Source of the DNA: Prochlorococcus sp. AG-355-O17
GTDB taxonomy: Bacteria > Cyanobacteriota > Cyanobacteriia > PCC-6307 > Cyanobiaceae
NCBI GenBank assembly: GCA_003280655.1
Contig: QCEK01000007.1
Coordinates: 1 to 64,000, forward strand
Direction of reading: 5' to 3'
Length of the DNA: 64,000 nucleotides
Part shown: positions 1 through 64,000 of the stretch, in pieces
How positions within the stretch are numbered: the stretch's first letter is position 1
Layout of the letters: the number at the start of each line of letters is the position of its first letter
Notes under the pieces: model-generated
The model's database searches: none
What the model was told of the DNA's origin: nothing
The model's input: the letters and a program-made list of their open reading frames with translations, nothing else
Made by a program: the position numbers and the translations under genes

Positions 1-70
1 ATGTTCTAAACCTGCGAGTTAACATTATTAAAAACAGAGGTCCTTTGTAGATAAACAAAATATTTAAAAT

Positions 71-190
71 TTATTTAGCCTTTTTTAAATATAGATTCTT
101 TGTATTTGCCTGATCTGATGTAAATAACAAAATTAAGATAGTTCCAACTAGAAATGAAAAAATCATTGTCAAACCAACAACTTCAACCAT
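71..190 (-). CDS. Small single-pass membrane peptide (39 aa), hypothetical
   Basis: I do not recognise this gene. The reading frame codes for 39 residues: a short acidic start (MVEVVG), one hydrophobic helix at about residues 7-24, and a lysine-rich tail (LYLKKAK). That is the usual shape of tiny cyanobacterial thylakoid or membrane peptides. It does not match the petG, petN, psbM or psaM sequences I know. No clear Shine-Dalgarno is visible, so it could be a chance frame in AT-rich DNA. Confidence 0.35.
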   Translation of the reverse strand: MVEVVGLTMIFSFLVGTILILLFTSDQANTKNLYLKKAK

Positions 191-372
191 TTCACTAGGC
201 AGATAATTTAGAAACATTAATGAATAGATCTCTTATCTTAAACTTAGCAATTGTATTTTTTATGTAAAGTAAGTATTCCTCCTTAAATTTCGAAAATGAC
301 TTTCAGAGACTTTTTAATCTTTATTTATTTTTATTTGAGGGAAAAATCTAGTTCTAGCCGATCACAATTTTC

Positions 373-663
373 TTACTTAGCTATTCCTATTTTCTTAAGC
401 AATTTCAGGTAAGGCAAGGCCCAATTACCAAAAGTAAAAGAGATTGTCGTCTTTTTTGTAGTTGGAAATAATGTTTTAGAACGTGTAGAGGCTAATTTAG
501 AAAATATCTTAATAGTATCTACTTCTACATTATCCATATACAATTTTTTTTGAGCGCCTTGATCTTTCTTTTGGGGCAAATAATTTTCTATAAACCATAA
601 AACTTGTTCTAAATTTGATTTATTTGGTGCGGTTTTAATTTGTTTATTTTTCTTTTTAAACAT
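373..663 (-). CDS. Hypothetical protein (96 aa)
   Basis: Unrecognised 96-residue protein. It starts with a very basic stretch (MFKKKNKQIK), has no membrane segment, and ends in a hydrophobic-basic segment (LPYLKLLKKIGIAK). The middle is rich in Lys, Thr and Ser. It is isolated, with about 190 bases to the next minus-strand gene, whose terminator lies in between. It is probably a lineage-specific accessory gene. The ATG is the only strong start, and no function can be assigned. Confidence 0.55.
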   Translation of the reverse strand: MFKKKNKQIKTAPNKSNLEQVLWFIENYLPQKKDQGAQKKLYMDNVEVDTIKIFSKLASTRSKTLFPTTKKTTISFTFGNWALPYLKLLKKIGIAK

Positions 664-796
664 ATTTATTTACCTCTTAATTATTGAATTAAATTTGCCA
701 TTTATATAATTTAAATCAATAGTAAAAGCATCAAAATTATGTTCTTTTTAATAATCGATAATCGAAAAAATAAATTAATAATTAAGTTGTTTTTAT

Positions 797-831
797 AAAA
801 AAAAAAAAAAAGAGGGATAAAACCCCCTCTT
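797..831 (-). terminator. Rho-independent terminator (minus strand)
   Basis: On the minus strand AAGAGGG pairs with CCCTCTT around an 8-base loop and is followed by a run of more than ten T. It lies about 25 bases beyond the stop of the 56-aa gene at 856-1026, which supports that gene being transcribed. Confidence 0.8.
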
Positions 832-855
832 AATTGATCAGTTTCAAAAAAGAAT

Positions 856-1026
856 TTAATTTTTTGGGTCTTTAAATTTCAGTTCTTTTTGTGTTTTCCT
901 GATTCTTTCTTCAAAAACAGATCTTCTGTATGGAGTAACTTCTCCACTTTTAGTAGCCAAAAGTTGGGCTTCATATAGCCTATTGGCTCTTTTGATTTTT
1001 TCTCTTATTTGTAAGAGGTTATTCAT
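856..1026 (-). CDS. Small basic hypothetical protein (56 aa)
   Basis: Unrecognised 56-residue soluble protein, almost entirely charged and helical (QIREKIKRANRLYEAQLL near the start, FEERIRKTQKELKFKDPKN at the end), with a TPYRRS segment between the two helices. A strong intrinsic terminator directly downstream is the best evidence that it is expressed. The helix-turn-helix-like spacing could suit a small nucleic-acid or protein-binding helical hairpin, but that is only inference. Confidence 0.6.
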   Translation of the reverse strand: MNNLLQIREKIKRANRLYEAQLLATKSGEVTPYRRSVFEERIRKTQKELKFKDPKN

Positions 1027-1216
1027 GGTCTTTTGCAGTTAATGAGAATCCCGTTCCCTACTCCCATTTCATGCGTCCAGAGATATAAACTTGGATGAAC
1101 GTAATTGAACAATAACATCTTTAAAAAAATTCTGCGAGAGTAATTTTTACTAAATTTTTCTCAAAAAAAATAATTATTTAATAGAGAGTATAAACAAGGT
1201 TTTAATATTTCCTAAA

Positions 1217-1492
1217 TTAGGATAAGAAGATTGTTTGCGACCCATCATTATTATCCTGAATCACTATTTTTTTATTAGGGAAAATATCTGATAATATTCT
1301 TTTCAAATTTGAATAATTTGAATGAATTATATTACTCATATTTTTTGAATTAATTTTCCAATTTTCATCTACAAATAGTTCTTTATCATCGCCTTTTTCA
1401 TTCTCCAGTGATGTCTTATTTAGAATCTTAAGTAACAATTCGGAATCATAATCTTTAAATTCTTCAGGGCCCTCTTTTAAATTTTTAATCAT
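1217..1492 (-). CDS. Hypothetical acidic protein (91 aa)
   Basis: Unrecognised 91-residue soluble protein, rich in Asp, Glu, Asn and Lys. It has a short hydrophobic C-terminal strand (KKIVIQDNNDGSQTIFLS) and no signal peptide or membrane helix. It stands alone, with more than 200 bases of empty AT-rich DNA upstream. The ATG at 1492 is the first start in frame. Its function is unknown. Confidence 0.5.
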   Translation of the reverse strand: MIKNLKEGPEEFKDYDSELLLKILNKTSLENEKGDDKELFVDENWKINSKNMSNIIHSNYSNLKRILSDIFPNKKIVIQDNNDGSQTIFLS

Positions 1493-1717
1493 TATTTAGA
1501 AATCTAATGTTTCTAAATATTGCATAAGAAATTTGAAAAATTCAAGGTATTAATTACCTAAAAATTCCTCTTAAGACAAAAAATCCGGATGCAATTAAAA
1601 TAATTTTCTTTAGAAAATTTAATTCCAAAATAGCTAAAGAATGATATTTAAAAAGATTAATTAATCATTTACACCATTTATTTACTTGTTAGGTTGCAAT
1701 TAAGGGAATCAGAAAAG

Positions 1718-1849
1718 ATGCCAAGAGTAATTAACAAAAAAATTAGACTTTTAAGATGGTTAAACTCAGGCATGATACTACCATTTATCATTATGGCTGC
1801 ATCCTCATCAATCATTCTTTATGGTGTTTTATTTATCCTAATAAAATAG
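1718..1849 (+). CDS. Small membrane protein (43 aa), hypothetical
   Basis: A 43-residue protein with a basic N-terminus (PRVINKKIRLLRW) followed by a hydrophobic helix from about residue 18 to 42, giving a positive-inside single-pass topology. An AAGGGA element lies 12 bases before the ATG. It converges with the minus-strand 44-aa gene that ends 10 bases downstream. Not recognised. Confidence 0.5.
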   Translation: MPRVINKKIRLLRWLNSGMILPFIIMAASSSIILYGVLFILIK

Positions 1850-1858
1850 TTTTTTAAT

Positions 1859-1993
1859 TTAAGCAGCTAAGTTTTCCTCAGATTTAGACATAATTATTGC
1901 AGCTTTTTTTAATAAACTAACCACTTCTTTTCTTCCAACTGCATTATCAGCTTGACTCATTATTTCATAATATTTTTTATTTATTTTCTTCAT
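1859..1993 (-). CDS. Small soluble protein (44 aa), paralogue of the gene at 7259
   Basis: A 44-residue helical protein. It aligns without gaps with the 45-aa protein at 7259-7396: both have KKY near the N-terminus, QA-x-N, a GRKE turn and then a (V/L)SL(L/I)K-x-A helix. The shared GRKE core in two independent loci supports both being real genes. No known family is recognised. A second very small frame (2007-2102) lies 13 bases upstream on the same strand. Confidence 0.55.
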   Translation of the reverse strand: MKKINKKYYEIMSQADNAVGRKEVVSLLKKAAIIMSKSEENLAA

Positions 1994-2006
1994 AAATAGT
2001 TTTAAT

Positions 2007-2102
2007 TTAATCTAAAATTACAACACCATATGATGGTGTCAACTGTAAATAATTCTCATATATTATTTCTTTGATTATTTTTGCACAATAAAAATTTCTC
2101 AT
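2007..2102 (-). CDS. Very small hypothetical protein (31 aa)
   Basis: A 31-residue frame preceded by GAAGGATAAAAA directly before its ATG, a good Shine-Dalgarno arrangement. It ends 13 bases upstream of the paralogue gene at 1859-1993, so the two could be co-transcribed. The frame contains a perfect 7+3+7 inverted repeat (2023-2039). It could instead be an untranslated leader for the next gene. Confidence 0.3.
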   Translation of the reverse strand: MRNFYCAKIIKEIIYENYLQLTPSYGVVILD

Positions 2103-2173
2103 TTTTTATCCTTCAACTTTCTTAATTGATGATGTCAAAAAATCATAAATATCAAAATTAATAATCCTTTTAA

Positions 2174-2389
2174 TTAAGCTATATTGAAGGATTTGAAAAC
2201 ATAAAATAAACCTCCGATTAGGATCAATATTGCAGCTCCATAAAAAAGAAAAGGAATAATTGGGTATTTATACAATGTAGACCTTACTTTTTGTTGTATG
2301 GCTTTTTTATCAAGTTGAGGCAACTTTATATCTTCAGTTTTTTCTCTAGGCGGAATACCTAAATTTTTTCTTCTCTTAGCCTCTCCCAT
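2174..2389 (-). CDS. DUF2839-like membrane protein (MGEAKRRK motif)
   Basis: The frame is open a little further upstream, but the start at 2389 is chosen because it gives MGEAKRRKNLGIPPR, the N-terminal signature of a small cyanobacterial family annotated as DUF2839. The protein is 71 residues, with one transmembrane helix at about 46-66 (IIPFLFYGAAILILIGGLF). The function of the family is unknown. It lies 2 bases downstream of the 76-aa gene at 2392, so the pair probably forms an operon. Confidence 0.65.
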   Translation of the reverse strand: MGEAKRRKNLGIPPREKTEDIKLPQLDKKAIQQKVRSTLYKYPIIPFLFYGAAILILIGGLFYVFKSFNIA

Positions 2390-2391
2390 AA

Positions 2392-2622
2392 TTAATACTG
2401 AGGAATTCCCATACATTTTAAATAATTGTTATCAGCTAAATCTAAAATTTGAATCCATTCTTCATCAGATGTTTCCAAATTATTTTTAAAATCTTTTTCA
2501 AATTTAAGAATACACCTTTTTTCTATATTTTCTGGAGAATTATAATTTCTTAAAAAAGAAACACTCAAATACGATAATGATGAAAAGACTATAATTATTT
2601 TTGCAATCCTAAAATTATTCAT
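2392..2622 (-). CDS. Membrane-anchored hypothetical protein (76 aa)
   Basis: A 76-residue protein with an N-terminal signal anchor (about residues 5-24) and an acidic extracytoplasmic domain with two cysteines (C37, C70). It is immediately upstream of the DUF2839-like gene and on the same strand. Not recognised; it may be exported. Confidence 0.5.
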   Translation of the reverse strand: MNNFRIAKIIIVFSSLSYLSVSFLRNYNSPENIEKRCILKFEKDFKNNLETSDEEWIQILDLADNNYLKCMGIPQY

Positions 2623-2705
2623 GCCTTAAATGATATTGCCTTATTAAAAAAAAAGGGTACATGTTGGTTTTATAATTAATTTAATCTATTAAAAACAATT
2701 ATCAA

Positions 2706-2903
2706 ATGATAAATTCAGTAAATTTTAACCATTTGCCTATTCAGGATTTGGTTGTTTCAGGTTTAATAATCTTTATAATGTCGACTATTATTGCCAATAT
2801 TTACGACCCATTATTAGGAATAACTTATGCATTTGGGAATATACTTACTCTTACTTTTTTAAGCTGGTTATATAAAGAGACTTGGAGTGATCCAAGGAAA
2901 TAA
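2706..2903 (+). CDS. Small membrane protein (65 aa), hypothetical
   Basis: A 65-residue protein with two predicted membrane helices (about residues 14-32 and 37-56) and a charged tail (KETWSDPRK). It is divergent from the 2392 gene, leaving about 80 bases for two promoters. No family is recognised. Confidence 0.5.
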   Translation: MINSVNFNHLPIQDLVVSGLIIFIMSTIIANIYDPLLGITYAFGNILTLTFLSWLYKETWSDPRK

Positions 2904-2934
2904 ATCTAATAAAGAAAAAAGATAAATAAAAAAA

Positions 2935-3048
2935 CTACTTCTGTATTTTTAATTTCGAAGAATACTTTAAATTAACAATGTACGTTGCAAGAAGAGAGAG
3001 TATCAAAAAAAATAATAAGCTTTCCAAGGTAGATTGGGGCATAACCAT
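2935..3048 (-). CDS. Small single-pass membrane peptide (37 aa), hypothetical
   Basis: A 37-residue protein: short polar start (MVMPQSTLES), one hydrophobic helix (LLFFLILSLLATYIV), and a basic tail (KYSSKLKIQK). The opposite strand holds a 51-codon frame over the same bases, but its composition is less protein-like, so I prefer this one. It converges with the 65-aa gene ending at 2903. Confidence 0.4.
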   Translation of the reverse strand: MVMPQSTLESLLFFLILSLLATYIVNLKYSSKLKIQK

Positions 3049-3129
3049 GAGTAGTACCAAAAATGATATATCTTTAAAGAAACTAATTCTGAAGAAAAAT
3101 CAACCCTTTAATTATTTTTTATTTTCAAA

Positions 3130-3606
3130 TTAATAAATCCCAAGCCCAAAAAATGAATTTGCAATAAACAATAAACTAAATAATGTTAAAAAAATTAATC
3201 CTATCCAACTTATTGTTTTTAGAAAAAATCCATATCTATTTTTAAATGGTACTAATTTGCTATTTATAGTATCCATTGCCATCCAAGCAAATAAAGGGGC
3301 GGTTAGAAAACTTCAAGTCATTGCAGCAAATACAAAATCTTTTACTCCTATACCTCCTGACCTTGCAATCAGCAAAGCTATTAATGATGCAAAGATATGT
3401 ACAATCATCCAAATTTGAAATCTATTGCGCTCTGCTTTGGAATCCAGGTGTCCAAAATCAGTGCCTCTCAATAAACCTTGAATAGCAGAAATACTTCTTG
3501 GATATGCATCTAGACAAGTAATTGTAGTACTAAACATTGCGGCAAATGCTGAAGGGTATTATGATCCATTTAGCCCAATTCCCAATGGATTTAGTGTAAA
3601 GGAGTA
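3130..3606 (-). pseudogene. Decayed C-terminal part of an Nramp-like divalent metal transporter
   Basis: One minus-strand frame from about 3606 to 3130 reads as the C-terminal end of an Nramp-like permease: PSAFAAMFSTTITCLDAYPR, then membrane segments, then SFLTAPLFAWMAMD and a final helix ending GLGIY. It is broken by in-frame TAA at 3559-3561 and TGA at 3313-3315 (reading AAMT-stop-SFLTAP, where a Trp codon would fit). No N-terminal two-thirds of the transporter is present upstream; selO begins there on the other strand. Nramp proteins import Mn/Fe, so this looks like a lost metal transporter. The family call rests on remembered motifs. Confidence 0.7.
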
Positions 3607-3735
3607 TTAACTTTTAACTTATATTTAATCTCAAACGTATCGCCAAAAAACATCCCTAATAGAATCTATATAAGATACATTTAGGTGTTTAATTTAAAGA
3701 AATTAGAGCGCCTAAAAGAATAGATAACAAATTTG

Positions 3736-5439
3736 ATGTCAACCAAATCTGATTCATTAAAAGGAAAGCTTACAGAAAATTTTTCTGAATTTTCTCAACT
3801 ATCTGACTATTCTTTTATGAATTCTCTTAAAGCAGATCCTCAATCAACAAAAGATGGAAATGATCACAAGCCGCGTTCAATATATTCAGGTCATTATGTA
3901 CCAGTTGTGCCAACTGCTATTCCAGAACCAGAATATATTTCCCATAGCAACAAACTTTTTAAAGAACTAGGGCTAAGCTCAGATCTTACTAAAGACGAGA
4001 ATTTTTGTCGTTTTTTCTCAGGTGATATTTCTGTTGCTAATTATCCAATGAGTCCTGTTGGTTGGGCAACAGGTTATGCATTATCAATTTACGGAACTGA
4101 ATATACCCAACAATGTCCCTTTGGCACCGGCAATGGTTATGGCGATGGCAGAGCAATTTCTGTTTTTGAAGGTTTATTCAATGGGAAAAGAATGGAAATG
4201 CAACTTAAAGGAGGAGGTCCAACTCCCTACTGTCGTGGAGCAGATGGCAGGGCTGTACTACGTTCTAGCGTACGAGAATTTCTCGCACAGGAATTAATGG
4301 ATGCCTTGGGAATCCCTACCTCAAGATCTTTAACACTTTATGTCTCACGTTCAGAAATAGTTAGAAGACCGTGGTATTCCAAAGGGTCCAGATATTTTGA
4401 ACCTGATATCATGATTGATAATCAAGCGGCAATTACTACGAGAGTCGCTCCATCTTTTTTACGTGTAGGCCAGATTGAACTTTTTGCAAGACGAGTTCGT
4501 AATAATGCGCATAATGAGGCCCTCAATGAATTAAAGATGATAGTTCAACATCTAATTGATAGAAATTATAAAGATGAAATTGAATATGAGATTTCAATTG
4601 AAAGTAAAGTAATAAAACTGGCTTCTTTATACAGATCAAGACTTATATCTCTTATAGCCAACTGGATGAGAGTTGGTTATTGCCAGGGTAATTTCAATAG
4701 TGATAATTGTGCTGCTGGAGGTTATACCTTGGATTATGGCCCCTTTGGATTTTGTGAATTATTTGATCCAAGATTTCAACCATGGACAGGTGGAGGTGAA
4801 CATTTCTCATTTTTTAACCAGCCTTCTGCAACGGCAATCAACTTTAAAACATTCTGCTCCTCTCTTAGTCCGTTACTTTCACAAAGCAAACAAGATCAAG
4901 AAAAGTTAGATCAAATTGAAAAAGACTTTTCTGAATTAATGAATAAGGAATTGATGAAAATGTGGGCAAACAAGCTTGGTTTAGAACATTACAACGAAAC
5001 TCTAATAAATGAATTTTTTAATCTCATGGTAATTTCAAAAGCAGACTATACAATTTTGTTCCGCAAACTCTCTGAAATCCCTGATAACTTAGATTCTGTA
5101 AAAGACTGTTTCTATCTACCAATTAATGACGAGCTTAATAATAGGTGGGAAGTATGGCTTCAAAACTGGCAATCAATCTTGAAGAAAGAGGGAAATATTA
5201 AAGAGAAATCAGCATCAATGAAATCCCTTAATCCAGTCTATACTTGGCGCGAATGGATGATCGTTCCCGCATATGAAGAAGCTGAAAAAGGAAATTACAA
5301 AAAAATAAAAGAGTTACAGGATGTCTTTGGCAATCCATATATAGAACAATCCTCAGAAATAGATCAAAAATATAATCGACTAAAGCCAAGCCAGTATTTT
5401 AACTATGGAGGAGTATCTCACTACAGCTGTTCTTCATAA
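3736..5439 (+). CDS. selO: Protein adenylyltransferase SelO (YdiU/UPF0061 family)
   Basis: A pseudokinase-fold enzyme that transfers AMP from ATP to Ser/Thr/Tyr side chains. The motifs are clear: GDGRA (about 137-141), LKGGGPTPYCRG then DGRAVLRSS-REFL (about 158-185), R-x-APSFLR-x-G (about 237-246), the metal/ATP ligand segment NSDN (about 322-325), and DYGPFGF (about 334-340) with the catalytic-site Asp. At 567 aa it is longer than the roughly 480-aa E. coli type, with an N-terminal extension. The usual FCHGVMNTDN reads YCQGNFNSDN here: the His is Gln, but Asn and Asp are kept. The ATG at 3736 is preferred over the TTG just before it. It stands alone. Confidence 0.92.
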   Translation: MSTKSDSLKGKLTENFSEFSQLSDYSFMNSLKADPQSTKDGNDHKPRSIYSGHYVPVVPTAIPEPEYISHSNKLFKELGLSSDLTKDENFCRFFSGDISVANYPMSPVGWATGYALSIYGTEYTQQCPFGTGNGYGDGRAISVFEGLFNGKRMEMQLKGGGPTPYCRGADGRAVLRSSVREFLAQELMDALGIPTSRSLTLYVSRSEIVRRPWYSKGSRYFEPDIMIDNQAAITTRVAPSFLRVGQIELFARRVRNNAHNEALNELKMIVQHLIDRNYKDEIEYEISIESKVIKLASLYRSRLISLIANWMRVGYCQGNFNSDNCAAGGYTLDYGPFGFCELFDPRFQPWTGGGEHFSFFNQPSATAINFKTFCSSLSPLLSQSKQDQEKLDQIEKDFSELMNKELMKMWANKLGLEHYNETLINEFFNLMVISKADYTILFRKLSEIPDNLDSVKDCFYLPINDELNNRWEVWLQNWQSILKKEGNIKEKSASMKSLNPVYTWREWMIVPAYEEAEKGNYKKIKELQDVFGNPYIEQSSEIDQKYNRLKPSQYFNYGGVSHYSCSS

Positions 5440-5481
5440 AAGTTTAATCCTCATACTGATAGAACAACTTTGAGAAAAATC

Positions 5482-5922
5482 TTATTTATTTATGGCCGTA
5501 GGCATTCCAACTACTGATACAACTCCCACGTGAAGTATGGCCGGCTTCTTCCCAACACTTTTCACATAGTGGGGGCCCCCATTATTACTCTCTATAAATG
5601 CATCACCTGCTTTAAAGAAATTAATTTCTTCACCCCTCACATGCTTTAATCTTCCTCTGGTGACATGAATCAACATTGGGGAAGGATGAGTATGAATTGA
5701 AGTTTTTAAGCCAACTGGAATTTTTACTTTTAAGAGTCTTAATTCAGGCTTACCCTCGAGATAATTAAAATTTTTACCACTTAGTCCTTTTGAACTTTGA
5801 ATAATAGGTATAACTTTAATCTTTTCTTCTGCAAGAGAAGGTTTTGGTAAAGCTAAAGTCCCAATTAAAAGGAAGCAAACTGGAATAAATTTTTTTAATT
5901 TAATTAGATATTTGAGTTTCAC
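5482..5922 (-). CDS. Secreted cupin-domain protein (146 aa)
   Basis: The N-terminus is a signal peptide (KLKKF, then a hydrophobic core, then LAEEK near residue 32), so the product is probably periplasmic. The rest is a single cupin beta-barrel: TSIHTHPSP-MLIHVTRGRL carries the metal-binding histidines of motif 1, and GDAFIE followed by GGPHYVKS forms motif 2. Such small cupins bind a metal and a small ligand; the substrate cannot be told. It converges with selO across a 42-base gap with no clear terminator. Confidence 0.8.
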   Translation of the reverse strand: MKLKYLIKLKKFIPVCFLLIGTLALPKPSLAEEKIKVIPIIQSSKGLSGKNFNYLEGKPELRLLKVKIPVGLKTSIHTHPSPMLIHVTRGRLKHVRGEEINFFKAGDAFIESNNGGPHYVKSVGKKPAILHVGVVSVVGMPTAINK

Positions 5923-5957
5923 TAATAATAGGTAGTTTGCAAAAATAATAAACTAAT

Positions 5958-6119
5958 TTATTTTTTATATAATTTTTCTAATTGCTTAATTTCCTCTCTT
6001 AAATCCTTACCTCTATTATTTAATTTATTATTCTTAATAACTATTGGGATAATCCACCAGGCTTGAAGACCTAAAAAGATAAATATTAGGATCAATAATT
6101 CAAAAGTACCAGGCTGCAT
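5958..6119 (-). CDS. Small membrane protein with coiled tail (53 aa)
   Basis: A 53-residue protein: MQPGTFELL, a hydrophobic helix at about 8-27 (with the WWIIP end typical of membrane-interface Trp), then a basic amphipathic helix (RGKDLREEIKQLEKLYKK) likely to form a short coiled coil on the cytoplasmic side. Unrecognised. It lies upstream of the cupin gene on the same strand. Confidence 0.55.
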   Translation of the reverse strand: MQPGTFELLILIFIFLGLQAWWIIPIVIKNNKLNNRGKDLREEIKQLEKLYKK

Positions 6120-6192
6120 TTGATAAATAACCCTTCTTTGTTAATAACATTATTCTAAAAGTTATTAAACATTCATGAGATATTAAATATTT

Positions 6193-6375
6193 CTAGGCTG
6201 CCTCTAATTCAATGTTAAGTTCAATTCCCTTTGAAATGATTGCTTCTTTAAATTCAATAAGTTTGGAAATTATTCTTTGCTTCTCAGGTTCAGTTTTATG
6301 GATATCATCTACAACTTCCTGCATTGCAAGTGTTACTTTTTGTAGTTTGATTTCTAGATCTTCCCTGTAATTCAT
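6193..6375 (-). CDS. Small helical hypothetical protein (60 aa)
   Basis: A 60-residue soluble protein made almost entirely of heptad-like helix (EIKLQKVTLAMQEVVDDI, then QRIISKLIEFKEAIISKGIEL), suggesting a helical hairpin or coiled-coil dimer. It is preceded by about 150 bases of divergent intergenic DNA shared with the 6525 gene. Function unknown. Confidence 0.55.
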   Translation of the reverse strand: MNYREDLEIKLQKVTLAMQEVVDDIHKTEPEKQRIISKLIEFKEAIISKGIELNIELEAA

Positions 6376-6524
6376 AAACTTAAAGAAATTATCTTATTTA
6401 TTAAAAAACAAAATAATTATTAGTAAATAAGTACTTAACCTTAAAAGGATTAACAGCAAAACAAGGAGGATATAATTTATAGTACAAACGTACCAATAAT
6501 TAACCGGCCGATTAAAGGTAAAGT

Positions 6525-6794
6525 ATGGATCCTAAGTACTCATTTGGTTGTAGCACTAGCAAACCTAACGGATGCCTACTAAATCCCGAAGGTAGCAGAA
6601 TTATCTTTTTCGAAGAATGCAAAAACTCTCCTAAACCTAATTTAAAAATTCATACTCATCTTTTCTACACAAATCACCTTGGAGAACCTGGAGGGTACAA
6701 ATCCTCTGAAAAACTCAACATAGATTCAGCCTGGGAAAAGTGGCACGAACTGCACCAAAAAGGGTGGACAGAAGTATCTCATAATTACGGATAA
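6525..6794 (+). CDS. DUF1651-like protein (89 aa)
   Basis: An 89-residue soluble protein. The C-terminal pattern KSSEKLNIDSAWEKWHEL followed by HQKGWTEV resembles the ending of the picocyanobacterial family DUF1651 (K-R-x-A-W-L-x-GW). The N-terminal half has CLLNPEGSRIIFF, which fits the same family's opening strand. Function unknown. Upstream, AGGAGGATATAAT-like sequence at about 6464-6476 may be a promoter -10. The family assignment is from memory. Confidence 0.6.
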   Translation: MDPKYSFGCSTSKPNGCLLNPEGSRIIFFEECKNSPKPNLKIHTHLFYTNHLGEPGGYKSSEKLNIDSAWEKWHELHQKGWTEVSHNYG

Positions 6795-6850
6795 ATGATC
6801 CGGCCAAGAAAAAGCCTTTATGTTTTATGAGCTTAAGAGTTTCCTAAAAT

Positions 6851-6958
6851 ATGGAATTCGGTGTTAAAAATAAAGTTTCTAATGCAAAAACTACAGGAGT
6901 TGTCCCTGTTATAGGTTCTGAAGCAACTCTTTGGGCTCCTCTAGGTTTAGGTAATTAG
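6851..6958 (+). CDS. Tiny hypothetical protein (35 aa)
   Basis: A 35-residue protein without a membrane helix, rich in Gly, Val, Ala and Leu in its second half (TTGVVPVIGSEATLWAPLG). The start ATG at 6851 is 56 bases after the DUF1651-like gene, and a strong intrinsic terminator follows the stop by about 20 bases. That context makes translation plausible. Not recognised. Confidence 0.5.
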   Translation: MEFGVKNKVSNAKTTGVVPVIGSEATLWAPLGLGN

Positions 6959-6976
6959 TAAATTAGGTCTTTTAAT

Positions 6977-7007
6977 AAAAAAAGGGGGTTAAAAACCCCC
7001 TTTTTTT
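6977..7007 (+). terminator. Strong intrinsic terminator
   Basis: A near-perfect hairpin: seven A, GGGGG and TT, a 3-base loop, then AA, CCCCC and seven T. It closes the 6525/6851 transcription unit and could also stop minus-strand transcription, since both flanks are A/T runs. The remaining DNA to 7258 holds no gene that I can see, only the short repeats listed next. Confidence 0.9.
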
Positions 7008-7162
7008 ATTAATTGCATTAAAAAGATGATTGAAAATTTTCAATCCAATTCATAGATAACTTTAAATTAAATCAGGGTTTGAAAACAATGTAATCGTAGA
7101 TACCAACAGCTTTTTTATTAATTGATTATAAATTAAAAATGTGAGTTAACCCGTTCCAATTT

Positions 7163-7215
7163 GTTGACTCTGAGGTCTTAACCGTTGACTCCTTATCTAC
7201 TTCTAGTTTTGACTC
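7163..7215. repeat. Three GTTGACTC-type direct repeats upstream of a small gene
   Basis: GTTGACTC occurs at 7163-7170 and 7184-7191, and TTTGACTC at 7208-7215, spaced 21 and 24 bases apart, i.e. about two helical turns. The small gene at 7259 starts 44 bases later. The arrangement suits operator sites, or stacked -35-like elements, for that gene. No regulator is known to me for this motif. Confidence 0.35.
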
Positions 7216-7258
7216 GCTAGTTTCAAGATTCAAAAACGGTATTTATATATCTTAAATT

Positions 7259-7396
7259 ATGGAAAAAAAAATCGCAAAGAAATACGCCGATCTTATAGTC
7301 CAGGCTAATAATTCAACAGGCAGAAAAGAAGCTTTGTCATTGATCAAACAAGCAACAAAATTAAAAACCAAACTTGATCAATACGAAATGATGTAG
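7259..7396 (+). CDS. Small soluble protein (45 aa), paralogue of the gene at 1859
   Basis: A 45-residue helical protein: KKYADLIVQANN, a GRKE turn, then LSLIKQATKLKTKL. It is clearly related to the 44-aa minus-strand protein at 1859-1993 (KKY, QA-x-N, GRKE and SL-x-K-x-A shared at the same spacing). Upstream lie three GTTGACTC-type repeats. No family name is known to me. Confidence 0.6.
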   Translation: MEKKIAKKYADLIVQANNSTGRKEALSLIKQATKLKTKLDQYEMM

Positions 7397-7507
7397 TCTC
7401 TTAAAATCTACAGGATATTCAAGATGAGGTAGAAACTAGTTCCTTTTTTTTATCCTGCTGTAAAAATACTAAGAGATTATTTAACTTATCTGCTTTAATA
7501 AAATATC

Positions 7508-7798
7508 GTGGAATTAACTGAGCTAATTAAAGATTACGTTGCTACAGAATTATTATCAAGTATTGAAATTGATTTTCTTGAAGGAGAATTATGGGAAACC
7601 ACTCAACATATTGCAGAAATAAATACAGTTATTAAAGCTCCAAAAAATATATGCAAGAAATTGGGACTAGATGAAAAATCTTGCTGGCAATTATGTTGTG
7701 CAGCCGTCCTTGACTCCTCAAGACCATTAAAAAATGGACAAAAGAGAGTAGAAGATTTTAAAAAATTAATTAATCGATATGAAATCAGCTACATATAA
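7508..7798 (+). CDS. Hypothetical protein (96 aa), GTG start
   Basis: Unrecognised 96-residue soluble protein beginning at GTG 7508; no ATG is available near the N-terminus. It is mostly helical and has an unusual cluster of four cysteines in the middle (K-x-CKK, KSC-x-x-x-CCAA). It ends 12 bases before the secreted protein at 7811, so the three genes 7508-8841 probably form one operon. Confidence 0.55.
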   Translation: MELTELIKDYVATELLSSIEIDFLEGELWETTQHIAEINTVIKAPKNICKKLGLDEKSCWQLCCAAVLDSSRPLKNGQKRVEDFKKLINRYEISYI

Positions 7799-7810
7799 AC
7801 TAAAGACTCA

Positions 7811-8107
7811 ATGATACGTTTACTTATTGCATCAATTCTTTTTTTTACTCCACTAGGAGGTTTTGCTGATGAAAAGCAAAGAGAAATTGAGAATGAAGCT
7901 ATAAATCTTGTTATTAAAAAATATGGAAAAGGCTTAGAAAATAGATTAAAAGGAACAGGAGTAACTCCCAGTTATCGAAGTTGGTATGAAAATGATTGTT
8001 TTGTAAGTATTGCAGCAGGTACATATCAAGAAGATACTTGGTCGGCAATGAAGTGGTTTAGCGTTAATGTCTGTTCTGAATCAGTTGAAATAATGGAAAG
8101 TGAATGA
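7811..8107 (+). CDS. Secreted hypothetical protein (98 aa)
   Basis: The first 19 residues form a signal peptide (MIRLLIASILFFTPLGGFA, cleavage before DEKQ). The mature part is about 78 residues with a YGKGLENRLKG segment and two cysteines (NDCF and NVCSE) that could form a disulfide. Its stop overlaps the start of the amidotransferase by four bases (ATGA), indicating translational coupling. The family is not recognised. Confidence 0.6.
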   Translation: MIRLLIASILFFTPLGGFADEKQREIENEAINLVIKKYGKGLENRLKGTGVTPSYRSWYENDCFVSIAAGTYQEDTWSAMKWFSVNVCSESVEIMESE

Positions 8108-8841
8108 AGGAAATAAAACGCCTATTAGTTTTGCAGCATTTAGAAATAGAGGGGCCTGGTCTTTTTGAACAAATTGCTAAAGAAAGAGATTTGAAAATCG
8201 AAATTATTCGTTTAGATAATAAAAATACTCTGCCGCAAACAAAAAAAGGTGACTTAATTCTAATTATGGGTGGACCAATGGGAGTTAAAGATATTGGAAG
8301 CGACAGATATCCCTGGCTTAAGTTAGAAAGAGATTTTATAAAAAAAGAATTAGAAAATGAAAGACCTATAATCGGTGTTTGCTTGGGTGCTCAGTTGCTT
8401 GCGAGTGCTGCTGGAGGAGATGTAGAAATTCTTAAATATGGATCACCTCCAAAAGCATTACCGGAAATTGGATGGTCTCAAATTTTTATTAATAAATCAA
8501 ATAAAGACTTTAAAGCACTGTTTGAAGACCCTTTTCATGTACTGCATTGGCATGGAGATAGGATTTTATTACCTAATAAAGCAGTACTCATTGCTAGTAG
8601 TTCACGTTGTAAGGAACAGTTTTTTAGGATTGGTAATTTTGCTTACGGATTACAATTCCATATAGAGACGACGGGGGGAATGATAAATAACTGGATTAAA
8701 GAAGATAAAGAGTTTGTCCTTAAAGGATTAGGCTTAAAGGGTCAGGAAACTTTAAAAGAAGAGAATAAAAAATATATTGATAAAACTTTTTTAAAAAGAA
8801 AGCTTCTAATAAATAAATTATTTGAATTATTAGATAATTAA
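8104..8841 (+). CDS. Class I glutamine amidotransferase-like protein
   Basis: A stand-alone glutaminase-type domain (245 aa). The oxyanion segment GGPMGVKD, nucleophile motif GVCLGAQLLA (Cys near residue 92) and the His-Glu pair in QFHIE (about 183-187) are all intact, so it should hydrolyse a gamma-glutamyl bond or act as a GMP-synthase-like amidotransferase. No synthetase domain is attached. Related proteins are annotated as GMP synthase-like or gamma-glutamyl hydrolases; the acceptor is unknown. It overlaps the secreted 98-aa gene by four bases. Confidence 0.85.
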   Translation: MKEIKRLLVLQHLEIEGPGLFEQIAKERDLKIEIIRLDNKNTLPQTKKGDLILIMGGPMGVKDIGSDRYPWLKLERDFIKKELENERPIIGVCLGAQLLASAAGGDVEILKYGSPPKALPEIGWSQIFINKSNKDFKALFEDPFHVLHWHGDRILLPNKAVLIASSSRCKEQFFRIGNFAYGLQFHIETTGGMINNWIKEDKEFVLKGLGLKGQETLKEENKKYIDKTFLKRKLLINKLFELLDN

Positions 8842-8861
8842 AAAAAGCATAATAATCCAGT

Positions 8862-8883
8862 AAAAAAGGGCTTGATAAAGCCC
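8862..8883 (-). terminator. Intrinsic terminator of the minus-strand hli gene
   Basis: GGGCTT and AAGCCC flank a 4-base loop. On the minus strand the hairpin is followed by six T, so it ends the hli transcript. It may also help stop the amidotransferase operon coming from the other side. Confidence 0.75.
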
Positions 8884-8909
8884 CTGAAAAAATTTAAAAA
8901 GGATTTTTA

Positions 8910-9038
8910 TTAGAAAATACCTGGAAGAATTTGACCAGTAAAATAGTAGGCTCCTACAAGAGCAAACATTCCAAGCATTGCTGCTTTACCATTAAGCTTT
9001 TCAGCTTTTTCGGTCATGATTTTTTTTGCGAATTCCAT
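8910..9038 (-). CDS. hli: High-light-inducible protein (42 aa)
   Basis: A one-helix Lhc-like protein of the Hli/SCP family. It has the family signature EKLNGKAAMLGMFALVGAYY followed by TGQILPGIF. The Glu and Asn of the helix core are the chlorophyll ligands, and the C-terminal TGQ-IPG-F motif is typical of Prochlorococcus Hli proteins. These proteins bind chlorophyll and carotenoid and protect photosystem assembly under light or nutrient stress. The start at 9038 is chosen; a second Met (MTEKAEK) could also serve. An ATTATA block at 9054-9059 reads as a TATAAT -10 on this strand. It is divergent from the hli run at 9343. Confidence 0.92.
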   Translation of the reverse strand: MEFAKKIMTEKAEKLNGKAAMLGMFALVGAYYFTGQILPGIF

Positions 9039-9292
9039 AAGAAAGTAAAATAAATTATATCTAAAAACTAATTATTCAAATATCAGAAGGATGTAGTTTT
9101 TTCTACCAAATTGATATCTTTCTAAGGATTTTAAAATAAATACTTAAACAACAAATTGAACTTTTAATAGTTTCGAGCCAATCTGTAAAGCGTAGCAAGC
9201 CTAAAAAAACAACAATTTAAAAGTCATTGTTACTGTTATGTGACATTTATGTAGTAAATATCTTGAAAATAACTTAATTTAGGCTTAATACT

Positions 9293-9326
9293 TTACATTT
9301 GTTAATAGTAGTGTTACATTAGTTAA
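9293..9326 (+). promoter_or_regulatory. Tandem HLR1-like direct repeats upstream of the hli run
   Basis: TTACATTTGTTAA (9293-9305) and TTACATTAGTTAA (9314-9326) differ at one base and are 21 bases apart, two helical turns. Each begins with the (G/T)TTACA(T/A)(T/A) half-site of the HLR1 element, which the response regulator RpaB binds upstream of hli and photosystem genes in other cyanobacteria. The second copy ends 16 bases before the first hli start. The rest of the 304-base gap 9039-9342 holds no gene that I can see, only the two divergent promoter regions. Confidence 0.5.
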
Positions 9327-9342
9327 CAATTACAAAACTTCA

Positions 9343-9549
9343 ATGGCTAATTCAAACGTTACTACTGAATCAGGCGGCAGGCAGAATATGTTTCCTACTG
9401 AGACACGTCCTTACATAGATGAGTCTGTTTCTTACGACAGCTACCCACAAAATGCAGAAAAAGTTAACGGTCGTTGGGCAATGATTGGGCTTGTTGCATT
9501 AGTAGGTGCTTACGTTTCAACCGGACAAATTATTCCTGGCATTTTTTAA
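9343..9549 (+). CDS. hli: High-light-inducible protein (68 aa)
   Basis: An Hli protein with a 40-residue polar N-terminal extension (Asn, Ser, Tyr and Pro rich) before the helix core AEKVNGRWAMIGLVALVGAY and the STGQIIPGIF ending. The Glu and Asn chlorophyll ligands are present. It is the first gene of a compact run: its TAA overlaps the ATG of the next hli by one base. The tandem HLR1-like repeats directly upstream suggest high-light control by RpaB. Confidence 0.93.
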   Translation: MANSNVTTESGGRQNMFPTETRPYIDESVSYDSYPQNAEKVNGRWAMIGLVALVGAYVSTGQIIPGIF

Positions 9550-9809
9550 TGAGTCCACTTTCAGGTTTCTTAGCCGTAATTGTATTCTTTACAGCCATCC
9601 TCGTTGCTTATTTAACCAAGCAATTTCAAAACGAAAATTTAAACTATTCATCTTCTAATCAAATGAAAAACACAAACACAAAAGTCAAAACAATTGAAAA
9701 AGAAAAAGTTGTTGCTGAAACTCTTAACGGCAGATTCGCAATGCTTGGATTAATTGCTGCTGTTGGAGCATACCTAACAACAGGTCAAATAATTCCTGGT
9801 TTCGTTTAA
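9549..9809 (+). CDS. hli: High-light-inducible protein with extra N-terminal membrane helix (86 aa)
   Basis: Starts in the TAATG overlap with the preceding hli. Unlike the single-helix Hli proteins it has two membrane segments: an N-terminal helix (about residues 5-22, GFLAVIVFFTAILVAYL), a Lys/Asn-rich linker, and the normal Hli core (AETLNGRFAMLGLIAAVGAY, then TTGQIIPGFV). The 5' extension visible in the same frame up to 9474 lies inside the previous gene and is not coding. Confidence 0.9.
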   Translation: MSPLSGFLAVIVFFTAILVAYLTKQFQNENLNYSSSNQMKNTNTKVKTIEKEKVVAETLNGRFAMLGLIAAVGAYLTTGQIIPGFV

Positions 9810-9844
9810 AAACCTACAATTTAACAATTCTACAATTCAGAAAA

Positions 9845-9973
9845 ATGGAAAATTCAAAAACAACTTATTGGCAAAACGCAGAGAGAACTAATGGAAGAAT
9901 GGCAATGATGGGCTTATTTGCATTAGTTGTAAATTATGGCTTATTCGGATGGATAATCCCAGGAATTTTTTAA
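9845..9973 (+). CDS. hli: High-light-inducible protein (42 aa)
   Basis: A short Hli protein: AERTNGRMAMMGLFALVVNY followed by GWIIPGIF. The Glu-x-x-Asn-Gly-Arg helix signature is intact. The TGQ triplet seen in its three neighbours is replaced by LFG, so it belongs to a different Hli subgroup. It is third in the run and ends one base before the ATG of the 61-aa gene. Confidence 0.92.
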   Translation: MENSKTTYWQNAERTNGRMAMMGLFALVVNYGLFGWIIPGIF

Positions 9974-9974
9974 A

Positions 9975-10160
9975 ATGAATTTAGGCTTACTTTTTCTTAA
10001 AGTAAATACTTTGGGAGTTATAACTCTTTCTGAACTTGATTGGATAACTAACCATCAATCTGAATTTTCAAGGTTAGATATGGCTTTAGTTATAAAGATC
10101 GGCCGTCTTATGGATTCTGGAGTGGTAGAAATTGATAATAGATGCCTGTTTAATTTTTAA
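9975..10160 (+). CDS. Hypothetical protein in the hli run (61 aa)
   Basis: A 61-residue protein starting one base after the last hli stop and ending just before a strong terminator, so it is part of the hli transcript. It has a KVNTLGVITLSELDWI segment and an amphipathic helix (SRLDMALVIKIGRLMDSG), but no chlorophyll-binding signature. By position it may act together with Hli proteins; that is inference. Confidence 0.75.
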   Translation: MNLGLLFLKVNTLGVITLSELDWITNHQSEFSRLDMALVIKIGRLMDSGVVEIDNRCLFNF

Positions 10161-10175
10161 AAAATGATCGTCATG

Positions 10176-10212
10176 AGTGTTTGTCAATAGGGATACTGAC
10201 AAACACTTTTTT
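10176..10212 (+). terminator. Strong intrinsic terminator of the hli operon
   Basis: An 11-base perfect stem (AGTGTTTGTCA with TGACAAACACT), a 10-base loop, and six T immediately after. It ends the 9343-10160 transcription unit. Confidence 0.92.
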
Positions 10213-10229
10213 ATGAGAAAAATATTTGT

Positions 10230-10266
10230 AAAAAAAAGAGATTGTTTCTTAGCTAAAAACAATCTC
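10230..10266 (-). terminator. Intrinsic terminator for the minus-strand unit to the right
   Basis: GAGATTGTTT and AAACAATCTC pair perfectly around a 9-base loop. On the minus strand a run of T follows. It lies about 95 bases beyond the stop of the 71-aa gene at 10361 and sits tail to tail with the hli terminator. Confidence 0.85.
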
Positions 10267-10360
10267 TCAATTACCTAATTCTTACATGAAAATTTCAAGT
10301 AAGCTTTCAGCTCTTAACTGATTTGTTTTTATAGTAAATACGTAAAAATGCTTTTGTAAT

Positions 10361-10576
10361 TTATCTTTTTAAACCACCTCTTTTTATCCAAAGGAACCAT
10401 GTAACCCAAATAGGAGGGAGGAATCTTATTAAAAAAGAAATTTTATACATATAAAATGGGGCATTTTCACTTTGAAATAAATTCATCAAAAAGGAAGATA
10501 TAGTTACCCAAAGTAAAATTATTAATATATTTGCTCCCAACAAAGCGAACTTATTTTGTTTGAATATTTTTGGCAT
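10361..10576 (-). CDS. Small membrane protein (71 aa), hypothetical
   Basis: A 71-residue protein with two predicted membrane segments (about 10-31 and 48-63) and basic ends (KIFKQNK at the start, KRGGLKR at the end), which would place both termini in the cytoplasm. It is the last of three consecutive minus-strand genes for small membrane proteins. No family is recognised. Confidence 0.55.
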   Translation of the reverse strand: MPKIFKQNKFALLGANILIILLWVTISSFLMNLFQSENAPFYMYKISFLIRFLPPIWVTWFLWIKRGGLKR

Positions 10577-10634
10577 AAAATAAATTTTTTATATTCTTAA
10601 TTTTAAATAACCTTGGAAAGTAAATTATACATTT

Positions 10635-10886
10635 TCAAAAAAACTTTAAATTTAAAATCCATATCCAAATAAAAAAAATGCTAAATTTTAATCCCTCTCC
10701 AAATAATATTCCGAAAGTAATAGGAGGCGAAAATATTAAAAAAAGAATAGAGAATAAACTAAATAAAGCAAATGATCCTCTTAAAAAATAATTCTTTCTT
10801 TTTGTTCTTCTTAGATTTTTTAAGGTATTCCACTCCCATTGAATAATCCTATAGAACTTTTCTGATAATAAAAATAAATACTTCAT
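10635..10886 (-). CDS. Small membrane protein (83 aa), hypothetical
   Basis: An 83-residue protein: an amphipathic N-terminal half with a strongly basic patch (LKNLRRTKRKNYFLRG), then two closely spaced hydrophobic segments to the C-terminus (FALFSLFSILFLIF and FSIFFIWIWIL). It is the middle gene of the small-membrane-protein run. Not recognised. Confidence 0.5.
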   Translation of the reverse strand: MKYLFLLSEKFYRIIQWEWNTLKNLRRTKRKNYFLRGSFALFSLFSILFLIFSPPITFGILFGEGLKFSIFFIWIWILNLKFF

Positions 10887-10939
10887 TAATATTATTAATT
10901 TCTATCGGCTTTTCTTATTTATAAAATTAATTTCACCTG

Positions 10940-11224
10940 TTAGCAATAAACCTTATCCCCTTCTTCAAAAAGATAGTAAATTTTATTTTCTGAACTTACG
11001 AAGAAAGTTAATCCCTTATATTGTGATCTTTTAAATTTATCTAATCTAAGTTTGTGTAAATCCCAATTATCAGTACTTATGTCAGGATTAAATTCTTGTT
11101 CTTTTAAAAAAGGTACATAAGTTGGACTAATTGTTGTTTTTTGGGCTAACCCTCTATTTCGTTTTGAATAAAAAAGTAATAAAAATAAAAGTACAAAAAA
11201 AAGAATTAATAATATATTTGTCAT
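10940..11224 (-). CDS. Membrane-anchored hypothetical protein (94 aa)
   Basis: The ATG at 11224 (MTNILLILFF) is preferred over the TTG two codons earlier. One N-terminal membrane helix (residues 3-20) is followed by a soluble, probably cytoplasmic domain (KRNRG flank) ending in GLTFFVSSENKIYYLFEEGD, a beta-hairpin-like segment. The domain is not recognised. It is the first of three minus-strand genes. Confidence 0.55.
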   Translation of the reverse strand: MTNILLILFFVLLFLLLFYSKRNRGLAQKTTISPTYVPFLKEQEFNPDISTDNWDLHKLRLDKFKRSQYKGLTFFVSSENKIYYLFEEGDKVYC

Positions 11225-11386
11225 TGTCAATTTTTCTAATTTGAAAAAACTTTATTTAGAGAATCAAGAACTTTTCACAATAAATTTCTTTAGTAAGTAA
11301 AAAATCCTATTTTTATATTCTTGTATTTTTGAATACTTATCAAGGGGTTACCTAAATCAGATTATAAAATGAGTCGCATTTTCAAC

Positions 11387-11530
11387 ATGACTCAAAATTC
11401 CATGAACACTCCTTATGCAAAAAGAGTAGCTGAAAAATTTAGAGAGGCTCAAAACTATTTAAAAACTAATGGTTTTAGTAGATCAACTAAACATTTTCTG
11501 GAAGATATTGAAAATTCTGTTGAAAAATAA
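11387..11530 (+). CDS. Small soluble protein (47 aa), hypothetical
   Basis: A 47-residue helical protein (YAKRVAEKFREAQNYL then HFLEDIENSVEK). An in-frame ATG at 11369 exists, but it overlaps a TATAAAAT -10-like block (11363-11370), so the ATG at 11387 is the likelier start. Its TAA overlaps the next ATG (TAATG), so it is translationally coupled to the 52-aa membrane protein. Confidence 0.6.
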   Translation: MTQNSMNTPYAKRVAEKFREAQNYLKTNGFSRSTKHFLEDIENSVEK

Positions 11531-11688
11531 TGCCAATACCTCCTCACTTACCACAACTACAATATGGCTACGATGATGGCTTTACAACCATTGTTTTTGG
11601 GTTAATAGGAAGTTGCTTAGGATGTATCTTAATTTTATTAATTTCATTTTTTGAATTTAAATTCAAAAAGCAAAATAGTAAGCCTTAA
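11530..11688 (+). CDS. Small single-pass membrane protein (52 aa)
   Basis: A 52-residue protein: Pro- and Tyr-rich N-terminus (PIPPHLPQLQYGYDDG), one hydrophobic helix at about 18-40 containing two cysteines, and a basic tail (EFKFKKQNSKP). It overlaps the preceding gene by one base and converges with ychF, leaving only 8 bases. Not recognised. Confidence 0.6.
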   Translation: MPIPPHLPQLQYGYDDGFTTIVFGLIGSCLGCILILLISFFEFKFKKQNSKP

Positions 11689-11696
11689 GAGACTTA

Positions 11697-12788
11697 CTAA
11701 ACGTTAAATAAGAACTCCATTACATCACCTTCGTTAACAATATATTCCTTACCTTCACTTCTTAAAAGTCCTTTAGTTTTTGCATTGGCAATTGAACCTG
11801 AATCAATTAATTTTTGATATGAAATAGTCTGAGCTCTTATAAATCCTTTTTCAAAATCAGTATGAATTACTCCTGCTGCCTGTGGCGCAGTCATCCCATC
11901 TTTTATTGTCCAAGCTTTTGTTTCCTTTTCTCCGGTAGTGAAATAAGTTTTTAATCCCAGTAATTTATATGTTGATCTAATTAAAGAACTTAATCCCCCT
12001 TCTTCTACTCCTAAGCCAATAAGGTAGTCTTTTTTATCTTCTGGTTCTAACTCTATTAATTCAGATTCGACTTGCGCTGATATTTTTATACATTCTGTAT
12101 TTTCATTGCTTGCAAAACTTTGAACTTTTGATGAGAAATCATTACCATCAGCTAAATCATTTTCATTCAAATTTGTTGCGTAAATAATTGGTTTAGCAGT
12201 AAGGAAGCCTAGTTGCTTAATTATTAAATTTTCTTCTTCACTCAAAGATATTGATCTAACTGAGAGGCCTTTCTCTAGCTCTTCTTCAATTTTTTCTAGT
12301 AAGGTGTCTTCTTTTGCTGCCTCTTTACTAGTTCTAACCTGTTTTTTAATTCTTTCTCTTCTTTTTTGGAGTTGGGATAAATCAGCTAAATTCAATTCCA
12401 AATTAATTATCTCAATGTCATCCAATGGATCTACCTTTCCAGAAACATGAATTACATCACTATCTTCAAAGCACCTTACAACATGAACTATTGCATCAAC
12501 CTCCCTAATATTTGATAAAAATTTATTTCCCAAACCTTCGCCTTTACTAGCTCCTTTTACTAGTCCTGCGATATCTACAAATTCAATTTTTGTTGGGATA
12601 ATATTTTGGCTAGAACTTAAATTACCTAACTCTTGCAACCTTTGATCTGGGACTGAAACTATGCCTTTATTAGGTTCTATGGTACAAAAGGGAAAATTAG
12701 CCGCTTGGGCCTTAGCATTTTCTACAAGTGCATTAAATAGAGTTGATTTTCCAACATTTGGTAATCCAATAATACCTGCTTTTAACAT
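11697..12788 (-). CDS. ychF: YchF/OLA1 family redox-regulated ATPase
   Basis: A 363-aa Obg-related P-loop NTPase that binds ribosomes and prefers ATP. It has G1 NVGKSTLFNAL (11-21), the phosphate-sensing region with D-I-AGLVKGASKGEGLGNKFL (about 72-91), a coiled-coil insertion in the middle, and a C-terminal TGS domain (about 280-363, ending GDVMEFLFNV). The N-x-x-E variant of the G4 motif in YchF is consistent with TNLNEND. Length and ends are those of the family. It is monocistronic and convergent with the 11530 gene. Confidence 0.97.
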   Translation of the reverse strand: MLKAGIIGLPNVGKSTLFNALVENAKAQAANFPFCTIEPNKGIVSVPDQRLQELGNLSSSQNIIPTKIEFVDIAGLVKGASKGEGLGNKFLSNIREVDAIVHVVRCFEDSDVIHVSGKVDPLDDIEIINLELNLADLSQLQKRRERIKKQVRTSKEAAKEDTLLEKIEEELEKGLSVRSISLSEEENLIIKQLGFLTAKPIIYATNLNENDLADGNDFSSKVQSFASNENTECIKISAQVESELIELEPEDKKDYLIGLGVEEGGLSSLIRSTYKLLGLKTYFTTGEKETKAWTIKDGMTAPQAAGVIHTDFEKGFIRAQTISYQKLIDSGSIANAKTKGLLRSEGKEYIVNEGDVMEFLFNV

Positions 12789-12932
12789 TTGAAAAAACTT
12801 ATGGAAAAATTATCAAGAAAACATCTTCTAGTAATATAGTATTTACTTAACCAATCTTGGATAAGTTAATTATAATCGTCTTGATTATTTATTTAGTTCC
12901 TAAATATTCTCTACTTCTGATTTTAAAAAGAA

Positions 12933-13994
12933 ATGTTTGATTTAATAAAAAAAAATATAAATATAAGAAGTGGAATTATCCTGCTTTCTCTAGCTATATT
13001 TTTCGTTTTTATAACCAATTCCTTCAAGAAAAATGAGTCAAAAGATATTTCTGATTTTGTAGTTCAAGTTGAAAAAGGAATCCTCTCAGATTCAATTAAT
13101 ACTAGTGGTGAAGTAAAAGCAATAAGGACAAGCAATATTGGACCTCGGAAGCAAGGAGTAATAAAAGAAATAAAAGTAGATGAGGGAGATTTTGTAAAAA
13201 AAGATCAGGTTTTAGCTTCTCTTGATGATGAAGACTTTATCTATAAAATTGAAGAACTTGAACTAAATGTAGAAAAACAAAAATCTGAATTTTTAAGAAG
13301 GGAATATTTATATCAAGAAGGTGCGGTAAGTAAAGAAGACTATGAAAGTTATAAAAATAACTACAACATTAGTAGCGCAAAACTTAATGATGCAAAAGCT
13401 GAAAAAAGTTTCTATCTAGTTAAAGCTCCTTATGGAGGAAAGATAACTGCAAAATATGCTGAGATAGGATCTTATGTAAGACCAAGTACAAACTTAAGTT
13501 CAGACCCTAAAACCAAAAACTTTATTTTTGAACTATCAGAGGGCCTAGAAATTGTTGCTAAAGTTCCTGAGAGTGACATTGGCAGAATAAAAATAGGTCA
13601 AGAAGCCTCAGTAAGAATTGAGGCTTATCCCTCAAAAAAATATAGTGCCATAGTTAAAAAAATAGCTACAAGAGCTGTAAAAGATAATAATGTAACCTCA
13701 TTCGAAGTAACTTTAAATTTTAAAGATATTTCTGAAGAAATTAAAATTGGAATGACTGCAGATCTTGAATTTAGAGTCGAAGGTAATGAAGAAAAAATCT
13801 TAGTACCAACAGTTTCTATTGTCACTGAAAAAGGTGAAAAAGGAATTTTGAAAGTTGATAAAAACAATTCTCCCAAATTTGAAAAAATCGAGATTGGTAT
13901 TAGTAGTGGAAATAAAACTGCAGTCATTGATGGATTAGAACCTGGAGAGCAAATCTTTATTGATATTCCACCTTGGGCTAAGAAGAGAAAATGA
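12933..13994 (+). CDS. HlyD/MacA-like membrane fusion (adaptor) protein of an efflux system
   Basis: A 353-aa periplasmic adaptor. It has an N-terminal membrane anchor (about 13-29), a split lipoyl/barrel-sandwich domain (GVIKEIKVDEGDFVKKDQVL and VKAPYGGKI), a helical hairpin between them (ELELNVEKQKSEFLRREYLY...), and a beta-barrel domain ending GLEPGEQIFIDIP. Adaptors of this kind link an inner-membrane ABC or RND pump to the outer membrane. No pump gene is adjacent, so the partner lies elsewhere. Its stop overlaps polA's start by four bases (ATGA). Confidence 0.85.
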   Translation: MFDLIKKNINIRSGIILLSLAIFFVFITNSFKKNESKDISDFVVQVEKGILSDSINTSGEVKAIRTSNIGPRKQGVIKEIKVDEGDFVKKDQVLASLDDEDFIYKIEELELNVEKQKSEFLRREYLYQEGAVSKEDYESYKNNYNISSAKLNDAKAEKSFYLVKAPYGGKITAKYAEIGSYVRPSTNLSSDPKTKNFIFELSEGLEIVAKVPESDIGRIKIGQEASVRIEAYPSKKYSAIVKKIATRAVKDNNVTSFEVTLNFKDISEEIKIGMTADLEFRVEGNEEKILVPTVSIVTEKGEKGILKVDKNNSPKFEKIEIGISSGNKTAVIDGLEPGEQIFIDIPPWAKKRK

Positions 13995-16921
13995 GTTTAA
14001 AATCTGAAAACTCTAAAAAACCAATTTTACTTTTAGTAGATGGCCACTCACTTGCTTTTAGAAGCTTCTATGCATTTAGTAAGGGGATAGATGGAGGTTT
14101 AACTACCAAAGAGGGATTTCCAACAAGTGTCACTTATGGATTCCTAAAAAGTCTTCTGGATAATTGCAAAAATATTAGTCCTGAGGGTGTTTGTATTACG
14201 TTTGATACCGAAAACCCAACTTTCAGACATGAATTAGATCCAAATTATAAGGCCAATAGAGATGTAGCACCAGATGTTTTTTTTCAGGATATTGAACAAC
14301 TAGAAATCATTTTAGAAGAAAGCCTTAATTTACCAATTTTTAAATCTCCAGGATACGAAGCAGATGATCTCTTAGGCACAATTGCAAATGATGCTTCTTC
14401 TAAAGGATGGTGCGTGAATATTCTTTCTGGAGATAGGGACTTATTTCAATTAGTAGATGATCAAAAAGATATTTATGTGCTTTATATGGGTGGTGGTCCA
14501 TATGCGAAAAGTGGAAATCCAACTCTTATGAATGAAAATGGAGTAAAAGAAAAATTAGGTGTTGCGCCAGAAAGAGTAGTTGATCTCAAAGCCCTAACTG
14601 GTGATAGTTCTGATAATATTCCAGGTATTAAAGGAGTAGGGCCAAAAACTGCAATTAATCTACTAAAAGAGAACGATACGCTTGATGGAATTTATCAGGC
14701 TTTGGACAATATTCAGCAGAACAACGATAAGAAATATAAAGGATTCATCAAAGGTTCAGTTATAGAAAAGCTCAGAAACGATAAACATAATGCTTTTCTC
14801 TCCAGGGATTTAGCAAAAATAAATACTGAGGTGCCTTTAATTTTAAGTAACGGTTATGAATTAAAAAATATAAATCAAGAACTACTTTCAGAGTCGCTGA
14901 AAAAATTAGAACTATCAACACTACTTAGACAAATTGATATTTTCAATTCAACTTTCAGCAAAGGTGGTTTTGACAAAAATAATGTAGCTAAAGAGGAGGA
15001 GAAGGCTCCAAAAGTCGCAGGCAATAATGAATTAGAAAATAGTGAAAATAAAATCCCTAAAATCAACGTAACTGTTGTAAATGATTTCGAATTACTTGAT
15101 AAATTAATTCAAAGATTAGACAAGACTAATCAAATAGTTACTTTAGATACAGAGACCAATAGTTTGAATCCAATTGATGCGGAACTTGTTGGGATAGGGT
15201 TATGTCTTGGAGAAGAAAATGATGATTTATTTTATATACCTCTTGGTCATCAAACAAAAAAGGAGATCCCCAATCAATTATCAATTGAAGATGTTTTCTC
15301 AAAGCTAAGAAATTGGATAGAAGATCCAAAAAAAGAAAAGGCACTCCAAAATTCTAAATTTGATAGGCAAATATTTTTTAATCATGGACTTGATCTTAAA
15401 GGCGTAACCTTTGACACCTTGTTAGCAGACTACCTTCTTAATAATCAGGAGAAACATGGGTTAAGTGAAATTAGTTTTAGATTATTTGGATTTAAGCCTC
15501 CTTCATTTAAGGAGACAGTTGGAAAAAATAAAGACTTTTCATTTGTTGATATTGATGAAGCAAGTATTTACTGCGGTTATGATGTTTTTCTAACTTTTAA
15601 GATTGTCAAAATTTTTAAAGAAAGTTTTTCAAAGGAAAAAGATGAATTAATCAAATTGTTCGAAGATATCGAGCTACCTTTAGAACCGGTATTATCCCAA
15701 ATGGAAATAAATGGCATAAGCATCGACATCCCTTATTTGAATAAACTCTCAAAAGAATTAAAAAATACCTTAGAAGATATTGAAAGTAAAGTTTATGAGT
15801 TAGCAGAGGAAAGTTTCAATCTATCTTCACCAAAACAACTTGGTGAGATCTTGTTTGAAAAATTAAATTTGGATAAGAAAAAATCACGGAAAACAAAAAC
15901 AGGATGGAGCACAGATGCAGTAGTTCTGGAAAGGTTAGTCGACGAACATGAAATAATCCAACATTTAATAAAACATAGAACTCTTAGCAAATTACTTAGC
16001 ACCTATATTGATGCTCTTCCAAATCTTATTAACGAAAAGACAGGAAGAGTTCATACAAACTTTAATCAAGCTGCTACAGCGACTGGGAGACTAAGTAGTA
16101 GCAATCCTAATCTTCAAAATATCCCTGTTAGGACTGAATTTAGTAGGCGAATCAGAAAAGCATTCTTGCCTGAAAAAAATTGGAAACTTTTATCAGCTGA
16201 TTATTCTCAGATCGAATTAAGAATACTCGCTCACTTAGCGGATGAAGAAATACTAATAAATGCATTTCATAAAAATGATGACATTCATTCTTTGACTGCA
16301 AGATTAATTTTTGAGAAAGAAGAAATTTCTTCTGATGAGAGGAGAGTTGGGAAAACAATAAATTTCGGAGTTATCTATGGTATGGGAGTTAAAAAGTTTG
16401 CACGTTCTACAGGAGTAAGTACTCCAGAAGCAAAAGAATTCCTAATAAAATACAAAGAAAGATATTCAAAAATTTTCAAATTTCTTGAACTTCAAGAAAG
16501 GCTTGCCTTATCAAAAGGTTATGTAAAAACAATTTTTGGTAGAAAGAGAGAATTTAAGTTTGATAAAAATGGACTTGGAAGATTACTAGGAAAAGATCCT
16601 TACGAAATTGACTTGCAAGCCGCAAGAAGAGCTGGCATGGAAGCACAATCACTAAGAGCCGCAGCCAATGCCCCAATTCAGGGTTCAAGTGCAGATATTA
16701 TTAAAATTGCGATGGTTCAATTAAATAAAAAATTCATAGAAATGAATGTTCCTGCAAAAATGCTTTTACAAGTACATGATGAATTATTGTTTGAAGTTGA
16801 ACCAGATTCTCTGGGAATTACGACGAAATTAGTAAAGAAGACTATGGAAGATTGTGTAAAATTAAATGTGCCTCTTTTAGTTGATGTTGGAATTGGAGAC
16901 AATTGGATGGAGACAAAATAA
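13991..16921 (+). CDS. polA: DNA polymerase I
   Basis: A full-length 976-aa repair and Okazaki-fragment polymerase. It has an N-terminal 5'-3' flap nuclease (VDGHSLAFRSFYAF, GYEADDLLGTIA, GDSSDNIPGIKGVGPKTA), then a 3'-5' exonuclease-fold domain with TLDTETNSL (about 385) and NSKFDRQI. The A-family polymerase has motif A LLSADYSQIELRILAHL (about 735), O-helix KTINFGVIYGMG (about 790) and motif C QVHDELLFEVE (about 926). The proofreading Asp-Glu pair is kept. It is coupled to the adaptor gene upstream. Confidence 0.98.
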   Translation: MSLKSENSKKPILLLVDGHSLAFRSFYAFSKGIDGGLTTKEGFPTSVTYGFLKSLLDNCKNISPEGVCITFDTENPTFRHELDPNYKANRDVAPDVFFQDIEQLEIILEESLNLPIFKSPGYEADDLLGTIANDASSKGWCVNILSGDRDLFQLVDDQKDIYVLYMGGGPYAKSGNPTLMNENGVKEKLGVAPERVVDLKALTGDSSDNIPGIKGVGPKTAINLLKENDTLDGIYQALDNIQQNNDKKYKGFIKGSVIEKLRNDKHNAFLSRDLAKINTEVPLILSNGYELKNINQELLSESLKKLELSTLLRQIDIFNSTFSKGGFDKNNVAKEEEKAPKVAGNNELENSENKIPKINVTVVNDFELLDKLIQRLDKTNQIVTLDTETNSLNPIDAELVGIGLCLGEENDDLFYIPLGHQTKKEIPNQLSIEDVFSKLRNWIEDPKKEKALQNSKFDRQIFFNHGLDLKGVTFDTLLADYLLNNQEKHGLSEISFRLFGFKPPSFKETVGKNKDFSFVDIDEASIYCGYDVFLTFKIVKIFKESFSKEKDELIKLFEDIELPLEPVLSQMEINGISIDIPYLNKLSKELKNTLEDIESKVYELAEESFNLSSPKQLGEILFEKLNLDKKKSRKTKTGWSTDAVVLERLVDEHEIIQHLIKHRTLSKLLSTYIDALPNLINEKTGRVHTNFNQAATATGRLSSSNPNLQNIPVRTEFSRRIRKAFLPEKNWKLLSADYSQIELRILAHLADEEILINAFHKNDDIHSLTARLIFEKEEISSDERRVGKTINFGVIYGMGVKKFARSTGVSTPEAKEFLIKYKERYSKIFKFLELQERLALSKGYVKTIFGRKREFKFDKNGLGRLLGKDPYEIDLQAARRAGMEAQSLRAAANAPIQGSSADIIKIAMVQLNKKFIEMNVPAKMLLQVHDELLFEVEPDSLGITTKLVKKTMEDCVKLNVPLLVDVGIGDNWMETK

Positions 16922-16945
16922 ACCTTATGAAATACTTATTTTAAG

Positions 16946-18415
16946 ATGATCAAACTTTTTAATACTTTAAGCAAAAAAGTTGAGGTTTTTAAGCCTATTG
17001 ATGATGTAGTAAAAATTTATTGTTGTGGGGTAACTGTTTATGATTTATGTCATCTTGGTCATGCCAGAAGTTATATCGCTTGGGATGTATTGAGAAGATT
17101 TTTAATTTACAGTGATTTCAAAGTGAAGTATGTTCAAAATTTTACAGATATTGATGACAAGATCTTAAAAAGAGCGAAAGAAGAAAGCAGTTCAATGAAG
17201 GAAGTATCTGAAAAGAATATTATTGAATTTCATAAAGATATGGATTCTTTAGGGATAATGCGACCGGATAGTATGCCAAGAGCAACTAATCATATATGCA
17301 ATATCTGCTCCTTCATAACAATCCTCGAGGACAAAGGTTATGCATACTCTAGAGATGGAGATGTTTATTATTCTGTTTTTAAAAATAAAAATTATGGAAA
17401 GCTAAGTAATCAAAATATACAAGAACAAAATATCAATCAGCAAGGAAGAATGGCTAATGAGGAAAATAGTAAAAAACAAAATCCGCAAGATTTTGCACTA
17501 TGGAAAAAAGCCAAAGATGATGAACCATTTTTTGATTCGCCATGGGGTAAAGGTAGACCAGGATGGCATATTGAATGTTCGGCAATGGTTAAAGATGAAT
17601 TAGGAGATACTATTGATATCCATTTAGGTGGTTCTGATTTGATTTTTCCTCATCATGAGAATGAAATCGCCCAATCAGAAGCAGCCAATGGCAAAAAGCT
17701 AGCAAACTATTGGTTACACAATGGGATGGTCAATGTCAATGGACAAAAAATGAGTAAATCCCTTAAAAATTTTAAAACTATCAGAGAGCTAATTAAGTCA
17801 GGTATAAGCCCTATGACTTTGCGATATTTTGTTATGACTGTGAATTATAGAAAACCACTCGACTTTACTGAAGAAGCTTTAAGGAGTGCTTCAGAAGCTT
17901 GGAAAAATATTAATGTAGCCCTTTCTTTTATGGATCTTACAAAAGGTGTTTTTAGATCTATTGATAAAGATGAATCTATCGAAGAAGAATATAAAGAGAA
18001 AATAAGTTTTGAATTATCTCAAAAAAAGCTTAAATTTTCTGAGGTTCTGGGAAATGACCTCAATACAGCAGGTGCTATTGCAATTATTTACGATTTAGCG
18101 AAACCATTAAAAAACTTTTTAAACCAATTTCAAAGGGTTGAAGGTTTTAAAATAGACCTAAATCAAAAATTCTTTCTACTTGAAAATTTTAAAACTCTTG
18201 CAAATTTGACTGAGGTACTTGGTCTTAAAAAAGAAGTTTTAGTAAAAGAAAGTAAAATAACCGAAGAAGAAATATCATCTCTTATTAATGAAAGATTGAA
18301 AGCAAAAATGGAAAAGAATTATTCGAAGGCCGATGAAATAAGAAATTTATTAAAAGAAAAAGGTATTGAACTTATTGATCAATCAAAGGAAATAACAACA
18401 TGGATAAGGGTCTAA
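16946..18415 (+). CDS. cysS: Cysteinyl-tRNA synthetase
   Basis: A class I aminoacyl-tRNA synthetase charging tRNA-Cys. It has CCGVTVYDLCHLGHAR (zinc ligand Cys and the HIGH-type HLGH, about 36-39), the GRPGWHIECSAM and GGSDLIFPHHENE zinc-binding motifs, KMSKS (about 268-272) and a C-terminal DALR-like helical domain ending in the tRNA-binding region. At 489 aa it is normal length. It starts 24 bases after polA on the same strand. Confidence 0.98.
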   Translation: MIKLFNTLSKKVEVFKPIDDVVKIYCCGVTVYDLCHLGHARSYIAWDVLRRFLIYSDFKVKYVQNFTDIDDKILKRAKEESSSMKEVSEKNIIEFHKDMDSLGIMRPDSMPRATNHICNICSFITILEDKGYAYSRDGDVYYSVFKNKNYGKLSNQNIQEQNINQQGRMANEENSKKQNPQDFALWKKAKDDEPFFDSPWGKGRPGWHIECSAMVKDELGDTIDIHLGGSDLIFPHHENEIAQSEAANGKKLANYWLHNGMVNVNGQKMSKSLKNFKTIRELIKSGISPMTLRYFVMTVNYRKPLDFTEEALRSASEAWKNINVALSFMDLTKGVFRSIDKDESIEEEYKEKISFELSQKKLKFSEVLGNDLNTAGAIAIIYDLAKPLKNFLNQFQRVEGFKIDLNQKFFLLENFKTLANLTEVLGLKKEVLVKESKITEEEISSLINERLKAKMEKNYSKADEIRNLLKEKGIELIDQSKEITTWIRV

Positions 18416-18497
18416 ATTTTAAGAAAAAAACCAATTTGAAATTTTTGTTTTTTAAATACACCTTTAAATGGGAAGATATTAGAAATATCAGAGAAAA

Positions 18498-19727
18498 TTG
18501 AAATACATTACTGTGCTCGGTTCTACTGGTTCAATAGGGACTCAAACTCTCGAAATAGCTAGTGAGCAGCCTGATAAGTTTAAAGCAGTAGCTCTTTCTG
18601 CAGGAAGAAATATTAATTTATTAACTGAACAAGTTAAAACACATAAACCAGAGGTAGTTGCAATCGAGGATGAAAGTCTTATAGAAGATTTAAAAGATAA
18701 TATTAATAACTTAGATTTGGATGATGCTCCATTGGTTTTAGGTGGTAAGCAGGGGATTAACGCAGTTGCAGCATGGGATAAGGCAGATACTGTAGTAACA
18801 GGGATAGTAGGCTGTGCAGGCTTAATTCCAACAATGTCAGCAATTAATGCGGGGAAAAATATTGCACTTGCTAACAAAGAAACTTTAATTGCGGCAGGAC
18901 CAATTGTTATTCCTGCATTAAAGAAAAATAATAGTAGGCTTTTACCTGCTGACTCAGAACACTCTGCTATCTTTCAATGTTTACAAGGATTACCTAATTA
19001 TGAAAATGCAGATTTTTCAACAGGTGAGATGCCTAAAGGTTTAAAAGCCATACATTTAACAGCTTCTGGTGGTGCTTTCAGAGATTGGGCCGTTGAGGAT
19101 TTAAAACATGTCACAGTGGAAGATGCAACTTCACATCCTAATTGGGATATGGGAAAAAAAATAACTGTAGATTCTGCAACTCTTATGAATAAAGGATTAG
19201 AAGTTATAGAAGCTCATTATTTATTTGGGACCTCTTACGAAAATATCGAAATAGTTATCCACCCTCAAAGTATTATTCATTCAATGATTGAGATGGAAGA
19301 TTCTTCCGTATTAGCTCAATTAGGTTGGCCAGATATGAAACTACCCATTTTATATGCGATGAGTTGGCCTGAAAGATTTAAAACAAATTGGAAAAGATTA
19401 AACCTAAGTGAAATTGGAAAATTAACTTTTAAAGAGCCAGACGAGTTTAAATATCCATGCATGGGACTTGCCTATGCTGCAGGAAAATCTTCTGGGACTA
19501 TGCCTGCAGTCTTAAATGCTGCTAATGAAATGGCTGTTGAACAATTCCTCAAAGAAAAAATTTCTTTTCAAGAAATTCCAAAATTTATAAGTAAAGCTTG
19601 TGAATCACATATGGAGAATTTGAATTTGAGTCCCGAATTGGAGGATATTCTTGAAGTTGATAATTGGGCCAGGCTTTTTGTTAAGCAAGAAATTCAAAAA
19701 GGTAAAAAATACTTAAGTATTGGATAA
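18498..19727 (+). CDS. dxr: 1-deoxy-D-xylulose 5-phosphate reductoisomerase
   Basis: Second step of the MEP isoprenoid pathway: NADPH-dependent conversion of DXP to MEP. It has the NADPH-binding [10 protein letters not shown] (7-16) at the N-terminus, [22 protein letters not shown] with the metal ligands, and TASGGAF and [15 protein letters not shown] for substrate binding. No ATG lies near the N-terminus; the TTG at 18498 gives the family's exact start ([14 protein letters not shown]). Isoprenoids feed chlorophyll phytyl chains, carotenoids and quinones. Confidence 0.97.
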
Positions 19728-19729
19728 AA

Positions 19730-20071
19730 GTGAATATTAAAAAGCATCTTATACTATGCGCAACACCCACAAAACAGAGATGCTTTAAAGGCAATGAAGG
19801 TCAAAAAACATGGGAATGTCTCAAAAAGACTTTAAAAAAATTTGAGAATGATCCCTGTACAAAAACCGTTCATATATTAAGATCAAAAGCTGACTGTTTA
19901 AGGATATGTAAACACGGACCAATTCTTCTTGTTTGGCCTGATGGTATTTGGTACGAGAGAGTTTCTCCAGAAAAAATTTCAGAAATTTTTACCTCACACA
20001 TTATTAACGGTAAGCCAATAGAAAAATGGATTTTAAAAAAAACACCATTCTTAAATAGTCCTAGATACTAA
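19730..20071 (+). CDS. Thioredoxin-fold (2Fe-2S) ferredoxin
   Basis: A 113-aa protein of the thioredoxin-like [2Fe-2S] family (NuoE/Shethna-type). The four ligands are visible as CATPTKQRCF (two Cys) and DCLRICKHG (two Cys), followed by GPILLVWPDGIWYERV. GTG start two bases after dxr's stop, so it is in the same transcript. Related cyanobacterial proteins are soluble electron carriers of unclear partner. MEP-pathway enzymes need ferredoxin electrons, so the position beside dxr is suggestive only. Its 3' end overlaps the opposing hydrolase gene by 11 bases. Confidence 0.85.
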   Translation: MNIKKHLILCATPTKQRCFKGNEGQKTWECLKKTLKKFENDPCTKTVHILRSKADCLRICKHGPILLVWPDGIWYERVSPEKISEIFTSHIINGKPIEKWILKKTPFLNSPRY

Positions 20072-21149
20072 TAAACCAGTTTTTTACAACTTCGTCTGAC
20101 CAGCAGCCATTAATCGAGTGAAAACCATTATGACCTCCTTTTTCAGTTATTAAAATAGTGAATTTATCAATAGATTCTTTTCTTAAATTCAAAGTATCCT
20201 TATATGGAACCCAGGGATCATCCTTGGCATGAATAAAAAGCATTGGAGGTAATTTTTTTATTGAGTTTTGGATTCTAAATATTGGAGAAGATTTAATATA
20301 ATAATCCTCTAAAGAATTAAATCCCCAACTAGGAGCTGTAAATTTCTGATCAAATTCTCTTATACTTTTTAAATTTCTAATTTTTATTCTTAATTTCTCG
20401 TTATCAAGGAGTTTGCCTTCATCATTAAATCCCTCCCATAACTGTTTTTTTAAGCGATGAAGTAACCATTTTTGGTAGATAGAATTTCTAGGTTTTTCAA
20501 TACAGAGACTGCATGAAGATAAATCTAAAGGGGTACTCACGCAGGCAAGGCCATCTAAAAGTTTTTCTCCTTTTTTTTCATCGTAATCTAGGCAGGCATT
20601 TAAAAGAATTGTTCCTCCTAAAGATAATCCAACTCCGTAAATTGGAAGATTATTATTCCTTTTCATAAGATCTTTAAACTCTAAATTAATCAATTTTTTA
20701 AAATAATTAATTGCTGAAATAACATCACTGGAGCATCTAGCGCAATAATTTCCTTTAGCTAAATATCTCGCTGATCCAGATCCTCTTAGATTTAATTTAA
20801 GAACTCCAAAACCATTATTTGCTAATTTCCTAGATATTCTTCTTAAACCAAACCGTTTAGTTGAGCCCCCTAAACCATGTGTAACGATTACAAAACCCCT
20901 AAGAGAGTTTAAGTTTTCAGGTAATTCCAAAAAACCTAAAAGATAATCACATTCAAATTTTTTAGAAAGAATTTTATTAATCGGAAAGAATATTTTTTTA
21001 TTTTTTTTTGATTTACCAAAATCAATAACAAAAGTATCTCTCAAAGTTTGTAAGTCGCCACCTATCCAAGGTAAAACTTCTCGAAATGGCTTATTTTTTA
21101 TGTAATCTGAAACACTAAAAGATATATTATTATTTCTCCCCAACTCCAA
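20061..21149 (-). CDS. YheT-type alpha/beta hydrolase
   Basis: A 362-aa alpha/beta-fold hydrolase. It has the oxyanion loop THGLGGSTKRF, nucleophile elbow YGVGLSLGGT (Ser in G-x-S-L-G), acid in HAKDDPWVP and catalytic His in GGHNGF. This order matches the YheT/EMB8 family, whose substrate is uncertain (ester or lipid). The start is taken as TTG 21149, overlapping pntB by 20 bases. No ATG is present in the first 100 codons, so translation is likely coupled to pntB. Confidence 0.85.
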   Translation of the reverse strand: MELGRNNNISFSVSDYIKNKPFREVLPWIGGDLQTLRDTFVIDFGKSKKNKKIFFPINKILSKKFECDYLLGFLELPENLNSLRGFVIVTHGLGGSTKRFGLRRISRKLANNGFGVLKLNLRGSGSARYLAKGNYCARCSSDVISAINYFKKLINLEFKDLMKRNNNLPIYGVGLSLGGTILLNACLDYDEKKGEKLLDGLACVSTPLDLSSCSLCIEKPRNSIYQKWLLHRLKKQLWEGFNDEGKLLDNEKLRIKIRNLKSIREFDQKFTAPSWGFNSLEDYYIKSSPIFRIQNSIKKLPPMLFIHAKDDPWVPYKDTLNLRKESIDKFTILITEKGGHNGFHSINGCWSDEVVKNWFISI

Positions 21150-22569
21150 GATCCTTTAATTCTCCAATCAAATCGTTCAGTACCTTTTTTGCATCACCAA
21201 AGACCATTGAGGTATTTGGTAGATCAAATAAATCATTTTTTATTCCAGAGTAACCTGCACTCATACCACGTTTAATTACAAATACCGTTCTTGCTTCCTG
21301 CACATCAAGAACTGGCATGCCATATAAAGGAGAAGAGCTATCATTTTTAGCTTGAGGATTAACCACATCATTTGCTCCTAAAACTAAAACAACATCCGTT
21401 GCTGGAAAATCAGGATTTACAACGTCCATCTCTTTAAGTTGTTCGTAGGGAACATCTGCTTCTGCTAAAAGTACATTCATATGTCCAGGCATTCTCCCTG
21501 CTACAGGATGAATTGCGTAAACAACTTCAATACCGTTTTGCTCTAGTTTTTTTGTCACTTCCCTTAAAGTATGTTGAGCTTGAGCTACCGCTAGACCATA
21601 ACCAGGAACAATAATTACCTTGTTGGCTGCCTCTAAAGTCAATGCACATTCTTCAACACTGCAAGAAGTTATATTTATATATTCTCCTGACCCAGAAGAG
21701 GCTGTACTTTGTGCAGATAAAGATCCTCCAAAAAGAACTGAGACCAATGATCTATTCATACCCTTGCACATTACTTGAGTAAGTATTAGGCCTGCTGCTC
21801 CAACCATTGCGCCTGCTACTATCAAAAGCTGACTATCTACAACGAAACCTGCTGCAGCTGCTGCAATCCCTGAATAGCTATTTAATAAAGATATAACGAC
21901 TGGCATATCAGCTCCACCAATTGGTAAAGTAACTCCAATACCTAATAAAGAAGAAACTATAACTAAAAGCCAAATAGAACTTGTATTGCCGTTTATCAAA
22001 TCAAAAAAGGCTATCAAGGAAGCAACTGCAAAAACAATATTGACAAAATGTCTAACTTTGCTCTGAGTCCATCCTGGAGTTGACAACCAACCCTGTAACT
22101 TTGCCATCGCCACAATTGAACCTGTGAAAGTTATGGCACCAACAAATATAGAAACAGATATTGAAACTTCATTAATCAGTGACTTAAAAAAATCAAGATT
22201 TTCTTGGCCACCTGATATAGGAAAAATAGCTACTCCTAAGGCCACCAAAAGTGATGACATTCCACCACATCCATTGAACAATGCCACTGTTTCAGGCATG
22301 GAGGTCATAGGGACTTTTTTTGCAAGAATTGCTCCGAATAAACTACCTATGATTGATCCAATTATTATCCAAATCCAAGACTGAATAGCAATTCCAGAAG
22401 TGCCTAAATAATAAGAAAGTAATCCTACTACTGATAGTGACATTGCAAATGCAGCTAATCTATTGGCATCCCTTGCTGATTTTACTTTTGACAATCCTTT
22501 TATTCCCAAAGCTAGTAAAAGTACTGCTAGAAGGTCAATAACGAATTTAATGATTACAGGTAGATTCAT
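21130..22569 (-). CDS. pntB: NAD(P) transhydrogenase subunit beta
   Basis: Proton-translocating transhydrogenase: hydride transfer between NADH and NADP+ coupled to proton flow. This 479-aa subunit has eight or nine membrane helices (residues 1-260) and the cytosolic NADP-binding domain III (from about 300: VIIVPGYGLAVAQAQH, then HPVAGRMPGHMNVLLAEA, VLGANDVVNPQA and FVIKRGMSAGYSG). It is third in the pntAA-pntAB-pntB operon, 8 bases after pntAB. Confidence 0.97.
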   Translation of the reverse strand: MNLPVIIKFVIDLLAVLLLALGIKGLSKVKSARDANRLAAFAMSLSVVGLLSYYLGTSGIAIQSWIWIIIGSIIGSLFGAILAKKVPMTSMPETVALFNGCGGMSSLLVALGVAIFPISGGQENLDFFKSLINEVSISVSIFVGAITFTGSIVAMAKLQGWLSTPGWTQSKVRHFVNIVFAVASLIAFFDLINGNTSSIWLLVIVSSLLGIGVTLPIGGADMPVVISLLNSYSGIAAAAAGFVVDSQLLIVAGAMVGAAGLILTQVMCKGMNRSLVSVLFGGSLSAQSTASSGSGEYINITSCSVEECALTLEAANKVIIVPGYGLAVAQAQHTLREVTKKLEQNGIEVVYAIHPVAGRMPGHMNVLLAEADVPYEQLKEMDVVNPDFPATDVVLVLGANDVVNPQAKNDSSSPLYGMPVLDVQEARTVFVIKRGMSAGYSGIKNDLFDLPNTSMVFGDAKKVLNDLIGELKDLGVGEK

Positions 22570-22577
22570 TTTAAAAA

Positions 22578-22871
22578 TTACTTTTTATTGGAGGGTTTAC
22601 GACTAAACATCGCGAGCATTCGATCAGTTACAAAGAAACCGCCTACAACGTTGAAAAGAGCAAATCCAAGAGAAACTGAACCAATGATTAAAAGTGGTAC
22701 GTTACCTTCTGCTTTTACAATTAAAGTCAAGGCTGCAAGCATTGTTATTCCCGAAATTGCATTTGCTCCACTCATTAAAGGTGTATGAAGAGTAGGAGGA
22801 ACTTTTCCAATTAACTCGAGGCCCAATAAACTACCAAGTAAAAGAACCCAAAGAAGACTTATAAAAGACAT
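22578..22871 (-). CDS. pntAB: NAD(P) transhydrogenase subunit alpha part 2 (membrane)
   Basis: The 97-aa membrane segment of the alpha subunit, separate from the NAD-binding part as in cyanobacteria and other bacteria with three-gene transhydrogenases. Three helices are visible; PPTLHTPLMSGANAISGI is the conserved motif contributing to the proton channel. It lies between pntAA (12 bases) and pntB (8 bases). Confidence 0.96.
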   Translation of the reverse strand: MSFISLLWVLLLGSLLGLELIGKVPPTLHTPLMSGANAISGITMLAALTLIVKAEGNVPLLIIGSVSLGFALFNVVGGFFVTDRMLAMFSRKPSNKK

Positions 22872-22883
22872 AATTTTAAAACC

Positions 22884-24014
22884 TCAATTTTCAAAAACTT
22901 TATTTTGAAGAACAACTCCTTCATCGCTTAATAAACATCCAGAAATGAGTTCATCCTCTTTATCTAATTTAATTAGACCATCTTTTATAAATGGTGTAAT
23001 CAAAGATGTTAAGTTCTTAGCATAAAGTGAACTTGCATCATAAGGAACTGAAGAGGGTAATTCCCCCGCTCCAATAAGTTTTACCCCATCTTTGATAATA
23101 GTTTCATTTGATTTTGTTCCTTCGCAGTTCCCTCCTTGAGAAACTGCTAAATCAATAATTACTGCTCCAGGCCTCATTTTTTTAATCATGGGTGAGTCTA
23201 TTAAAACAGGGGCCTTTTTACCTAGAACTTGCGCAGTACATATAGCAACATCAGCTTCAGATAAATATTTAGTTAAAGTTGCCTTCTGTTTTGAGAGGAA
23301 TTCGGGTGTTACAGCTTTTGCATAACCTCCTGACTCTCCTGGTTTTTCCTCAACTTCAGGAAGTTCTATAAATCTTGCTCCGAGGGACTCTACTTGTTCT
23401 TTAACAGCAGGTCTAATATCAGATACAAATACTATTGCTCCAAGTCTTTTTGCTGTCGCAACTGCCTGTAATCCTGCAACGCCTCCACCAAGAACCACTA
23501 CTTTGGCAGGTTGGACTGTCCCAGCTGCAGTCATAAGCATTGGGAAATATCTATCTAACTCACTTGCAGCCAAAAGAACTGCTTTATATCCAGCAATATT
23601 GGCCTGTGAAGAAAGAACATCAGAAGATTGAGCTCTACTAATCCTCGGAAGCAACTCTAGTGATAAAGCTGAAATCTTATTACTATTTATAATCCTTAGA
23701 AGCTCCTTATTACCATATGGGTTAAGAAGACCGAGAAGAACAGCGCCTTTCTTTAACTTAGTTAAATTATCCTCTGATGGACTTTGAACACAAAATATTA
23801 AGTCCGCTTCACTCCAAATTTTTTGATCTAAGTTGTTTATTATTGTTCCGCCCGATTGTTCATATGATAAGTCACTAAATCCTGATAATTTCCCTGCTGA
23901 ACTTTCAATATAAACATCACATCCAAGGCTTTTTAATTTCTTTACCGCTTCTGGTGTAGCTGAAACTCTCCTTTCACCAGAGCTTGTTTCGGAAGGAATA
24001 AGTATCTTTGTCAA
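22884..24014 (-). CDS. pntAA: NAD(P) transhydrogenase subunit alpha part 1 (NAD-binding)
   Basis: A 376-aa soluble domain I, related to alanine dehydrogenase. It has SSGERRVSATPEAVKKL at the N-terminus, the R-Q-D loop equivalent (RISRAQSSDVLSSQANIAGY), Rossmann motif VVLGGGVAGLQAVATAKRLGA, and the mobile-loop region GYAKAVTPEFL. It binds NAD(H) and passes hydride to domain III of PntB. First gene of the operon. Confidence 0.96.
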   Translation of the reverse strand: MTKILIPSETSSGERRVSATPEAVKKLKSLGCDVYIESSAGKLSGFSDLSYEQSGGTIINNLDQKIWSEADLIFCVQSPSEDNLTKLKKGAVLLGLLNPYGNKELLRIINSNKISALSLELLPRISRAQSSDVLSSQANIAGYKAVLLAASELDRYFPMLMTAAGTVQPAKVVVLGGGVAGLQAVATAKRLGAIVFVSDIRPAVKEQVESLGARFIELPEVEEKPGESGGYAKAVTPEFLSKQKATLTKYLSEADVAICTAQVLGKKAPVLIDSPMIKKMRPGAVIIDLAVSQGGNCEGTKSNETIIKDGVKLIGAGELPSSVPYDASSLYAKNLTSLITPFIKDGLIKLDKEDELISGCLLSDEGVVLQNKVFEN

Positions 24015-24141
24015 TTTATTTATTTTTTTAACATACTAAATATAAATTGAAGAAAGTCAAAAGTCTTGGATTTTTGTTAAAAATATATTTTCTTTTCTAT
24101 AAAAAATAGCTATCTAGAATATATAAGTACTAAATAATCCA

Positions 24142-24720
24142 ATGAGTATAAAAGCAATCGAATGTCCTGATGGAGTGTGCCACAGCCATCATGGTGGTCA
24201 TGCTGTTTCAAGGCAAGCTATGCAGAAAAATCTAGAAAAGCATGGTAAAGACTGGTGTGAGAAATTAGCAGAGAGAATTTATGAAATGTCAGTTGATACT
24301 TATTCACAGACAGTCATGCCCAGCCTCCACTCGGCAGGTTGGCAAAGAAGACATTTAGATTGGGAATTTAAGCTGGCAGAAAATGATTCTGAACCTGATG
24401 AAGCTCTTGTTGAAGGAATTATAAATGCCACAGAAAGCTTTCTAAGGAGTAGTGAGGTTCATCGATTATTTATTCAAGAATTAGTTCAGGGCACATTCGA
24501 AGAAGCAAATGATAAAAAAATAATTTCTAAAGCAATAAAATCTATCATTGAAGAAGAAATTGTTAGTTCACTAAGAGAAAAGAAAGAAACTCTTTTAAAG
24601 AAAATATCCGCAAAATTAATATCAGAAGAAAAAGTTAGCGAGGAACTTGCCATAAATTCAGCTAAAGAGGGTTTTGAGGAAGTTGAAAGGCTACTTGCAA
24701 ATCACAGCGAGGCAGTCTAA
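24142..24720 (+). CDS. Conserved-looking hypothetical protein with Cys/His-rich N-terminus (192 aa)
   Basis: Not recognised. The first 20 residues hold a striking CPDGVCHSHHGGH cluster (two Cys and four His) that could bind a transition metal. The rest is soluble and helical: GKDWCEKLAERIYEMSVDTY, a WQRRHLDWEFKL segment, and a long C-terminal charged helix region (about 115-190). There is no signal peptide or membrane segment. It is divergent from pntAA across 127 bases. The metal-binding idea is inference from composition. Confidence 0.75.
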   Translation: MSIKAIECPDGVCHSHHGGHAVSRQAMQKNLEKHGKDWCEKLAERIYEMSVDTYSQTVMPSLHSAGWQRRHLDWEFKLAENDSEPDEALVEGIINATESFLRSSEVHRLFIQELVQGTFEEANDKKIISKAIKSIIEEEIVSSLREKKETLLKKISAKLISEEKVSEELAINSAKEGFEEVERLLANHSEAV

Positions 24721-24874
24721 CTCTATTTCTTTATGTTTTCTTTATAATTCACCCAAAAATTGGCTCAAATATAAATTAAAGATTAAATTATTGTTTGGAA
24801 GTACAAAGTTGTAACTTATTAGACAATACATAGGTTCTCTGATGTGTTTATCTATATACAACTTTTAAGATTAG

Positions 24875-25099
24875 ATGGACAATTTCATTAGGAAAAGGAT
24901 TGACATTGCAACCTGTTGGGCAACCAATAGAATTTCTGCTATGGATACCCTAGAAAGATATGAAGACAGTTATGCAATTGCAGAAGAATTTAGAGAGTGG
25001 ATATTACATATTGGAGAAAAGAACGAAAATCTAAAAGATTCTGTTTTAAACTTCCCAAAGGAATTAAAAAAATTATTTGACCAAAAAGTCAACGATTGA
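24875..25099 (+). CDS. Hypothetical protein (74 aa)
   Basis: A 74-residue soluble helical protein (RKRIDIATCWATNRISAMDT, then YAIAEEFREWILHIGEKN). It sits alone between the 24142 gene and the thioredoxin reductase fusion on the same strand. The 154 bases upstream are AT-rich without any other frame. No family is recognised. Confidence 0.6.
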   Translation: MDNFIRKRIDIATCWATNRISAMDTLERYEDSYAIAEEFREWILHIGEKNENLKDSVLNFPKELKKLFDQKVND

Positions 25100-25178
25100 G
25101 TAACAAATAGATCGAGTGAAACCCGCCCTACATTATTTGGGTTAGTTTATTATTATTAATAGTGAAATTAGAAAATAA

Positions 25179-26555
25179 ATGGAGAATAAAGAGAACACTT
25201 CAAACGTAGAAAATGTTGTAATTATAGGTTCGGGGCCTGCAGGTTATACGGCTGCAATTTATGCAGCAAGAGCAAATCTTCAACCATTGCTCGTAACAGG
25301 ATTTAATTCTGGTGGAATTCCTGGAGGGCAATTAATGACTACAACATTTGTTGAAAATTATCCAGGTTTCCCAGATGGAGTACTAGGTCCTGAATTGATG
25401 GATCTAATGAAGGCTCAAGCAGAAAGATGGGGTACTAATTTATACGAAAGTGATGTAGTCTCAATTAATACTGATTCTCATCCCTTCGAATTAAAAACTT
25501 TAGAAGGAACTATTAAATCTAACTCCATTATTATTGCAACTGGAGCAAGTGCAAATAGATTAGGCGTAATAAATGAAGATAAATTCTGGAGCAAAGGAAT
25601 AAGTGCTTGTGCAATATGTGATGGAGCCACCCCACAATTTAGAGATGAAGAATTAGCTGTTATTGGAGGGGGCGACTCTGCCTGTGAAGAAGCCGCATAC
25701 CTCACGAAATATGGCAGCAAGGTGCATTTAATTGTTAGATCAGAAAAATTAAGGGCTAGCGCTGCAATGGTAGATAGAGTAAAAGCTAATCCAAAGATAG
25801 AAATTCATTGGAACACAAAAGTTGATAAAGCTGATGGTTCTGAATGGCTTGAGAGAATAGAAACTATTAACTCTCAAGAAGGTAAAGGGGAGATCAATAT
25901 AAAAGGTCTTTTTTACGCGATAGGTCACACACCAAATACGAAGTTTTTGGGCAACAAAATTGACTTAGATAATAAGGGATATATTGCTTGTAAATCAGGA
26001 AGACCCGAAACATCTATCGAAGGTATCTTCGCAGCAGGTGATGTTGTTGATTCTGAGTGGAGACAAGGAGTTACCGCTGCAGGAACTGGTTGCATGGCAG
26101 CATTAGCTACCGAGAGGTGGCTAGCCGAGAAAAACTTAGCAAAAACTATAGTTAGAGAAACACCCGAACCAGAAAAAAAACTTAATTCATCAGATTTTAA
26201 TGAAGAAGAAGTTAATGAAGATACTTTCGATTCAAATTCTGAATGGCAAAAAGGCAGTTATGCATTGAGGAAACTTTATCACGAGAGCAAAAAACCTATC
26301 TTAGTAATTTTTAGTTCCCCAAGTTGTGGCCCATGTCATGTTTTAAAACCTCAGTTAAAAAGGGTAATTAAAGAACTTGATGGTGCAGTTCTTGGGGTTG
26401 AAATAGATATTGATAAAGATCAAGATATTGCAAAACAAGCTGGTATTAACGGCACACCAACAGTTCAACTTTTTAAAGAAAAATTATTAAAAAAACAATG
26501 GCAAGGTGTTAAACAAAGAAGTGAGTTTAAAGAAGCTATAAAAAATATTATATAA
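25179..26555 (+). CDS. ntrC: NADPH-thioredoxin reductase C (TrxB-thioredoxin fusion, NTRC)
   Basis: A bifunctional redox enzyme. Residues 10-320 are a thioredoxin reductase: FAD-binding GSGPAGYTAAIYAARANL, redox pair CAIC in ACAICDGATP (about 144-147), NADPH-binding GGGDSACEEA and the GIFAAGDV ending. After a 40-residue acidic linker there is a thioredoxin domain with SSPSCGPCHVLKPQL (CGPC about 383-386) and cis-Pro GTPTVQLF. NTRC passes NADPH electrons to 2-Cys peroxiredoxins and tetrapyrrole enzymes. It is typical of plants and some cyanobacteria. The gene symbol should not be confused with the nitrogen regulator NtrC. Confidence 0.95.
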   Translation: MENKENTSNVENVVIIGSGPAGYTAAIYAARANLQPLLVTGFNSGGIPGGQLMTTTFVENYPGFPDGVLGPELMDLMKAQAERWGTNLYESDVVSINTDSHPFELKTLEGTIKSNSIIIATGASANRLGVINEDKFWSKGISACAICDGATPQFRDEELAVIGGGDSACEEAAYLTKYGSKVHLIVRSEKLRASAAMVDRVKANPKIEIHWNTKVDKADGSEWLERIETINSQEGKGEINIKGLFYAIGHTPNTKFLGNKIDLDNKGYIACKSGRPETSIEGIFAAGDVVDSEWRQGVTAAGTGCMAALATERWLAEKNLAKTIVRETPEPEKKLNSSDFNEEEVNEDTFDSNSEWQKGSYALRKLYHESKKPILVIFSSPSCGPCHVLKPQLKRVIKELDGAVLGVEIDIDKDQDIAKQAGINGTPTVQLFKEKLLKKQWQGVKQRSEFKEAIKNII

Positions 26556-26564
26556 AGTAACTTT

Positions 26565-26831
26565 TTATTTATTATTTCTCTTGGGATTATTTTTATTAGT
26601 AGTAGGTCTAGCATTGCCTGCATTCCTCTCTCTATAAGTTATCCTCCCTCTAGATAGATCATAAGGACTTATCTCAACTAACACTTTGTCTCCAGCTAAT
26701 AATTTAATTCTAAATTTAGTCAATTTACCTGCAGCTCTACATAAACATTGATGTCCTTCAGGTTGTTCTAGGGTAACCAAATAAAATCCATTCCCCTGCT
26801 CTTTTTCTATTACACCTGAAGTTTCAATCAT
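26565..26831 (-). CDS. infA: Translation initiation factor IF-1
   Basis: An 88-aa S1-like OB-fold protein binding the ribosomal A site during initiation. EASGVIEKEQGN-type start (here ETSGVIEKEQGNGFYLV), FRIKLLAGDKVLVEISPYDL and SRGRITYRER are diagnostic. The C-terminus carries an Asn/Lys/Arg-rich extension of about 18 residues beyond the usual end. It is convergent with NTRC across 9 bases. Confidence 0.95.
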   Translation of the reverse strand: MIETSGVIEKEQGNGFYLVTLEQPEGHQCLCRAAGKLTKFRIKLLAGDKVLVEISPYDLSRGRITYRERNAGNARPTTNKNNPKRNNK

Positions 26832-26923
26832 TAATTAATCTTTTACTAAGTACATATTATCAGAAAAAGATTGGTCAAAATTGATTTAAAAAAAATTACA
26901 TACGTAAAAATATGCAATTCAAT

Positions 26924-27136
26924 TCAAATTGAAAATTTAATTTCATTAATTATTTGAAGTTGTCCATAGTAAAAATTTGCTTTTGCAATTTTTTCAGAAT
27001 CTTCTAATTGATCAAAAAAAACAAACCCAAGGCTTTCCCATAATGAAGATCCGCAAACATTATTCAATTCATTTTTTGCTTCTTTTGCAAAATTATCTAG
27101 TTTTCGTTCAAGGTTTTTAGACTTAGAAACAGACAT
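26924..27136 (-). CDS. Hypothetical protein (70 aa)
   Basis: A soluble 70-residue protein (SVSKSKNLERKLDNFAKEAK, then SLWESLGFVFFDQL and a C-terminal YYGQLQIINEI). The frame stays open to 27220, which would overlap the end of ycf39, but those residues look unlike a conserved N-terminus. The internal Met at 27136 is chosen, and TATATAAAT-like sequence just upstream could be its promoter. Function unknown. Confidence 0.55.
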   Translation of the reverse strand: MSVSKSKNLERKLDNFAKEAKNELNNVCGSSLWESLGFVFFDQLEDSEKIAKANFYYGQLQIINEIKFSI

Positions 27137-27191
27137 AGGGCAAAAATATTTATATAGTACAAATATACTACCTGTTTCTAAAATTGCAATA

Positions 27192-28154
27192 TTAAAAAGG
27201 TAATCTCTTTTTTTCTTCAATATTAAGATCTGCTTCCATTTCCCTTAATCTTTTAAGTATTTGTTGATAGTACTCCTTTATATAACTCTCTAGTGAGGTC
27301 ATATCCTCTTTTTTAAGTTCCAATATTTCATAAGTTTTGCTCATGTCAGCATCTAATGATTCACCACTACTAGTTACTTCAGCAAAAGCCAATCGCTCAG
27401 AAACATTAAGAGAATCTTGGAAAAAGGAAACTACTTTTTGAGTGACACTAATAAGGAAGGGGGAAACTCTAAAAATTTTCGCCTTTTTTTCACTAAATTT
27501 TTCACATAAAGATATAACTTCATTTGAATCCCACGCTTTGGGTCCTACTAATGGCAATGATGTTCTGTGAGTTTTTTGATTATTTACTGCTGCTACAACA
27601 ACTTTCGCCATATCTTGAGTATTCATGTAAGCAATTTTAGTTGGAGTCCCACTCATCCACACTGCTTGACTATCCAAGATTGGGATTGCGAATTGACTAA
27701 TAACTCCTTGCATAAATGCTGCACATTTGAAAATGGTATATTCTAGATCAGATTTCTCAAGAAGTTTTTCCGTACAATATTTAATGTCCATTAAAGGAAC
27801 ATTTCTAAACTTTTCTGTTAGGAGGATAGAAAGGAATATTACCCTTTTTACGTTTAAAGATTCGCAAGCATTGAATAAGTTAAGTTTCCCATCCCAATCA
27901 ATTTCATAGATACTTCTATGATCATCTGGCCTACTAGTCGCTGCATCAATAACTACTTCAATATCTTGCAATGCATATTGGATATCAGAAGAATTTAATA
28001 AATTACCTTTTGTTAGCTCACAACCCCATTCTTGTAGAAAGGAAGCTTTTCTTGGATTTCTTACAAAGCATCTTACTTCATGTCCCTCTTCTATAGCTTG
28101 CTTTGCTATTTGTCTACCAAGTGTCCCTGTTGCTCCTACTAAAAGAATCTTCAT
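27192..28154 (-). CDS. ycf39: Ycf39-like NAD(P)-binding photosystem II assembly factor
   Basis: A 320-aa atypical short-chain dehydrogenase (NmrA-like). It has N-terminal dinucleotide motif GATGTLGRQIA (8-18), RNPRKASFLQEWG, and DAATSRPDD after the second strand. In cyanobacteria Ycf39 (HCF244 in plants) acts with Hli proteins in delivering chlorophyll to newly made D1, so its presence with five hli genes in the window fits. The length is as expected. petM lies 57 bases upstream on the same strand. Confidence 0.9.
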   Translation of the reverse strand: MKILLVGATGTLGRQIAKQAIEEGHEVRCFVRNPRKASFLQEWGCELTKGNLLNSSDIQYALQDIEVVIDAATSRPDDHRSIYEIDWDGKLNLFNACESLNVKRVIFLSILLTEKFRNVPLMDIKYCTEKLLEKSDLEYTIFKCAAFMQGVISQFAIPILDSQAVWMSGTPTKIAYMNTQDMAKVVVAAVNNQKTHRTSLPLVGPKAWDSNEVISLCEKFSEKKAKIFRVSPFLISVTQKVVSFFQDSLNVSERLAFAEVTSSGESLDADMSKTYEILELKKEDMTSLESYIKEYYQQILKRLREMEADLNIEEKKRLPF

Positions 28155-28211
28155 ACTTAAGATTTACTTAACTTTAAGACCATAACTCAAATTGTGATGT
28201 ATCCGTGAGAA

Positions 28212-28310
28212 TCAGTCTCCCTGAAACTTTAATAACAAAGCACCACCAACTAATCCTATTGGTATTAGTATCCAAAAAACTGCTGCAATACTAAAAATCT
28301 CTTTAGCCAT
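28212..28310 (-). CDS. petM: Cytochrome b6f complex subunit PetM
   Basis: A 32-residue single-helix subunit of the cytochrome b6f complex. [13 protein letters not shown] and [11 protein letters not shown] follow the PetM pattern (MA-x-EIF start, GL-x-G-x-LLL ending). It is too short for automatic gene callers. It is divergent from the hydrolase at 28404 and precedes ycf39. Confidence 0.85.
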
Positions 28311-28403
28311 AGTAAAATCAAATGATTACTTTAATCTACATTCTAAATACATTTATTTGTTAAAAATGTAGATAATTCAAATATCTTGAAAATTTTTGAA
28401 TAT

Positions 28404-29345
28404 ATGAATAATAATTTTAAAAAAAATATAAACATTCCTAATTACTGGAATTGGAATGGTTTTAAAATTTGTTGGAGCGTCACAGGCGAAGAAAATGAGA
28501 TTCCAATTATCTTTCTCCATGGATTTGGAGCAAGTCGAAAACATTGGAGAAATAATTTAGAGTATTTTGCGAAAAAAAATTTTGCCTCTTATTCTTTGGA
28601 TTTAATAGGATTTGGGGATTCAGATCAACCTGGGATTAGACAAATTGGAAAATTAAATAATGAGATTTGGTGTGATCAAGTGAAAGACTTTATTGCACAG
28701 GTAATAAGGCCAAAGAATTCTGGGAAAGTAATTCTTATTGGCAATTCCCTTGGATCACTAGTTGCTTTAACATGCGCTGTTTCATTAGAGGATCAGATTG
28801 CAACAGTTATTGCATCACCTTTACCAGATCAAATTCAAGAAAATAAAAAGTCCATAACAAAAAAATCATCATTTAAGAAATTTCAAGATAGATTCATAAC
28901 AATATTTTTTTTGTTTTTCCCTTTGGAGATTATTTTATTTTTAATAACTAAATTAGGGGTAATTAAACTTGGACTAAATTCTGCCTATTTCAAAAAGGAT
29001 AATATTGATCGCGAACTAATAGATTTGGTAACAAAACCAGTTTTAAGGAGAACTTCAGCTAGATCATTAAGAGCAATGTGTATTGGAATGTCTTCTAGAG
29101 ATGAAAAATTTAAAGCTTCTCACCTTTTGAGAAAACTTAGCGCCTCAAAAAAAGTTCCTTTTTTATTGATTTGGGGCGAAAAAGATAATTTCATACCTTT
29201 GTTTGTTGGTAAAAAGATTGCAAATTTCCATAGATGGGTAAAATTAAAAATAGTATCCAATTCAGGGCATTGTATCCATGATGAAGACTCTTCAGTATTC
29301 AACAGAATTTCTTATGAATGGATTAGAGATTTAAAAACCTTTTAA
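28404..29345 (+). CDS. Alpha/beta hydrolase
   Basis: A 313-aa alpha/beta hydrolase. It has HGFGASRKHWR (oxyanion loop), DLIGFGDSD, nucleophile elbow LIGNSLGSLVA (Ser in G-N-S-L-G), acid in LIWGEKDNFIPL and His in NSGHCIHDED. The ATG at 28404 is preferred over a TTG six codons upstream. Similar picocyanobacterial proteins are annotated only as hydrolases; the substrate is unknown. It lies 3 bases upstream of ilvH. Confidence 0.85.
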   Translation: MNNNFKKNINIPNYWNWNGFKICWSVTGEENEIPIIFLHGFGASRKHWRNNLEYFAKKNFASYSLDLIGFGDSDQPGIRQIGKLNNEIWCDQVKDFIAQVIRPKNSGKVILIGNSLGSLVALTCAVSLEDQIATVIASPLPDQIQENKKSITKKSSFKKFQDRFITIFFLFFPLEIILFLITKLGVIKLGLNSAYFKKDNIDRELIDLVTKPVLRRTSARSLRAMCIGMSSRDEKFKASHLLRKLSASKKVPFLLIWGEKDNFIPLFVGKKIANFHRWVKLKIVSNSGHCIHDEDSSVFNRISYEWIRDLKTF

Positions 29346-29348
29346 AAT

Positions 29349-29873
29349 ATGAAACATACATTATCAGTTCTTGTAGAAGATGAATCTGGAGCCTTGAGTA
29401 GAATCTCAGGTCTCTTCGCTAGAAGGGGATTCAACATAGATAGCCTTGCAGTAGGACCTGCAGAATCTAAAGGGATTTCAAGGTTAACAATGGTAGTAGA
29501 GGGTGATGATGAAACTCTTCAACAAATGACTAAGCAACTTAATAAGTTATTTAATGTTCTGGGAGTTGTAGATTTTACTAATCTCGCAGCTGTTGAAAGG
29601 GAATTGATGTTACTAAAAGTTTCATCGAAAGAAGATACTAGGAGTAATATCCTTGATATAGTACAGATTTTCCGTGCAAAAGTTGTTGATGTATCAGATA
29701 TGGCCTTAACTCTCGAGGTAGTTGGAGATCCTGGGAAGTTAGTTGCTCTAGAGAAATTACTCGAGCCATACGGCATCCTTGAAATAGCGAGGACTGGTAA
29801 GGTAGCTCTTAAACGCTCTTCAGGAGTTAATACAGAAATGTTGAAAATAAATAAATACTCTCTAGAAATTTAA
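29349..29873 (+). CDS. ilvH: Acetolactate synthase small (regulatory) subunit
   Basis: A 174-aa regulatory subunit of acetohydroxyacid synthase in branched-chain amino-acid synthesis. It has an N-terminal ACT domain ([31 protein letters not shown] region), valine-site residues in GRGISRLT-type [12 protein letters not shown], and the C-terminal regulatory domain ([26 protein letters not shown]). Its last base pairs overlap the stop codon of the opposing cyclophilin gene. Confidence 0.97.
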
Positions 29874-30526
29874 TTAGATATCTGGACTGACTTGATGTAG
29901 TCTTCTTTATTGATTTTTTCGAGTACGTCTAATCCTTTAATAATCTTTCCAAAAATCGAGTATCTTCCATCTAGTTCTTGGATCTTAGTCGTTACAAAAA
30001 AAAATTCAGTAGATGAAGACTTATTCTTACCGCTTTTAACCATAGCGATTGATCCACTCTCAAAAGTATTAACTAAATTTAATGTTTCACTAGGATTTTT
30101 TATTTGATAGTTATATCTTGGTTTTATTTCTTCTTTGAATTTTATTTCTAAAGGTATTGTTGGACTTGTCTTATTCAGGTTTTGTTTTCGTTCTATATAA
30201 GATTTATTTTCTGGATTAACGCCGCCATGTATAAACCTTATTTGGGGATAATTTATTATTTTATAAAATTTTTTATTTTCATAAATATTATTGTCTATGT
30301 TTTCCAGAAAATTTGATACTGTTACTGGGTTATCTTTACCAAATAATTTTACCTTAAAATCACCTTTTGAAGTTTTAAAATTGACTACTTTATTACTCTG
30401 AATACAACTAAATTTAAGTTTTTGGCAGTAATAATTTGGATCAATCTTACTCTTATAACTACAAGCTTGAACCAAAAATAAAACCTGTATAAAAGAAAAT
30501 GTTTTTAAAAAATATTTTTTTTTTAT
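29870..30526 (-). CDS. Cyclophilin-type peptidyl-prolyl isomerase, predicted lipoprotein (likely AUA start)
   Basis: Cyclophilin-fold PPIase: [61 protein letters not shown] and the [19 protein letters not shown] ending. The only usual start is a TTG (30475), which would begin inside a lipoprotein signal. Upstream the frame reads [21 protein letters not shown], a perfect n-region, h-region and lipobox. The first codon after the Shine-Dalgarno is ATA at 30526, with GGAGG seven bases before it. ATA overlaps ycf4's TAA as ATAA. I therefore place the start at 30526 (218 aa). The product would be a membrane-anchored foldase. Confidence 0.8.
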
Positions 30527-31080
30527 TTTAGGCCCTCCAAATTAACATCCAAAAATTTAGCCAAACGAGCTCCTTCTTCTTCAACCTGAAGCAATGGTTT
30601 TAGTTCACCTGCTCCGCTTAAAGGGAGAGGTTTTTTTCTACCTTTTAAAACTAAAGCAATTCTTCTTCTAGGATTAAATCCCTCACTTATATCCAACTTA
30701 ACAGATTTAATTTCATCAAAATCTAATTTAACTTCGACATCTTTAAATAATCCCTTTCTTTTTATTTCTACAGATTTTGAGGATTTATCAAAATAATTAC
30801 TTCCTGAACCAAAGTTTATGTAAACCAAATACCACAAGTAAAAATTTAATAAATTAGCTATTACTCCGTATGCTCCCATTATTATTCCTTGAGGAATAAA
30901 CAACAAAGTTGAAGGATTTCCTAAAGGCAATAAATCCCTTCCTGTATAGCTAGATATAGAGGCCAAAAGGAAACCAATACCTCCTATAGTCAACATTCCT
31001 CCAATAATATAATTTGAAATTTTTCTTGATCCACCAATTTTTTGTTCGATTTTATCGAATGACGTGAGGTCTGAATTCAT
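30523..31080 (-). CDS. ycf4: Photosystem I assembly protein Ycf4
   Basis: A 185-aa thylakoid protein needed for PSI assembly. It has two membrane helices (about 25-48 and 62-90, with PQGIIMGAYG between), then a cytoplasmic domain with ISEGFNPRRRIALVLKGRK and PLSGAGELKPL, the conserved Ycf4 signature, ending EEEGARLAKFL. It is divergent from psbD. Its stop overlaps the cyclophilin start. Confidence 0.95.
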   Translation of the reverse strand: MNSDLTSFDKIEQKIGGSRKISNYIIGGMLTIGGIGFLLASISSYTGRDLLPLGNPSTLLFIPQGIIMGAYGVIANLLNFYLWYLVYINFGSGSNYFDKSSKSVEIKRKGLFKDVEVKLDFDEIKSVKLDISEGFNPRRRIALVLKGRKKPLPLSGAGELKPLLQVEEEGARLAKFLDVNLEGLK

Positions 31081-31262
31081 TTTTATCTTTTTTTAGAGCC
31101 TAATTCAGATAATTTAACAAACTAAGGGAGTATTCTTACCTAATTTTTAATAAAAAAGTCAGGAAAGCTTTACAAGGCATTTCAGATATACAAATATTTT
31201 CCCACATTACTCTTAATCTTTGTTAAAGTCACTGCGTATCCCGAAGCTTAAAACGATTTCTC

Positions 31263-32339
31263 ATGACGATCGCAGTTGGTAGCGCCCCACAAAGAGGATG
31301 GTTTGATGTCCTCGATGATTGGTTGAAGCGCGACCGCTTTGTATTTATTGGTTGGTCCGGACTACTTCTACTTCCTTGTGCATATCTTGCTATAGGCGGT
31401 TGGTTTGTCGGAACAACATTTGTTACCTCCTGGTACACACACGGAGTTGCAAGCTCATACCTTGAAGGTTGTAACTTTTTAACAGCAGCTGTAAGCACCC
31501 CTGGTGATGCCATGGGACACAGTCTTCTATTTTTATGGGGTCCTGAAGCCCAAGGTAGTTTCGTAAGATGGCTACAACTTGGAGGTCTTTGGAACTTCGT
31601 TGCATTACATGGAGTATTTGGCCTAATTGGTTTTATGCTTCGTCAGTTTGAAATTGCTGGCCTTGTTGGAATTAGACCATACAACGCACTAGCTTTCTCA
31701 GCTGTAATCGCAGTATTCACAAGTATTTTCCTTATTTATCCTTTAGGACAGCATAGTTGGTTCTTCGCACCTTCATTTGGTGTTGCAGCAATCTTCCGTT
31801 ACATTCTGTTCATTCAAGGTTTTCACAATATCACTTTAAATCCATTTCACATGATGGGTGTTGCTGGAATTCTTGGTGGTGCTCTACTTTGCGCTATCCA
31901 TGGAGCTACAGTACAGAACACTTTGTATGAAGATACAAGTATTTATACAGATGGTAAGGTTCAAAGTTCAACATTCAGAGCTTTTGACCCAACTCAAGAA
32001 GAAGAAACTTATTCAATGATTACAGCGAATAGATTCTGGAGTCAAATCTTTGGTATTGCTTTCTCAAACAAGCGTTTCTTACACTTCTTGATGTTATTTG
32101 TACCTGTAATGGGTATGTGGACATCTTCAATTGGTATTGTCGGATTAGCACTAAACTTAAGAGCTTATGATTTCGTAAGCCAAGAAATCCGTGCTGCAGA
32201 AGATCCAGAATTTGAAACTTTCTATACAAAAAATATACTTTTGAACGAAGGTATGCGAGCATGGATGTCTTCTGTGGATCAACCACACGAAAACTTTGTA
32301 TTCCCTGAGGAGGTTCTTCCACGTGGAAACGCCCTTTAA
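31263..32339 (+). CDS. psbD: Photosystem II D2 protein
   Basis: Reaction-centre core protein of PSII: five helices, binds P680 chlorophylls, pheophytin, Q-A and non-heme iron. [20 protein letters not shown] start, [35 protein letters not shown] (iron and Q-A site His) and the [10 protein letters not shown] ending are diagnostic; the tail carries the last bases of psbC's start region. At 358 aa it is slightly longer than the usual 352. Its promoter must lie in the 182 bases shared with ycf4. Confidence 0.99.
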
Positions 32340-33705
32340 TAATTTATTAAGAGCTCCAAACCAAAGTATTGAGGAAACTGGTTATGCCTGGTATGTAGGT
32401 AACGCTAGACTAATCAATTTATCTGGACGTTTATTAGGAGCTCACATTGCTCACTCTGGACTAATAGTCTTTTGGGCGGGAGCAATGATGCTCTTTGAGG
32501 TTAATCATTTCACTTTTGATAAACCAATGTGGGAGCAAGGTTTAATCTGTATGCCACACGTTGCAATGTTTGGCTACGGAATAGGCCCAGGTGGTGAAGT
32601 TACTGATATCATGCCTTTCTTCCAAGCAGGCGTGGTTCACTTGATAGCTTCCGCTGTACTTGGTTTTGGTGGTATTTACCATTCATTAGCAGGTCCAGAA
32701 AAACTTGAAGAAGATTTTCCATTCTTTTCAACCGATTGGAGAGATAAAAATCAAATGACAAATATCCTCGGATATCATTTGATTGTTCTTGGTGTAGGTG
32801 CACTAGCATGGTCAGTAAACTGGTGTTTTATTGGCGGTGCATATGACACTTGGGCACCTGGTGGTGGTGAAGTCAGACTTGTAAATCCAACATTAGATCC
32901 AAGAGTTATTCTTGGTTATCTATTCAGATCTCCATGGGGTGGGGCTGGTTCAATAATCGGTGTTAACTCTATTGAAGATATTGTTGGTGGACATGTTTAC
33001 GTGGGTATTACTGCAATTATTGGAGGAATATTCCATATCTTTACCAAACCTTTTGGATGGGCAAGAAGAGCTTTCATCTGGAATGGTGAAGGACTGTTAA
33101 GTTATGCTCTTGGTGGAATTTGTGTAGCGAGTTTTATTGCTTCAACATTCATCTGGTTTAACAACACAGCTTACCCTTCAGAGTTTTATGGCCCAACAAA
33201 TGCTGAAGCTTCACAGGCTCAAAGCTTTACTTTCCTAGTGAGAGATCAAAGGATTGGAGCTAATGTAGGTTCAACAATGGGACCAACAGGTCTAGGTAAG
33301 TATCTCATGAGATCTCCTACTGGTGAAATTATATTTGGTGGTGAAACAATGAGATTTTGGGATTTCAGAGGGCCATGGTTGGAGCCTTTAAGAGGACCTA
33401 ACGGGTTGAGCCTAGAGAAAATCCAAAATGATATTCAGCCTTGGCAAGTAAGAAGAGCTGCTGAATATATGACTCATGCTCCTAACGCTTCTATCAACTC
33501 TGTTGGTGGAATTATTACAGAGCCAAATGCTGTTAACTTTGTTAACTTAAGACAATGGTTAGCTGCAGCTCAATTCTTCCTAGGATGGTTTACCTTCATC
33601 GGTCATCTTTGGCATGCTGGACGTGCTAGAGCAGCCGCTGCTGGTTTCGAAAAAGGAATCGACAGAAAGAGTGAACCAGCTCTAGAAATGCCTGATTTAG
33701 ATTAA
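32323..33705 (+). CDS. psbC: Photosystem II CP43 protein
   Basis: Inner antenna of PSII (460 aa). The longer in-frame version begins inside psbD; the real start is GTG 32323 ([13 protein letters not shown]), with GAGGAGG at 32307-32313 nine bases upstream, the conserved psbC arrangement. This gives a 17-base overlap with psb[17 protein letters not shown], the large lumenal loop with [19 protein letters not shown] (Arg near the Mn cluster), and six helices are all present. A terminator follows. Confidence 0.98.
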
Positions 33706-33726
33706 TTTCTATCTCAACTAAAAAAG

Positions 33727-33752
33727 CCCTATCTCTAGATAGGGTTTTTTTT
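33727..33752 (+). terminator. Intrinsic terminator of psbD-psbC
   Basis: CCCTAT and ATAGGG pair around CTCTAG and are followed by eight T. Lies 21 bases after the psbC stop and 12 bases before the convergent maf gene ends. Confidence 0.9.
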
Positions 33753-33763
33753 GCTCAATTTTA

Positions 33764-34375
33764 TTATCTATATAAATTTTCTCTGAGCCATGGCAAACTT
33801 AAACCCATTACATTACTGAAACAACCCTCTATTTTTTCTATGTATTTACCGCCTATACCTTCTAAGGCAAATCCTCCGGCGCAAGATAAAGGTTCATTTG
33901 TATCTACATAACTCTTAATTTCCCAATCTTCCAAATTAGAAAAATAAACTCTTGAACTTACTGTTTTTTTTATTATTTCAGTGATTTTAAAAATTTTGGA
34001 AGTTGAATCAAAATTCCCAATTATTAGAGTATGGCCAGTATGTAAAAATCCAAATTCTCCAGACATTTTTTTCCATCTATTAAATGCTTCCTCTTTATTA
34101 GATGGTTTTCCATAAGCTTCTCCTTTAAATTCAAAAATTGAATCGCACCCTAGTATTTCCAAAGGACCATAATTAAATTCTTCGGGCAATGATATATTTT
34201 GAATATTTTCAGATAAACTATTAGCCTTTTGAAAAGATAATTCCAAAGCTAAATTAAATATATTTTTTTCTTGAATAGTAGTTTCATCAAAGTCACTTGA
34301 TATTTGGATAAATTCGATTTGACAATTTTCTAGTAATTTCTTTCTAGATTGAGAAGCAGAGGCTAGAATTAACAC
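33764..34375 (-). CDS. maf: Maf-like nucleoside triphosphate pyrophosphatase
   Basis: A 203-aa house-cleaning nucleotide pyrophosphatase (Maf/YceF/YhdE). It has the N-terminal signature [37 protein letters not shown] (catalytic Asp equivalent), and the C-terminal [19 protein letters not shown]. It hydrolyses non-canonical or modified NTPs. Convergent with psbC and divergent from cobQ. Confidence 0.93.
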
Positions 34376-34441
34376 AAATTTTTTACCAAATTATAATTCA
34401 ATTTAATAATTAATAAATTTTAAAATTAATAAAAATTACTG

Positions 34442-35971
34442 ATGGGGTTAGAAGCAAAATTACATGAAATAAAGAGACCAATAATGGTCCTAGGCACTTC
34501 CAGTGGAGCGGGAAAATCATTAACGGTTACTGCTATTTGCAGGATTATTAAAAATTTAGGAGAAGAACCAATACCTTTTAAAGGGCAAAATATGAGTAAC
34601 AACGCTTGGGTTGATTGGGAAGGTGGAGAGATGGCGTATTCACAAGCACTTCAAGCTTTTGCTTGTGGTACTAATCCCTCTGCAGAGATGAATCCCATTT
34701 TATTAAAACCACAAGGAAACTCAATAAGCGAGGTGATTCACCTTGGCAAAAGCATAGGAACCACAACCGCAAAAAATTACTATAAAGATTGGTTTATTCC
34801 TGGCTGGGAAGTAATTAAAAAAAGTTTAAAGTCGATTTACGAAGGGAATCCTGACTGTCGTTTAATTATTGAAGGAGCTGGAAGTCCTGTAGAGATGAAT
34901 TTGATTCATAGAGATCTGACTAATTTAAGAGTTGCTAAGTATTTAAATGCAAATTGCATTTTGGTTACTGATATTGAAAGGGGAGGTGTATTCGCACAAA
35001 TAATTGGTACTCTTGAATTAATGAAACCTGAAGAAAAGAAGCTTATTAAGGGAATTATTATAAATAGATTCAGAGGAGACCTTACATTATTTGAAGAAGG
35101 GAAAAAGTGGATCGAGGATAAAACTCAAATCCCTGTTATTGGAATTATTCCATGGTTAAATGATTCATTTCCTCCGGAGGACTCTTTAGATTTGCTTGAA
35201 AGAAAATCCCATTTAAATAATCCTGAATTAAAAATTGGAATTGTAAAGTTGCCCTCTATAAGCAACTTTTCAGATTTTGACCCTTTAGAAAATGAAGAAA
35301 CAATATTAATTGAATGGATTAGAGAATCACAAAACCTTAGTAAGTATGACTTCATTATTCTGCCGGGCAGTAAACAAACGATTAAAGATCAAATATTTCT
35401 TGAAAATTCTGGCTTATCAGAGGATATAAGGGAATATTCAAATAACAAAGGGAATATTATTGGAATATGTGGAGGTTTACAAATGTTAGGGACTACACTT
35501 GAAGATCCTTATTTTAAAGAGGGTTCCAAAAATTATTCTGAACAAAAAATTAAAGGGATTGGATTACTACCATTAAAAACTACTTTCTTTAAAAAAAAAT
35601 TAACACGTCAAATCAACTCTGAGTCTATATGGCCATGCCAATCAGAAATTAATGGATTTGAAATTCATAATGGACAAACGAAATTAGATAAAACTCAAAA
35701 CTCATTAGATATTAAACCTATCTTCAAAGATTTAGATCTAGGTTGGTATAAAGAAAATAATGAGGGCGGAACAATCGCAGGAACATATATTCATGGGATA
35801 TTTGAAAATGATAGTTGGAGAGATCAATATATAGATTTAATAAGGAAGGGTAAAAATTTACCATTATTAAATAAAAAATCAATATCTTATAAAAAAAAGA
35901 GAGAATCCATTATTAATAATCTTGCTAATGAATTCAATAAACATTTAAATCTCAAATCATTTTTAAGTTGA
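34442..35971 (+). CDS. cobQ: Cobyric acid synthase
   Basis: A 509-aa glutamine-dependent amidase adding four amide groups to adenosylcobyrinate a,c-diamide in (pseudo)cobalamin synthesis. It has an N-terminal ATPase-like domain (VLGTSSGAGKSLTVTAICR, FKGQNMSNNAWV), the linker LIIEGAGSPVEMNL, and a C-terminal class I amidotransferase domain with PGSKQTIKDQ, nucleophile GICGGLQMLG (about 342-351) and GTYIHGIFEND. Its TGA overlaps the TTG start of the ferredoxin. Confidence 0.97.
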   Translation: MGLEAKLHEIKRPIMVLGTSSGAGKSLTVTAICRIIKNLGEEPIPFKGQNMSNNAWVDWEGGEMAYSQALQAFACGTNPSAEMNPILLKPQGNSISEVIHLGKSIGTTTAKNYYKDWFIPGWEVIKKSLKSIYEGNPDCRLIIEGAGSPVEMNLIHRDLTNLRVAKYLNANCILVTDIERGGVFAQIIGTLELMKPEEKKLIKGIIINRFRGDLTLFEEGKKWIEDKTQIPVIGIIPWLNDSFPPEDSLDLLERKSHLNNPELKIGIVKLPSISNFSDFDPLENEETILIEWIRESQNLSKYDFIILPGSKQTIKDQIFLENSGLSEDIREYSNNKGNIIGICGGLQMLGTTLEDPYFKEGSKNYSEQKIKGIGLLPLKTTFFKKKLTRQINSESIWPCQSEINGFEIHNGQTKLDKTQNSLDIKPIFKDLDLGWYKENNEGGTIAGTYIHGIFENDSWRDQYIDLIRKGKNLPLLNKKSISYKKKRESIINNLANEFNKHLNLKSFLS

Positions 35972-36219
35972 AAGAAAGAAACATAAAAATCATATGGTCA
36001 AATAGTAATGAAACATTTGTTTCTGAGGGAGATGATTGGTTCTCTTCTGCTGAAAAAGCAGGTTTAGAAATACCTACTGGCTGTCTTACAGGAAGTTGTG
36101 GAGCTTGCGAAATAGATGTAAACGGTGTAACAGTAAGGGCTTGTATCAGTGAAATTAAAAATAATAAAGAATGTCTGTTAAGGGTTTCATTAACTTCAGA
36201 TCCCTTTTGGGAAAAATAA
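35968..36219 (+). CDS. Plant-type 2Fe-2S ferredoxin
   Basis: An 83-aa ferredoxin-fold protein with ligand motif GCLTGSCGACEIDV (three Cys in C-x4-C-x2-C) and the fourth in VRACISEI. It is shorter than photosynthetic PetF, which has about 97 residues, so it is probably a specialised ferredoxin. The start is TTG in a TTGA overlap with cobQ, so it is translationally coupled. A role as reductant in cobalamin or other metabolism is possible but not shown. Confidence 0.88.
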   Translation: MKERNIKIIWSNSNETFVSEGDDWFSSAEKAGLEIPTGCLTGSCGACEIDVNGVTVRACISEIKNNKECLLRVSLTSDPFWEK

Positions 36220-36232
36220 ATTTCATTAAACT

Positions 36233-36775
36233 TTACCTAATTATTAGATAAAGGAAAAAATAGTAAAAAAATGATCCAAAAAATGTGTTTATTAGAATAA
36301 CTTTCTTTTTAATTTTTGACGAGGCAATAATATAGCTACCCAAAACATGAGGTAAGATTGGGAAAGATCTAATGATTAAAATATAAAAAGATTTGAAAGT
36401 AATATTGTCAAAAAATTTATAAAGATTATTTTTTTCTGGTTTTTTTAAAAATAATATATTTCTAGAAAATTTAAATTTAATTTTCCTCAGAATAAGAACT
36501 TGAATAACACTTAAAATGGTTAAAGAAGGAGAAAAGAATAAAACATAATTTAACCCAAAAATCTTTATTAAGATAAAATCAAAAATAATTGATAAAGGGA
36601 GGCCTAAAAATATAGAAACTATATTTAAAGCAATCAAATATTTGTATTGGATATTATTAAAAAGGGACTCAAGATCATAGGTATATTTAAATATTAGAGC
36701 AAGAAAATAAACCCCTAAATAGGTAAAAAATATTTTAAAAATTACTGATTTAAAATTTAGATCTTTTTGATTCAT
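36233..36775 (-). CDS. Membrane protein, possibly VTT/TVP38 (SNARE-associated) family
   Basis: A 180-aa, very hydrophobic protein with about five membrane helices. The C-terminal part, with IIRSFPILPHVLGSYIIA and then a GSFFYYFFLYL helix, resembles the R-x-x-P-x-x-P...AG pattern of TVP38/DedA-like proteins; the family assignment is tentative. Convergent with the ferredoxin gene across 13 bases. Confidence 0.6.
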   Translation of the reverse strand: MNQKDLNFKSVIFKIFFTYLGVYFLALIFKYTYDLESLFNNIQYKYLIALNIVSIFLGLPLSIIFDFILIKIFGLNYVLFFSPSLTILSVIQVLILRKIKFKFSRNILFLKKPEKNNLYKFFDNITFKSFYILIIRSFPILPHVLGSYIIASSKIKKKVILINTFFGSFFYYFFLYLIIR

Positions 36776-36780
36776 ATGAG

Positions 36781-36961
36781 ATGAACATTAATGATGATTA
36801 TCAAAAACGTAGAGGGCAAATAACATCTTTTCTTACAGGGGAATTATAGAACCAAACAGGAAATATTTAGCAAGTAACTCACTTTATCCACTATCAAATT
36901 TAATTTATAGGGAATACTTGAGGAAACACATGAAAGTTAATAGAGGAAATGAATTTGCATA
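36781..36961 (+). pseudogene. Candidate frameshifted small gene (about 60 aa)
   Basis: An ATG at 36781 opens MNINDDYQKRRGQITSFLTG and then meets TAG. From the GGGG run at 36838-36841 the next frame continues in protein-like fashion: IIEPNRKYLASNSLYPLSN, then YREYLRKHMKVNRGNEFA and TAA (36959-36961). One extra G would join the two parts. The hairpin directly after the stop supports a gene boundary. No family is recognised, and a chance frame cannot be excluded. Confidence 0.35.
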
Positions 36962-37050
36962 AAAAAAAGACCCTTTATTAGGGTCTTTAAAGGTTTTACT
37001 AAATCAAGTGTTTCCTTGTTTCCACTGTTTCAGTAAAACCACTCCTTCAC
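36961..37050 (-). ncRNA. yfr2: Yfr2-family small RNA
   Basis: On the minus strand GGTTTTACT pairs with AGTAAAACC. The loop between them carries the tandem GGAAACAAGGAAACA, two overlapping copies of the GGAAACA motif that defines the cyanobacterial Yfr2 family, and an inner AGTG/CACT stem. A perfect terminator follows: AAAGACCCT, 5-base loop, AGGGTCTTT and T run. A GATAAT -10 lies at 37066-37061, placing the RNA start near 37050, about 90 nt, within the family's size range. The rest of the gene-free stretch to 37263 holds only its upstream region, with no frame I would call. Confidence 0.85.
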
Positions 37051-37263
37051 ACGTATTTAAATTATCTCATTAAATTCTTTTTTGTGGAAGGGCTAAATGG
37101 AATGTTGCTTAACTGTCACATGTGCCAGTTTTTCATTTCTTGACATAAAGAAATATCCTAATTCAAAGAAAAGGGAATTTACTTATTAGAGATTAATGTG
37201 TGAAGAGTTTCTAATTTGTAAAACTTACTGGGGAAAGATATAAAGTATCTACAATATTGATTA

Positions 37264-37446
37264 CTAATTCTTTTCCCAAAATAGATAAAGATTTGAAAAC
37301 TGGTTTTTAGTATCTACTATTGCGGTACTTGTTGATATCAACTTCCATCCTGCAGGATTACGTTTTTTCATTATTGCTGCAATTTCGTTTTCTTGTCTTT
37401 GAGTATTTGCATTTCCAACTGCGTAATATATATATATCAAGATCAT
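37264..37446 (-). CDS. Hypothetical protein (60 aa), N-terminus possibly shifted
   Basis: A 60-residue protein whose C-terminal two-thirds look real: NEIAAIMKKRNPAGWKLIST, then a LYLFWEKN strand, a GW-x-L pattern like that of small DUF4177-type proteins. Only its start is doubtful. A better start (MAKVENDLD, ATG at 37462) is in another frame, and a (TA)6 run at 37426-37437 lies between them. One TA more would join the two. See findings. Confidence 0.5.
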   Translation of the reverse strand: MILIYIYYAVGNANTQRQENEIAAIMKKRNPAGWKLISTSTAIVDTKNQFSNLYLFWEKN

Positions 37447-37554
37447 TTTCTACTTTTGCCATTTTTAAGGTGATGCTTTATTCAGAGTTAATATTACTCA
37501 ATCTTTCATCGTTACTGGGTAAGATTCGATAGGCTGGTTGTAAATAAGTCTTAT

Positions 37555-37641
37555 ATGGTATTACCTTCACCCCAAATTGCGATAGGACTACTGCTTATAA
37601 GTATTGGAATAGTAGTTACTTTCGATATCAAAATTGATTAG
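37555..37641 (+). CDS. Tiny single-pass membrane peptide (28 aa)
   Basis: A 28-residue frame: MVLPSPQ, one hydrophobic helix (IAIGLLLISIGIVV) and an acidic tail (TFDIKID). The layout is like small photosystem or b6f subunits, but it does not match any that I know. No clear Shine-Dalgarno. Low confidence. Confidence 0.35.
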   Translation: MVLPSPQIAIGLLLISIGIVVTFDIKID

Positions 37642-37719
37642 TTTAGAAGTAAATAATAAAAAAAAGTTGGATATTTGGGTAAATATCTACTTAATTCAAT
37701 CAATAAAGAATTATCTTAT

Positions 37720-38322
37720 TTAGATCAAGAATAAAAAACACCCTGCAATAAATCCACTTAAATGACCTAACAAACTTACCCCTGGCAAAAATGAGAAAAT
37801 CAAACCTATAAGGCATATTGTCTTTGACATTTTTTGCACTTCGTAATTAGATTTTAAACCAATTTTTTTGCCTAAAAAGTTACTCTTTCCATAAAAAGAC
37901 GTTAACAGTAAGAATCCAAATAAAGCATAGATTATTCCACTAAATCCTAAAGCGGCATAATTCGGATAAATATTAAAAAACGATAAGATCTTTTCGTAAA
38001 ACCAGATAATAAAAAAATTCAAAAAAGAACAAATTAAAATAAATTTCACATAAAAATATCTGCTTTCTATTCCAAGTCTCATCAAAAAATATCTAGTAAT
38101 GATTATTCCACCAATATTTGATAATAAATGATTTAAATCTGCATGAATTAGGATTGAGGTGAAAATCCTATAAGGTTGATCACTAATTAATTTTGGTACA
38201 AAGTAAAAATATTCTTTATCAATAACTCCAATTAAATCTGTAAGTATAAAAACTGAAATTAAAAGAGATGCGCTTAGGATGTATTGCCAATCATATTTAG
38301 ATATTGAATTATTAATTGCCAT
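37720..38322 (-). CDS. Rhomboid family intramembrane serine protease
   Basis: A 200-aa membrane protein with about six helices. The rhomboid signatures are intact: HADLNHLLSN (60-69) in helix 2, the catalytic Ser in GFSG (126-129) and the catalytic His in GHLSG (187). It should cleave single-pass membrane proteins within the bilayer. The substrate is unknown. It lies alone on the minus strand. Confidence 0.88.
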   Translation of the reverse strand: MAINNSISKYDWQYILSASLLISVFILTDLIGVIDKEYFYFVPKLISDQPYRIFTSILIHADLNHLLSNIGGIIITRYFLMRLGIESRYFYVKFILICSFLNFFIIWFYEKILSFFNIYPNYAALGFSGIIYALFGFLLLTSFYGKSNFLGKKIGLKSNYEVQKMSKTICLIGLIFSFLPGVSLLGHLSGFIAGCFLFLI

Positions 38323-38414
38323 ATTTTCTTTAGTTTTATACTAAAAGAATATCTGCTTACTTATAGAAGTACATAACCTCAAAAGTTTTTTAATGTCTTG
38401 AATTTATATTACCT

Positions 38415-38573
38415 TTAGTAAACTTTGCAATGAGAACTTGTTGGGTGATCTATGCACTCTTTCTCCCAATAATCTTGTCTTGAATCTTTTGGCAGTTGAT
38501 AATTAAAATCATGCATTCTCCAAATATCTGAAGTCGCATTTCTAAGGGCAGTGAATGGAGTGGTGAGTCTCAT
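38415..38573 (-). CDS. Small hypothetical protein (52 aa) with strong Shine-Dalgarno
   Basis: A 52-residue soluble protein: MRLTTPFTALRNATSDIWR, a HDFNYQLPKDSR middle and a C-terminal CIDHPTSSHCKVY with two Cys and two His. GGAGG lies four bases before the ATG, one of the strongest ribosome binding sites in the window, so it is very probably translated. The Cys/His tail might bind metal or form a disulfide; this is inference. Confidence 0.7.
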   Translation of the reverse strand: MRLTTPFTALRNATSDIWRMHDFNYQLPKDSRQDYWEKECIDHPTSSHCKVY

Positions 38574-38640
38574 AAAACCTCCTATATCTCTACTCCTTAA
38601 TTATCCTCTTATTCATATGAAATTAATAGAGTATTAATAC

Positions 38641-38788
38641 CCGAGTATTAGTGCTTTGCGGTTGTCGCTACTATCTTTTCTAATTAAGTAGGAGTAGAAA
38701 TAATTCAGGAGTCAAAAGCACTTCATCGACTTTGTGGACAGCAAGGTGCATAAGACTCGAAGAGGGCAAATAAATGCCCTCTTATTTT
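38641..38788 (+). ncRNA. Candidate structured small RNA ending in an intrinsic terminator
   Basis: No protein frame fits here, but the plus strand folds well. TAGT..GCG and CGC..ACTA pair at about 38649-38673. GAGTC pairs with GACTC, enclosing GCAC and GTGC (about 38709-38759). The stretch ends in an 8-base stem AGAGGGCA/TGCCCTCT (38761-38782) followed by TTATTTTATT. A GTATTAATAC palindrome (38631-38640) and a repeated GAGTATTA lie just before it. It does not match an RNA family that I know. Start and end are approximate. Confidence 0.45.
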
Positions 38789-38820
38789 ATTATTGGGACT
38801 TCCAGAAACGATAAATTAAC

Positions 38821-38904
38821 GGAGAGGGTGGGATTCGAACCCACGAATAGTTACCTATTAAACGATTTCGAGTCGTTCGCTTTCGACCACTCAGCCACCT
38901 CTCC
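38821..38904 (-). tRNA. trnS: tRNA-Ser(CGA)
   Basis: The minus strand folds as a class II tRNA: acceptor GGAGAGG with CCTCTCC, D-arm GCTGAGTGGTCGAAAGC, anticodon stem AACGA/TCGTT with loop CTCGAAA (anticodon CGA, reads UCG), a long variable arm, and the T-arm GTGGG-TTCGAAT-CCCAC. The 84-nt length and the long variable arm fit serine. CCA is not encoded. Confidence 0.96.
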
Positions 38905-38958
38905 CATATTTAAAATATAAATTAAAAAATTTATACTAAAAATATATTTAGATTTTTG

Positions 38959-39987
38959 TTAATTCCAACCAGTTTCTTTCATTATTTCTATTGCCTTACT
39001 ATTGAATTTGCCAATTTCTTTTATAGTCACATTATCTGGAGTGAAATCTCCAAATTTACTAACAATTCTATTTTGACTTGATTCCTTTAAAGGGTGCTCA
39101 TAAGTTTTATTAGCTAAACCTTGACTACCTTCACTAGAAGCTAAATATTCAAGAAGTTTAATAGCCTCATTCTTGTTTTCTGCATATTTATATACGCCCC
39201 CAGCAGTTATATTTACATGCGCAGGATTGGGTATTATTAATTTTATTTTTTCTGCTAAAGAAGCATCTCTTGGGCCTTTAACTCCATCAAGCATCCTTGC
39301 GACATAATAATGATTAACGATTCCAATACCGCACGTTCCCTGCCCTACAGCTCTTATTAATGAAGAATCTCCAGAAAAATAGGGAGTGGAGACATTTGAT
39401 ATCAAACCCTTGAGCCAAATTTTTGTTTGGCCAACGCCTTTCTTTGCTATTTGATTAGAAACCAAAGATTGATTATAAGGACTTTTTCTATTTCTTAGAC
39501 ATACTTTTCCTTTAAAAGAAGGATTGGTTAGATCCTCAAAATTTTTGATTTTTGTAATATCCACAATATCCGGATTTGTGATGATTACCCTTAATCGCCT
39601 AGTAAGGCCAAACCATTTATTTCTAGGATCTCTTAAATTATTTGGAACACTATTTTCTAGAATATTTGAATTAATTTTTTGAAATAAATTTGCCTTTGAT
39701 GCATTTTCAATTCTTGCTGCATCAACAAGAATTACTAAATCAGCCTGAGAATTTTTACCCTCTCTTTTTAAGCGCTCAATTATAGCTTTTCCATCTGTTT
39801 CTATATATCTAACTTTGATGCCAGTTTGTTCTTGAAATTTTTGATAAACCTCTTTATCTGTATTGTAATGTCTACCAGAAAATAACCTAACCTCTTTCTC
39901 TGCAGAATTTACAGGTTGATTATTTAGAAGTAGCGATAATGTCACTGAAGTAAAAAATAGCTTTTTTAAATAATTCTTTAATTTCAT
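38959..39987 (-). CDS. futA: Iron(III)-binding periplasmic protein, FutA/IdiA type
   Basis: A 342-aa substrate-binding protein of an Fe(III) ABC importer. It has a signal peptide (to about residue 29, VNSAEKE) and then the family start RLFSGRHYNTDKEVYQKF with the iron-ligand His/Tyr. DLVILVDAARIENA, RRLRVIITNP and the late tyrosine motif NHYYVARML (iron ligands) follow. The permease and ATPase genes are not adjacent, as in other Prochlorococcus. With flavodoxin nearby it reflects adaptation to iron-poor water. Confidence 0.93.
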   Translation of the reverse strand: MKLKNYLKKLFFTSVTLSLLLNNQPVNSAEKEVRLFSGRHYNTDKEVYQKFQEQTGIKVRYIETDGKAIIERLKREGKNSQADLVILVDAARIENASKANLFQKINSNILENSVPNNLRDPRNKWFGLTRRLRVIITNPDIVDITKIKNFEDLTNPSFKGKVCLRNRKSPYNQSLVSNQIAKKGVGQTKIWLKGLISNVSTPYFSGDSSLIRAVGQGTCGIGIVNHYYVARMLDGVKGPRDASLAEKIKLIIPNPAHVNITAGGVYKYAENKNEAIKLLEYLASSEGSQGLANKTYEHPLKESSQNRIVSKFGDFTPDNVTIKEIGKFNSKAIEIMKETGWN

Positions 39988-40119
39988 TTATTAAAATTGT
40001 TATTTTTGTTACCTTACAACAAAAATTTGGTAGAAATAATCCAAAAATAAAAAATCACTTTGTCATGTATATTTCTTTACCTTAGGAAATAACATTCTGA
40101 TACTTTCGAGATATAAATC

Positions 40120-40986
40120 TTACTTTACTAAGGGAAAGCCCATGCGTTCCCTCTCTAGTATCCATGAAGAAGCGACTTCTCTAGCTAACTTTCTGATTTT
40201 TTCTATATACTGGGCACGATCAGTTACTGATATTACGCCTCTAGCATCAAGCAAATTAAAGCTATGACTACACTTTAAAACATAATCAAGCGCGGGGTAA
40301 GTTAGCTTCTTTTCAATTAATGAATTTGCTTCATCTTGATATATCTCAAATAATTTTCTGAGATTTTCAGGATTTGATTCAGAGAAATTATATGAACATT
40401 GACCTTTTTCAAATTGAAGCCAAATATCGCTGTATTTCAGATCTTTATTCCAATTTAAGTCCCAGATACTTTCTTTATCCTGCAAAAACATTGCAATTCT
40501 CTCTAAACCGTATGTAATTTCAATTGGTATTGGTTGACAATCAACTCCCCCGCATTGTTGAAAATAAGTGAATTGAGTAACTTCCATTCCGTCTAGCCAT
40601 ACTTCCCAACCTACGCCCCAAGCTCCAAGAGTTGGCGACTCCCAATTATCTTCTACAAACCTTATGTCATGATTTTTAGCCTCTATTCCAAGAGATTCCA
40701 GAGATTTCAAATATTTTTCTTGGATCCCATCTGGGGAAGGCTTAATTATTACTTGATATTGAAAATAATGTTGTGCACGATTAGGGTTATCACCAAATCT
40801 TCCGTCTGTGGGTCTTCTACATGGCTCAGCATATGCAACAGACCAAGGTTCGGGTCCAATTGCCCTCAAAAAAGTATGAGGACTCATTGTACCAGCACCC
40901 TTTTCAGTATCATATGGCTGCATAATTAAACAACCCTCTTTGGACCAAAAATTATTTAAATTTTGAATTATATCCTGAAAAAACAT
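40120..40986 (-). CDS. glyQ: Glycyl-tRNA synthetase alpha subunit
   Basis: The class II catalytic subunit of the bacterial alpha2-beta2 glycyl-tRNA synthetase (288 aa). It has [16 protein letters not shown] near the start, [50 protein letters not shown] and the C-terminal [15 protein letters not shown] region. The ATG at 40986 is chosen over the adjacent TTG. glyS is not in this window. Confidence 0.97.
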
Positions 40987-41141
40987 CAAATTTTAAGAAG
41001 TTTAGAATTTAGATCAATGCCATTAAACATAATAACAAAACTTAAAACAAAAAATATTTTTAACTCTAATTTCTGAGAAGCATTATCTGGTATTTGGATA
41101 GCATAAAACTTAATCCAATATAAACATAAATTAGAAATTAA

Positions 41142-41528
41142 TCATGAAAAAAAATCTAATGGCAAAGGTCCAAAAGTATTAGATTCTTCTGCATCTTCAT
41201 CATATTGGCAAGTTATTAAAATTCCTTCTCCCAGACCATTCTCAGATCTAACAAAAACATTACCAGTTTTTTGGTTGCCTTTTAAAAAAACATATCCATC
41301 AGCATGAAGCGAATCTAAATTACCAAATTTTATTGAGGAATATTTATTAGAAATTGATTTCAGTGCTTCAATAGCTTTGGTATCAGAAGCTGCCATTATT
41401 CCTATTGTTATCCAATCGGCATTATAAATATTAGTTTCTAATTCTATTAATAGTTTTTTTTCTTGACTACTGCTTAAATGAGGAGCAGTTCTAAGACTGT
41501 TTAAATCAGCTAATTTATTTATTTCCAT
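41142..41528 (-). CDS. DUF1824-like cyanobacterial protein (128 aa)
   Basis: A 128-aa soluble protein. ADWITIGIMAASDTKAIEAL, FLKGNQKTGNVFVR, GLGEGILITCQ and the C-terminal TFGPLPLDFF match what I remember of the cyanobacterial family DUF1824. The function is unknown. It is followed on the same strand, at 41556, by a MIF-like gene transcribed toward it (28-base gap), so the three minus-strand genes 42061-41142 may be co-transcribed. Confidence 0.7.
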   Translation of the reverse strand: MEINKLADLNSLRTAPHLSSSQEKKLLIELETNIYNADWITIGIMAASDTKAIEALKSISNKYSSIKFGNLDSLHADGYVFLKGNQKTGNVFVRSENGLGEGILITCQYDEDAEESNTFGPLPLDFFS

Positions 41529-41555
41529 TAAATTAGTACCTAAAATAATAAATTA

Positions 41556-41888
41556 TTAACCAAAGGTTCTTCCATTCCAAGCCCATAATGAAGCGGGCAC
41601 ATCCTCGAAAGAAATATAAATTTTATCTATTGGAATTCCAATTTTTTCATAAACAAAATTAGATATTTGCTTTGCCATCTCTGAAGGATTTAAAGAGCCT
41701 ATCGACTTAATTTCTAAAAAACAACAAGGTCTTTCATCATCAAAATACATTTCTAAATTATCATCTAACTTAGCCATAACAAATCTTTTTGATTTATTTG
41801 TTAAAGACGCGACTAATATTGAAATTTCTTCAAGTAATTTCTTCTTATCCTCTATTTTTGCTGAAGTAGAAACATTAATATAAGGCAT
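41556..41888 (-). CDS. MIF/phenylpyruvate tautomerase family protein
   Basis: A 110-aa member of the tautomerase (macrophage migration inhibitory factor-like) superfamily. The N-terminus MPYINVSTSAKIEDKKKLL would expose the catalytic Pro1 after Met removal. AKLDDNLEMYFD, CCFLEIKSIG, and the C-terminal ISFEDVPASLWAWNGRTFG follow the MIF pattern. It probably acts on keto-enol substrates; the physiological role in cyanobacteria is unknown. It follows the 56-aa gene by 2 bases. Confidence 0.9.
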   Translation of the reverse strand: MPYINVSTSAKIEDKKKLLEEISILVASLTNKSKRFVMAKLDDNLEMYFDDERPCCFLEIKSIGSLNPSEMAKQISNFVYEKIGIPIDKIYISFEDVPASLWAWNGRTFG

Positions 41889-41890
41889 AT

Positions 41891-42061
41891 TTATGCAGCT
41901 AAATTATCTTTTTGAAAATCATTTTGTAGATTAAAAGTTTTATTTTTTAAAACTTTTTTTGATGAAAGATATGCCATATCGTATTGACTTATTCCGTTTT
42001 TATAGGGATTGAAAAGGGCATTTTTAGATCTACTTTTTTTGCTCCTTTTGAATTCAATCAT
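41891..42061 (-). CDS. Small basic hypothetical protein (56 aa)
   Basis: A 56-residue protein with a very basic N-terminus (EFKRSKKSRSKNALFNPYK), then ISQYDMAYLSSKKVLKNK. It starts just upstream of the tautomerase gene with a 2-base gap, so the two are probably co-transcribed. Not recognised. Confidence 0.55.
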   Translation of the reverse strand: MIEFKRSKKSRSKNALFNPYKNGISQYDMAYLSSKKVLKNKTFNLQNDFQKDNLAA

Positions 42062-42213
42062 TTTTACAAAATTATTAATTATTAATTTAACTTTTTTTTA
42101 ATAGATGTCTAGCTTTTTTAAAAATCTTTAATTAATTAAATGCAAAATATATTTCTGAATCACAATATGAATAACTATTTATTAAATTTGAATTAGATCA
42201 CTTAATAATCGTT

Positions 42214-42852
42214 TTGGAAGTTCTAAATAATTATCAAAGAAAAAAACTTGATGAGAGCAATGATGAAGAATTTTATTCTGACCCAAAATTTGTTTATCAT
42301 TTAGATGCGAACTTCAGGCAATATCTATCAAATGTTTATAAAAAAGAAATTTCAGACAATTCAACTGTCCTAGATTTAATGTCCAGCTGGGATAGTTACT
42401 TACCTCAAGAGAAAAAATATAAAAAAGTTATTGGGCATGGATTAAACAAACAAGAACTTGAGAAAAATAAAATTTTTGATATTTATTGGATACAAAATTT
42501 CAATTTAAATCAAGAAATTCCTTTAGGTAATGAAAGTGTTGATTTCTGTTTAATGGTCGCAGCTTGGCAATATTTACAATACCCAGAAAATTTATCTAGA
42601 GAAATCGTAAGAATTTTGAGTAATGATGGCAAGTTTATAATATCTTTTTCAAATAGAGCATTTTGGCATAAGGCTCCCAACATTTGGACTTCATCCACTG
42701 AAGAAGAGAGAATTAAATATGTAAGAAAAGTCTTAATATCAAACGGATTTAATGAGCCAAGAATAATTAAAAAGTTTAATGAACCAGTCCAAAATATCTT
42801 CAATTTTTTTAGTAAAGACCCATTTTATTGCTTGATTGCAAGTAAAAAGTAA
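42214..42852 (+). CDS. SAM-dependent methyltransferase-like protein
   Basis: A 212-aa class I methyltransferase fold. It has VLDLMSSWDSYLP (motif I, with a degraded glycine loop), KVIGHGLNKQELEKN (motif II), and ESVDFCLMVAAWQYLQYPE (motif III/IV), then LSNDGKFIISFSNRAFW. Similar small proteins act on unknown substrates. The TTG at 42214 is the best start since no ATG is present before residue 60. The canonical GxGxG is replaced, so activity is not certain. Confidence 0.7.
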   Translation: MEVLNNYQRKKLDESNDEEFYSDPKFVYHLDANFRQYLSNVYKKEISDNSTVLDLMSSWDSYLPQEKKYKKVIGHGLNKQELEKNKIFDIYWIQNFNLNQEIPLGNESVDFCLMVAAWQYLQYPENLSREIVRILSNDGKFIISFSNRAFWHKAPNIWTSSTEEERIKYVRKVLISNGFNEPRIIKKFNEPVQNIFNFFSKDPFYCLIASKK

Positions 42853-42948
42853 ATAATACCTTTACTGCATTTCAGATAAAGCTTTGAACAAAGATCTATA
42901 GCCATACTTTTAAATTTTTACTAATATTGGATAGATAATATTAAAAAT

Positions 42949-43194
42949 ATGGGCTCTAAAAGAGAAAAATATCCTGAAAAATGCCCTTGGGATCTAGGAC
43001 CTAATCAACACTTAGCTAAAGAAGAAAACTGGACTTTAAGATTAGGTGAAGCAAACGTGTGTTTTAGCAAAAACAAATTAGACAATAATTATTTTCATGT
43101 AATTAGTAATGAAAATGAAGAACAAATTTTAGCCTTCAGAGCAAGACTTCTTTATCAAAAACTACTTGATAAAGGATTTAGATTGGTTGAATAA
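42949..43194 (+). CDS. Hypothetical protein (81 aa)
   Basis: An 81-residue soluble protein with Cys and Trp near the start (EKCPWDLGPNQHLAKEENW) and a helical end (FRARLLYQKLLDKGF). It lies between the methyltransferase-like gene and the convergent DUF3386-like gene, with stops 5 bases apart. Not recognised. Confidence 0.6.
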   Translation: MGSKREKYPEKCPWDLGPNQHLAKEENWTLRLGEANVCFSKNKLDNNYFHVISNENEEQILAFRARLLYQKLLDKGFRLVE

Positions 43195-43199
43195 AAAAC

Positions 43200-43853
43200 T
43201 TATTTCAATAAACTTAAATCCTCGAAAACAAACTTTTGTATTTCTTCTTCTTGATTTTGGTTTAAATATTTTATTGATCTCGAATTTAAAATCCAATAAT
43301 CTTTTTTACCTATATTTATAAATTCATCTTTGTATTCAATTTTTTGAGAATTTGATTCTAGGGTTTTTGGATTAATTTGTTGACTAGTATATTTCTTACT
43401 AAGAAAACCAACTCCAGTATCAAAAAATTCCTCAACAAAAATCTCAATAATTGTTCCATGAATTTTTCTATAAACCATATTAATACAATCATCTTTAACC
43501 CTATACTTATCTCCTTCATTTCTCCCAGAAACATTCATTTCAATCCCATTTTCAGAACTTTTAAGTAAATTAAAATTATTTTCTGAATGAACTGAATTAA
43601 ATTCTCTTTTTACCCTGTGAATACACACTTCAAACAATTGAGAAGCAATACTTTTCTTTATGTTTTCTTCATCTATATTTTTAATCTCAGGTTTAAAGTC
43701 TTCACCTAATAAGAACTCACCCTCATAAGAATTATCTTCAAATAAATAAGTACACTTGCCTTTATAGCCTTTGAAATCAGTATTCCATGTATATCTTTTT
43801 TCATAAGCATTTTTAAAAATATCTTTGCAACTCTGTTCTTTTAAATTTTTCAT
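43200..43853 (-). CDS. DUF3386-like cyanobacterial protein (217 aa)
   Basis: A 217-aa soluble protein beginning with IFKNAYEKRYTWNTDFKGYKG, the opening pattern of a cyanobacterial/plastid family annotated as DUF3386. The middle is EVCIHRVKREF and YKDDCINMVYRKIHGTIIE-like strands, ending IQKFVFEDLSLL. No signal peptide. The function is unknown and the family call is from memory. Confidence 0.65.
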   Translation of the reverse strand: MKNLKEQSCKDIFKNAYEKRYTWNTDFKGYKGKCTYLFEDNSYEGEFLLGEDFKPEIKNIDEENIKKSIASQLFEVCIHRVKREFNSVHSENNFNLLKSSENGIEMNVSGRNEGDKYRVKDDCINMVYRKIHGTIIEIFVEEFFDTGVGFLSKKYTSQQINPKTLESNSQKIEYKDEFINIGKKDYWILNSRSIKYLNQNQEEEIQKFVFEDLSLLK

Positions 43854-43957
43854 TATTTTTAAGATTTACAAGCAATCATACAAAAAGGCATCTCTAATTG
43901 GGATAGAAAGTTTTAATTTATTAAATTGACTATTTTTTTAGGTTTTTTGTCAAAAAT

Positions 43958-44482
43958 TTAAGCCAAAGAGGGGATTTCACCTTTAAGCTGAGAAGCCCAT
44001 GCCTCAAGACGCGAATCGGTCAAATCAGATTCACTATCCTCATCAAGAGGTAATCCACAAAAGCTTTCCCCTATAACACTTTTAGATTCATCAAATGTAT
44101 AAGAAGATTTATCTACGTAACCGACCATTTCAGCGCCTGCTTTTGTGAAGTAGCTATGAAGTTCTTCCATTGCATCACAATAATTTTCAGTATAGGTAGA
44201 AGAATCTCCTAAACCAAAAATTGCTACTTTTTTTCCTGATAAATTTAGTTTGCCTATATCTTCTAATATTGAATCCCACGAAGTTCCAGATCTCTCCTCG
44301 TCCGCTCCAGTATTCCAAGTTGGCAGGCCACAAATAATACCTTCAAGATTTTCAAATTCTGAAAGATCATCAACATCTGATACATCTTTTGGTGATTCTG
44401 CTGAAGGAATAAAGTTGTGAAGACGATCTGCGACATCTTCAGTTTTTCCAGTTGTAGTTGCGTAATAAATTCCTACTGTCAT
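43958..44482 (-). CDS. isiB: Flavodoxin
   Basis: A 174-aa long-chain flavodoxin, the FMN electron carrier that replaces ferredoxin under iron limitation. It has FMN phosphate loop YATTTGKTEDVADRL (TTTGKT at 9-14), the isoalloxazine loops GLPTWNTGADE and GLGDSSTYTENYCDA, and the long-chain insertion near FCGLPLDEDSES. High-light Prochlorococcus express it constitutively or on iron stress. The FutA-like gene in the same region suits the role. Monocistronic. Confidence 0.96.
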   Translation of the reverse strand: MTVGIYYATTTGKTEDVADRLHNFIPSAESPKDVSDVDDLSEFENLEGIICGLPTWNTGADEERSGTSWDSILEDIGKLNLSGKKVAIFGLGDSSTYTENYCDAMEELHSYFTKAGAEMVGYVDKSSYTFDESKSVIGESFCGLPLDEDSESDLTDSRLEAWASQLKGEIPSLA

Positions 44483-44620
44483 AAATTTAAATTGTTTTCT
44501 TTAAAATAATAGAAACAAACAAACGAAAAATTTCTCCAAAAAAGACTTTTCAAGTTAAATTTTATACTAATAAAGGTAAGAAAAAGCTTTTAAAAATAAT
44601 CTACTCAAAAATCTTTAAGC

Positions 44621-45358
44621 ATGAATAGTAAAACTTCTGATAACAATCTAAATAAAATCATTGATGAATACAAATTTAATGGGCAGAAAAAGTTCAAATT
44701 AATTATTTTATTTGGTTTATTAGGAGATTTTGATAGCTTTGAATATGCAATAAATTTGAAAAATTACATCAATAAGAATCAAGATAAAAATTTAGATATT
44801 TTTGCAATTGCTATTGGGAACCAAAGTGGGAAAGATAAATTCTGTAAATTTACTGGCTTTAACAAAGAAAATTTAATAGTAGTTTCTGATAATCAAATCC
44901 ATAATAATCTAAAAGTCTCAAGAGGATTAGATATTGGTTTAGGCGGTTGGATCAATATGCTTTTGATGTTATCAGGGATAAATTCCTTTAAAACTATTAA
45001 AGAAGTTATTAGAGGTTATACTGGCGACCGAAAAGCAAAGCAAATTTATTCAGAAGTTGACAAAATTGATGTATTAAAATTTCTAAAATTTTCAGGTAAT
45101 TCTTTTAAAAAGGTTTTCGGGGATGGTTATTTGAGACCATTTGAATTGGCAACATTTAGATTAAATAATATGAATGAAATAATTCAAAATTGGAGTGATT
45201 ATATTCTTAATGAAGAATACCTTCCTCAAAGAGGGGCTTCTTTTCTATTGAATAATAAAAATCAAATTATTTATAAATTTTTTTCAAAAGATGTGCTTGG
45301 ATATTCATCAAACATGCGGGAGCCATTAGAATTTTTGACTTCTTTAATTAAAGAATAG
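44621..45358 (+). CDS. Thioredoxin-fold AhpC/TSA-like (peroxiredoxin-like) protein
   Basis: A 245-aa protein. LIILFGLLGDFDSFEYAINL and DIFAIAIGNQSGKDKFCKFTG suggest a peroxiredoxin-like thioredoxin fold related to PRXL2/AhpC-TSA proteins. The usual peroxidatic Cys motif is not seen, so it may not be a peroxidase. RGASFLLNNKNQIIYKF near the end fits the family's beta-sheet edge. It lies upstream of the SemiSWEET gene (16-base gap). Moderate confidence in the fold, low in function. Confidence 0.6.
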   Translation: MNSKTSDNNLNKIIDEYKFNGQKKFKLIILFGLLGDFDSFEYAINLKNYINKNQDKNLDIFAIAIGNQSGKDKFCKFTGFNKENLIVVSDNQIHNNLKVSRGLDIGLGGWINMLLMLSGINSFKTIKEVIRGYTGDRKAKQIYSEVDKIDVLKFLKFSGNSFKKVFGDGYLRPFELATFRLNNMNEIIQNWSDYILNEEYLPQRGASFLLNNKNQIIYKFFSKDVLGYSSNMREPLEFLTSLIKE

Positions 45359-45374
45359 TTTTTAAAGTATTTTT

Positions 45375-45632
45375 ATGAATGTAGATATATTTGGATATTT
45401 TGCAGCATTTTTAACAACAGCAGCATTCCTACCTCAATTGATAAAAACTTTAAAAACAAAAAAGGCAGATGATGTTTCTTTGACAACATTAATAATGTTT
45501 ATTATCGGTGTTTTGTCTTGGATTATTTACGGTTATAAAATTTCTTCTACACCAATATTGATAGCAAATTTAATTACCCTGATCTTAAATTTATTAATAT
45601 TAATCTCTAAAATATATTTTTCAAAAAACTAA
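45375..45632 (+). CDS. SemiSWEET/PQ-loop transporter
   Basis: An 85-aa three-helix membrane protein with the PQ motif (FLTTAAFLPQLIKTLKTKKA), and the S-W-x-x-YG pattern in the second repeat (GVLSWIIYGYK). SemiSWEETs are dimeric sugar uniporters; some cyanobacterial members may carry other small solutes. It starts 16 bases after the peroxiredoxin-like gene. Confidence 0.88.
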   Translation: MNVDIFGYFAAFLTTAAFLPQLIKTLKTKKADDVSLTTLIMFIIGVLSWIIYGYKISSTPILIANLITLILNLLILISKIYFSKN

Positions 45633-45716
45633 ACTGAGTAAAAATTTTTTTAAAAGAATTAAACTTTCTATTTATTACTTAAATCTTCACTAAAATAAAA
45701 CAAATATATTCTGATC

Positions 45717-45941
45717 TTGAAAACTTCAAAATGCTGGGTTTGGTTTAAAGGTAGCCTTAACAATGGTGGTTATTGGAAAGAAGGGTTTTCTTGTACTTAT
45801 GATGAGAAACCAGGAGTTTTAATAGAAAGCCCTGCTTACGTAACTTGTCGAGTTCCTACATGGAGAGTTTTGACTAAAGAACCAGAAAATTTATATAAAT
45901 CTCCTCTAATTCCTGACAAAGCAATCTGGAAAATAATTTAA
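45717..45941 (+). CDS. Hypothetical protein (74 aa), TTG start
   Basis: A 74-aa soluble protein rich in Trp, Cys and Tyr: CWVWFKGSLNNGGYWKEGF, CTYDEKPGVLIESPAYVTCR, RVPTWRVLTKEPE. No ATG occurs; TTG 45717 is the start. The composition looks like a small beta-sheet protein. Not recognised, though the codon pattern is convincing. Confidence 0.6.
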   Translation: MKTSKCWVWFKGSLNNGGYWKEGFSCTYDEKPGVLIESPAYVTCRVPTWRVLTKEPENLYKSPLIPDKAIWKII

Positions 45942-46146
45942 ATTCTCAATTAATAATAAAAAACTTTTTGACTGCACTATGGCGAGTTAATATTGCTTTA
46001 ATAAATATTTAATTAATACCATCTACTCTCTTTTTATAAATATTATCCCTTTTTTAATCTTCGGTTTTCTTCTGGGAAAAAAGAATCCAAAGATTTCCAA
46101 ATATATAGCAAGACCTCTAATAAGATTTGGAATTCCATTAAGTGTA

Positions 46147-46932
46147 ATGGGTCTCCTACTAAAAGAAGGTATAGATATAAACCTAATTAAAAGTGCATTT
46201 TTAGCATTCTCAGTAATTGGATTTTTAATAACTTTAATTAATATAATCCCAATAATTAATAAAAGGCTTCCAAATTACACATTGCAGCTAGCAGGCCTAA
46301 TAGGTAATACATCATTTCTTGGGATACCAATTGCATTAGCTCTTCTACCTTCAACAACTATAAATTTCACTATAGGATTTGATTTGGGAACAACACTTTT
46401 CGCTTGGATATTTGGACCTTTTTTTCTTCAAGAAAAATCCAAAAATAATAATATCCTAAACATAAAAGGATTATTAAATGCATTAATAAATAGTCCTGCA
46501 TCAAGAGGGATAATTGGTGTACTTCTTGCCTATCTTTTCCAAATAGATGAAATTTTAGGAAATTACCTTTGGATTCCTGCAAGAATTGTTATTGCTTTGG
46601 CAATAATAATTGTGGGAACAAGACTTGGAATAATCACAACTCAAAATGAGAGGATATTGGATCTAAATGAAGAAATTAAATTTTCAATTTTATTAAAGTT
46701 ATTCATTCTTCCCTTTATTATTTTTTTAGTATGCAAATTTTTAAATTTTAACTTCTATCAATCATCTGCAGTAATTCTTCAGGCGGCAACCCCAACGGCA
46801 ATATCCACAATATTAATGGCTGAGGCTTATGGAGTGAAACAAAAAATAGCTTCAAAAATTCTTTTTACTACAACCTTAATTTCAATAATTACAATTCCTC
46901 TATTAAAAATTTTTATAAATTTATTTATTTAA
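46147..46932 (+). CDS. AEC (auxin efflux carrier) family permease
   Basis: A membrane permease of the AEC/BASS-like superfamily, with about eight helices in the called part: LAGLIGNTSFLGIPIALAL, the SPASRGIIGVLLAYLF region, and the inverted second repeat with QAATPTAISTILMAEAYGV. The first ATG is 46147, but the same frame continues upstream with conserved-looking sequence (INIIPFLIFGFLLGKKNPK and RPLIRFGIPLSVMG), i.e. the missing first helix. No ATG, GTG or TTG lies between a stop at 45988 and 46147, so the real start is probably non-standard and near 46015-46021. Confidence 0.82.
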   Translation: MGLLLKEGIDINLIKSAFLAFSVIGFLITLINIIPIINKRLPNYTLQLAGLIGNTSFLGIPIALALLPSTTINFTIGFDLGTTLFAWIFGPFFLQEKSKNNNILNIKGLLNALINSPASRGIIGVLLAYLFQIDEILGNYLWIPARIVIALAIIIVGTRLGIITTQNERILDLNEEIKFSILLKLFILPFIIFLVCKFLNFNFYQSSAVILQAATPTAISTILMAEAYGVKQKIASKILFTTTLISIITIPLLKIFINLFI

Positions 46933-47025
46933 AAAACTTGAATAAAACTTATTACGATAAGCATGATTAATGAATATTGTAAAGATTATATCCTGATAAC
47001 TAAATAATGTCTTAAGATTTAAGTT

Positions 47026-47277
47026 ATGAAGTCAGCAAACCCTGAAAATGAATATATCCCTTTAAATCTAAGGATTTCTGTAAGAAGGGATACTCTAAGG
47101 CTTATCTCAGAGATGGCTCAAGATATGGGAATAAGCATTAATGAAGTTTTTAGTTTTTTAGCCGAAGATTCTGTGATCGATCTCGAATTAATGGAAGATT
47201 TAAATAAAATCGATATCCCAAGCAAGTGCAGCATTGATGATTTAAAAAATGCACTTCTTAAAAAAAGACTTTGTTAA
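47026..47277 (+). CDS. Hypothetical protein (83 aa), possible ribbon-helix-helix fold
   Basis: An 83-aa protein. The N-terminal part, LNLRISVRRDTLRLISEMA then DMGISINEVFSFLAEDSV, has the strand-helix-helix pattern of ribbon-helix-helix DNA-binding or antitoxin-like proteins. No toxin gene lies beside it. The rest is acidic and helical. Overlaps the end of the opposing glycosyltransferase by 4 bases. Confidence 0.6.
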   Translation: MKSANPENEYIPLNLRISVRRDTLRLISEMAQDMGISINEVFSFLAEDSVIDLELMEDLNKIDIPSKCSIDDLKNALLKKRLC

Positions 47278-49079
47278 AATTTTTCAACTTTTCTATTTTT
47301 CCAGTCAGATTTATAACCACTTTTAACTAAAAATCTCGAATACATATTTAAATCACTTTTTTGAATTCGCCATAAATTATAAATCCCAAATTTGCCCAAT
47401 TTCTGATGATTAATTTTTGACCATTGCTGTCCGAGGGAAGAGTATTCATCTATCACGACCAATAGAGATTTGTATTCATAATCAGGTTGATCTTCATAAT
47501 TCTCTCTCCTATCAGTATTTAGCCTTTCTGAAAGATTAATTAATCCCTCTTCAGTGTTTGGTTCATAAAAAACTATTTGTCTCGAATAATAATGTAATGA
47601 AGGTTTTCTTATCCCAATCATGGCTAAAGTTTCCCTTCCCTCGCGAATATCTAAAATTAATTTTGAGATATTCCTTAAAGGTAATTGCCTCGAAGTATCT
47701 GCTAATTTTCTAATTGGCGACATCAAATAAGATTGTCCAATTAAAAGTAAGATTTGGAGATAAAGAAGGGTATTTCTAGATTTTAAGGAAAATAAGATTA
47801 TTGCAAGAAGGGTAAATGAAGAGAAGAACAATTTTGCCTTGAAAATAATCCCAGAGCTTATAAGTTCAGATGCAAGATTAGGCATTTCGGGATCACTAAT
47901 TGAACTCAACCAAATATTCGAGAAAAAGAATGCTATTGATAAGCCAAACAAAATTAAAATGTTAAAAATCCAGAAATATATATAACTTTTATTTATATTT
48001 TTTAAGCTTACAAAGCTATTACTCGTTAATAATGCCGCAGCTGGAATTGCTGGCAACCAATAGCTAGGTAGTTTCGTTGCAGAAAGGCTAAAGAAGATAA
48101 AAACTGACGTTAACCAACATAGAGAATATGTGTAAAGCGTTTCATTGACATTGCAATTTTCTTTTGAACTTTTAAAGAAATCCTTAAGGGTTTTAAATAT
48201 CCCATGATACAAAAAAGGAGTAAATGGTAAAGAAGCCAATATCATTATGTAAAGAAAAAACCAGAAAGGTTCTGCATGATTATTTACAACTGAGGTATAT
48301 CTTTGAAAATTATGGTAACCAAAAAAATTATCCCAAAACGGCTTTCCCTCTTTTAGAAGTTCTAATACATACCATGGAACACTTATTAGTGTTGTTATTA
48401 AAAAACCTTTCTTAGGATTAATCTTACTGAGCAACGTTTTCCAATTCTTCTGACAAAACAAGAAAGACGTAATAGTCAATAATGCCAAAACAAATGCAAC
48501 AGGTCCTTTGACTAAAATTGCAAAACCTAAAAATACCCAAGCCGAAATGCATTGATCATTATTTTTACTTGCCATTCTTCTCCAAAACAAAAGCAAGCTT
48601 ATACCTAAGGTTCCAGTTAAAAGAGCATCACTCACGGCAGTTCTACTCCAAATAATTATTAATGGAGAAAGAGCAAAGCCTAATGATGCAACTATTGGAG
48701 TGAGGAATTGCCTATCACTCTTCTGTGGCCAACAAAACAACGTATCTCCAATCATCAACATTAAAAATAATGATGCCAAAGCGGAAGGGAGTCTTGCTGA
48801 GAGAGTACCGAAACTGTCCCAAATCTCATTTTTCGGTAATGAGTAAAAAAAACCCATTAGCCAATATATCAGTGGAGGCTTATCAAAACGGAATATTCCA
48901 TTGACTTTTGGAGTTAACCAATCCCCAGATTCACTCATTGCCCGTGCTGCAGCGGCAAACAAAGGGGGAGTTTCATCCACTAATCCTGTAGAGCCTAAAC
49001 CTAAGATAAATATAATAATCCCGCAAACTAAACCTATCAATAAGGTTATAAGCCTTTTTTTTGAGTTAAGAAGAATCAT
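47274..49079 (-). CDS. GT39/ArnT-type glycosyltransferase (GT-C fold)
   Basis: A 601-aa membrane glycosyltransferase that uses a polyprenyl-phosphate sugar. It has the first loop GLVDETPPLFAAAARAM with the catalytic Asp-Glu, then RFDKPPLIYWLMG, and 10-12 helices (residues 10-440). The C-terminal soluble domain (about 445-600) is variable. It belongs to the PMT_2/ArnT group that glycosylates lipids or proteins at the cell envelope. It is downstream of the GT4 gene (6 bases), so the pair may make surface sugars. Confidence 0.85.
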   Translation of the reverse strand: MILLNSKKRLITLLIGLVCGIIIFILGLGSTGLVDETPPLFAAAARAMSESGDWLTPKVNGIFRFDKPPLIYWLMGFFYSLPKNEIWDSFGTLSARLPSALASLFLMLMIGDTLFCWPQKSDRQFLTPIVASLGFALSPLIIIWSRTAVSDALLTGTLGISLLLFWRRMASKNNDQCISAWVFLGFAILVKGPVAFVLALLTITSFLFCQKNWKTLLSKINPKKGFLITTLISVPWYVLELLKEGKPFWDNFFGYHNFQRYTSVVNNHAEPFWFFLYIMILASLPFTPFLYHGIFKTLKDFFKSSKENCNVNETLYTYSLCWLTSVFIFFSLSATKLPSYWLPAIPAAALLTSNSFVSLKNINKSYIYFWIFNILILFGLSIAFFFSNIWLSSISDPEMPNLASELISSGIIFKAKLFFSSFTLLAIILFSLKSRNTLLYLQILLLIGQSYLMSPIRKLADTSRQLPLRNISKLILDIREGRETLAMIGIRKPSLHYYSRQIVFYEPNTEEGLINLSERLNTDRRENYEDQPDYEYKSLLVVIDEYSSLGQQWSKINHQKLGKFGIYNLWRIQKSDLNMYSRFLVKSGYKSDWKNRKVEKF

Positions 49080-49085
49080 TTAATA

Positions 49086-50162
49086 TTATTTATATTCATG
49101 CATTACCTTATTAAGCCAGTTCACAACCTTGTTAGCAAATATATCTGCGGAGGCATTTTTTTCTACCCATTCTCTACATTTATGACGCATTATCTTTTCA
49201 ATAATCTCTACATAAGAAAGCATATTTTTTTTGTCATCCGGATCAACAAGATAACCTGTTTGGCCATGCCGAATAATTTCACTAGGTCCTCCCCTTTTAT
49301 AAGCTACAACAGGCACCCCACAGGCTAAAGCTTCAACAATAACGTTCCCATATGCCTCATTCCATTTCGGAGTATTTAGCAACACTCTGCATTTACCAAG
49401 TTCTTTTTGTAATTCATCTGTTGATAAAAACCCCATCCAATCTATAGATCCTTGAGGGAATGATTTTTCTATCTTTGAGGCATACATCTCATCTTCTATA
49501 AATCCCCAAACTTTTAATTTTTCGCCAATTTGATTTGCTACATAAACTGCATCCTCCAAACCTTTCTCCGGAGCCACTCTTCCGACCCATGCCAAGGGTC
49601 CCTTAACTGAATCTTGAAAAATATAATTATCTAAATTAAACCCATTCCCTATAATTGTTGGTCTTTTTATGAATGGATAATCATTAGCTTGCATTTTCGA
49701 ATGAAAAGCAAAATTATTTGGATATTTAGCATATACCTTAGAGATTAAATTACTAATTACTGAACTTTCAGAACCCATACTAATAATATGTGCAATGGGT
49801 ATCTCTAAATTTAGAGTCATCCAGATAGGCAGCCAATCATAGGACATGTTCAACAATACATCTGCATGTTTAGCGATTTCTATTCCCTTTTCAAGCATTC
49901 CTGCTAAAAGAGAATTGTCTGGGATACTCACGGGAGAATTATAATTTTGATGCTGCCAACTAATTTGATCTTCACCTTCCACAAAATGTAATTTTGCATT
50001 TACATTACTTTTATGTAACTTAGAATTTTTTGGAGCTACAACCTCAACAGAATGACCTAAAGAAATAAAACCTGACACTAAAGAATTTAAAGTTAATTCA
50101 ACTCCACCACCTTTACCACTCCCTAAGAACCCTATTGGAGTACTAATCAAAACTATTCGCAT
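49086..50162 (-). CDS. GT4-family glycosyltransferase
   Basis: A 358-aa GT-B glycosyltransferase: IGFLGSGKGGGVELTLNSLV near the N-terminus, WVGRVAPEKGLEDAV and EAYGNVIVEALACGVPVVAYKRGGPSEII (donor-binding E-x7-E motif). The GGGVELTL opening resembles cyanobacterial UDP-glucose:tetrahydrobiopterin glucosyltransferases, so a pteridine glucosyltransferase is a candidate; I cannot tell the acceptor. It precedes the GT39-type gene on the same strand. Confidence 0.85.
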   Translation of the reverse strand: MRIVLISTPIGFLGSGKGGGVELTLNSLVSGFISLGHSVEVVAPKNSKLHKSNVNAKLHFVEGEDQISWQHQNYNSPVSIPDNSLLAGMLEKGIEIAKHADVLLNMSYDWLPIWMTLNLEIPIAHIISMGSESSVISNLISKVYAKYPNNFAFHSKMQANDYPFIKRPTIIGNGFNLDNYIFQDSVKGPLAWVGRVAPEKGLEDAVYVANQIGEKLKVWGFIEDEMYASKIEKSFPQGSIDWMGFLSTDELQKELGKCRVLLNTPKWNEAYGNVIVEALACGVPVVAYKRGGPSEIIRHGQTGYLVDPDDKKNMLSYVEIIEKIMRHKCREWVEKNASADIFANKVVNWLNKVMHEYK

Positions 50163-50190
50163 TATTAGACTTTTTACAAAAAGAAACTAA

Positions 50191-51132
50191 CTAAATAGTA
50201 GTATCAGAAAATTTATTTTCCCATAAACTCTTTCTCTGGCTTACAAAAAATACTGAGATAAGGACAAACACTACTCCTATCCACTGCACAATAGTGAGTC
50301 TTTCATCTAACCAAACACCTCCACTGAGAAGAGCAAATACAGGTGTTAAAAATGCAAGAGTGCTAAATCCTGTTATTTCTTTATTATTGGCAAAGTAGAA
50401 AAACAATCCATAAGCTATTGCTCCTCCAAAAATACTTGCAAATGACATAAGTCCCCAATCAAATATTGACCAATCTGGAATTATTGTGAAATTTGATTGT
50501 AAGCAGTGCTTAATAATTAAGGGCAAACTGCCTAAAACCATATGCCAACCTGTAACTGCAACTGGATCACTTTTAGTACAGGTGAATCTAATTAAAATTG
50601 TTCCTAATGCCATAGCGAGAGAAGCTGCAAGCATCCAAAGTTCTCCAAAGTTAAAAGCAACATCATTTATAGACTTATCTGACATCAACCACCAATTCCC
50701 TAAAAATTCTTGTGGAACTCCCAAAAATACTATTCCTCCCAAGCCAAAAAGTAGTCCCAACCACCCTATTGGATTAATTAAATTCCCAAAAATTGCCCTC
50801 GCTAAAATAGCTACCAAAAGAGGTTGAGAATCAATTAATACAGAACCTAAACCTGCTCCAGTTTTTTCAATACCATAAGTTAAAAACAACTGAAAAAAAG
50901 TGGCATCAACAATCGTAAAAACAAAAAACCACTTCAGATCGCACTTATAAATTTTTAAATCTCTTTTAAACAAATATGTTGTTATTAGAACAAGAATCCC
51001 TGCAGGAAGTAATCTTAAAGAAGCCACAAACTCTGGCCCAGCACTAGATACTAAAGGAGTCATTGCCGCCATTGAAGTACCCCAAAGTGCAAAAGGGAGT
51101 ATCATTAAAAACCAATTTAGGATTGAATTCAT
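50191..51132 (-). CDS. EamA/DMT superfamily transporter
   Basis: A 313-aa permease with ten predicted helices in two EamA repeats: LPFALWGTSMAAMTPLVSSA at the start, GAGLGSVLIDSQPLLVAILA in the first repeat, then AISLAMALGTILIRF and FSTLAFLTPVFALLSGGVWL in the second. It probably exports small metabolites such as amino acids or nucleobases. It is divergent from sppA (52 bases between starts), so the two share a promoter region. Confidence 0.88.
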   Translation of the reverse strand: MNSILNWFLMILPFALWGTSMAAMTPLVSSAGPEFVASLRLLPAGILVLITTYLFKRDLKIYKCDLKWFFVFTIVDATFFQLFLTYGIEKTGAGLGSVLIDSQPLLVAILARAIFGNLINPIGWLGLLFGLGGIVFLGVPQEFLGNWWLMSDKSINDVAFNFGELWMLAASLAMALGTILIRFTCTKSDPVAVTGWHMVLGSLPLIIKHCLQSNFTIIPDWSIFDWGLMSFASIFGGAIAYGLFFYFANNKEITGFSTLAFLTPVFALLSGGVWLDERLTIVQWIGVVFVLISVFFVSQRKSLWENKFSDTTI

Positions 51133-51184
51133 TAGGTCTGCTGATAATCTTTTTAAAGTAGTTTTATGAATTTACCTTAAAAGA

Positions 51185-51994
51185 ATGATTTGGCCTTTTA
51201 GACGAAAGTCAAAAAAAAGAATAGCTCGTATAGTAATTGATGAGCCTATTACAAGTTCAACTAGAGTTTCAGTCCTTAAAGCTCTTAAAAAAATTGAGGA
51301 TAGAGAATTTCCTGCCTTAATCGTGAGAATTGATTCCCCAGGGGGTACTGTTGGGGATAGCCAAGAAATATACTCTGCTATAAAAAGACTAAAAGATAAA
51401 GGATGTAAAGTCATTGCCAGTTTTGGAAACATCTCAGCATCAGGTGGCGTTTACATTGGTGTTGCATCTGACAAAATAGTTGCTAATCCAGGCACAATTA
51501 CAGGATCTATTGGTGTAATTATAAGAGGAAATAATTTATCTGAATTATTAGATAAAATCGGCATTAAATTTGAGACTGTTAAAAGTGGTGTATTTAAAGA
51601 CATACTTTCTCCAGATAAACCTCTAAGTGAGGAAGGAAGAGGTCTACTCCAAGGACTTATAGATGAAAGTTATAAACAATTTACTGAAGCTGTTGCTGAA
51701 GGAAGGAATTTACCTATTGAAGAAGTAAGAAAATTTGCTGATGGAAGAATTTTCACTGGAACACAAGCACTCGAACTTGGTCTTGTTGATAAGGTTGGAG
51801 ATGAATTTGTTGCAAGGGAGATAGCTGCAGAAATGGTAAATATTGATCCTAAAATTCAGCCATTAACATTTGGGAAGAAGAAGAAAAAAATACTTGGACT
51901 AATTCCTGGAAGTAGAATTATTGAGAAAATTATTAGTAATATCTTTTTTGAGTTTGACTCATCTAATAAAGTACTTTGGTTATACAAGCCTTAA
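51185..51994 (+). CDS. sppA: Signal peptide peptidase SppA
   Basis: A 269-aa serine-lysine protease (short SppA form). It has IDSPGGTVGDSQEI, catalytic Ser in NISASGGVYIGVA (about 87), GTITGSIGVI, and the catalytic Lys region KSGVFKD (about 134-140); TGTQALELGLVD ends the core. It digests leftover signal peptides and, in cyanobacteria, has been linked to light-dependent thylakoid protein turnover. No clear N-terminal membrane anchor, so membrane association may be peripheral. Confidence 0.93.
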   Translation: MIWPFRRKSKKRIARIVIDEPITSSTRVSVLKALKKIEDREFPALIVRIDSPGGTVGDSQEIYSAIKRLKDKGCKVIASFGNISASGGVYIGVASDKIVANPGTITGSIGVIIRGNNLSELLDKIGIKFETVKSGVFKDILSPDKPLSEEGRGLLQGLIDESYKQFTEAVAEGRNLPIEEVRKFADGRIFTGTQALELGLVDKVGDEFVAREIAAEMVNIDPKIQPLTFGKKKKKILGLIPGSRIIEKIISNIFFEFDSSNKVLWLYKP

Positions 51995-52000
51995 ATCAAT

Positions 52001-52384
52001 ATGTATGAAAAAATGAAAGATGATTATAAAATCACATTTATTCGTGGGGCTACAACAGCATCTGGGAATTCTGTTAAGGAAATAGAAGTTGCCGTAGTGG
52101 AATTAATTGATGAATTAATTTCACGAAACAATCTAATTAAGAAAAACATACTATCCATTACATTCACAGCGACAAAAGACTTAAATGCATGTTTTCCCGC
52201 TTCAATTGCCAGGAAATTTAACGGGCTTGATTCAGTAGCGTTTTTAGACTGCCAACAAATGTTTGTATCAGATGATGTTGATTTTTGTATAAGAATTATG
52301 GCACAAGTTTTATTGCCGCCAAGTATTCCAATAAAGCATCCTTATTTAAATGGCGCTTCAAAATTAAGGACCGATAGATGTTAA
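52001..52384 (+). CDS. aroH: Chorismate mutase, AroH class
   Basis: A 127-aa monofunctional chorismate mutase, chorismate to prephenate for Phe/Tyr synthesis. It has FIRGATTASGNS (catalytic Arg), VELIDELISRNNL, ITFTATKDLNACFPA and the C-terminal LPPSIPIKHPYLNGASKLR. This pattern matches the trimeric Bacillus-type enzyme. It starts 6 bases after sppA. Confidence 0.95.
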   Translation: MYEKMKDDYKITFIRGATTASGNSVKEIEVAVVELIDELISRNNLIKKNILSITFTATKDLNACFPASIARKFNGLDSVAFLDCQQMFVSDDVDFCIRIMAQVLLPPSIPIKHPYLNGASKLRTDRC

Positions 52385-52454
52385 TCTTAATAAAACAATG
52401 TTTCACTTTAAAGTCCTATAGCACTAATTAAACTTATAAAAATTTATTACCTCA

Positions 52455-53033
52455 ATGTTAAAAAACACAACGAAACAGACTTCTAATTTTAAAATTTTAA
52501 GATTTCTAGTTGTCCCAGCAATTCTAGTTTCAACTCCATTTTTAAATAAAATCCAAGATGCTAAGGCAGGGCTGGAATTTCAGTGGAATCAAGACTCTGG
52601 GTATAGGAGATTAAAATGGTTTCAAAAGGACGATAAAAAGAAATTTAGAAATACAATTTATTTTTTCTTGAGGCCATCTGATAGAAGAACTGATCTTTTG
52701 AAAATTAACCTAGCAATCCCTAAAACCTTTAAATCAGATTTGAAAAAAGAAAAAATTAGTTTTTGCAAGGTAAGAATTGGCGGTTTTGAGAGTAGAACAA
52801 AATGCTTGGAAGATATTCCATCTGATATCGAAATTAATACTGATGAATCAGGCTTACGTTCACTTGATATTTACCCCTACAGCCCAATTCCTACAAACAA
52901 AGACAGTTATGCCATTGCCTTAAAAGTCTTTAATCCCAAAAAATCAGGTCTATATCAATTTCATTCATATGGGCAACCCAAAGGAAAATCATTTTCCAGT
53001 TATTTAGGAAGCTGGACTATAGTGATCGATTAA
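52455..53033 (+). CDS. DUF2808-like secreted protein (192 aa)
   Basis: A signal peptide is visible (ILRFLVVPAILVSTPFLNK, cleavage near DAKAG). The mature domain has WNQDSGYRRLKWFQ, FFLRPSDRRTDLLKINLAIP and KVFNPKKSGLYQFHSYGQ, a pattern I associate with the cyanobacterial exported family DUF2808. The function is unknown. It is just upstream of rpmH but separated by 30 bases. Confidence 0.7.
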   Translation: MLKNTTKQTSNFKILRFLVVPAILVSTPFLNKIQDAKAGLEFQWNQDSGYRRLKWFQKDDKKKFRNTIYFFLRPSDRRTDLLKINLAIPKTFKSDLKKEKISFCKVRIGGFESRTKCLEDIPSDIEINTDESGLRSLDIYPYSPIPTNKDSYAIALKVFNPKKSGLYQFHSYGQPKGKSFSSYLGSWTIVID

Positions 53034-53063
53034 ATGATAAATTAAATAAGGATAATTAAACAA

Positions 53064-53201
53064 ATGACTAAAAGAACTTTTGGCGGAACTTCAAGAAAAA
53101 GAAAACGTGTATCTGGTTTTAGAGTAAGAATGCGTTCTCATACTGGTAGAAGAGTTATTAAAAGCAGAAGACAAAAAGGTAGAGAAAGAATAGCTGTATA
53201 A
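53064..53201 (+). CDS. rpmH: 50S ribosomal protein L34
   Basis: A 45-aa highly basic ribosomal protein. [19 protein letters not shown] and [20 protein letters not shown] are diagnostic of L34. It is followed by rnpA after 10 bases, the nearly universal rpmH-rnpA pair, with a PH-domain gene and yidC after it. It is too short for many gene callers. Confidence 0.97.
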
Positions 53202-53211
53202 TCTGATTTAA

Positions 53212-53598
53212 ATGGCCTTACCTAGGGATATGCGTTTAAAAGGGCATAGAACTTTTAATTATATTCATAAAAATTCCACAATATATCATGGTAAATTAAT
53301 GACATTTAAAGTTTCAAGATCAAAACCAGAAATTCTCTTATCCCATAAACTCACAAATACCTCAAATAAATTTAGGGTTGCAATTGCTATTAGTAAAAAA
53401 GTATCAAAAAAAGCTGTAGAAAGAAATAAATTAAGAAGAATTCTGCAAGAGTGGTTATTAACAAACATTCAAAATATTAATAACCACAAACCATATTGGT
53501 TACTTGTTAACCTTAAATTTGGAGATTTCTGCAATGATAAAAGTAGACTTTTGGAGGAATTTCAAAACTTAATGTTCAAATCTCATCTAATGAAATGA
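53212..53598 (+). CDS. rnpA: Ribonuclease P protein component
   Basis: A 128-aa basic protein cofactor of the RNase P ribozyme (tRNA 5' processing). It has RDMRLKGHRTFNYIH near the start, FRVAIAISKKVSKKAVERNKLRR (the RNR motif that binds the leader and metal) and LLVNLKFGDF at the end. It overlaps the next gene by four bases (ATGA). Confidence 0.96.
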   Translation: MALPRDMRLKGHRTFNYIHKNSTIYHGKLMTFKVSRSKPEILLSHKLTNTSNKFRVAIAISKKVSKKAVERNKLRRILQEWLLTNIQNINNHKPYWLLVNLKFGDFCNDKSRLLEEFQNLMFKSHLMK

Positions 53599-54008
53599 TT
53601 AACATGAATGAAGAAATCTTTTATGAAGGGGGTCCTGCAAAAAGTGATTTAATAATAAATCTAATTGCAGGCATAACTATTCTTGGATTACCATTTACTT
53701 TTGCCGCAATAGTTAGAGCATTGTGGTTGAGATATAAAATTACGAACAAGAGAATTACGATAGATGGAGGATGGTTTGGTAAAAACAAATCACAAGTTTC
53801 ATTAAGTAATATTGAGGAAATCAGATCTATCCCGAGGGGATTTGGATCATATGGTGATATGGTTCTTATTCTTAATGACGGATCAAAGGTTGAAATGAAA
53901 TCTTTGCCTTTATTCAGAGAAAAGCAAAAATTTATTGAAGAAAATATAATTAAAAAATCACAAATCCCAAATCTTAAAGAGGTAGAGGGATTTGCTACTA
54001 AATCCTAA
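53595..54008 (+). CDS. PH-domain (bPH2-type) membrane protein
   Basis: A 137-aa protein: ATG overlaps the rnpA stop. An N-terminal hydrophobic segment (LIINLIAGITILGLPFTFAA, about 16-40) is followed by a bacterial pleckstrin-homology-like domain: LRYKITNKRITIDGGWFGK, VSLSNIEEIRSIPRGFGSYG, and VLILNDGSKVEMKSLP. Such genes lie between rnpA and yidC in cyanobacteria. A role in membrane association is inferred from location. Confidence 0.85.
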   Translation: MINMNEEIFYEGGPAKSDLIINLIAGITILGLPFTFAAIVRALWLRYKITNKRITIDGGWFGKNKSQVSLSNIEEIRSIPRGFGSYGDMVLILNDGSKVEMKSLPLFREKQKFIEENIIKKSQIPNLKEVEGFATKS

Positions 54009-54080
54009 AAAAATTAATTACAAAAGCCTATTTTTCCTGTAAAATAAAATGTCAAATAAAATTACACTCCTTTTAATATC

Positions 54081-55223
54081 GTGATAGGGTTCATTTCTGA
54101 AAAATTACTTATCCCTATTCTAGATTTTTTCTACGGTTTAGTCCCTAGTTATGGTTTAGCGATTGTTGCATTGACAGTCGTAATTAGAATTGCACTTTTT
54201 CCTCTAAGTGCTGGTTCTATTAGAAGCGCTAGAAGAATGAAGATTGCTCAACCAGTCATGCAAAAAAGGCAAGCGGAAATAAAATCTAAGTTTTCAGGCG
54301 ATCCAAAGAAACAGCAAGAAGAACTTGGAAAACTTATGAATGAGTTTGGCAGTCCCCTAGCAGGTTGTCTTCCATTGATTGTACAAATGCCCGTGTTATT
54401 TGCATTGTTTGCAACCCTAAGAGGCTCTCCATTCGCTGATGTCCCCTACAACATAAATCTTAAGGTCGTTCCACAGGATCAAATAGCAGCTATTGATCCA
54501 AAACCTTACAAATCTCCAAGACACTCTATATTTATTACTGAAAAATCACATTTTCCTGTAATAGCAACCATTCCTAATGGAACAAAATTAGGGGCAGAAG
54601 AATCCCTAAAAATAAATTTAGAAACAACAAACGGTAATAATTATTCTGAAATTTTAACTAAATACGATAATGGATCAAAATTTCTTCCCACTTGGAAGGT
54701 TTCTAAAGGATCCGAAAATCTTAAAGTTTCCCAGGACGGCATTGTAACAGCAATTAAACCAGGAGATGCAACTATCGAGGCAAAAATCCCCGGTCTAGCG
54801 GCTAAAAGTGGTTTTCTCTTTATTAAAGCTCTAGGTCAAGTTGGTTTTTATGTAGATGGGGCAATTAATTGGGATATTGCCACACTAGTTGGTGCTTTTG
54901 GATTAACACTACTTCTCTCTCAAGTTTTATCTAGTCAGGGTATGCCTGCGAATCCACAGCAATCAACAGCAAACAAAATTACACCAATCATGATAACTGG
55001 AATGTTTTTGTTTTTCCCTCTACCAGCAGGAGTTTTGCTATACATGGTTGTTGCAAATATATTCCAGGCATTCCAGACATTTCTGCTTAATAAAGAAGCT
55101 CTTCCTGAGAATCTGCAGAAAATTCTGGATCAACAACTTTTGGCCAAAAATGAAGTAATAACAACTTCTGCTTCAACTATCTCAGATAAAAGATTACCTT
55201 TTGAGCCTAACAGTAAAAAATAG
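54081..55223 (+). CDS. yidC: YidC/Oxa1/Alb3 membrane protein insertase
   Basis: A 380-aa insertase for thylakoid and plasma membrane proteins. The start is GTG 54081. It has [20 protein letters not shown] and then [13 protein letters not shown] (with conserved Arg of the groove), [20 protein letters not shown], a periplasmic insertion (about 140-260), then [15 protein letters not shown] and [21 protein letters not shown]-type last helices. It lies in the rpmH-rnpA-PH-yidC cluster, 72 bases after the PH gene. Confidence 0.96.
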
Positions 55224-55238
55224 TCTGAATCTCAAATA

Positions 55239-56705
55239 ATGAATTCTTGGTGTAGAAATTTAGAATTACTCATAAAATCAAGAAGTTCATTAATCTGGAT
55301 CAGGACTAAAGAAGAGGAAAGATTAGAAAAATTAGTTAATCTCTCTTGTGAAAAACTTAATATAAAAAGATTTATTTGCTGGGATTGTGTTAACGGTATA
55401 AGAGGATTAATAAATGAAGAAGGTAAATTTTCTAATAATCCTTTAGGGGTCCTTAATTGGCTTAAAGAACAAAAATCTAAAGTTTCAACAGTTTTATTAG
55501 TAAAAGATTTTCATAAATTTTATGATGATCCATCTATAAATAGAACTATTAAAGAACTATCTTCAGCGCTTAAGCAAACCAGTCATAACTTAATTATTAG
55601 TTCTCATTTATTTCCATCATCAGAAGAGCTGGATGAATTAATGACAATTCTAAATTTGCCTTTGCCTGATCAAAAAGAATTGAAAAATCTAATAAAAAAA
55701 ATTGCTACTAATACTAATTCAAATCTTGATGAACAAGACTTAAACGCACTTTCTATAGCTTCAAGTGGACTTACTGAAATAAAAGTAAAGCAAGTTACTG
55801 CAAAGGCCCTTGCTCAAAGAGGGAAAATAAGTAAAGAAGATATTAAAGATATTCTTGAAGAGAAAAAACAAGTAATCGCTAGAAGTGAAATTTTAGAATT
55901 TTTCGAAGCAAAATCAAGTCAAGATGATATTGGTGGTTTGCATGTTTTAAAAATTTGGCTTAATCAAAGATACAGGGCATTTTCTAAAGAAGCTAGAGAC
56001 TATGGATTACCTATTCCCAAGGGAGTACTACTTGTTGGAGCGCAAGGAACAGGGAAATCGCTTACTGCAAAATCAATTTCTAACAGTTGGTCGATGCCGC
56101 TACTTAGGTTGGATGTTGGAAGACTATTTTCTAGCCTTGTTGGTTCAAGCGAAGCAAGAACAAGAGAAGCAATATTAAGAGCTGAGGCCATGTCTCCTTG
56201 TATCCTTTGGATTGATGAAATTGATAAAGGCTTTGGTGGTGATGCTAGGAGTGATGGAGGGACAAGCCAGAGGGTTTTGGCAAGCTTGCTAACTTGGATG
56301 GCTGAAAAAGAATCTGCCGTATTTGTCATTGCTACCGCGAATGCTATAGATAAGCTTCCTGCTGAATTATTAAGGAAAGGTAGGTTTGATGAGATATTTT
56401 TTCTTGATTTACCAAATTCCGAAGAAAGATTAAGTATTTTGGATTTGCACTTAAAAAAAAGAAGACCAAGTTACAGTTTCCCTCTGTCTACAATCATAGA
56501 TAGAACAGATGGATTCTCAGGAGCAGAACTTGAACAAGCGGTAATAGAGGGGATGCATATTTCATTTTCTGAAAATAGAGAACTTATGGAGAAAGATTTA
56601 ATAAAGGCAGTTTCTGAATTAGTGCCCTTATCCAGAACAGCTAAGGAGCAAATTAATATGCTAAAGGAATGGTCATCTACAGGGCGGGCTCGATCTGCAT
56701 CGTAA
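55239..56705 (+). CDS. ycf46: Ycf46-like AAA ATPase
   Basis: A 488-aa cyanobacterial/plastid AAA+ ATPase. The N-terminal half (1-230) is a second, degenerate P-loop-like domain (SSLIWIRTKEEERLEKLV at its start). The C-terminal AAA domain has Walker A GAQGTGKSLTAK (about 267-278), Walker B CILWIDEIDKG, sensor-1 FVIATANAI and arginine finger LLRKGRFDEIFFLDLP. Ycf46 is linked to photosynthesis and CO2 uptake control in Synechocystis. It starts 15 bases after yidC. Confidence 0.93.
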   Translation: MNSWCRNLELLIKSRSSLIWIRTKEEERLEKLVNLSCEKLNIKRFICWDCVNGIRGLINEEGKFSNNPLGVLNWLKEQKSKVSTVLLVKDFHKFYDDPSINRTIKELSSALKQTSHNLIISSHLFPSSEELDELMTILNLPLPDQKELKNLIKKIATNTNSNLDEQDLNALSIASSGLTEIKVKQVTAKALAQRGKISKEDIKDILEEKKQVIARSEILEFFEAKSSQDDIGGLHVLKIWLNQRYRAFSKEARDYGLPIPKGVLLVGAQGTGKSLTAKSISNSWSMPLLRLDVGRLFSSLVGSSEARTREAILRAEAMSPCILWIDEIDKGFGGDARSDGGTSQRVLASLLTWMAEKESAVFVIATANAIDKLPAELLRKGRFDEIFFLDLPNSEERLSILDLHLKKRRPSYSFPLSTIIDRTDGFSGAELEQAVIEGMHISFSENRELMEKDLIKAVSELVPLSRTAKEQINMLKEWSSTGRARSAS

Positions 56706-56826
56706 CTAAAAATTTTTGTTTAAAATTATTCTGTAAGTTAGGAATCATTAATTTAGTTAATTTTTAGTCAAAAATCCCTAATAATGAATTTAGATTAATT
56801 ATTTTAATTAAGGTATAAAAAAAATA

Positions 56827-58104
56827 GTGTTAGATCAAAAATTAATAAGAGAAAATCCAACTGCAATTGAGGAAAGTTTATCCCTTAGAGGAAAGGTTTT
56901 TAACATTTCCCATATACAAGAATTAACTCTTCAAAAAAAAGAAATAGATACAGAATTGTCTAGTTTCCAATCAGAGAGCAAAAGGTTAAGTAAATTGATT
57001 GGTCAAGAAATCAGTAAATCGAAAAATAATGATTCTCCAGAACTAAATAATTTAAAGAAAAAAGGAAATGAATACAGAACCAAAATTTCTGAATTTGAAG
57101 AAAAAAAAAGAACATTAGAAAAAAAAATATATGATGAAATTTCTAATTTGCCAAATTTACCTAGCAAAGATGCCCCTATTGGAAAAGATGAAAGTCATAA
57201 TATCCAAGTAAAAACTTGGGGAGATCCTCTATTAACAGAGAATCTTAAATCTCACTGGGAAATAGGTGAAAATCTTAATCTTTTTGACTCTATAAAATCA
57301 ACAAAAATATCAAAAAGTCGTTTTATTACGCTTATTGGCAATGGTGCAAGATTAGAGAGGGCACTAATAAATTTTATGCTCGACATGCATACTAAAAATG
57401 GTTATTTAGAGTTAATGCCTCCAGCTTTAGTGAATTCAGAAAGTCTTACCGGATCTGGTCAATTACCTAAATTTTCAAATGAAAGTTTTAAGTGTTCCAA
57501 CGACGACCTATGGCTTTCTCCTACAGCTGAAGTTCCACTAACTGCTTTCCATAGAAATGAAATAATTGATCCCAAGCAATTACCCATTAAGTATGTTGCA
57601 TACAGCCCATGTTTTAGGAGAGAAGCTGGAAGTTATGGAAGGGATACTAAAGGTTTAATAAGACTTCATCAATTTAATAAAGTGGAGCTGTATTGGTTTT
57701 GTGATCCAAGTAAATCTTTAGAAGCTCATCAAAAAATCACTTTAGATGCAGAAAGCATTTTAAAAAAGCTAAATTTACCTTACAGATTAGTTGATATTTG
57801 TACTGGAGACTTAGGTTTTTCTTCAAGCAGAACTTTTGATCTTGAAGTCTGGCTACCAAGTAGTAAATCTTTTAGGGAAATTTCAAGTTGTAGCAACTGT
57901 TTAGACTTCCAAGCCCGCAGATCATCAATAAGAACGAAAATTGATAAAAAAAACACATATTTGCATACCTTAAATGGTAGTGGCCTTGCTATTGGAAGAA
58001 CTATGGCTGCTATTCTTGAGAATGGTCAACAAATAGATGGCAGCGTAAAAATCCCAGATGCTCTCGTGCCATATTTTGGTTCAAATTTTTTAAAAACTGC
58101 TTAA
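56827..58104 (+). CDS. serS: Seryl-tRNA synthetase
   Basis: A class II synthetase (425 aa, GTG start). The N-terminal coiled-coil arm binds tRNA-Ser (about 25-110). It has motif 2 [19 protein letters not shown] and motif 3 [22 protein letters not shown] binds serine and GTGxLP appears as GSGQLPKF. Its substrate includes the tRNA-Ser(CGA) at 38821. It starts 120 bases after ycf46. Confidence 0.98.
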
Positions 58105-58113
58105 TATAACTAA

Positions 58114-59193
58114 ATGAACGTTTTAACCTCAATAACAGTTCTGGGATTTCTCATTTTTTTTCATGAGATGGGTCATTTTCTTGCAGCAATTTTGCAAGGT
58201 ATATATGTTGATGGATTTTCAATTGGTTTTGGACCATCAATAATACAGAAAAGATATAAAGATATTACCTATTCACTTAGAGCCTTTCCCCTTGGGGGCT
58301 TTGTTTCCTTTCCAGATGAAGAAATAAATAATATTGATCCAAAAGATCCTAATCTTTTAAAAAATAGGCCAGTTATTCAAAGAGTGATTGTTATATCCGC
58401 TGGGGTATTCGCTAACTTAATTCTTGCCTACACTATCCTAATTATAAATGTAACGACTATTGGAATTCCATTTGATCCTGATCCTGGAATTTTAGTTTTA
58501 GCTACTCAGCCCAATAAGGCCGCCTCTCTTGCTGGATTACAAGCAGGAGATAAAATCTTAAAAATTGAAAGCAGTACTTTAGGAGTTGGCGATCAAGCAG
58601 TTTCTACTTTAGTAAAAGAGATTCAAAATTCATCAGAGAACCCTATTTCGATAACAATTGATAGAGATGGAGTTCTGCAAGATTTAACTTTGGTACCAAA
58701 AAATATAGATGGGAAAGGTACAATAGGTGCTCAATTACAGCCTAATATAAAAAAAGAAACTAAAAAAACAAAAAACATATTCGAACTATTTAAATATACC
58801 AATAATGAATTTTCATCACTTTTGGTAAAAACAATACAAGGTTATAAAGGATTAATTACAAATTTCTCCTCTACAGCTCAACAATTAAGTGGGCCAGTCA
58901 AAATCGTTGAAATTGGAGCTCAATTGTCAGAACAAGGAGGAACAGGGATATTATTATTTGCCGCTCTAATTTCAATAAATTTAGCAGTTCTCAATTCTTT
59001 ACCCTTACCATTATTAGATGGAGGACAACTTCTTTTCACTTTAATTGAAGGTTTTAGAGGAAAACCAGTACCAGTTAAGATACAAATGGTTGTTACTCAA
59101 TCAAGTTTCTTTCTTTTAGTTGGACTTAGTGTGCTGCTCATAATAAGGGATACTAGTCAACTTTTAATTGTACAAAGATTATTAAACCAATAA
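58114..59193 (+). CDS. rseP: RseP-type site-2 zinc metalloprotease
   Basis: A 359-aa intramembrane protease. It has the zinc site FFHEMGHFLAA (HEMGH at about 17-21) in the first helix, a PDZ domain (ASLAGLQAGDKILKIES) in the middle, and the second zinc-ligand motif LPLPLLDGGQLLF in helix 3. It cleaves anti-sigma factors or other membrane proteins after a first cut. It starts 9 bases after serS. Confidence 0.96.
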   Translation: MNVLTSITVLGFLIFFHEMGHFLAAILQGIYVDGFSIGFGPSIIQKRYKDITYSLRAFPLGGFVSFPDEEINNIDPKDPNLLKNRPVIQRVIVISAGVFANLILAYTILIINVTTIGIPFDPDPGILVLATQPNKAASLAGLQAGDKILKIESSTLGVGDQAVSTLVKEIQNSSENPISITIDRDGVLQDLTLVPKNIDGKGTIGAQLQPNIKKETKKTKNIFELFKYTNNEFSSLLVKTIQGYKGLITNFSSTAQQLSGPVKIVEIGAQLSEQGGTGILLFAALISINLAVLNSLPLPLLDGGQLLFTLIEGFRGKPVPVKIQMVVTQSSFFLLVGLSVLLIIRDTSQLLIVQRLLNQ

Positions 59194-59254
59194 ATAAATT
59201 TTTAAAATTGATATCTAAGCTGTTAAGATAAATAAATACTTAAGATTTTACTAG

Positions 59255-59557
59255 ATGGCTAAAAAGTCCATGATTGCGAGAGAAGTCAAACGCAAAAAAC
59301 TTGTTCAAAAATATGCTGCGAAAAGAAAATCATTATTAGATGAATTCAATTCTGCAAAAGACCCTATGGAAAGATTAGAAATACATAGAAAGATACAGGG
59401 TTTGCCTAGAAACTCTGCTCCAAATAGGGTTAGAAATAGGTGTTGGGCAACTGGCAAACCAAGGGGTGTATACAGAGATTTTGGTCTTTGCAGGAATCAG
59501 TTAAGGCAAAGAGCTCACAATGGTGAGCTCCCTGGGGTAGTGAAATCAAGTTGGTAG
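59255..59557 (+). CDS. rpsN: 30S ribosomal protein S14
   Basis: A 100-aa S14 of the zinc-free (C-minus) long type: [16 protein letters not shown] at the N-terminus and [20 protein letters not shown], then [20 protein letters not shown]. The zinc-finger CxxC pairs are absent. It stands alone rather than in the large ribosomal operon, as is usual for cyanobacteria. Confidence 0.97.
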
Positions 59558-59726
59558 TTAAAGTAAGTTTTAAAGAACTTTAATAAATACTTTAAAATTC
59601 ATAATAAAAAAATTTAAATTCATTTTTGGAAAAATTTAAGAAATTTTATGGCTTATCTAAATAATTTACTCAATATGTCCCTATAAAATGTAAGAATAAA
59701 TTATGTATAGATTTATAATTTAAAAA

Positions 59727-61892
59727 GTGGAAGGACAAAATAAGTCGATCACGTTTGACGGACGAGAGATACGACTAACTACAGGACTATATGCTCCTCA
59801 AGCAAATGGCTCAGTAATGATTGAGTGCGGTGACACCTCTCTATTAGTTACAGCAACAAAAACCACAAAAAAAGATGTTTCGGACTTTCTACCTCTAATT
59901 TGTGATTATGAGGAGAAACTATATGCTGCAGGAAGAATTCCTGGTGGTTTTATGAGGAGAGAGGGTCGCCCTCCAGAAAGAGCGACTTTAATCGCAAGAT
60001 TGATTGATAGGCCAATGAGGCCTCTCTTCCCCGCATGGATGAGAGATGAGATACAAATTGTCGCCTCTTGTCTTTCTCTAGATGAGAGAGTTCCAGCAGA
60101 TGTTTTAGCTGTTACTGGGGCATCAATAGCAACTTTACTTGGAGAGATTCCATTTTATGGGCCAATGGCTGCGGTTAGAGTTGGTCTCATTGGAGATGAT
60201 TTCATCTTAAATCCAAGTTATAGAGAGATAGAGAGAGGAGATTTAGACATTGTTGTTGCAGGTTCACCTGAAGGCATTGTTATGATTGAAGCAGGTGCTA
60301 ACCAATTATCAGAGCAAGATACAATCGAAGCTATAGATTTTGGTTATGAAGCAGTCACTGAACTTATTAAATCGCAAGAAGATTTACTAAAAGATTTAGG
60401 AATAAAACAGATTAAGCCATCTGACCCTGAAGAAGATAAAACATTGCCCACTTATTTAGAGAAAAACTGCACAAAACCAATTGAGTTAGTTTTAAAGAAA
60501 TTTGATCTTTCAAAGGAAGAGAGGGATCTTGAACTCGAAAAAATAAAAGTTGAGACTCAAAGTAAGATTGATTCTTTGAAAGAGGATAACCAACTAAAAG
60601 TTCTTCTTTCAGAAAATGATAAGTTATTCAGTTCCGATTTTAAAAAATTAACAAAAAAACTGATGAGGTCGCAAATCATAAATGATGGGAAAAGAGTAGA
60701 TGGAAGAGATCTCGACGAAGTTAGAAAAATATCAGCTTCTGCAGGAATCCTTCCAAAAAGAGTTCATGGCTCTGCATTATTCCAAAGAGGTTTAACCCAA
60801 GTTTTATCAACAACCACATTAGGTACTCCTAGCGATGCTCAAGAAATGGATGATCTGAATCCAAGTACTGAAAAAACTTATCTTCATCACTATAATTTCC
60901 CTCCTTATTCAGTGGGAGAAACAAGACCAATGAGAACTCCTGGGAGAAGGGAGATTGGGCATGGAGCATTAGCTGAGAGAGCAATAATCCCTGTATTGCC
61001 TGGGAAAGAAACATTTCCTTATGTCCTGAGGGTAGTTAGCGAAGTTTTAAGTTCGAACGGATCTACTTCAATGGGTTCTGTATGTGGAAGCACACTTTCA
61101 TTACTAGATGCAGGTGTTCCTTTAAAGGCCCCTGTAAGTGGGACTGCTATGGGCTTAATTAAAGAAGGCAAAGAAGTACGAATTCTTACCGATATTCAAG
61201 GAATTGAAGATTTTCTTGGAGATATGGACTTTAAAGTTGCAGGTACTGATAAGGGTATAACAGCATTACAAATGGATATGAAAATTACAGGTTTACCAGT
61301 CTCTATTATTTCTGATGCGATTAAAAAAGCTCGTCCTGCACGATTACATATTTTAGAAAAGATGCAACAGGCAATAGATAAACCTCAAGAGTCCCTCTCC
61401 CCTCATGCTCCTCGACTTCTAAGCTTTAGGATTGATCCTGAGCTTATAGGAACTGTAATAGGACCTGGTGGAAGAACTATTAAAGGAATTACTGAAAGAA
61501 CAAATACAAAAATTGATATAGAAGATGGTGGAATTGTAACTATTGCTTCTCATGATGGAGCTGCTGCGGAAGAAGCTCAAAAGATCATTGAAGGGCTTAC
61601 AAGAAAAGTGCATGAAGGAGAAATCTTCTCAGGAGTGGTTACTCGAATTATTCCAATTGGCGCTTTTGTTGAAATCCTCCCAGGAAAAGAAGGAATGGTT
61701 CACATATCCCAACTATCTGAAGCGAGGGTTGAAAGAGTTGAAGATGTAGTAAGACAGGGTGATGAAGTAACAGTAAGAGTTAGAGAGATTGATAGTAGAG
61801 GAAGAATTAATCTTACTTTGAGAGGTGTGGGTCAAAATAATGGAATGTCTTATCCTCAACCAACACCAACTCCAGTTGCTCCGCTTAATTAA
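59727..61892 (+). CDS. pnp: Polyribonucleotide nucleotidyltransferase (PNPase)
   Basis: A 721-aa 3'-5' phosphorolytic exoribonuclease of the RNA degradosome (GTG start). Two RNase PH domains: [26 protein letters not shown] in the first, and [21 protein letters not shown] and the phosphate-binding [19 protein letters not shown] in the second. A helical linker, a KH domain ([14 protein letters not shown]) and an S1 domain ([20 protein letters not shown]) end the protein. In the 169 bases upstream there is no gene I can see, so the leader may hold the usual autoregulatory structures. Confidence 0.98.
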
Positions 61893-61914
61893 AAACTAAA
61901 CGATTCAATGAAAA

Positions 61915-62812
61915 CTAAAGAGGATAAATTTCATTATCCTCGATGATATTCTTAATTTCTAGACAAATACTCCCGTGGATATTTTTATTATTTGTTGCGA
62001 CGATAATACCTCCTTGTTCAAAACTACTTTTACCATATGATAATTCTTGTTTATCTATATTTGTAATTGCTCCACCAGCTTCTTTTAAAATTGACTCTGG
62101 AGCAGCAAAATCCCAATCTTTTGGGGAGCTTTTCCTTGGCAAACTAAGACAAATATAAATATCTCTGTCTCCTCTAACTATAGATGCAATTTTGCAGCCA
62201 ATGCTTCCCATAATTTCTACTTTGTGAAAATTTATTTTTTGAATTAAATTTCTCAAAGTTTCATTTCTATGATTTTTAGTTGTTACTAACTTCATTTCTT
62301 GAAGATTCTTATTATTTATGAGATTTGGTTTATATTTCCTGCCATCTCTTTTTTCGCAACATGTTTTCTCTCCATCTGCAATCCATAATTAATCTTTTTC
62401 TGGAATCAAAACAAACCCGATATATGGTTTTTGTTTAAAATTCAATGCCAAATGCATCGCATAGTTACATGATCCCTGGATGAAATCTTTTGTTCCATCA
62501 AGAGGATCAAGAACCCATACCCAATCATTTTTAGTGACAAAGTTTTTTGAAGTTTTAACATTTTCTTCGCTCAAAATATCCCATTTAATATTTCTATATT
62601 TTTGATTTATTCTTTCGTTAATAATTTCATTTACTTTTAAATCAGCTAAAGGAACAGGATCGTCTTCATAACTATTCTTTGATATTTTTTTTACCATCCG
62701 CATCTTCTAACAATTTAGAGTAATAAAGCAAAATATCTGCTGCTTGCCAGCTTAAAATTCTTATATCATCGATAAGATTATTAATATCTACTCGAGAAGG
62801 TAATTTAATCAT
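61915..62812 (-). pseudogene. cysQ: Disrupted cysQ (3'-phosphoadenosine 5'-phosphate phosphatase)
   Basis: The minus strand encodes an inositol-monophosphatase-fold CysQ in pieces. It starts at ATG 62812 (MIKLPSRVDINNLIDDIRIL), shifts frame in an A8 run at about 62682-62691, and continues in another frame with DDPVPLADLKVNE, WDILSEENVK, WVLDPLDGTKDFIQG (metal-binding DPLDGT) and PYIGFVLIPEKD. It then meets TAA (62389-62391) where a Glu codon is expected before LWIADGEK. After it come GSIGCKIASIVRGDRD, DWDFAAPESILKEAGG and a normal C-terminus. CysQ hydrolyses PAP from sulfur assimilation. As read, no active enzyme is made. Confidence 0.85.
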
Positions 62813-62815
62813 TAA

Positions 62816-63679
62816 ATGAATAATAATTTCTCATTATCCCATAGAAAAGAAGAACCTGAAAAAGGGATTTTATATATAGTTGGCACTCCAATTGGTAATT
62901 TAAATGATATCTCCCTAAGAGCAATAAATATTCTTAAGAATGTTTCTTTAGTTGCTTGTGAAGATACAAGACAAACAAAAAAAATAATGAACAAGTTTAA
63001 TATTTCAAATAAGCTTATAAGTTTTAATAAACATAATTCTTCAATTAAGATCCCAAATATAATAAGTGATCTTAAAGAAGGAAAATCCATAGCACTTGTA
63101 AGTGATGCTGGTGTACCAGGAATTTGCGATCCTGGAGAAGATATTGCTAAGAGTGTAAGATCAGAAGGATTAGATATAATTTGCATCCCTGGAGCATGTG
63201 CTGCAGTAACAGCACTTGTTTCAAGTGGGTTACCCTCTTCAAGTTTCGTATTTGAAGGCTTTCTTCCTAGAAAAGAAATTGACAGAGCAAAAATCCTTGT
63301 AGAAATTAGTAAAAGTGAAAAAACAACTATTATTTACGAATCACCTAAGCGACTCAAAAAATTACTAAAGGAATTATTTAAATACTGTGGAGGTGATCGT
63401 GAAATAATGGTGGCTAGAGAATTAACAAAGAAATTTGAAGAACATGTTGGGAATAATATTAATGAAGTAATAGATTTCTTCAATAGTAAGGATGTAATTG
63501 GAGAAATAACAATCGTATTAAAAGGAATAAACAAACAAAGGGATCTGAATTTTGATAAATTTGATATGAAAAAGGATCTAAACGATTTAATGAATGCAGG
63601 CTTAAGTTTGTCAGCAGCATCTAAATACTTAGCGAAGAAAAATGGATTAAAGAAAAGCGAAATTTATAATTTGAATTAA
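62816..63679 (+). CDS. rsmI: 16S rRNA (cytidine1402-2'-O)-methyltransferase
   Basis: A 287-aa tetrapyrrole-methylase-fold enzyme. LYIVGTPIGNLNDISLRAI at the start, CEDTRQTKKIM, ALVSDAGVPGICDPGEDI and GLPSSSFVFEGFLPRK are RsmI signatures. The C-terminal part (GLSLSAASKYLAKKNGLKKSE) is the HTH-like tail. Its ATG is three bases from the start of the divergent, broken cysQ, so its promoter must lie inside the cysQ pseudogene. Confidence 0.97.
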   Translation: MNNNFSLSHRKEEPEKGILYIVGTPIGNLNDISLRAINILKNVSLVACEDTRQTKKIMNKFNISNKLISFNKHNSSIKIPNIISDLKEGKSIALVSDAGVPGICDPGEDIAKSVRSEGLDIICIPGACAAVTALVSSGLPSSSFVFEGFLPRKEIDRAKILVEISKSEKTTIIYESPKRLKKLLKELFKYCGGDREIMVARELTKKFEEHVGNNINEVIDFFNSKDVIGEITIVLKGINKQRDLNFDKFDMKKDLNDLMNAGLSLSAASKYLAKKNGLKKSEIYNLN

Positions 63680-63704
63680 TATTTAAAATAAATTACTAAA
63701 TAAT

Positions 63705-63923
63705 ATGAGTTTCTTTATTAGAAAATTAACCCTAGCAGTAATTTTCAACTCTTGTTTATTTTTAATCTTATTTATTGGAATACAAAATAGTTCAAACAAA
63801 AGCAAAGTAGACTTACTAATCGACGAAACAATTGAACTCCCAATAAGTTTTATAGTGGGTTCAAGTTTTATATTAGGTTCTATTTTTGGAAACTTTCTAG
63901 TTTTCGGTATGAATAATGAATAA
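63705..63923 (+). CDS. LapA/DUF1049-like two-helix membrane protein (72 aa)
   Basis: A 72-residue protein with two hydrophobic segments (about 8-26 and 47-67) joined by a polar loop (NSSNKSKVDLLIDETIELP). The pattern FIGIQNSS...FIVGSSFILGSIFG fits the LapA (DUF1049) family of small membrane proteins. It starts 25 bases after rsmI on the same strand. Confidence 0.65.
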   Translation: MSFFIRKLTLAVIFNSCLFLILFIGIQNSSNKSKVDLLIDETIELPISFIVGSSFILGSIFGNFLVFGMNNE

Positions 63924-63930
63924 AAATTGA

Positions 63931-64000
63931 TCAAAGAGCTATTAAATTTTCAGCACAAATAATTCTTGAAATTCCTCTCTCAATAAGAATAGGGGCTGCG
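63931..64000 (-). CDS. 3' end of an unidentified minus-strand gene (partial)
   Basis: The last 70 bases carry one minus-strand frame entering from beyond the window and ending at TGA 63931-63933: its last residues read AAPILIERGISRIICAENL, then IAL. This looks like the C-terminus of a real soluble protein. Its identity cannot be judged from 22 residues. Confidence 0.4.
   Translation of the reverse strand, partial: AAPILIERGISRIICAENLIAL

Follow-up and report, generated by a model that had tools for sequence, protein, structure and literature searches.

The stretch of DNA analysed here (the window) comprises 64,000 nucleotides of Prochlorococcus sp. AG-355-O17. On its minus strand, ycf4 (30523-31080), which codes for a photosystem I assembly protein (Pfam PF02392, E = 2.1e-54; NCBIfam NF002712, 266.5 bits, the cut-off being 220), is the upstream partner of a gene whose product, read from an AUA codon through 218 codons and a stop (30526-29870), is a predicted cyclophilin-type peptidyl-prolyl isomerase (Pfam PF00160, residues 48-209, E = 1.3e-26; 94.2 bits against a gathering score of 21.7). 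The frame of the latter ends at the stop codon at 29872-29870, and there the gene overlaps tail to tail, by four bases (29870-29873), with the gene for the acetolactate synthase small subunit on the plus strand (29349-29873). When the minus strand was read again, the junction proved to be as the original prediction had described it: a GGAGG Shine-Dalgarno (SD) sequence (30538-30534) within the last ycf4 codons is followed by seven bases and then by ATA (30526-30524), the probable start of the cyclophilin gene, which has the bases TA in common with the ycf4 stop TAA (30525-30523), and the two genes thus form an ATAA overlap (30526-30523) in the −4 register. The 3' end of ycf4 reads ...TTG GAG GGC CTA AAA TAA, and the cyclophilin frame, one base back from it, reads GGA GGG CCT AAA ATA AAA AAA AAA TAT.... 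The preceding stop in this frame lies five codons before ATA, and the codons between them (TTT GGA GGG CCT AAA) include no ATG, GTG or TTG, again as claimed. From ATA to the Cys codon of the lipobox (30463-30461) the frame encodes a putative lipoprotein signal peptide (30526-30461), in which the sole ATG, GTG or TTG is the TTG at 30475-30473, four codons before the Cys.

The 16S rRNA gene of the window genome ends, in the matched stretch, with GGATCACCTCC, which contains the anti-SD sequence CCTCC. The string GGAGG-N7-ATA alone is common enough, occurring four times on the two strands of the window, and no strong RNA structure was detected at the junction (z = +1.1). The ATGA overlaps that had been listed at 8104, 13991 and 53595 are real, and a TTGA overlap is present at 35968. 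A second ATAA overlap, at 19724, was set aside as ordinary because a GTG lies two codons on.

Two explanations of the ATA had been put forward, namely that AUA is used as an initiator with the help of coupling and a strong SD sequence, or that a recent change from ATG to ATA has damaged the gene, and an alignment of the junction across Prochlorococcus had been proposed as the test. We carried out this alignment. A protein search of 266 genomes of the genus gave a match, other cyclophilins included, in 246, and the junction was read in 146 of the 266, with one locus per genome. ATA was found seven bases after GGAGG in all 146 loci, each from a distinct genome, and it was in frame in 144; protein identity among the genus loci compared ranged from 43 to 100%. 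A further set of loci, mostly from the same genomes and including strains MIT 9314 and MIT 9401, also had ATA (80/80). A junction pattern that allows either ATA or ATG fitted 186 of the 266 genomes. Its ATG form fitted a single genome (G059), on a contig other than the one carrying ycf4, and the ycf4 junction of that same genome is ATAA; the pattern search of the 266 genomes thus found no ATG form at ycf4. Because the ATG form is nearly absent, the 186 genomes fitting the pattern, not all of which were listed individually, can be taken to carry ATA. Eighty genomes fell outside the pattern, and some of the loci read among them (such as L082, L100 and L101) have ATA in a slightly different context. 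In two genomes, G067 and G120 (rated 99% and 94% complete), the junction pattern was absent and no lipoprotein gene was detected at E = 1e-20, owing either to gene loss or to a contig gap.

The two loci in which ATA is out of frame (L100 in G118 and L293 in G024) have a frame slip downstream of it. In L100 a TTG stands in frame after the slip, possibly through an error, possibly as a genuine change of start. In a third genome (G185, L294) the lipoprotein gene is broken, yet the pattern search found ATAA there. In all, frame slips occur in the lipoprotein gene of these three genomes, in two of them within the signal region. L294 was omitted from the counts because its gene is broken, and L100 and L293 were omitted from the tree and the selection test because of their slips. 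A run of A residues follows ATA, which is an error-prone place, and one could therefore suspect a sequencing error, a recent mutation or a decaying gene. Against this, the 146 loci with ATA come from distinct assemblies, the A run varies in length from 1 to 11, and the mature part of the protein has a pN/pS of 0.30. The variation in run length, with only four A residues in L027 and L117, led us to reject slippage in the run as a general cause. The genus comparison refutes error and recent mutation, and we give the whole explanation virtually no weight. Given ATA in 146 of 146 loci and the conserved SD sequence, ATA appears to be an old, selected feature rather than the mark of a damaged gene. 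Of the two explanations originally put forward, the alignment thus favors initiation at AUA.

We next consider the ycf4 side of the junction. The ycf4 stop codon is TAA in 142 and TAG in 4 of the 146 loci and is never TGA, and an NTGA overlap is accordingly absent, every locus having ATAA or ATAG. Few of the conserved ORFs in the window stop at TGA (6 of 65), and a ycf4 stop of TA(A/G) fixes two bases of ATA; the missing ATGA is for these reasons only moderately telling, and weak evidence by itself. The synonymous positions of ycf4 were more informative. We tallied its last 40 sense codons in the 146 loci and, using a tree inferred solely from the cyclophilin gene (144 tips), counted third-position changes by Fitch parsimony. 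Only three of the 40 third positions, those of codons −5, −4 and −1, showed no change, while the other 37 changed 2 to 37 times. In all 146 loci codon −5 is YTG, codon −4 is GAG and codon −1 ends in A, and the three unchanged positions coincide with precisely those bases of GGAGG and ATA that the Ycf4 sequence does not dictate. At the four other Glu codons of the ycf4 tail, GAA is used in 86-97% of the loci that have Glu there; GAG is not rare in itself, accounting for 216 of 893 Glu codons in the longer ORFs of the window. Similarly, the third position of the other five Lys codons of the tail changed 5 to 9 times, that of codon −1 never. Since codons −5, −4 and −1 are unchanged at bases that ycf4 leaves free, the SD sequence and the first base of ATA must be held by something besides the Ycf4 sequence.

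These counts bear on a reading in which ATA is a mere by-product of the ycf4 stop and translation really begins at a different non-canonical codon in the vicinity, for instance a later AUU or UUA. Such a by-product would be understandable, as TA are the first two bases of TAA or TAG and the A is the third base of the last ycf4 codon. That third base, however, is free for ycf4 (Lys AAA or AAG, Arg AGA or AGG) and has never changed. In addition, when spacings of 5 to 10 behind GGAGG were compared, ATA stood at spacing 7 in 146 of 146 loci, whereas the triplets at spacings 5, 6, 8, 9 and 10 differ, comprising AAA/AGA, AAT/GAT, the stop and mixed A/G-rich triplets. We consider the by-product reading improbable. 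A canonical start served by the same SD sequence was also sought: no ATG, GTG or TTG lies behind GGAGG at a spacing of 3 to 15 in any frame in the 146 loci, and a TTG at spacing 2 is present in three of them.

Because the ATA frame is −1 relative to ycf4 and A_AAA precedes the stop in 139 of 146 loci, one could envisage that a programmed −1 frameshift just before the ycf4 stop yields a Ycf4-cyclophilin fusion with ATA read as Ile. According to the passages available from one study, an upstream SD-like element can stimulate bacterial frameshifting; the same passages rank A_AA.A last of six tetramers and describe tetramers without a downstream stimulator as, on average, barely over background (PMC4066793). 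The slip motif is broken in seven of the 146 loci (AAGATAA in 2, GAAATAG in 2, GAAATAA, GAGATAA and TAAATAA in 1 each), yet GGAGG and ATA are kept in them, and no conserved slippery motif of the form Z_ZZN or X_XXZ_ZZN was found. Furthermore, a complete signal peptide, including a positive N-region of its own, is encoded at the junction, and in other genera a canonical start is available at the junction (see below). The frameshift fusion is thus disfavored, and we regard it as an outside chance.

Bacterial lipoprotein signals consist of a positively charged N-region, a hydrophobic core and a lipobox with an invariant Cys. The product read from ATA resembles a bacterial lipoprotein in these respects, judging from its sequence: residues 2-9 carry a net charge of +1 to +5, and none of the 144 sequences lacks the lipobox Cys, which most commonly stands at the end of VQAC (70/144). 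To evaluate selection on the signal, pN/pS was computed from 800 pairs sampled out of the 3734 pairs with more than 80% identity. The segment from ATA to the Cys gave 0.52 in the lipoprotein frame, compared with 1.48 and 0.98 when either of the other frames was read, which indicates that the signal peptide is under selection at the protein level in the ATA frame.

A different possibility is that translation starts at a downstream TTG or GTG, at 30475-30473 in the window, to produce a cytosolic cyclophilin that lacks the signal. We tallied canonical triplets in 143 loci, leaving L082, L100 and L293 out of the 146. The first one before the Cys lies 3-6 codons from it in 118 loci, 7 codons in 2, 10-11 codons in 3 and 12-17 codons in 5, and it could serve as a start in these last five loci. 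A TTG or GTG close before the Cys is therefore found in most loci, as this reading needs; however, 15 of the 143, including that of G033 (L136), have no ATG, GTG or TTG between ATA and the Cys. A start at the downstream TTG is also at odds with the protein-level selection on the codons upstream of it, and it leaves the conservation of GGAGG without explanation. The TTG of the window, four codons before the Cys, was rejected as the start on the basis of this distance and of the 15 loci, and we judge the downstream-start reading to be very improbable, more so than either the by-product or the frameshift. The pN/pS values, the Cys and the triplet tally together argue that the signal is translated in the ATA frame, upstream of any usual start.

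Elsewhere in the family the lipoprotein gene likewise follows ycf4, in each of the 57 loci read from other genera. In 34 of these loci, from 29 genera, an in-frame canonical triplet precedes the signal (ATG in 21, TTG in 11 and GTG in 2). Eight of the 34 have a true NTGA overlap in the same −4 register. In one genus (g56), TTG precedes the signal in 23 of 23 loci (L253, L254, L271 and L315-L334), where it arises from the Leu and Glu codons of ycf4 and lies 11 bases ahead of the stop of that gene. This TTG seems to be used as a start, and the start position would then have moved within the family. The triplets counted in the 57 loci are the first candidates by rule rather than proven starts, and in some loci the first Cys was taken, which may not be that of the lipobox. 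In a tree of ycf4 and the cyclophilin gene, 14 loci of the Prochlorococcus genus formed one clade with support of 100 among 37 others, and the sister of this clade is uncertain (g56, at a support of 51). With canonical starts available in other genera and a single genus clade, the AUA start probably arose once, on the long stem branch. In an AT-rich lineage, a TGA-to-TAA change of the ycf4 stop would convert ATGA to ATAA in one step; if g56 is the sister genus, another path to ATAA is possible.

We also examined whether other genes of the window could have AUN starts. A loose rule flagged 30 of the 65 conserved ORFs, most of them because of alignments that extend slightly, by a few codons, beyond the first canonical start. 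When conservation for at least 12 codons upstream was demanded in every aligned relative, six ORFs remained, namely the cyclophilin gene and those at 45991, 32245, 11333, 23140 and 27012. The frame at 32245, which we take from its sequence to be psbC, has its candidate start region in an overlap with the preceding gene. The frames at 11333-11530, 23140-23325 and 27012-27203, all on the plus strand, are short and either have no canonical start or are conserved over 12 or more codons ahead of the first one; the latter two may be shadow frames. Under a stricter rule, 2 of 42 ORFs were flagged in a neighboring region of a relative, one of which has a plausible TTG, the other (82974-83162) being a 62-codon frame that lacks a canonical start.

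The remaining ORF, which encodes an AEC-type transporter (45991-46932, plus strand; PF03547), is possibly a second case, as judged from alignment. Its first in-frame ATG, GTG or TTG is codon 52, and its first membrane helix is conserved upstream of that codon. AUC or AUU lies just before the helix in 35 of 35 aligned rows (34 genomes), TTG being present in one (L369), and an in-frame stop lies close upstream in seven of the 35. No obvious SD sequence was seen in the start region of these 35 rows. In 14 loci of other genera, ATG (8) or TTG (6, in g56) is found near the same point. Upstream of the transporter (45900-46010, and loci L355-L384), a block CTTTTTGACT...AGTTAATATTGC is conserved in most rows. 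The block resembles a promoter located near the start, suggesting that the leader of the transporter may be short.

AUA is a start codon rarely used by bacteria. The E. coli infC gene starts with AUU, and so, reportedly, does E. coli pcnB, whose expression this start is said to limit; neither is known to have a stop/start overlap of the ATAA type. The probable start of the cyclophilin gene resembles both in being a rare AUN codon, and differs from them in that it is AUA rather than AUU. In the Prochlorococcus genus, infC starts with ATG directly after TGA in the nine loci that could be read (L301-L306 and L308-L310). A closer parallel comes from Staphylococcus aureus, for which the available passages of a start-site profiling study describe AUA starts at infC, ccpN and citZ, with extended SD sequences at infC and ccpN and conservation of the ccpN AUA start in B. 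subtilis (PMC13009471). In the reporters described there, AUA in ccpN and citZ gave about 10% of the AUG level in poor medium, and in ccpN up to 30% in rich medium (PMC13009471). AUA behind a strong SD sequence is common to both systems, as is conservation in the case of ccpN, and the yield is reduced in the staphylococcal case. As presented in those passages, which mention no stop/start overlap, the staphylococcal genes, by contrast, belong to Bacillota and encode a repressor, IF3 and citrate synthase (citZ being limited to one strain lineage) (PMC13009471). The present junction has a −4 overlap and lies in a cyanobacterium, and canonical starts are available at the same gene in other genera. 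The −4 register, in which start and stop have two bases in common, is that of the NTGA coupled pairs dealt with in the accessible part of another report (PMC12548453); unlike these, the junction is ATAA and its start is not NTG, so that ATAA may work like an NTGA pair without being one.

As to the protein, the best solved match was the Alr5059 protein (7a73), among cyanobacterial and plastid lumenal cyclophilins (E = 1.4e-12, query residues 44-215 against 178-354 of the chain). The two differ in that the product discussed here is a putative lipoprotein of 218 codons, which aligns with no more than the C-terminal portion of the 375-residue chain. The terms AUA and ATA are absent from the accessible portion of the text of a study on start-codon changes in 36 genome groups (PMC5622118), and among the titles and abstract openings found in a search of the open-licence literature, none dealt with an AUA start in Prochlorococcus or with the ycf4/cyclophilin pair. 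Conserved AUA starts are known elsewhere, and the probable genus-wide one described here is a variant of that kind.

At the sequence level, the junction has the features expected of a conserved AUN start, with no usable canonical start, the same codon across species and a strong SD sequence at a proper spacing, and initiation at AUA is well supported by them. The −4 register and the S. aureus AUA starts lead us to read the site as a weak start that is rescued by GGAGG and by ribosomes from ycf4. In this model, GGAGG in the last sense codons of ycf4 would hold a 30S subunit, or the ribosome finishing ycf4, over ATAA, and the initiator tRNA would pair with AUA despite a mismatch at the third position. 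The product would start with the lipoprotein signal, be exported, be lipidated at Cys22 and carry the cyclophilin domain. AUA would hold synthesis low and linked to ycf4 translation, and initiation would be expected to be sensitive to IF3. We infer that AUA initiates translation in vivo and that it gains sufficient efficiency from its coupling to ycf4. To the reading as a whole, in which a weak AUA start held by the SD sequence and coupled to ycf4 gives an exported and lipidated product, we assign a probability of roughly 0.86.

A bolder proposal, which we regard as tentative and rather doubtful, is that AUA has been favored by selection as a start that works through coupling only, being too weak for a free 30S subunit and open only to ribosomes that have just terminated ycf4 at UAA or UAG and are held by the internal GGAGG. 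ATAA would then constitute a distinct class of overlap, by which a lipoprotein chaperone is kept in a set proportion to a photosystem I assembly factor, and AUN starts would occur in further genes of the genus, for example in the transporter gene at 45991-46932.

Gene callers limited to ATG, GTG and TTG would truncate the cyclophilin protein inside its signal and hide its likely export and lipidation; the conservation of an SD sequence at synonymous sites of an upstream gene offers a comparative route to other starts hidden in this way. An AUA start kept throughout the genus, behind an SD sequence frozen at synonymous sites, is also a natural test of selection for weak starts. Because a single base change, from TAA to TGA, is silent for ycf4 and would give ATG, the junction allows the adaptive value of AUA to be tested cleanly.
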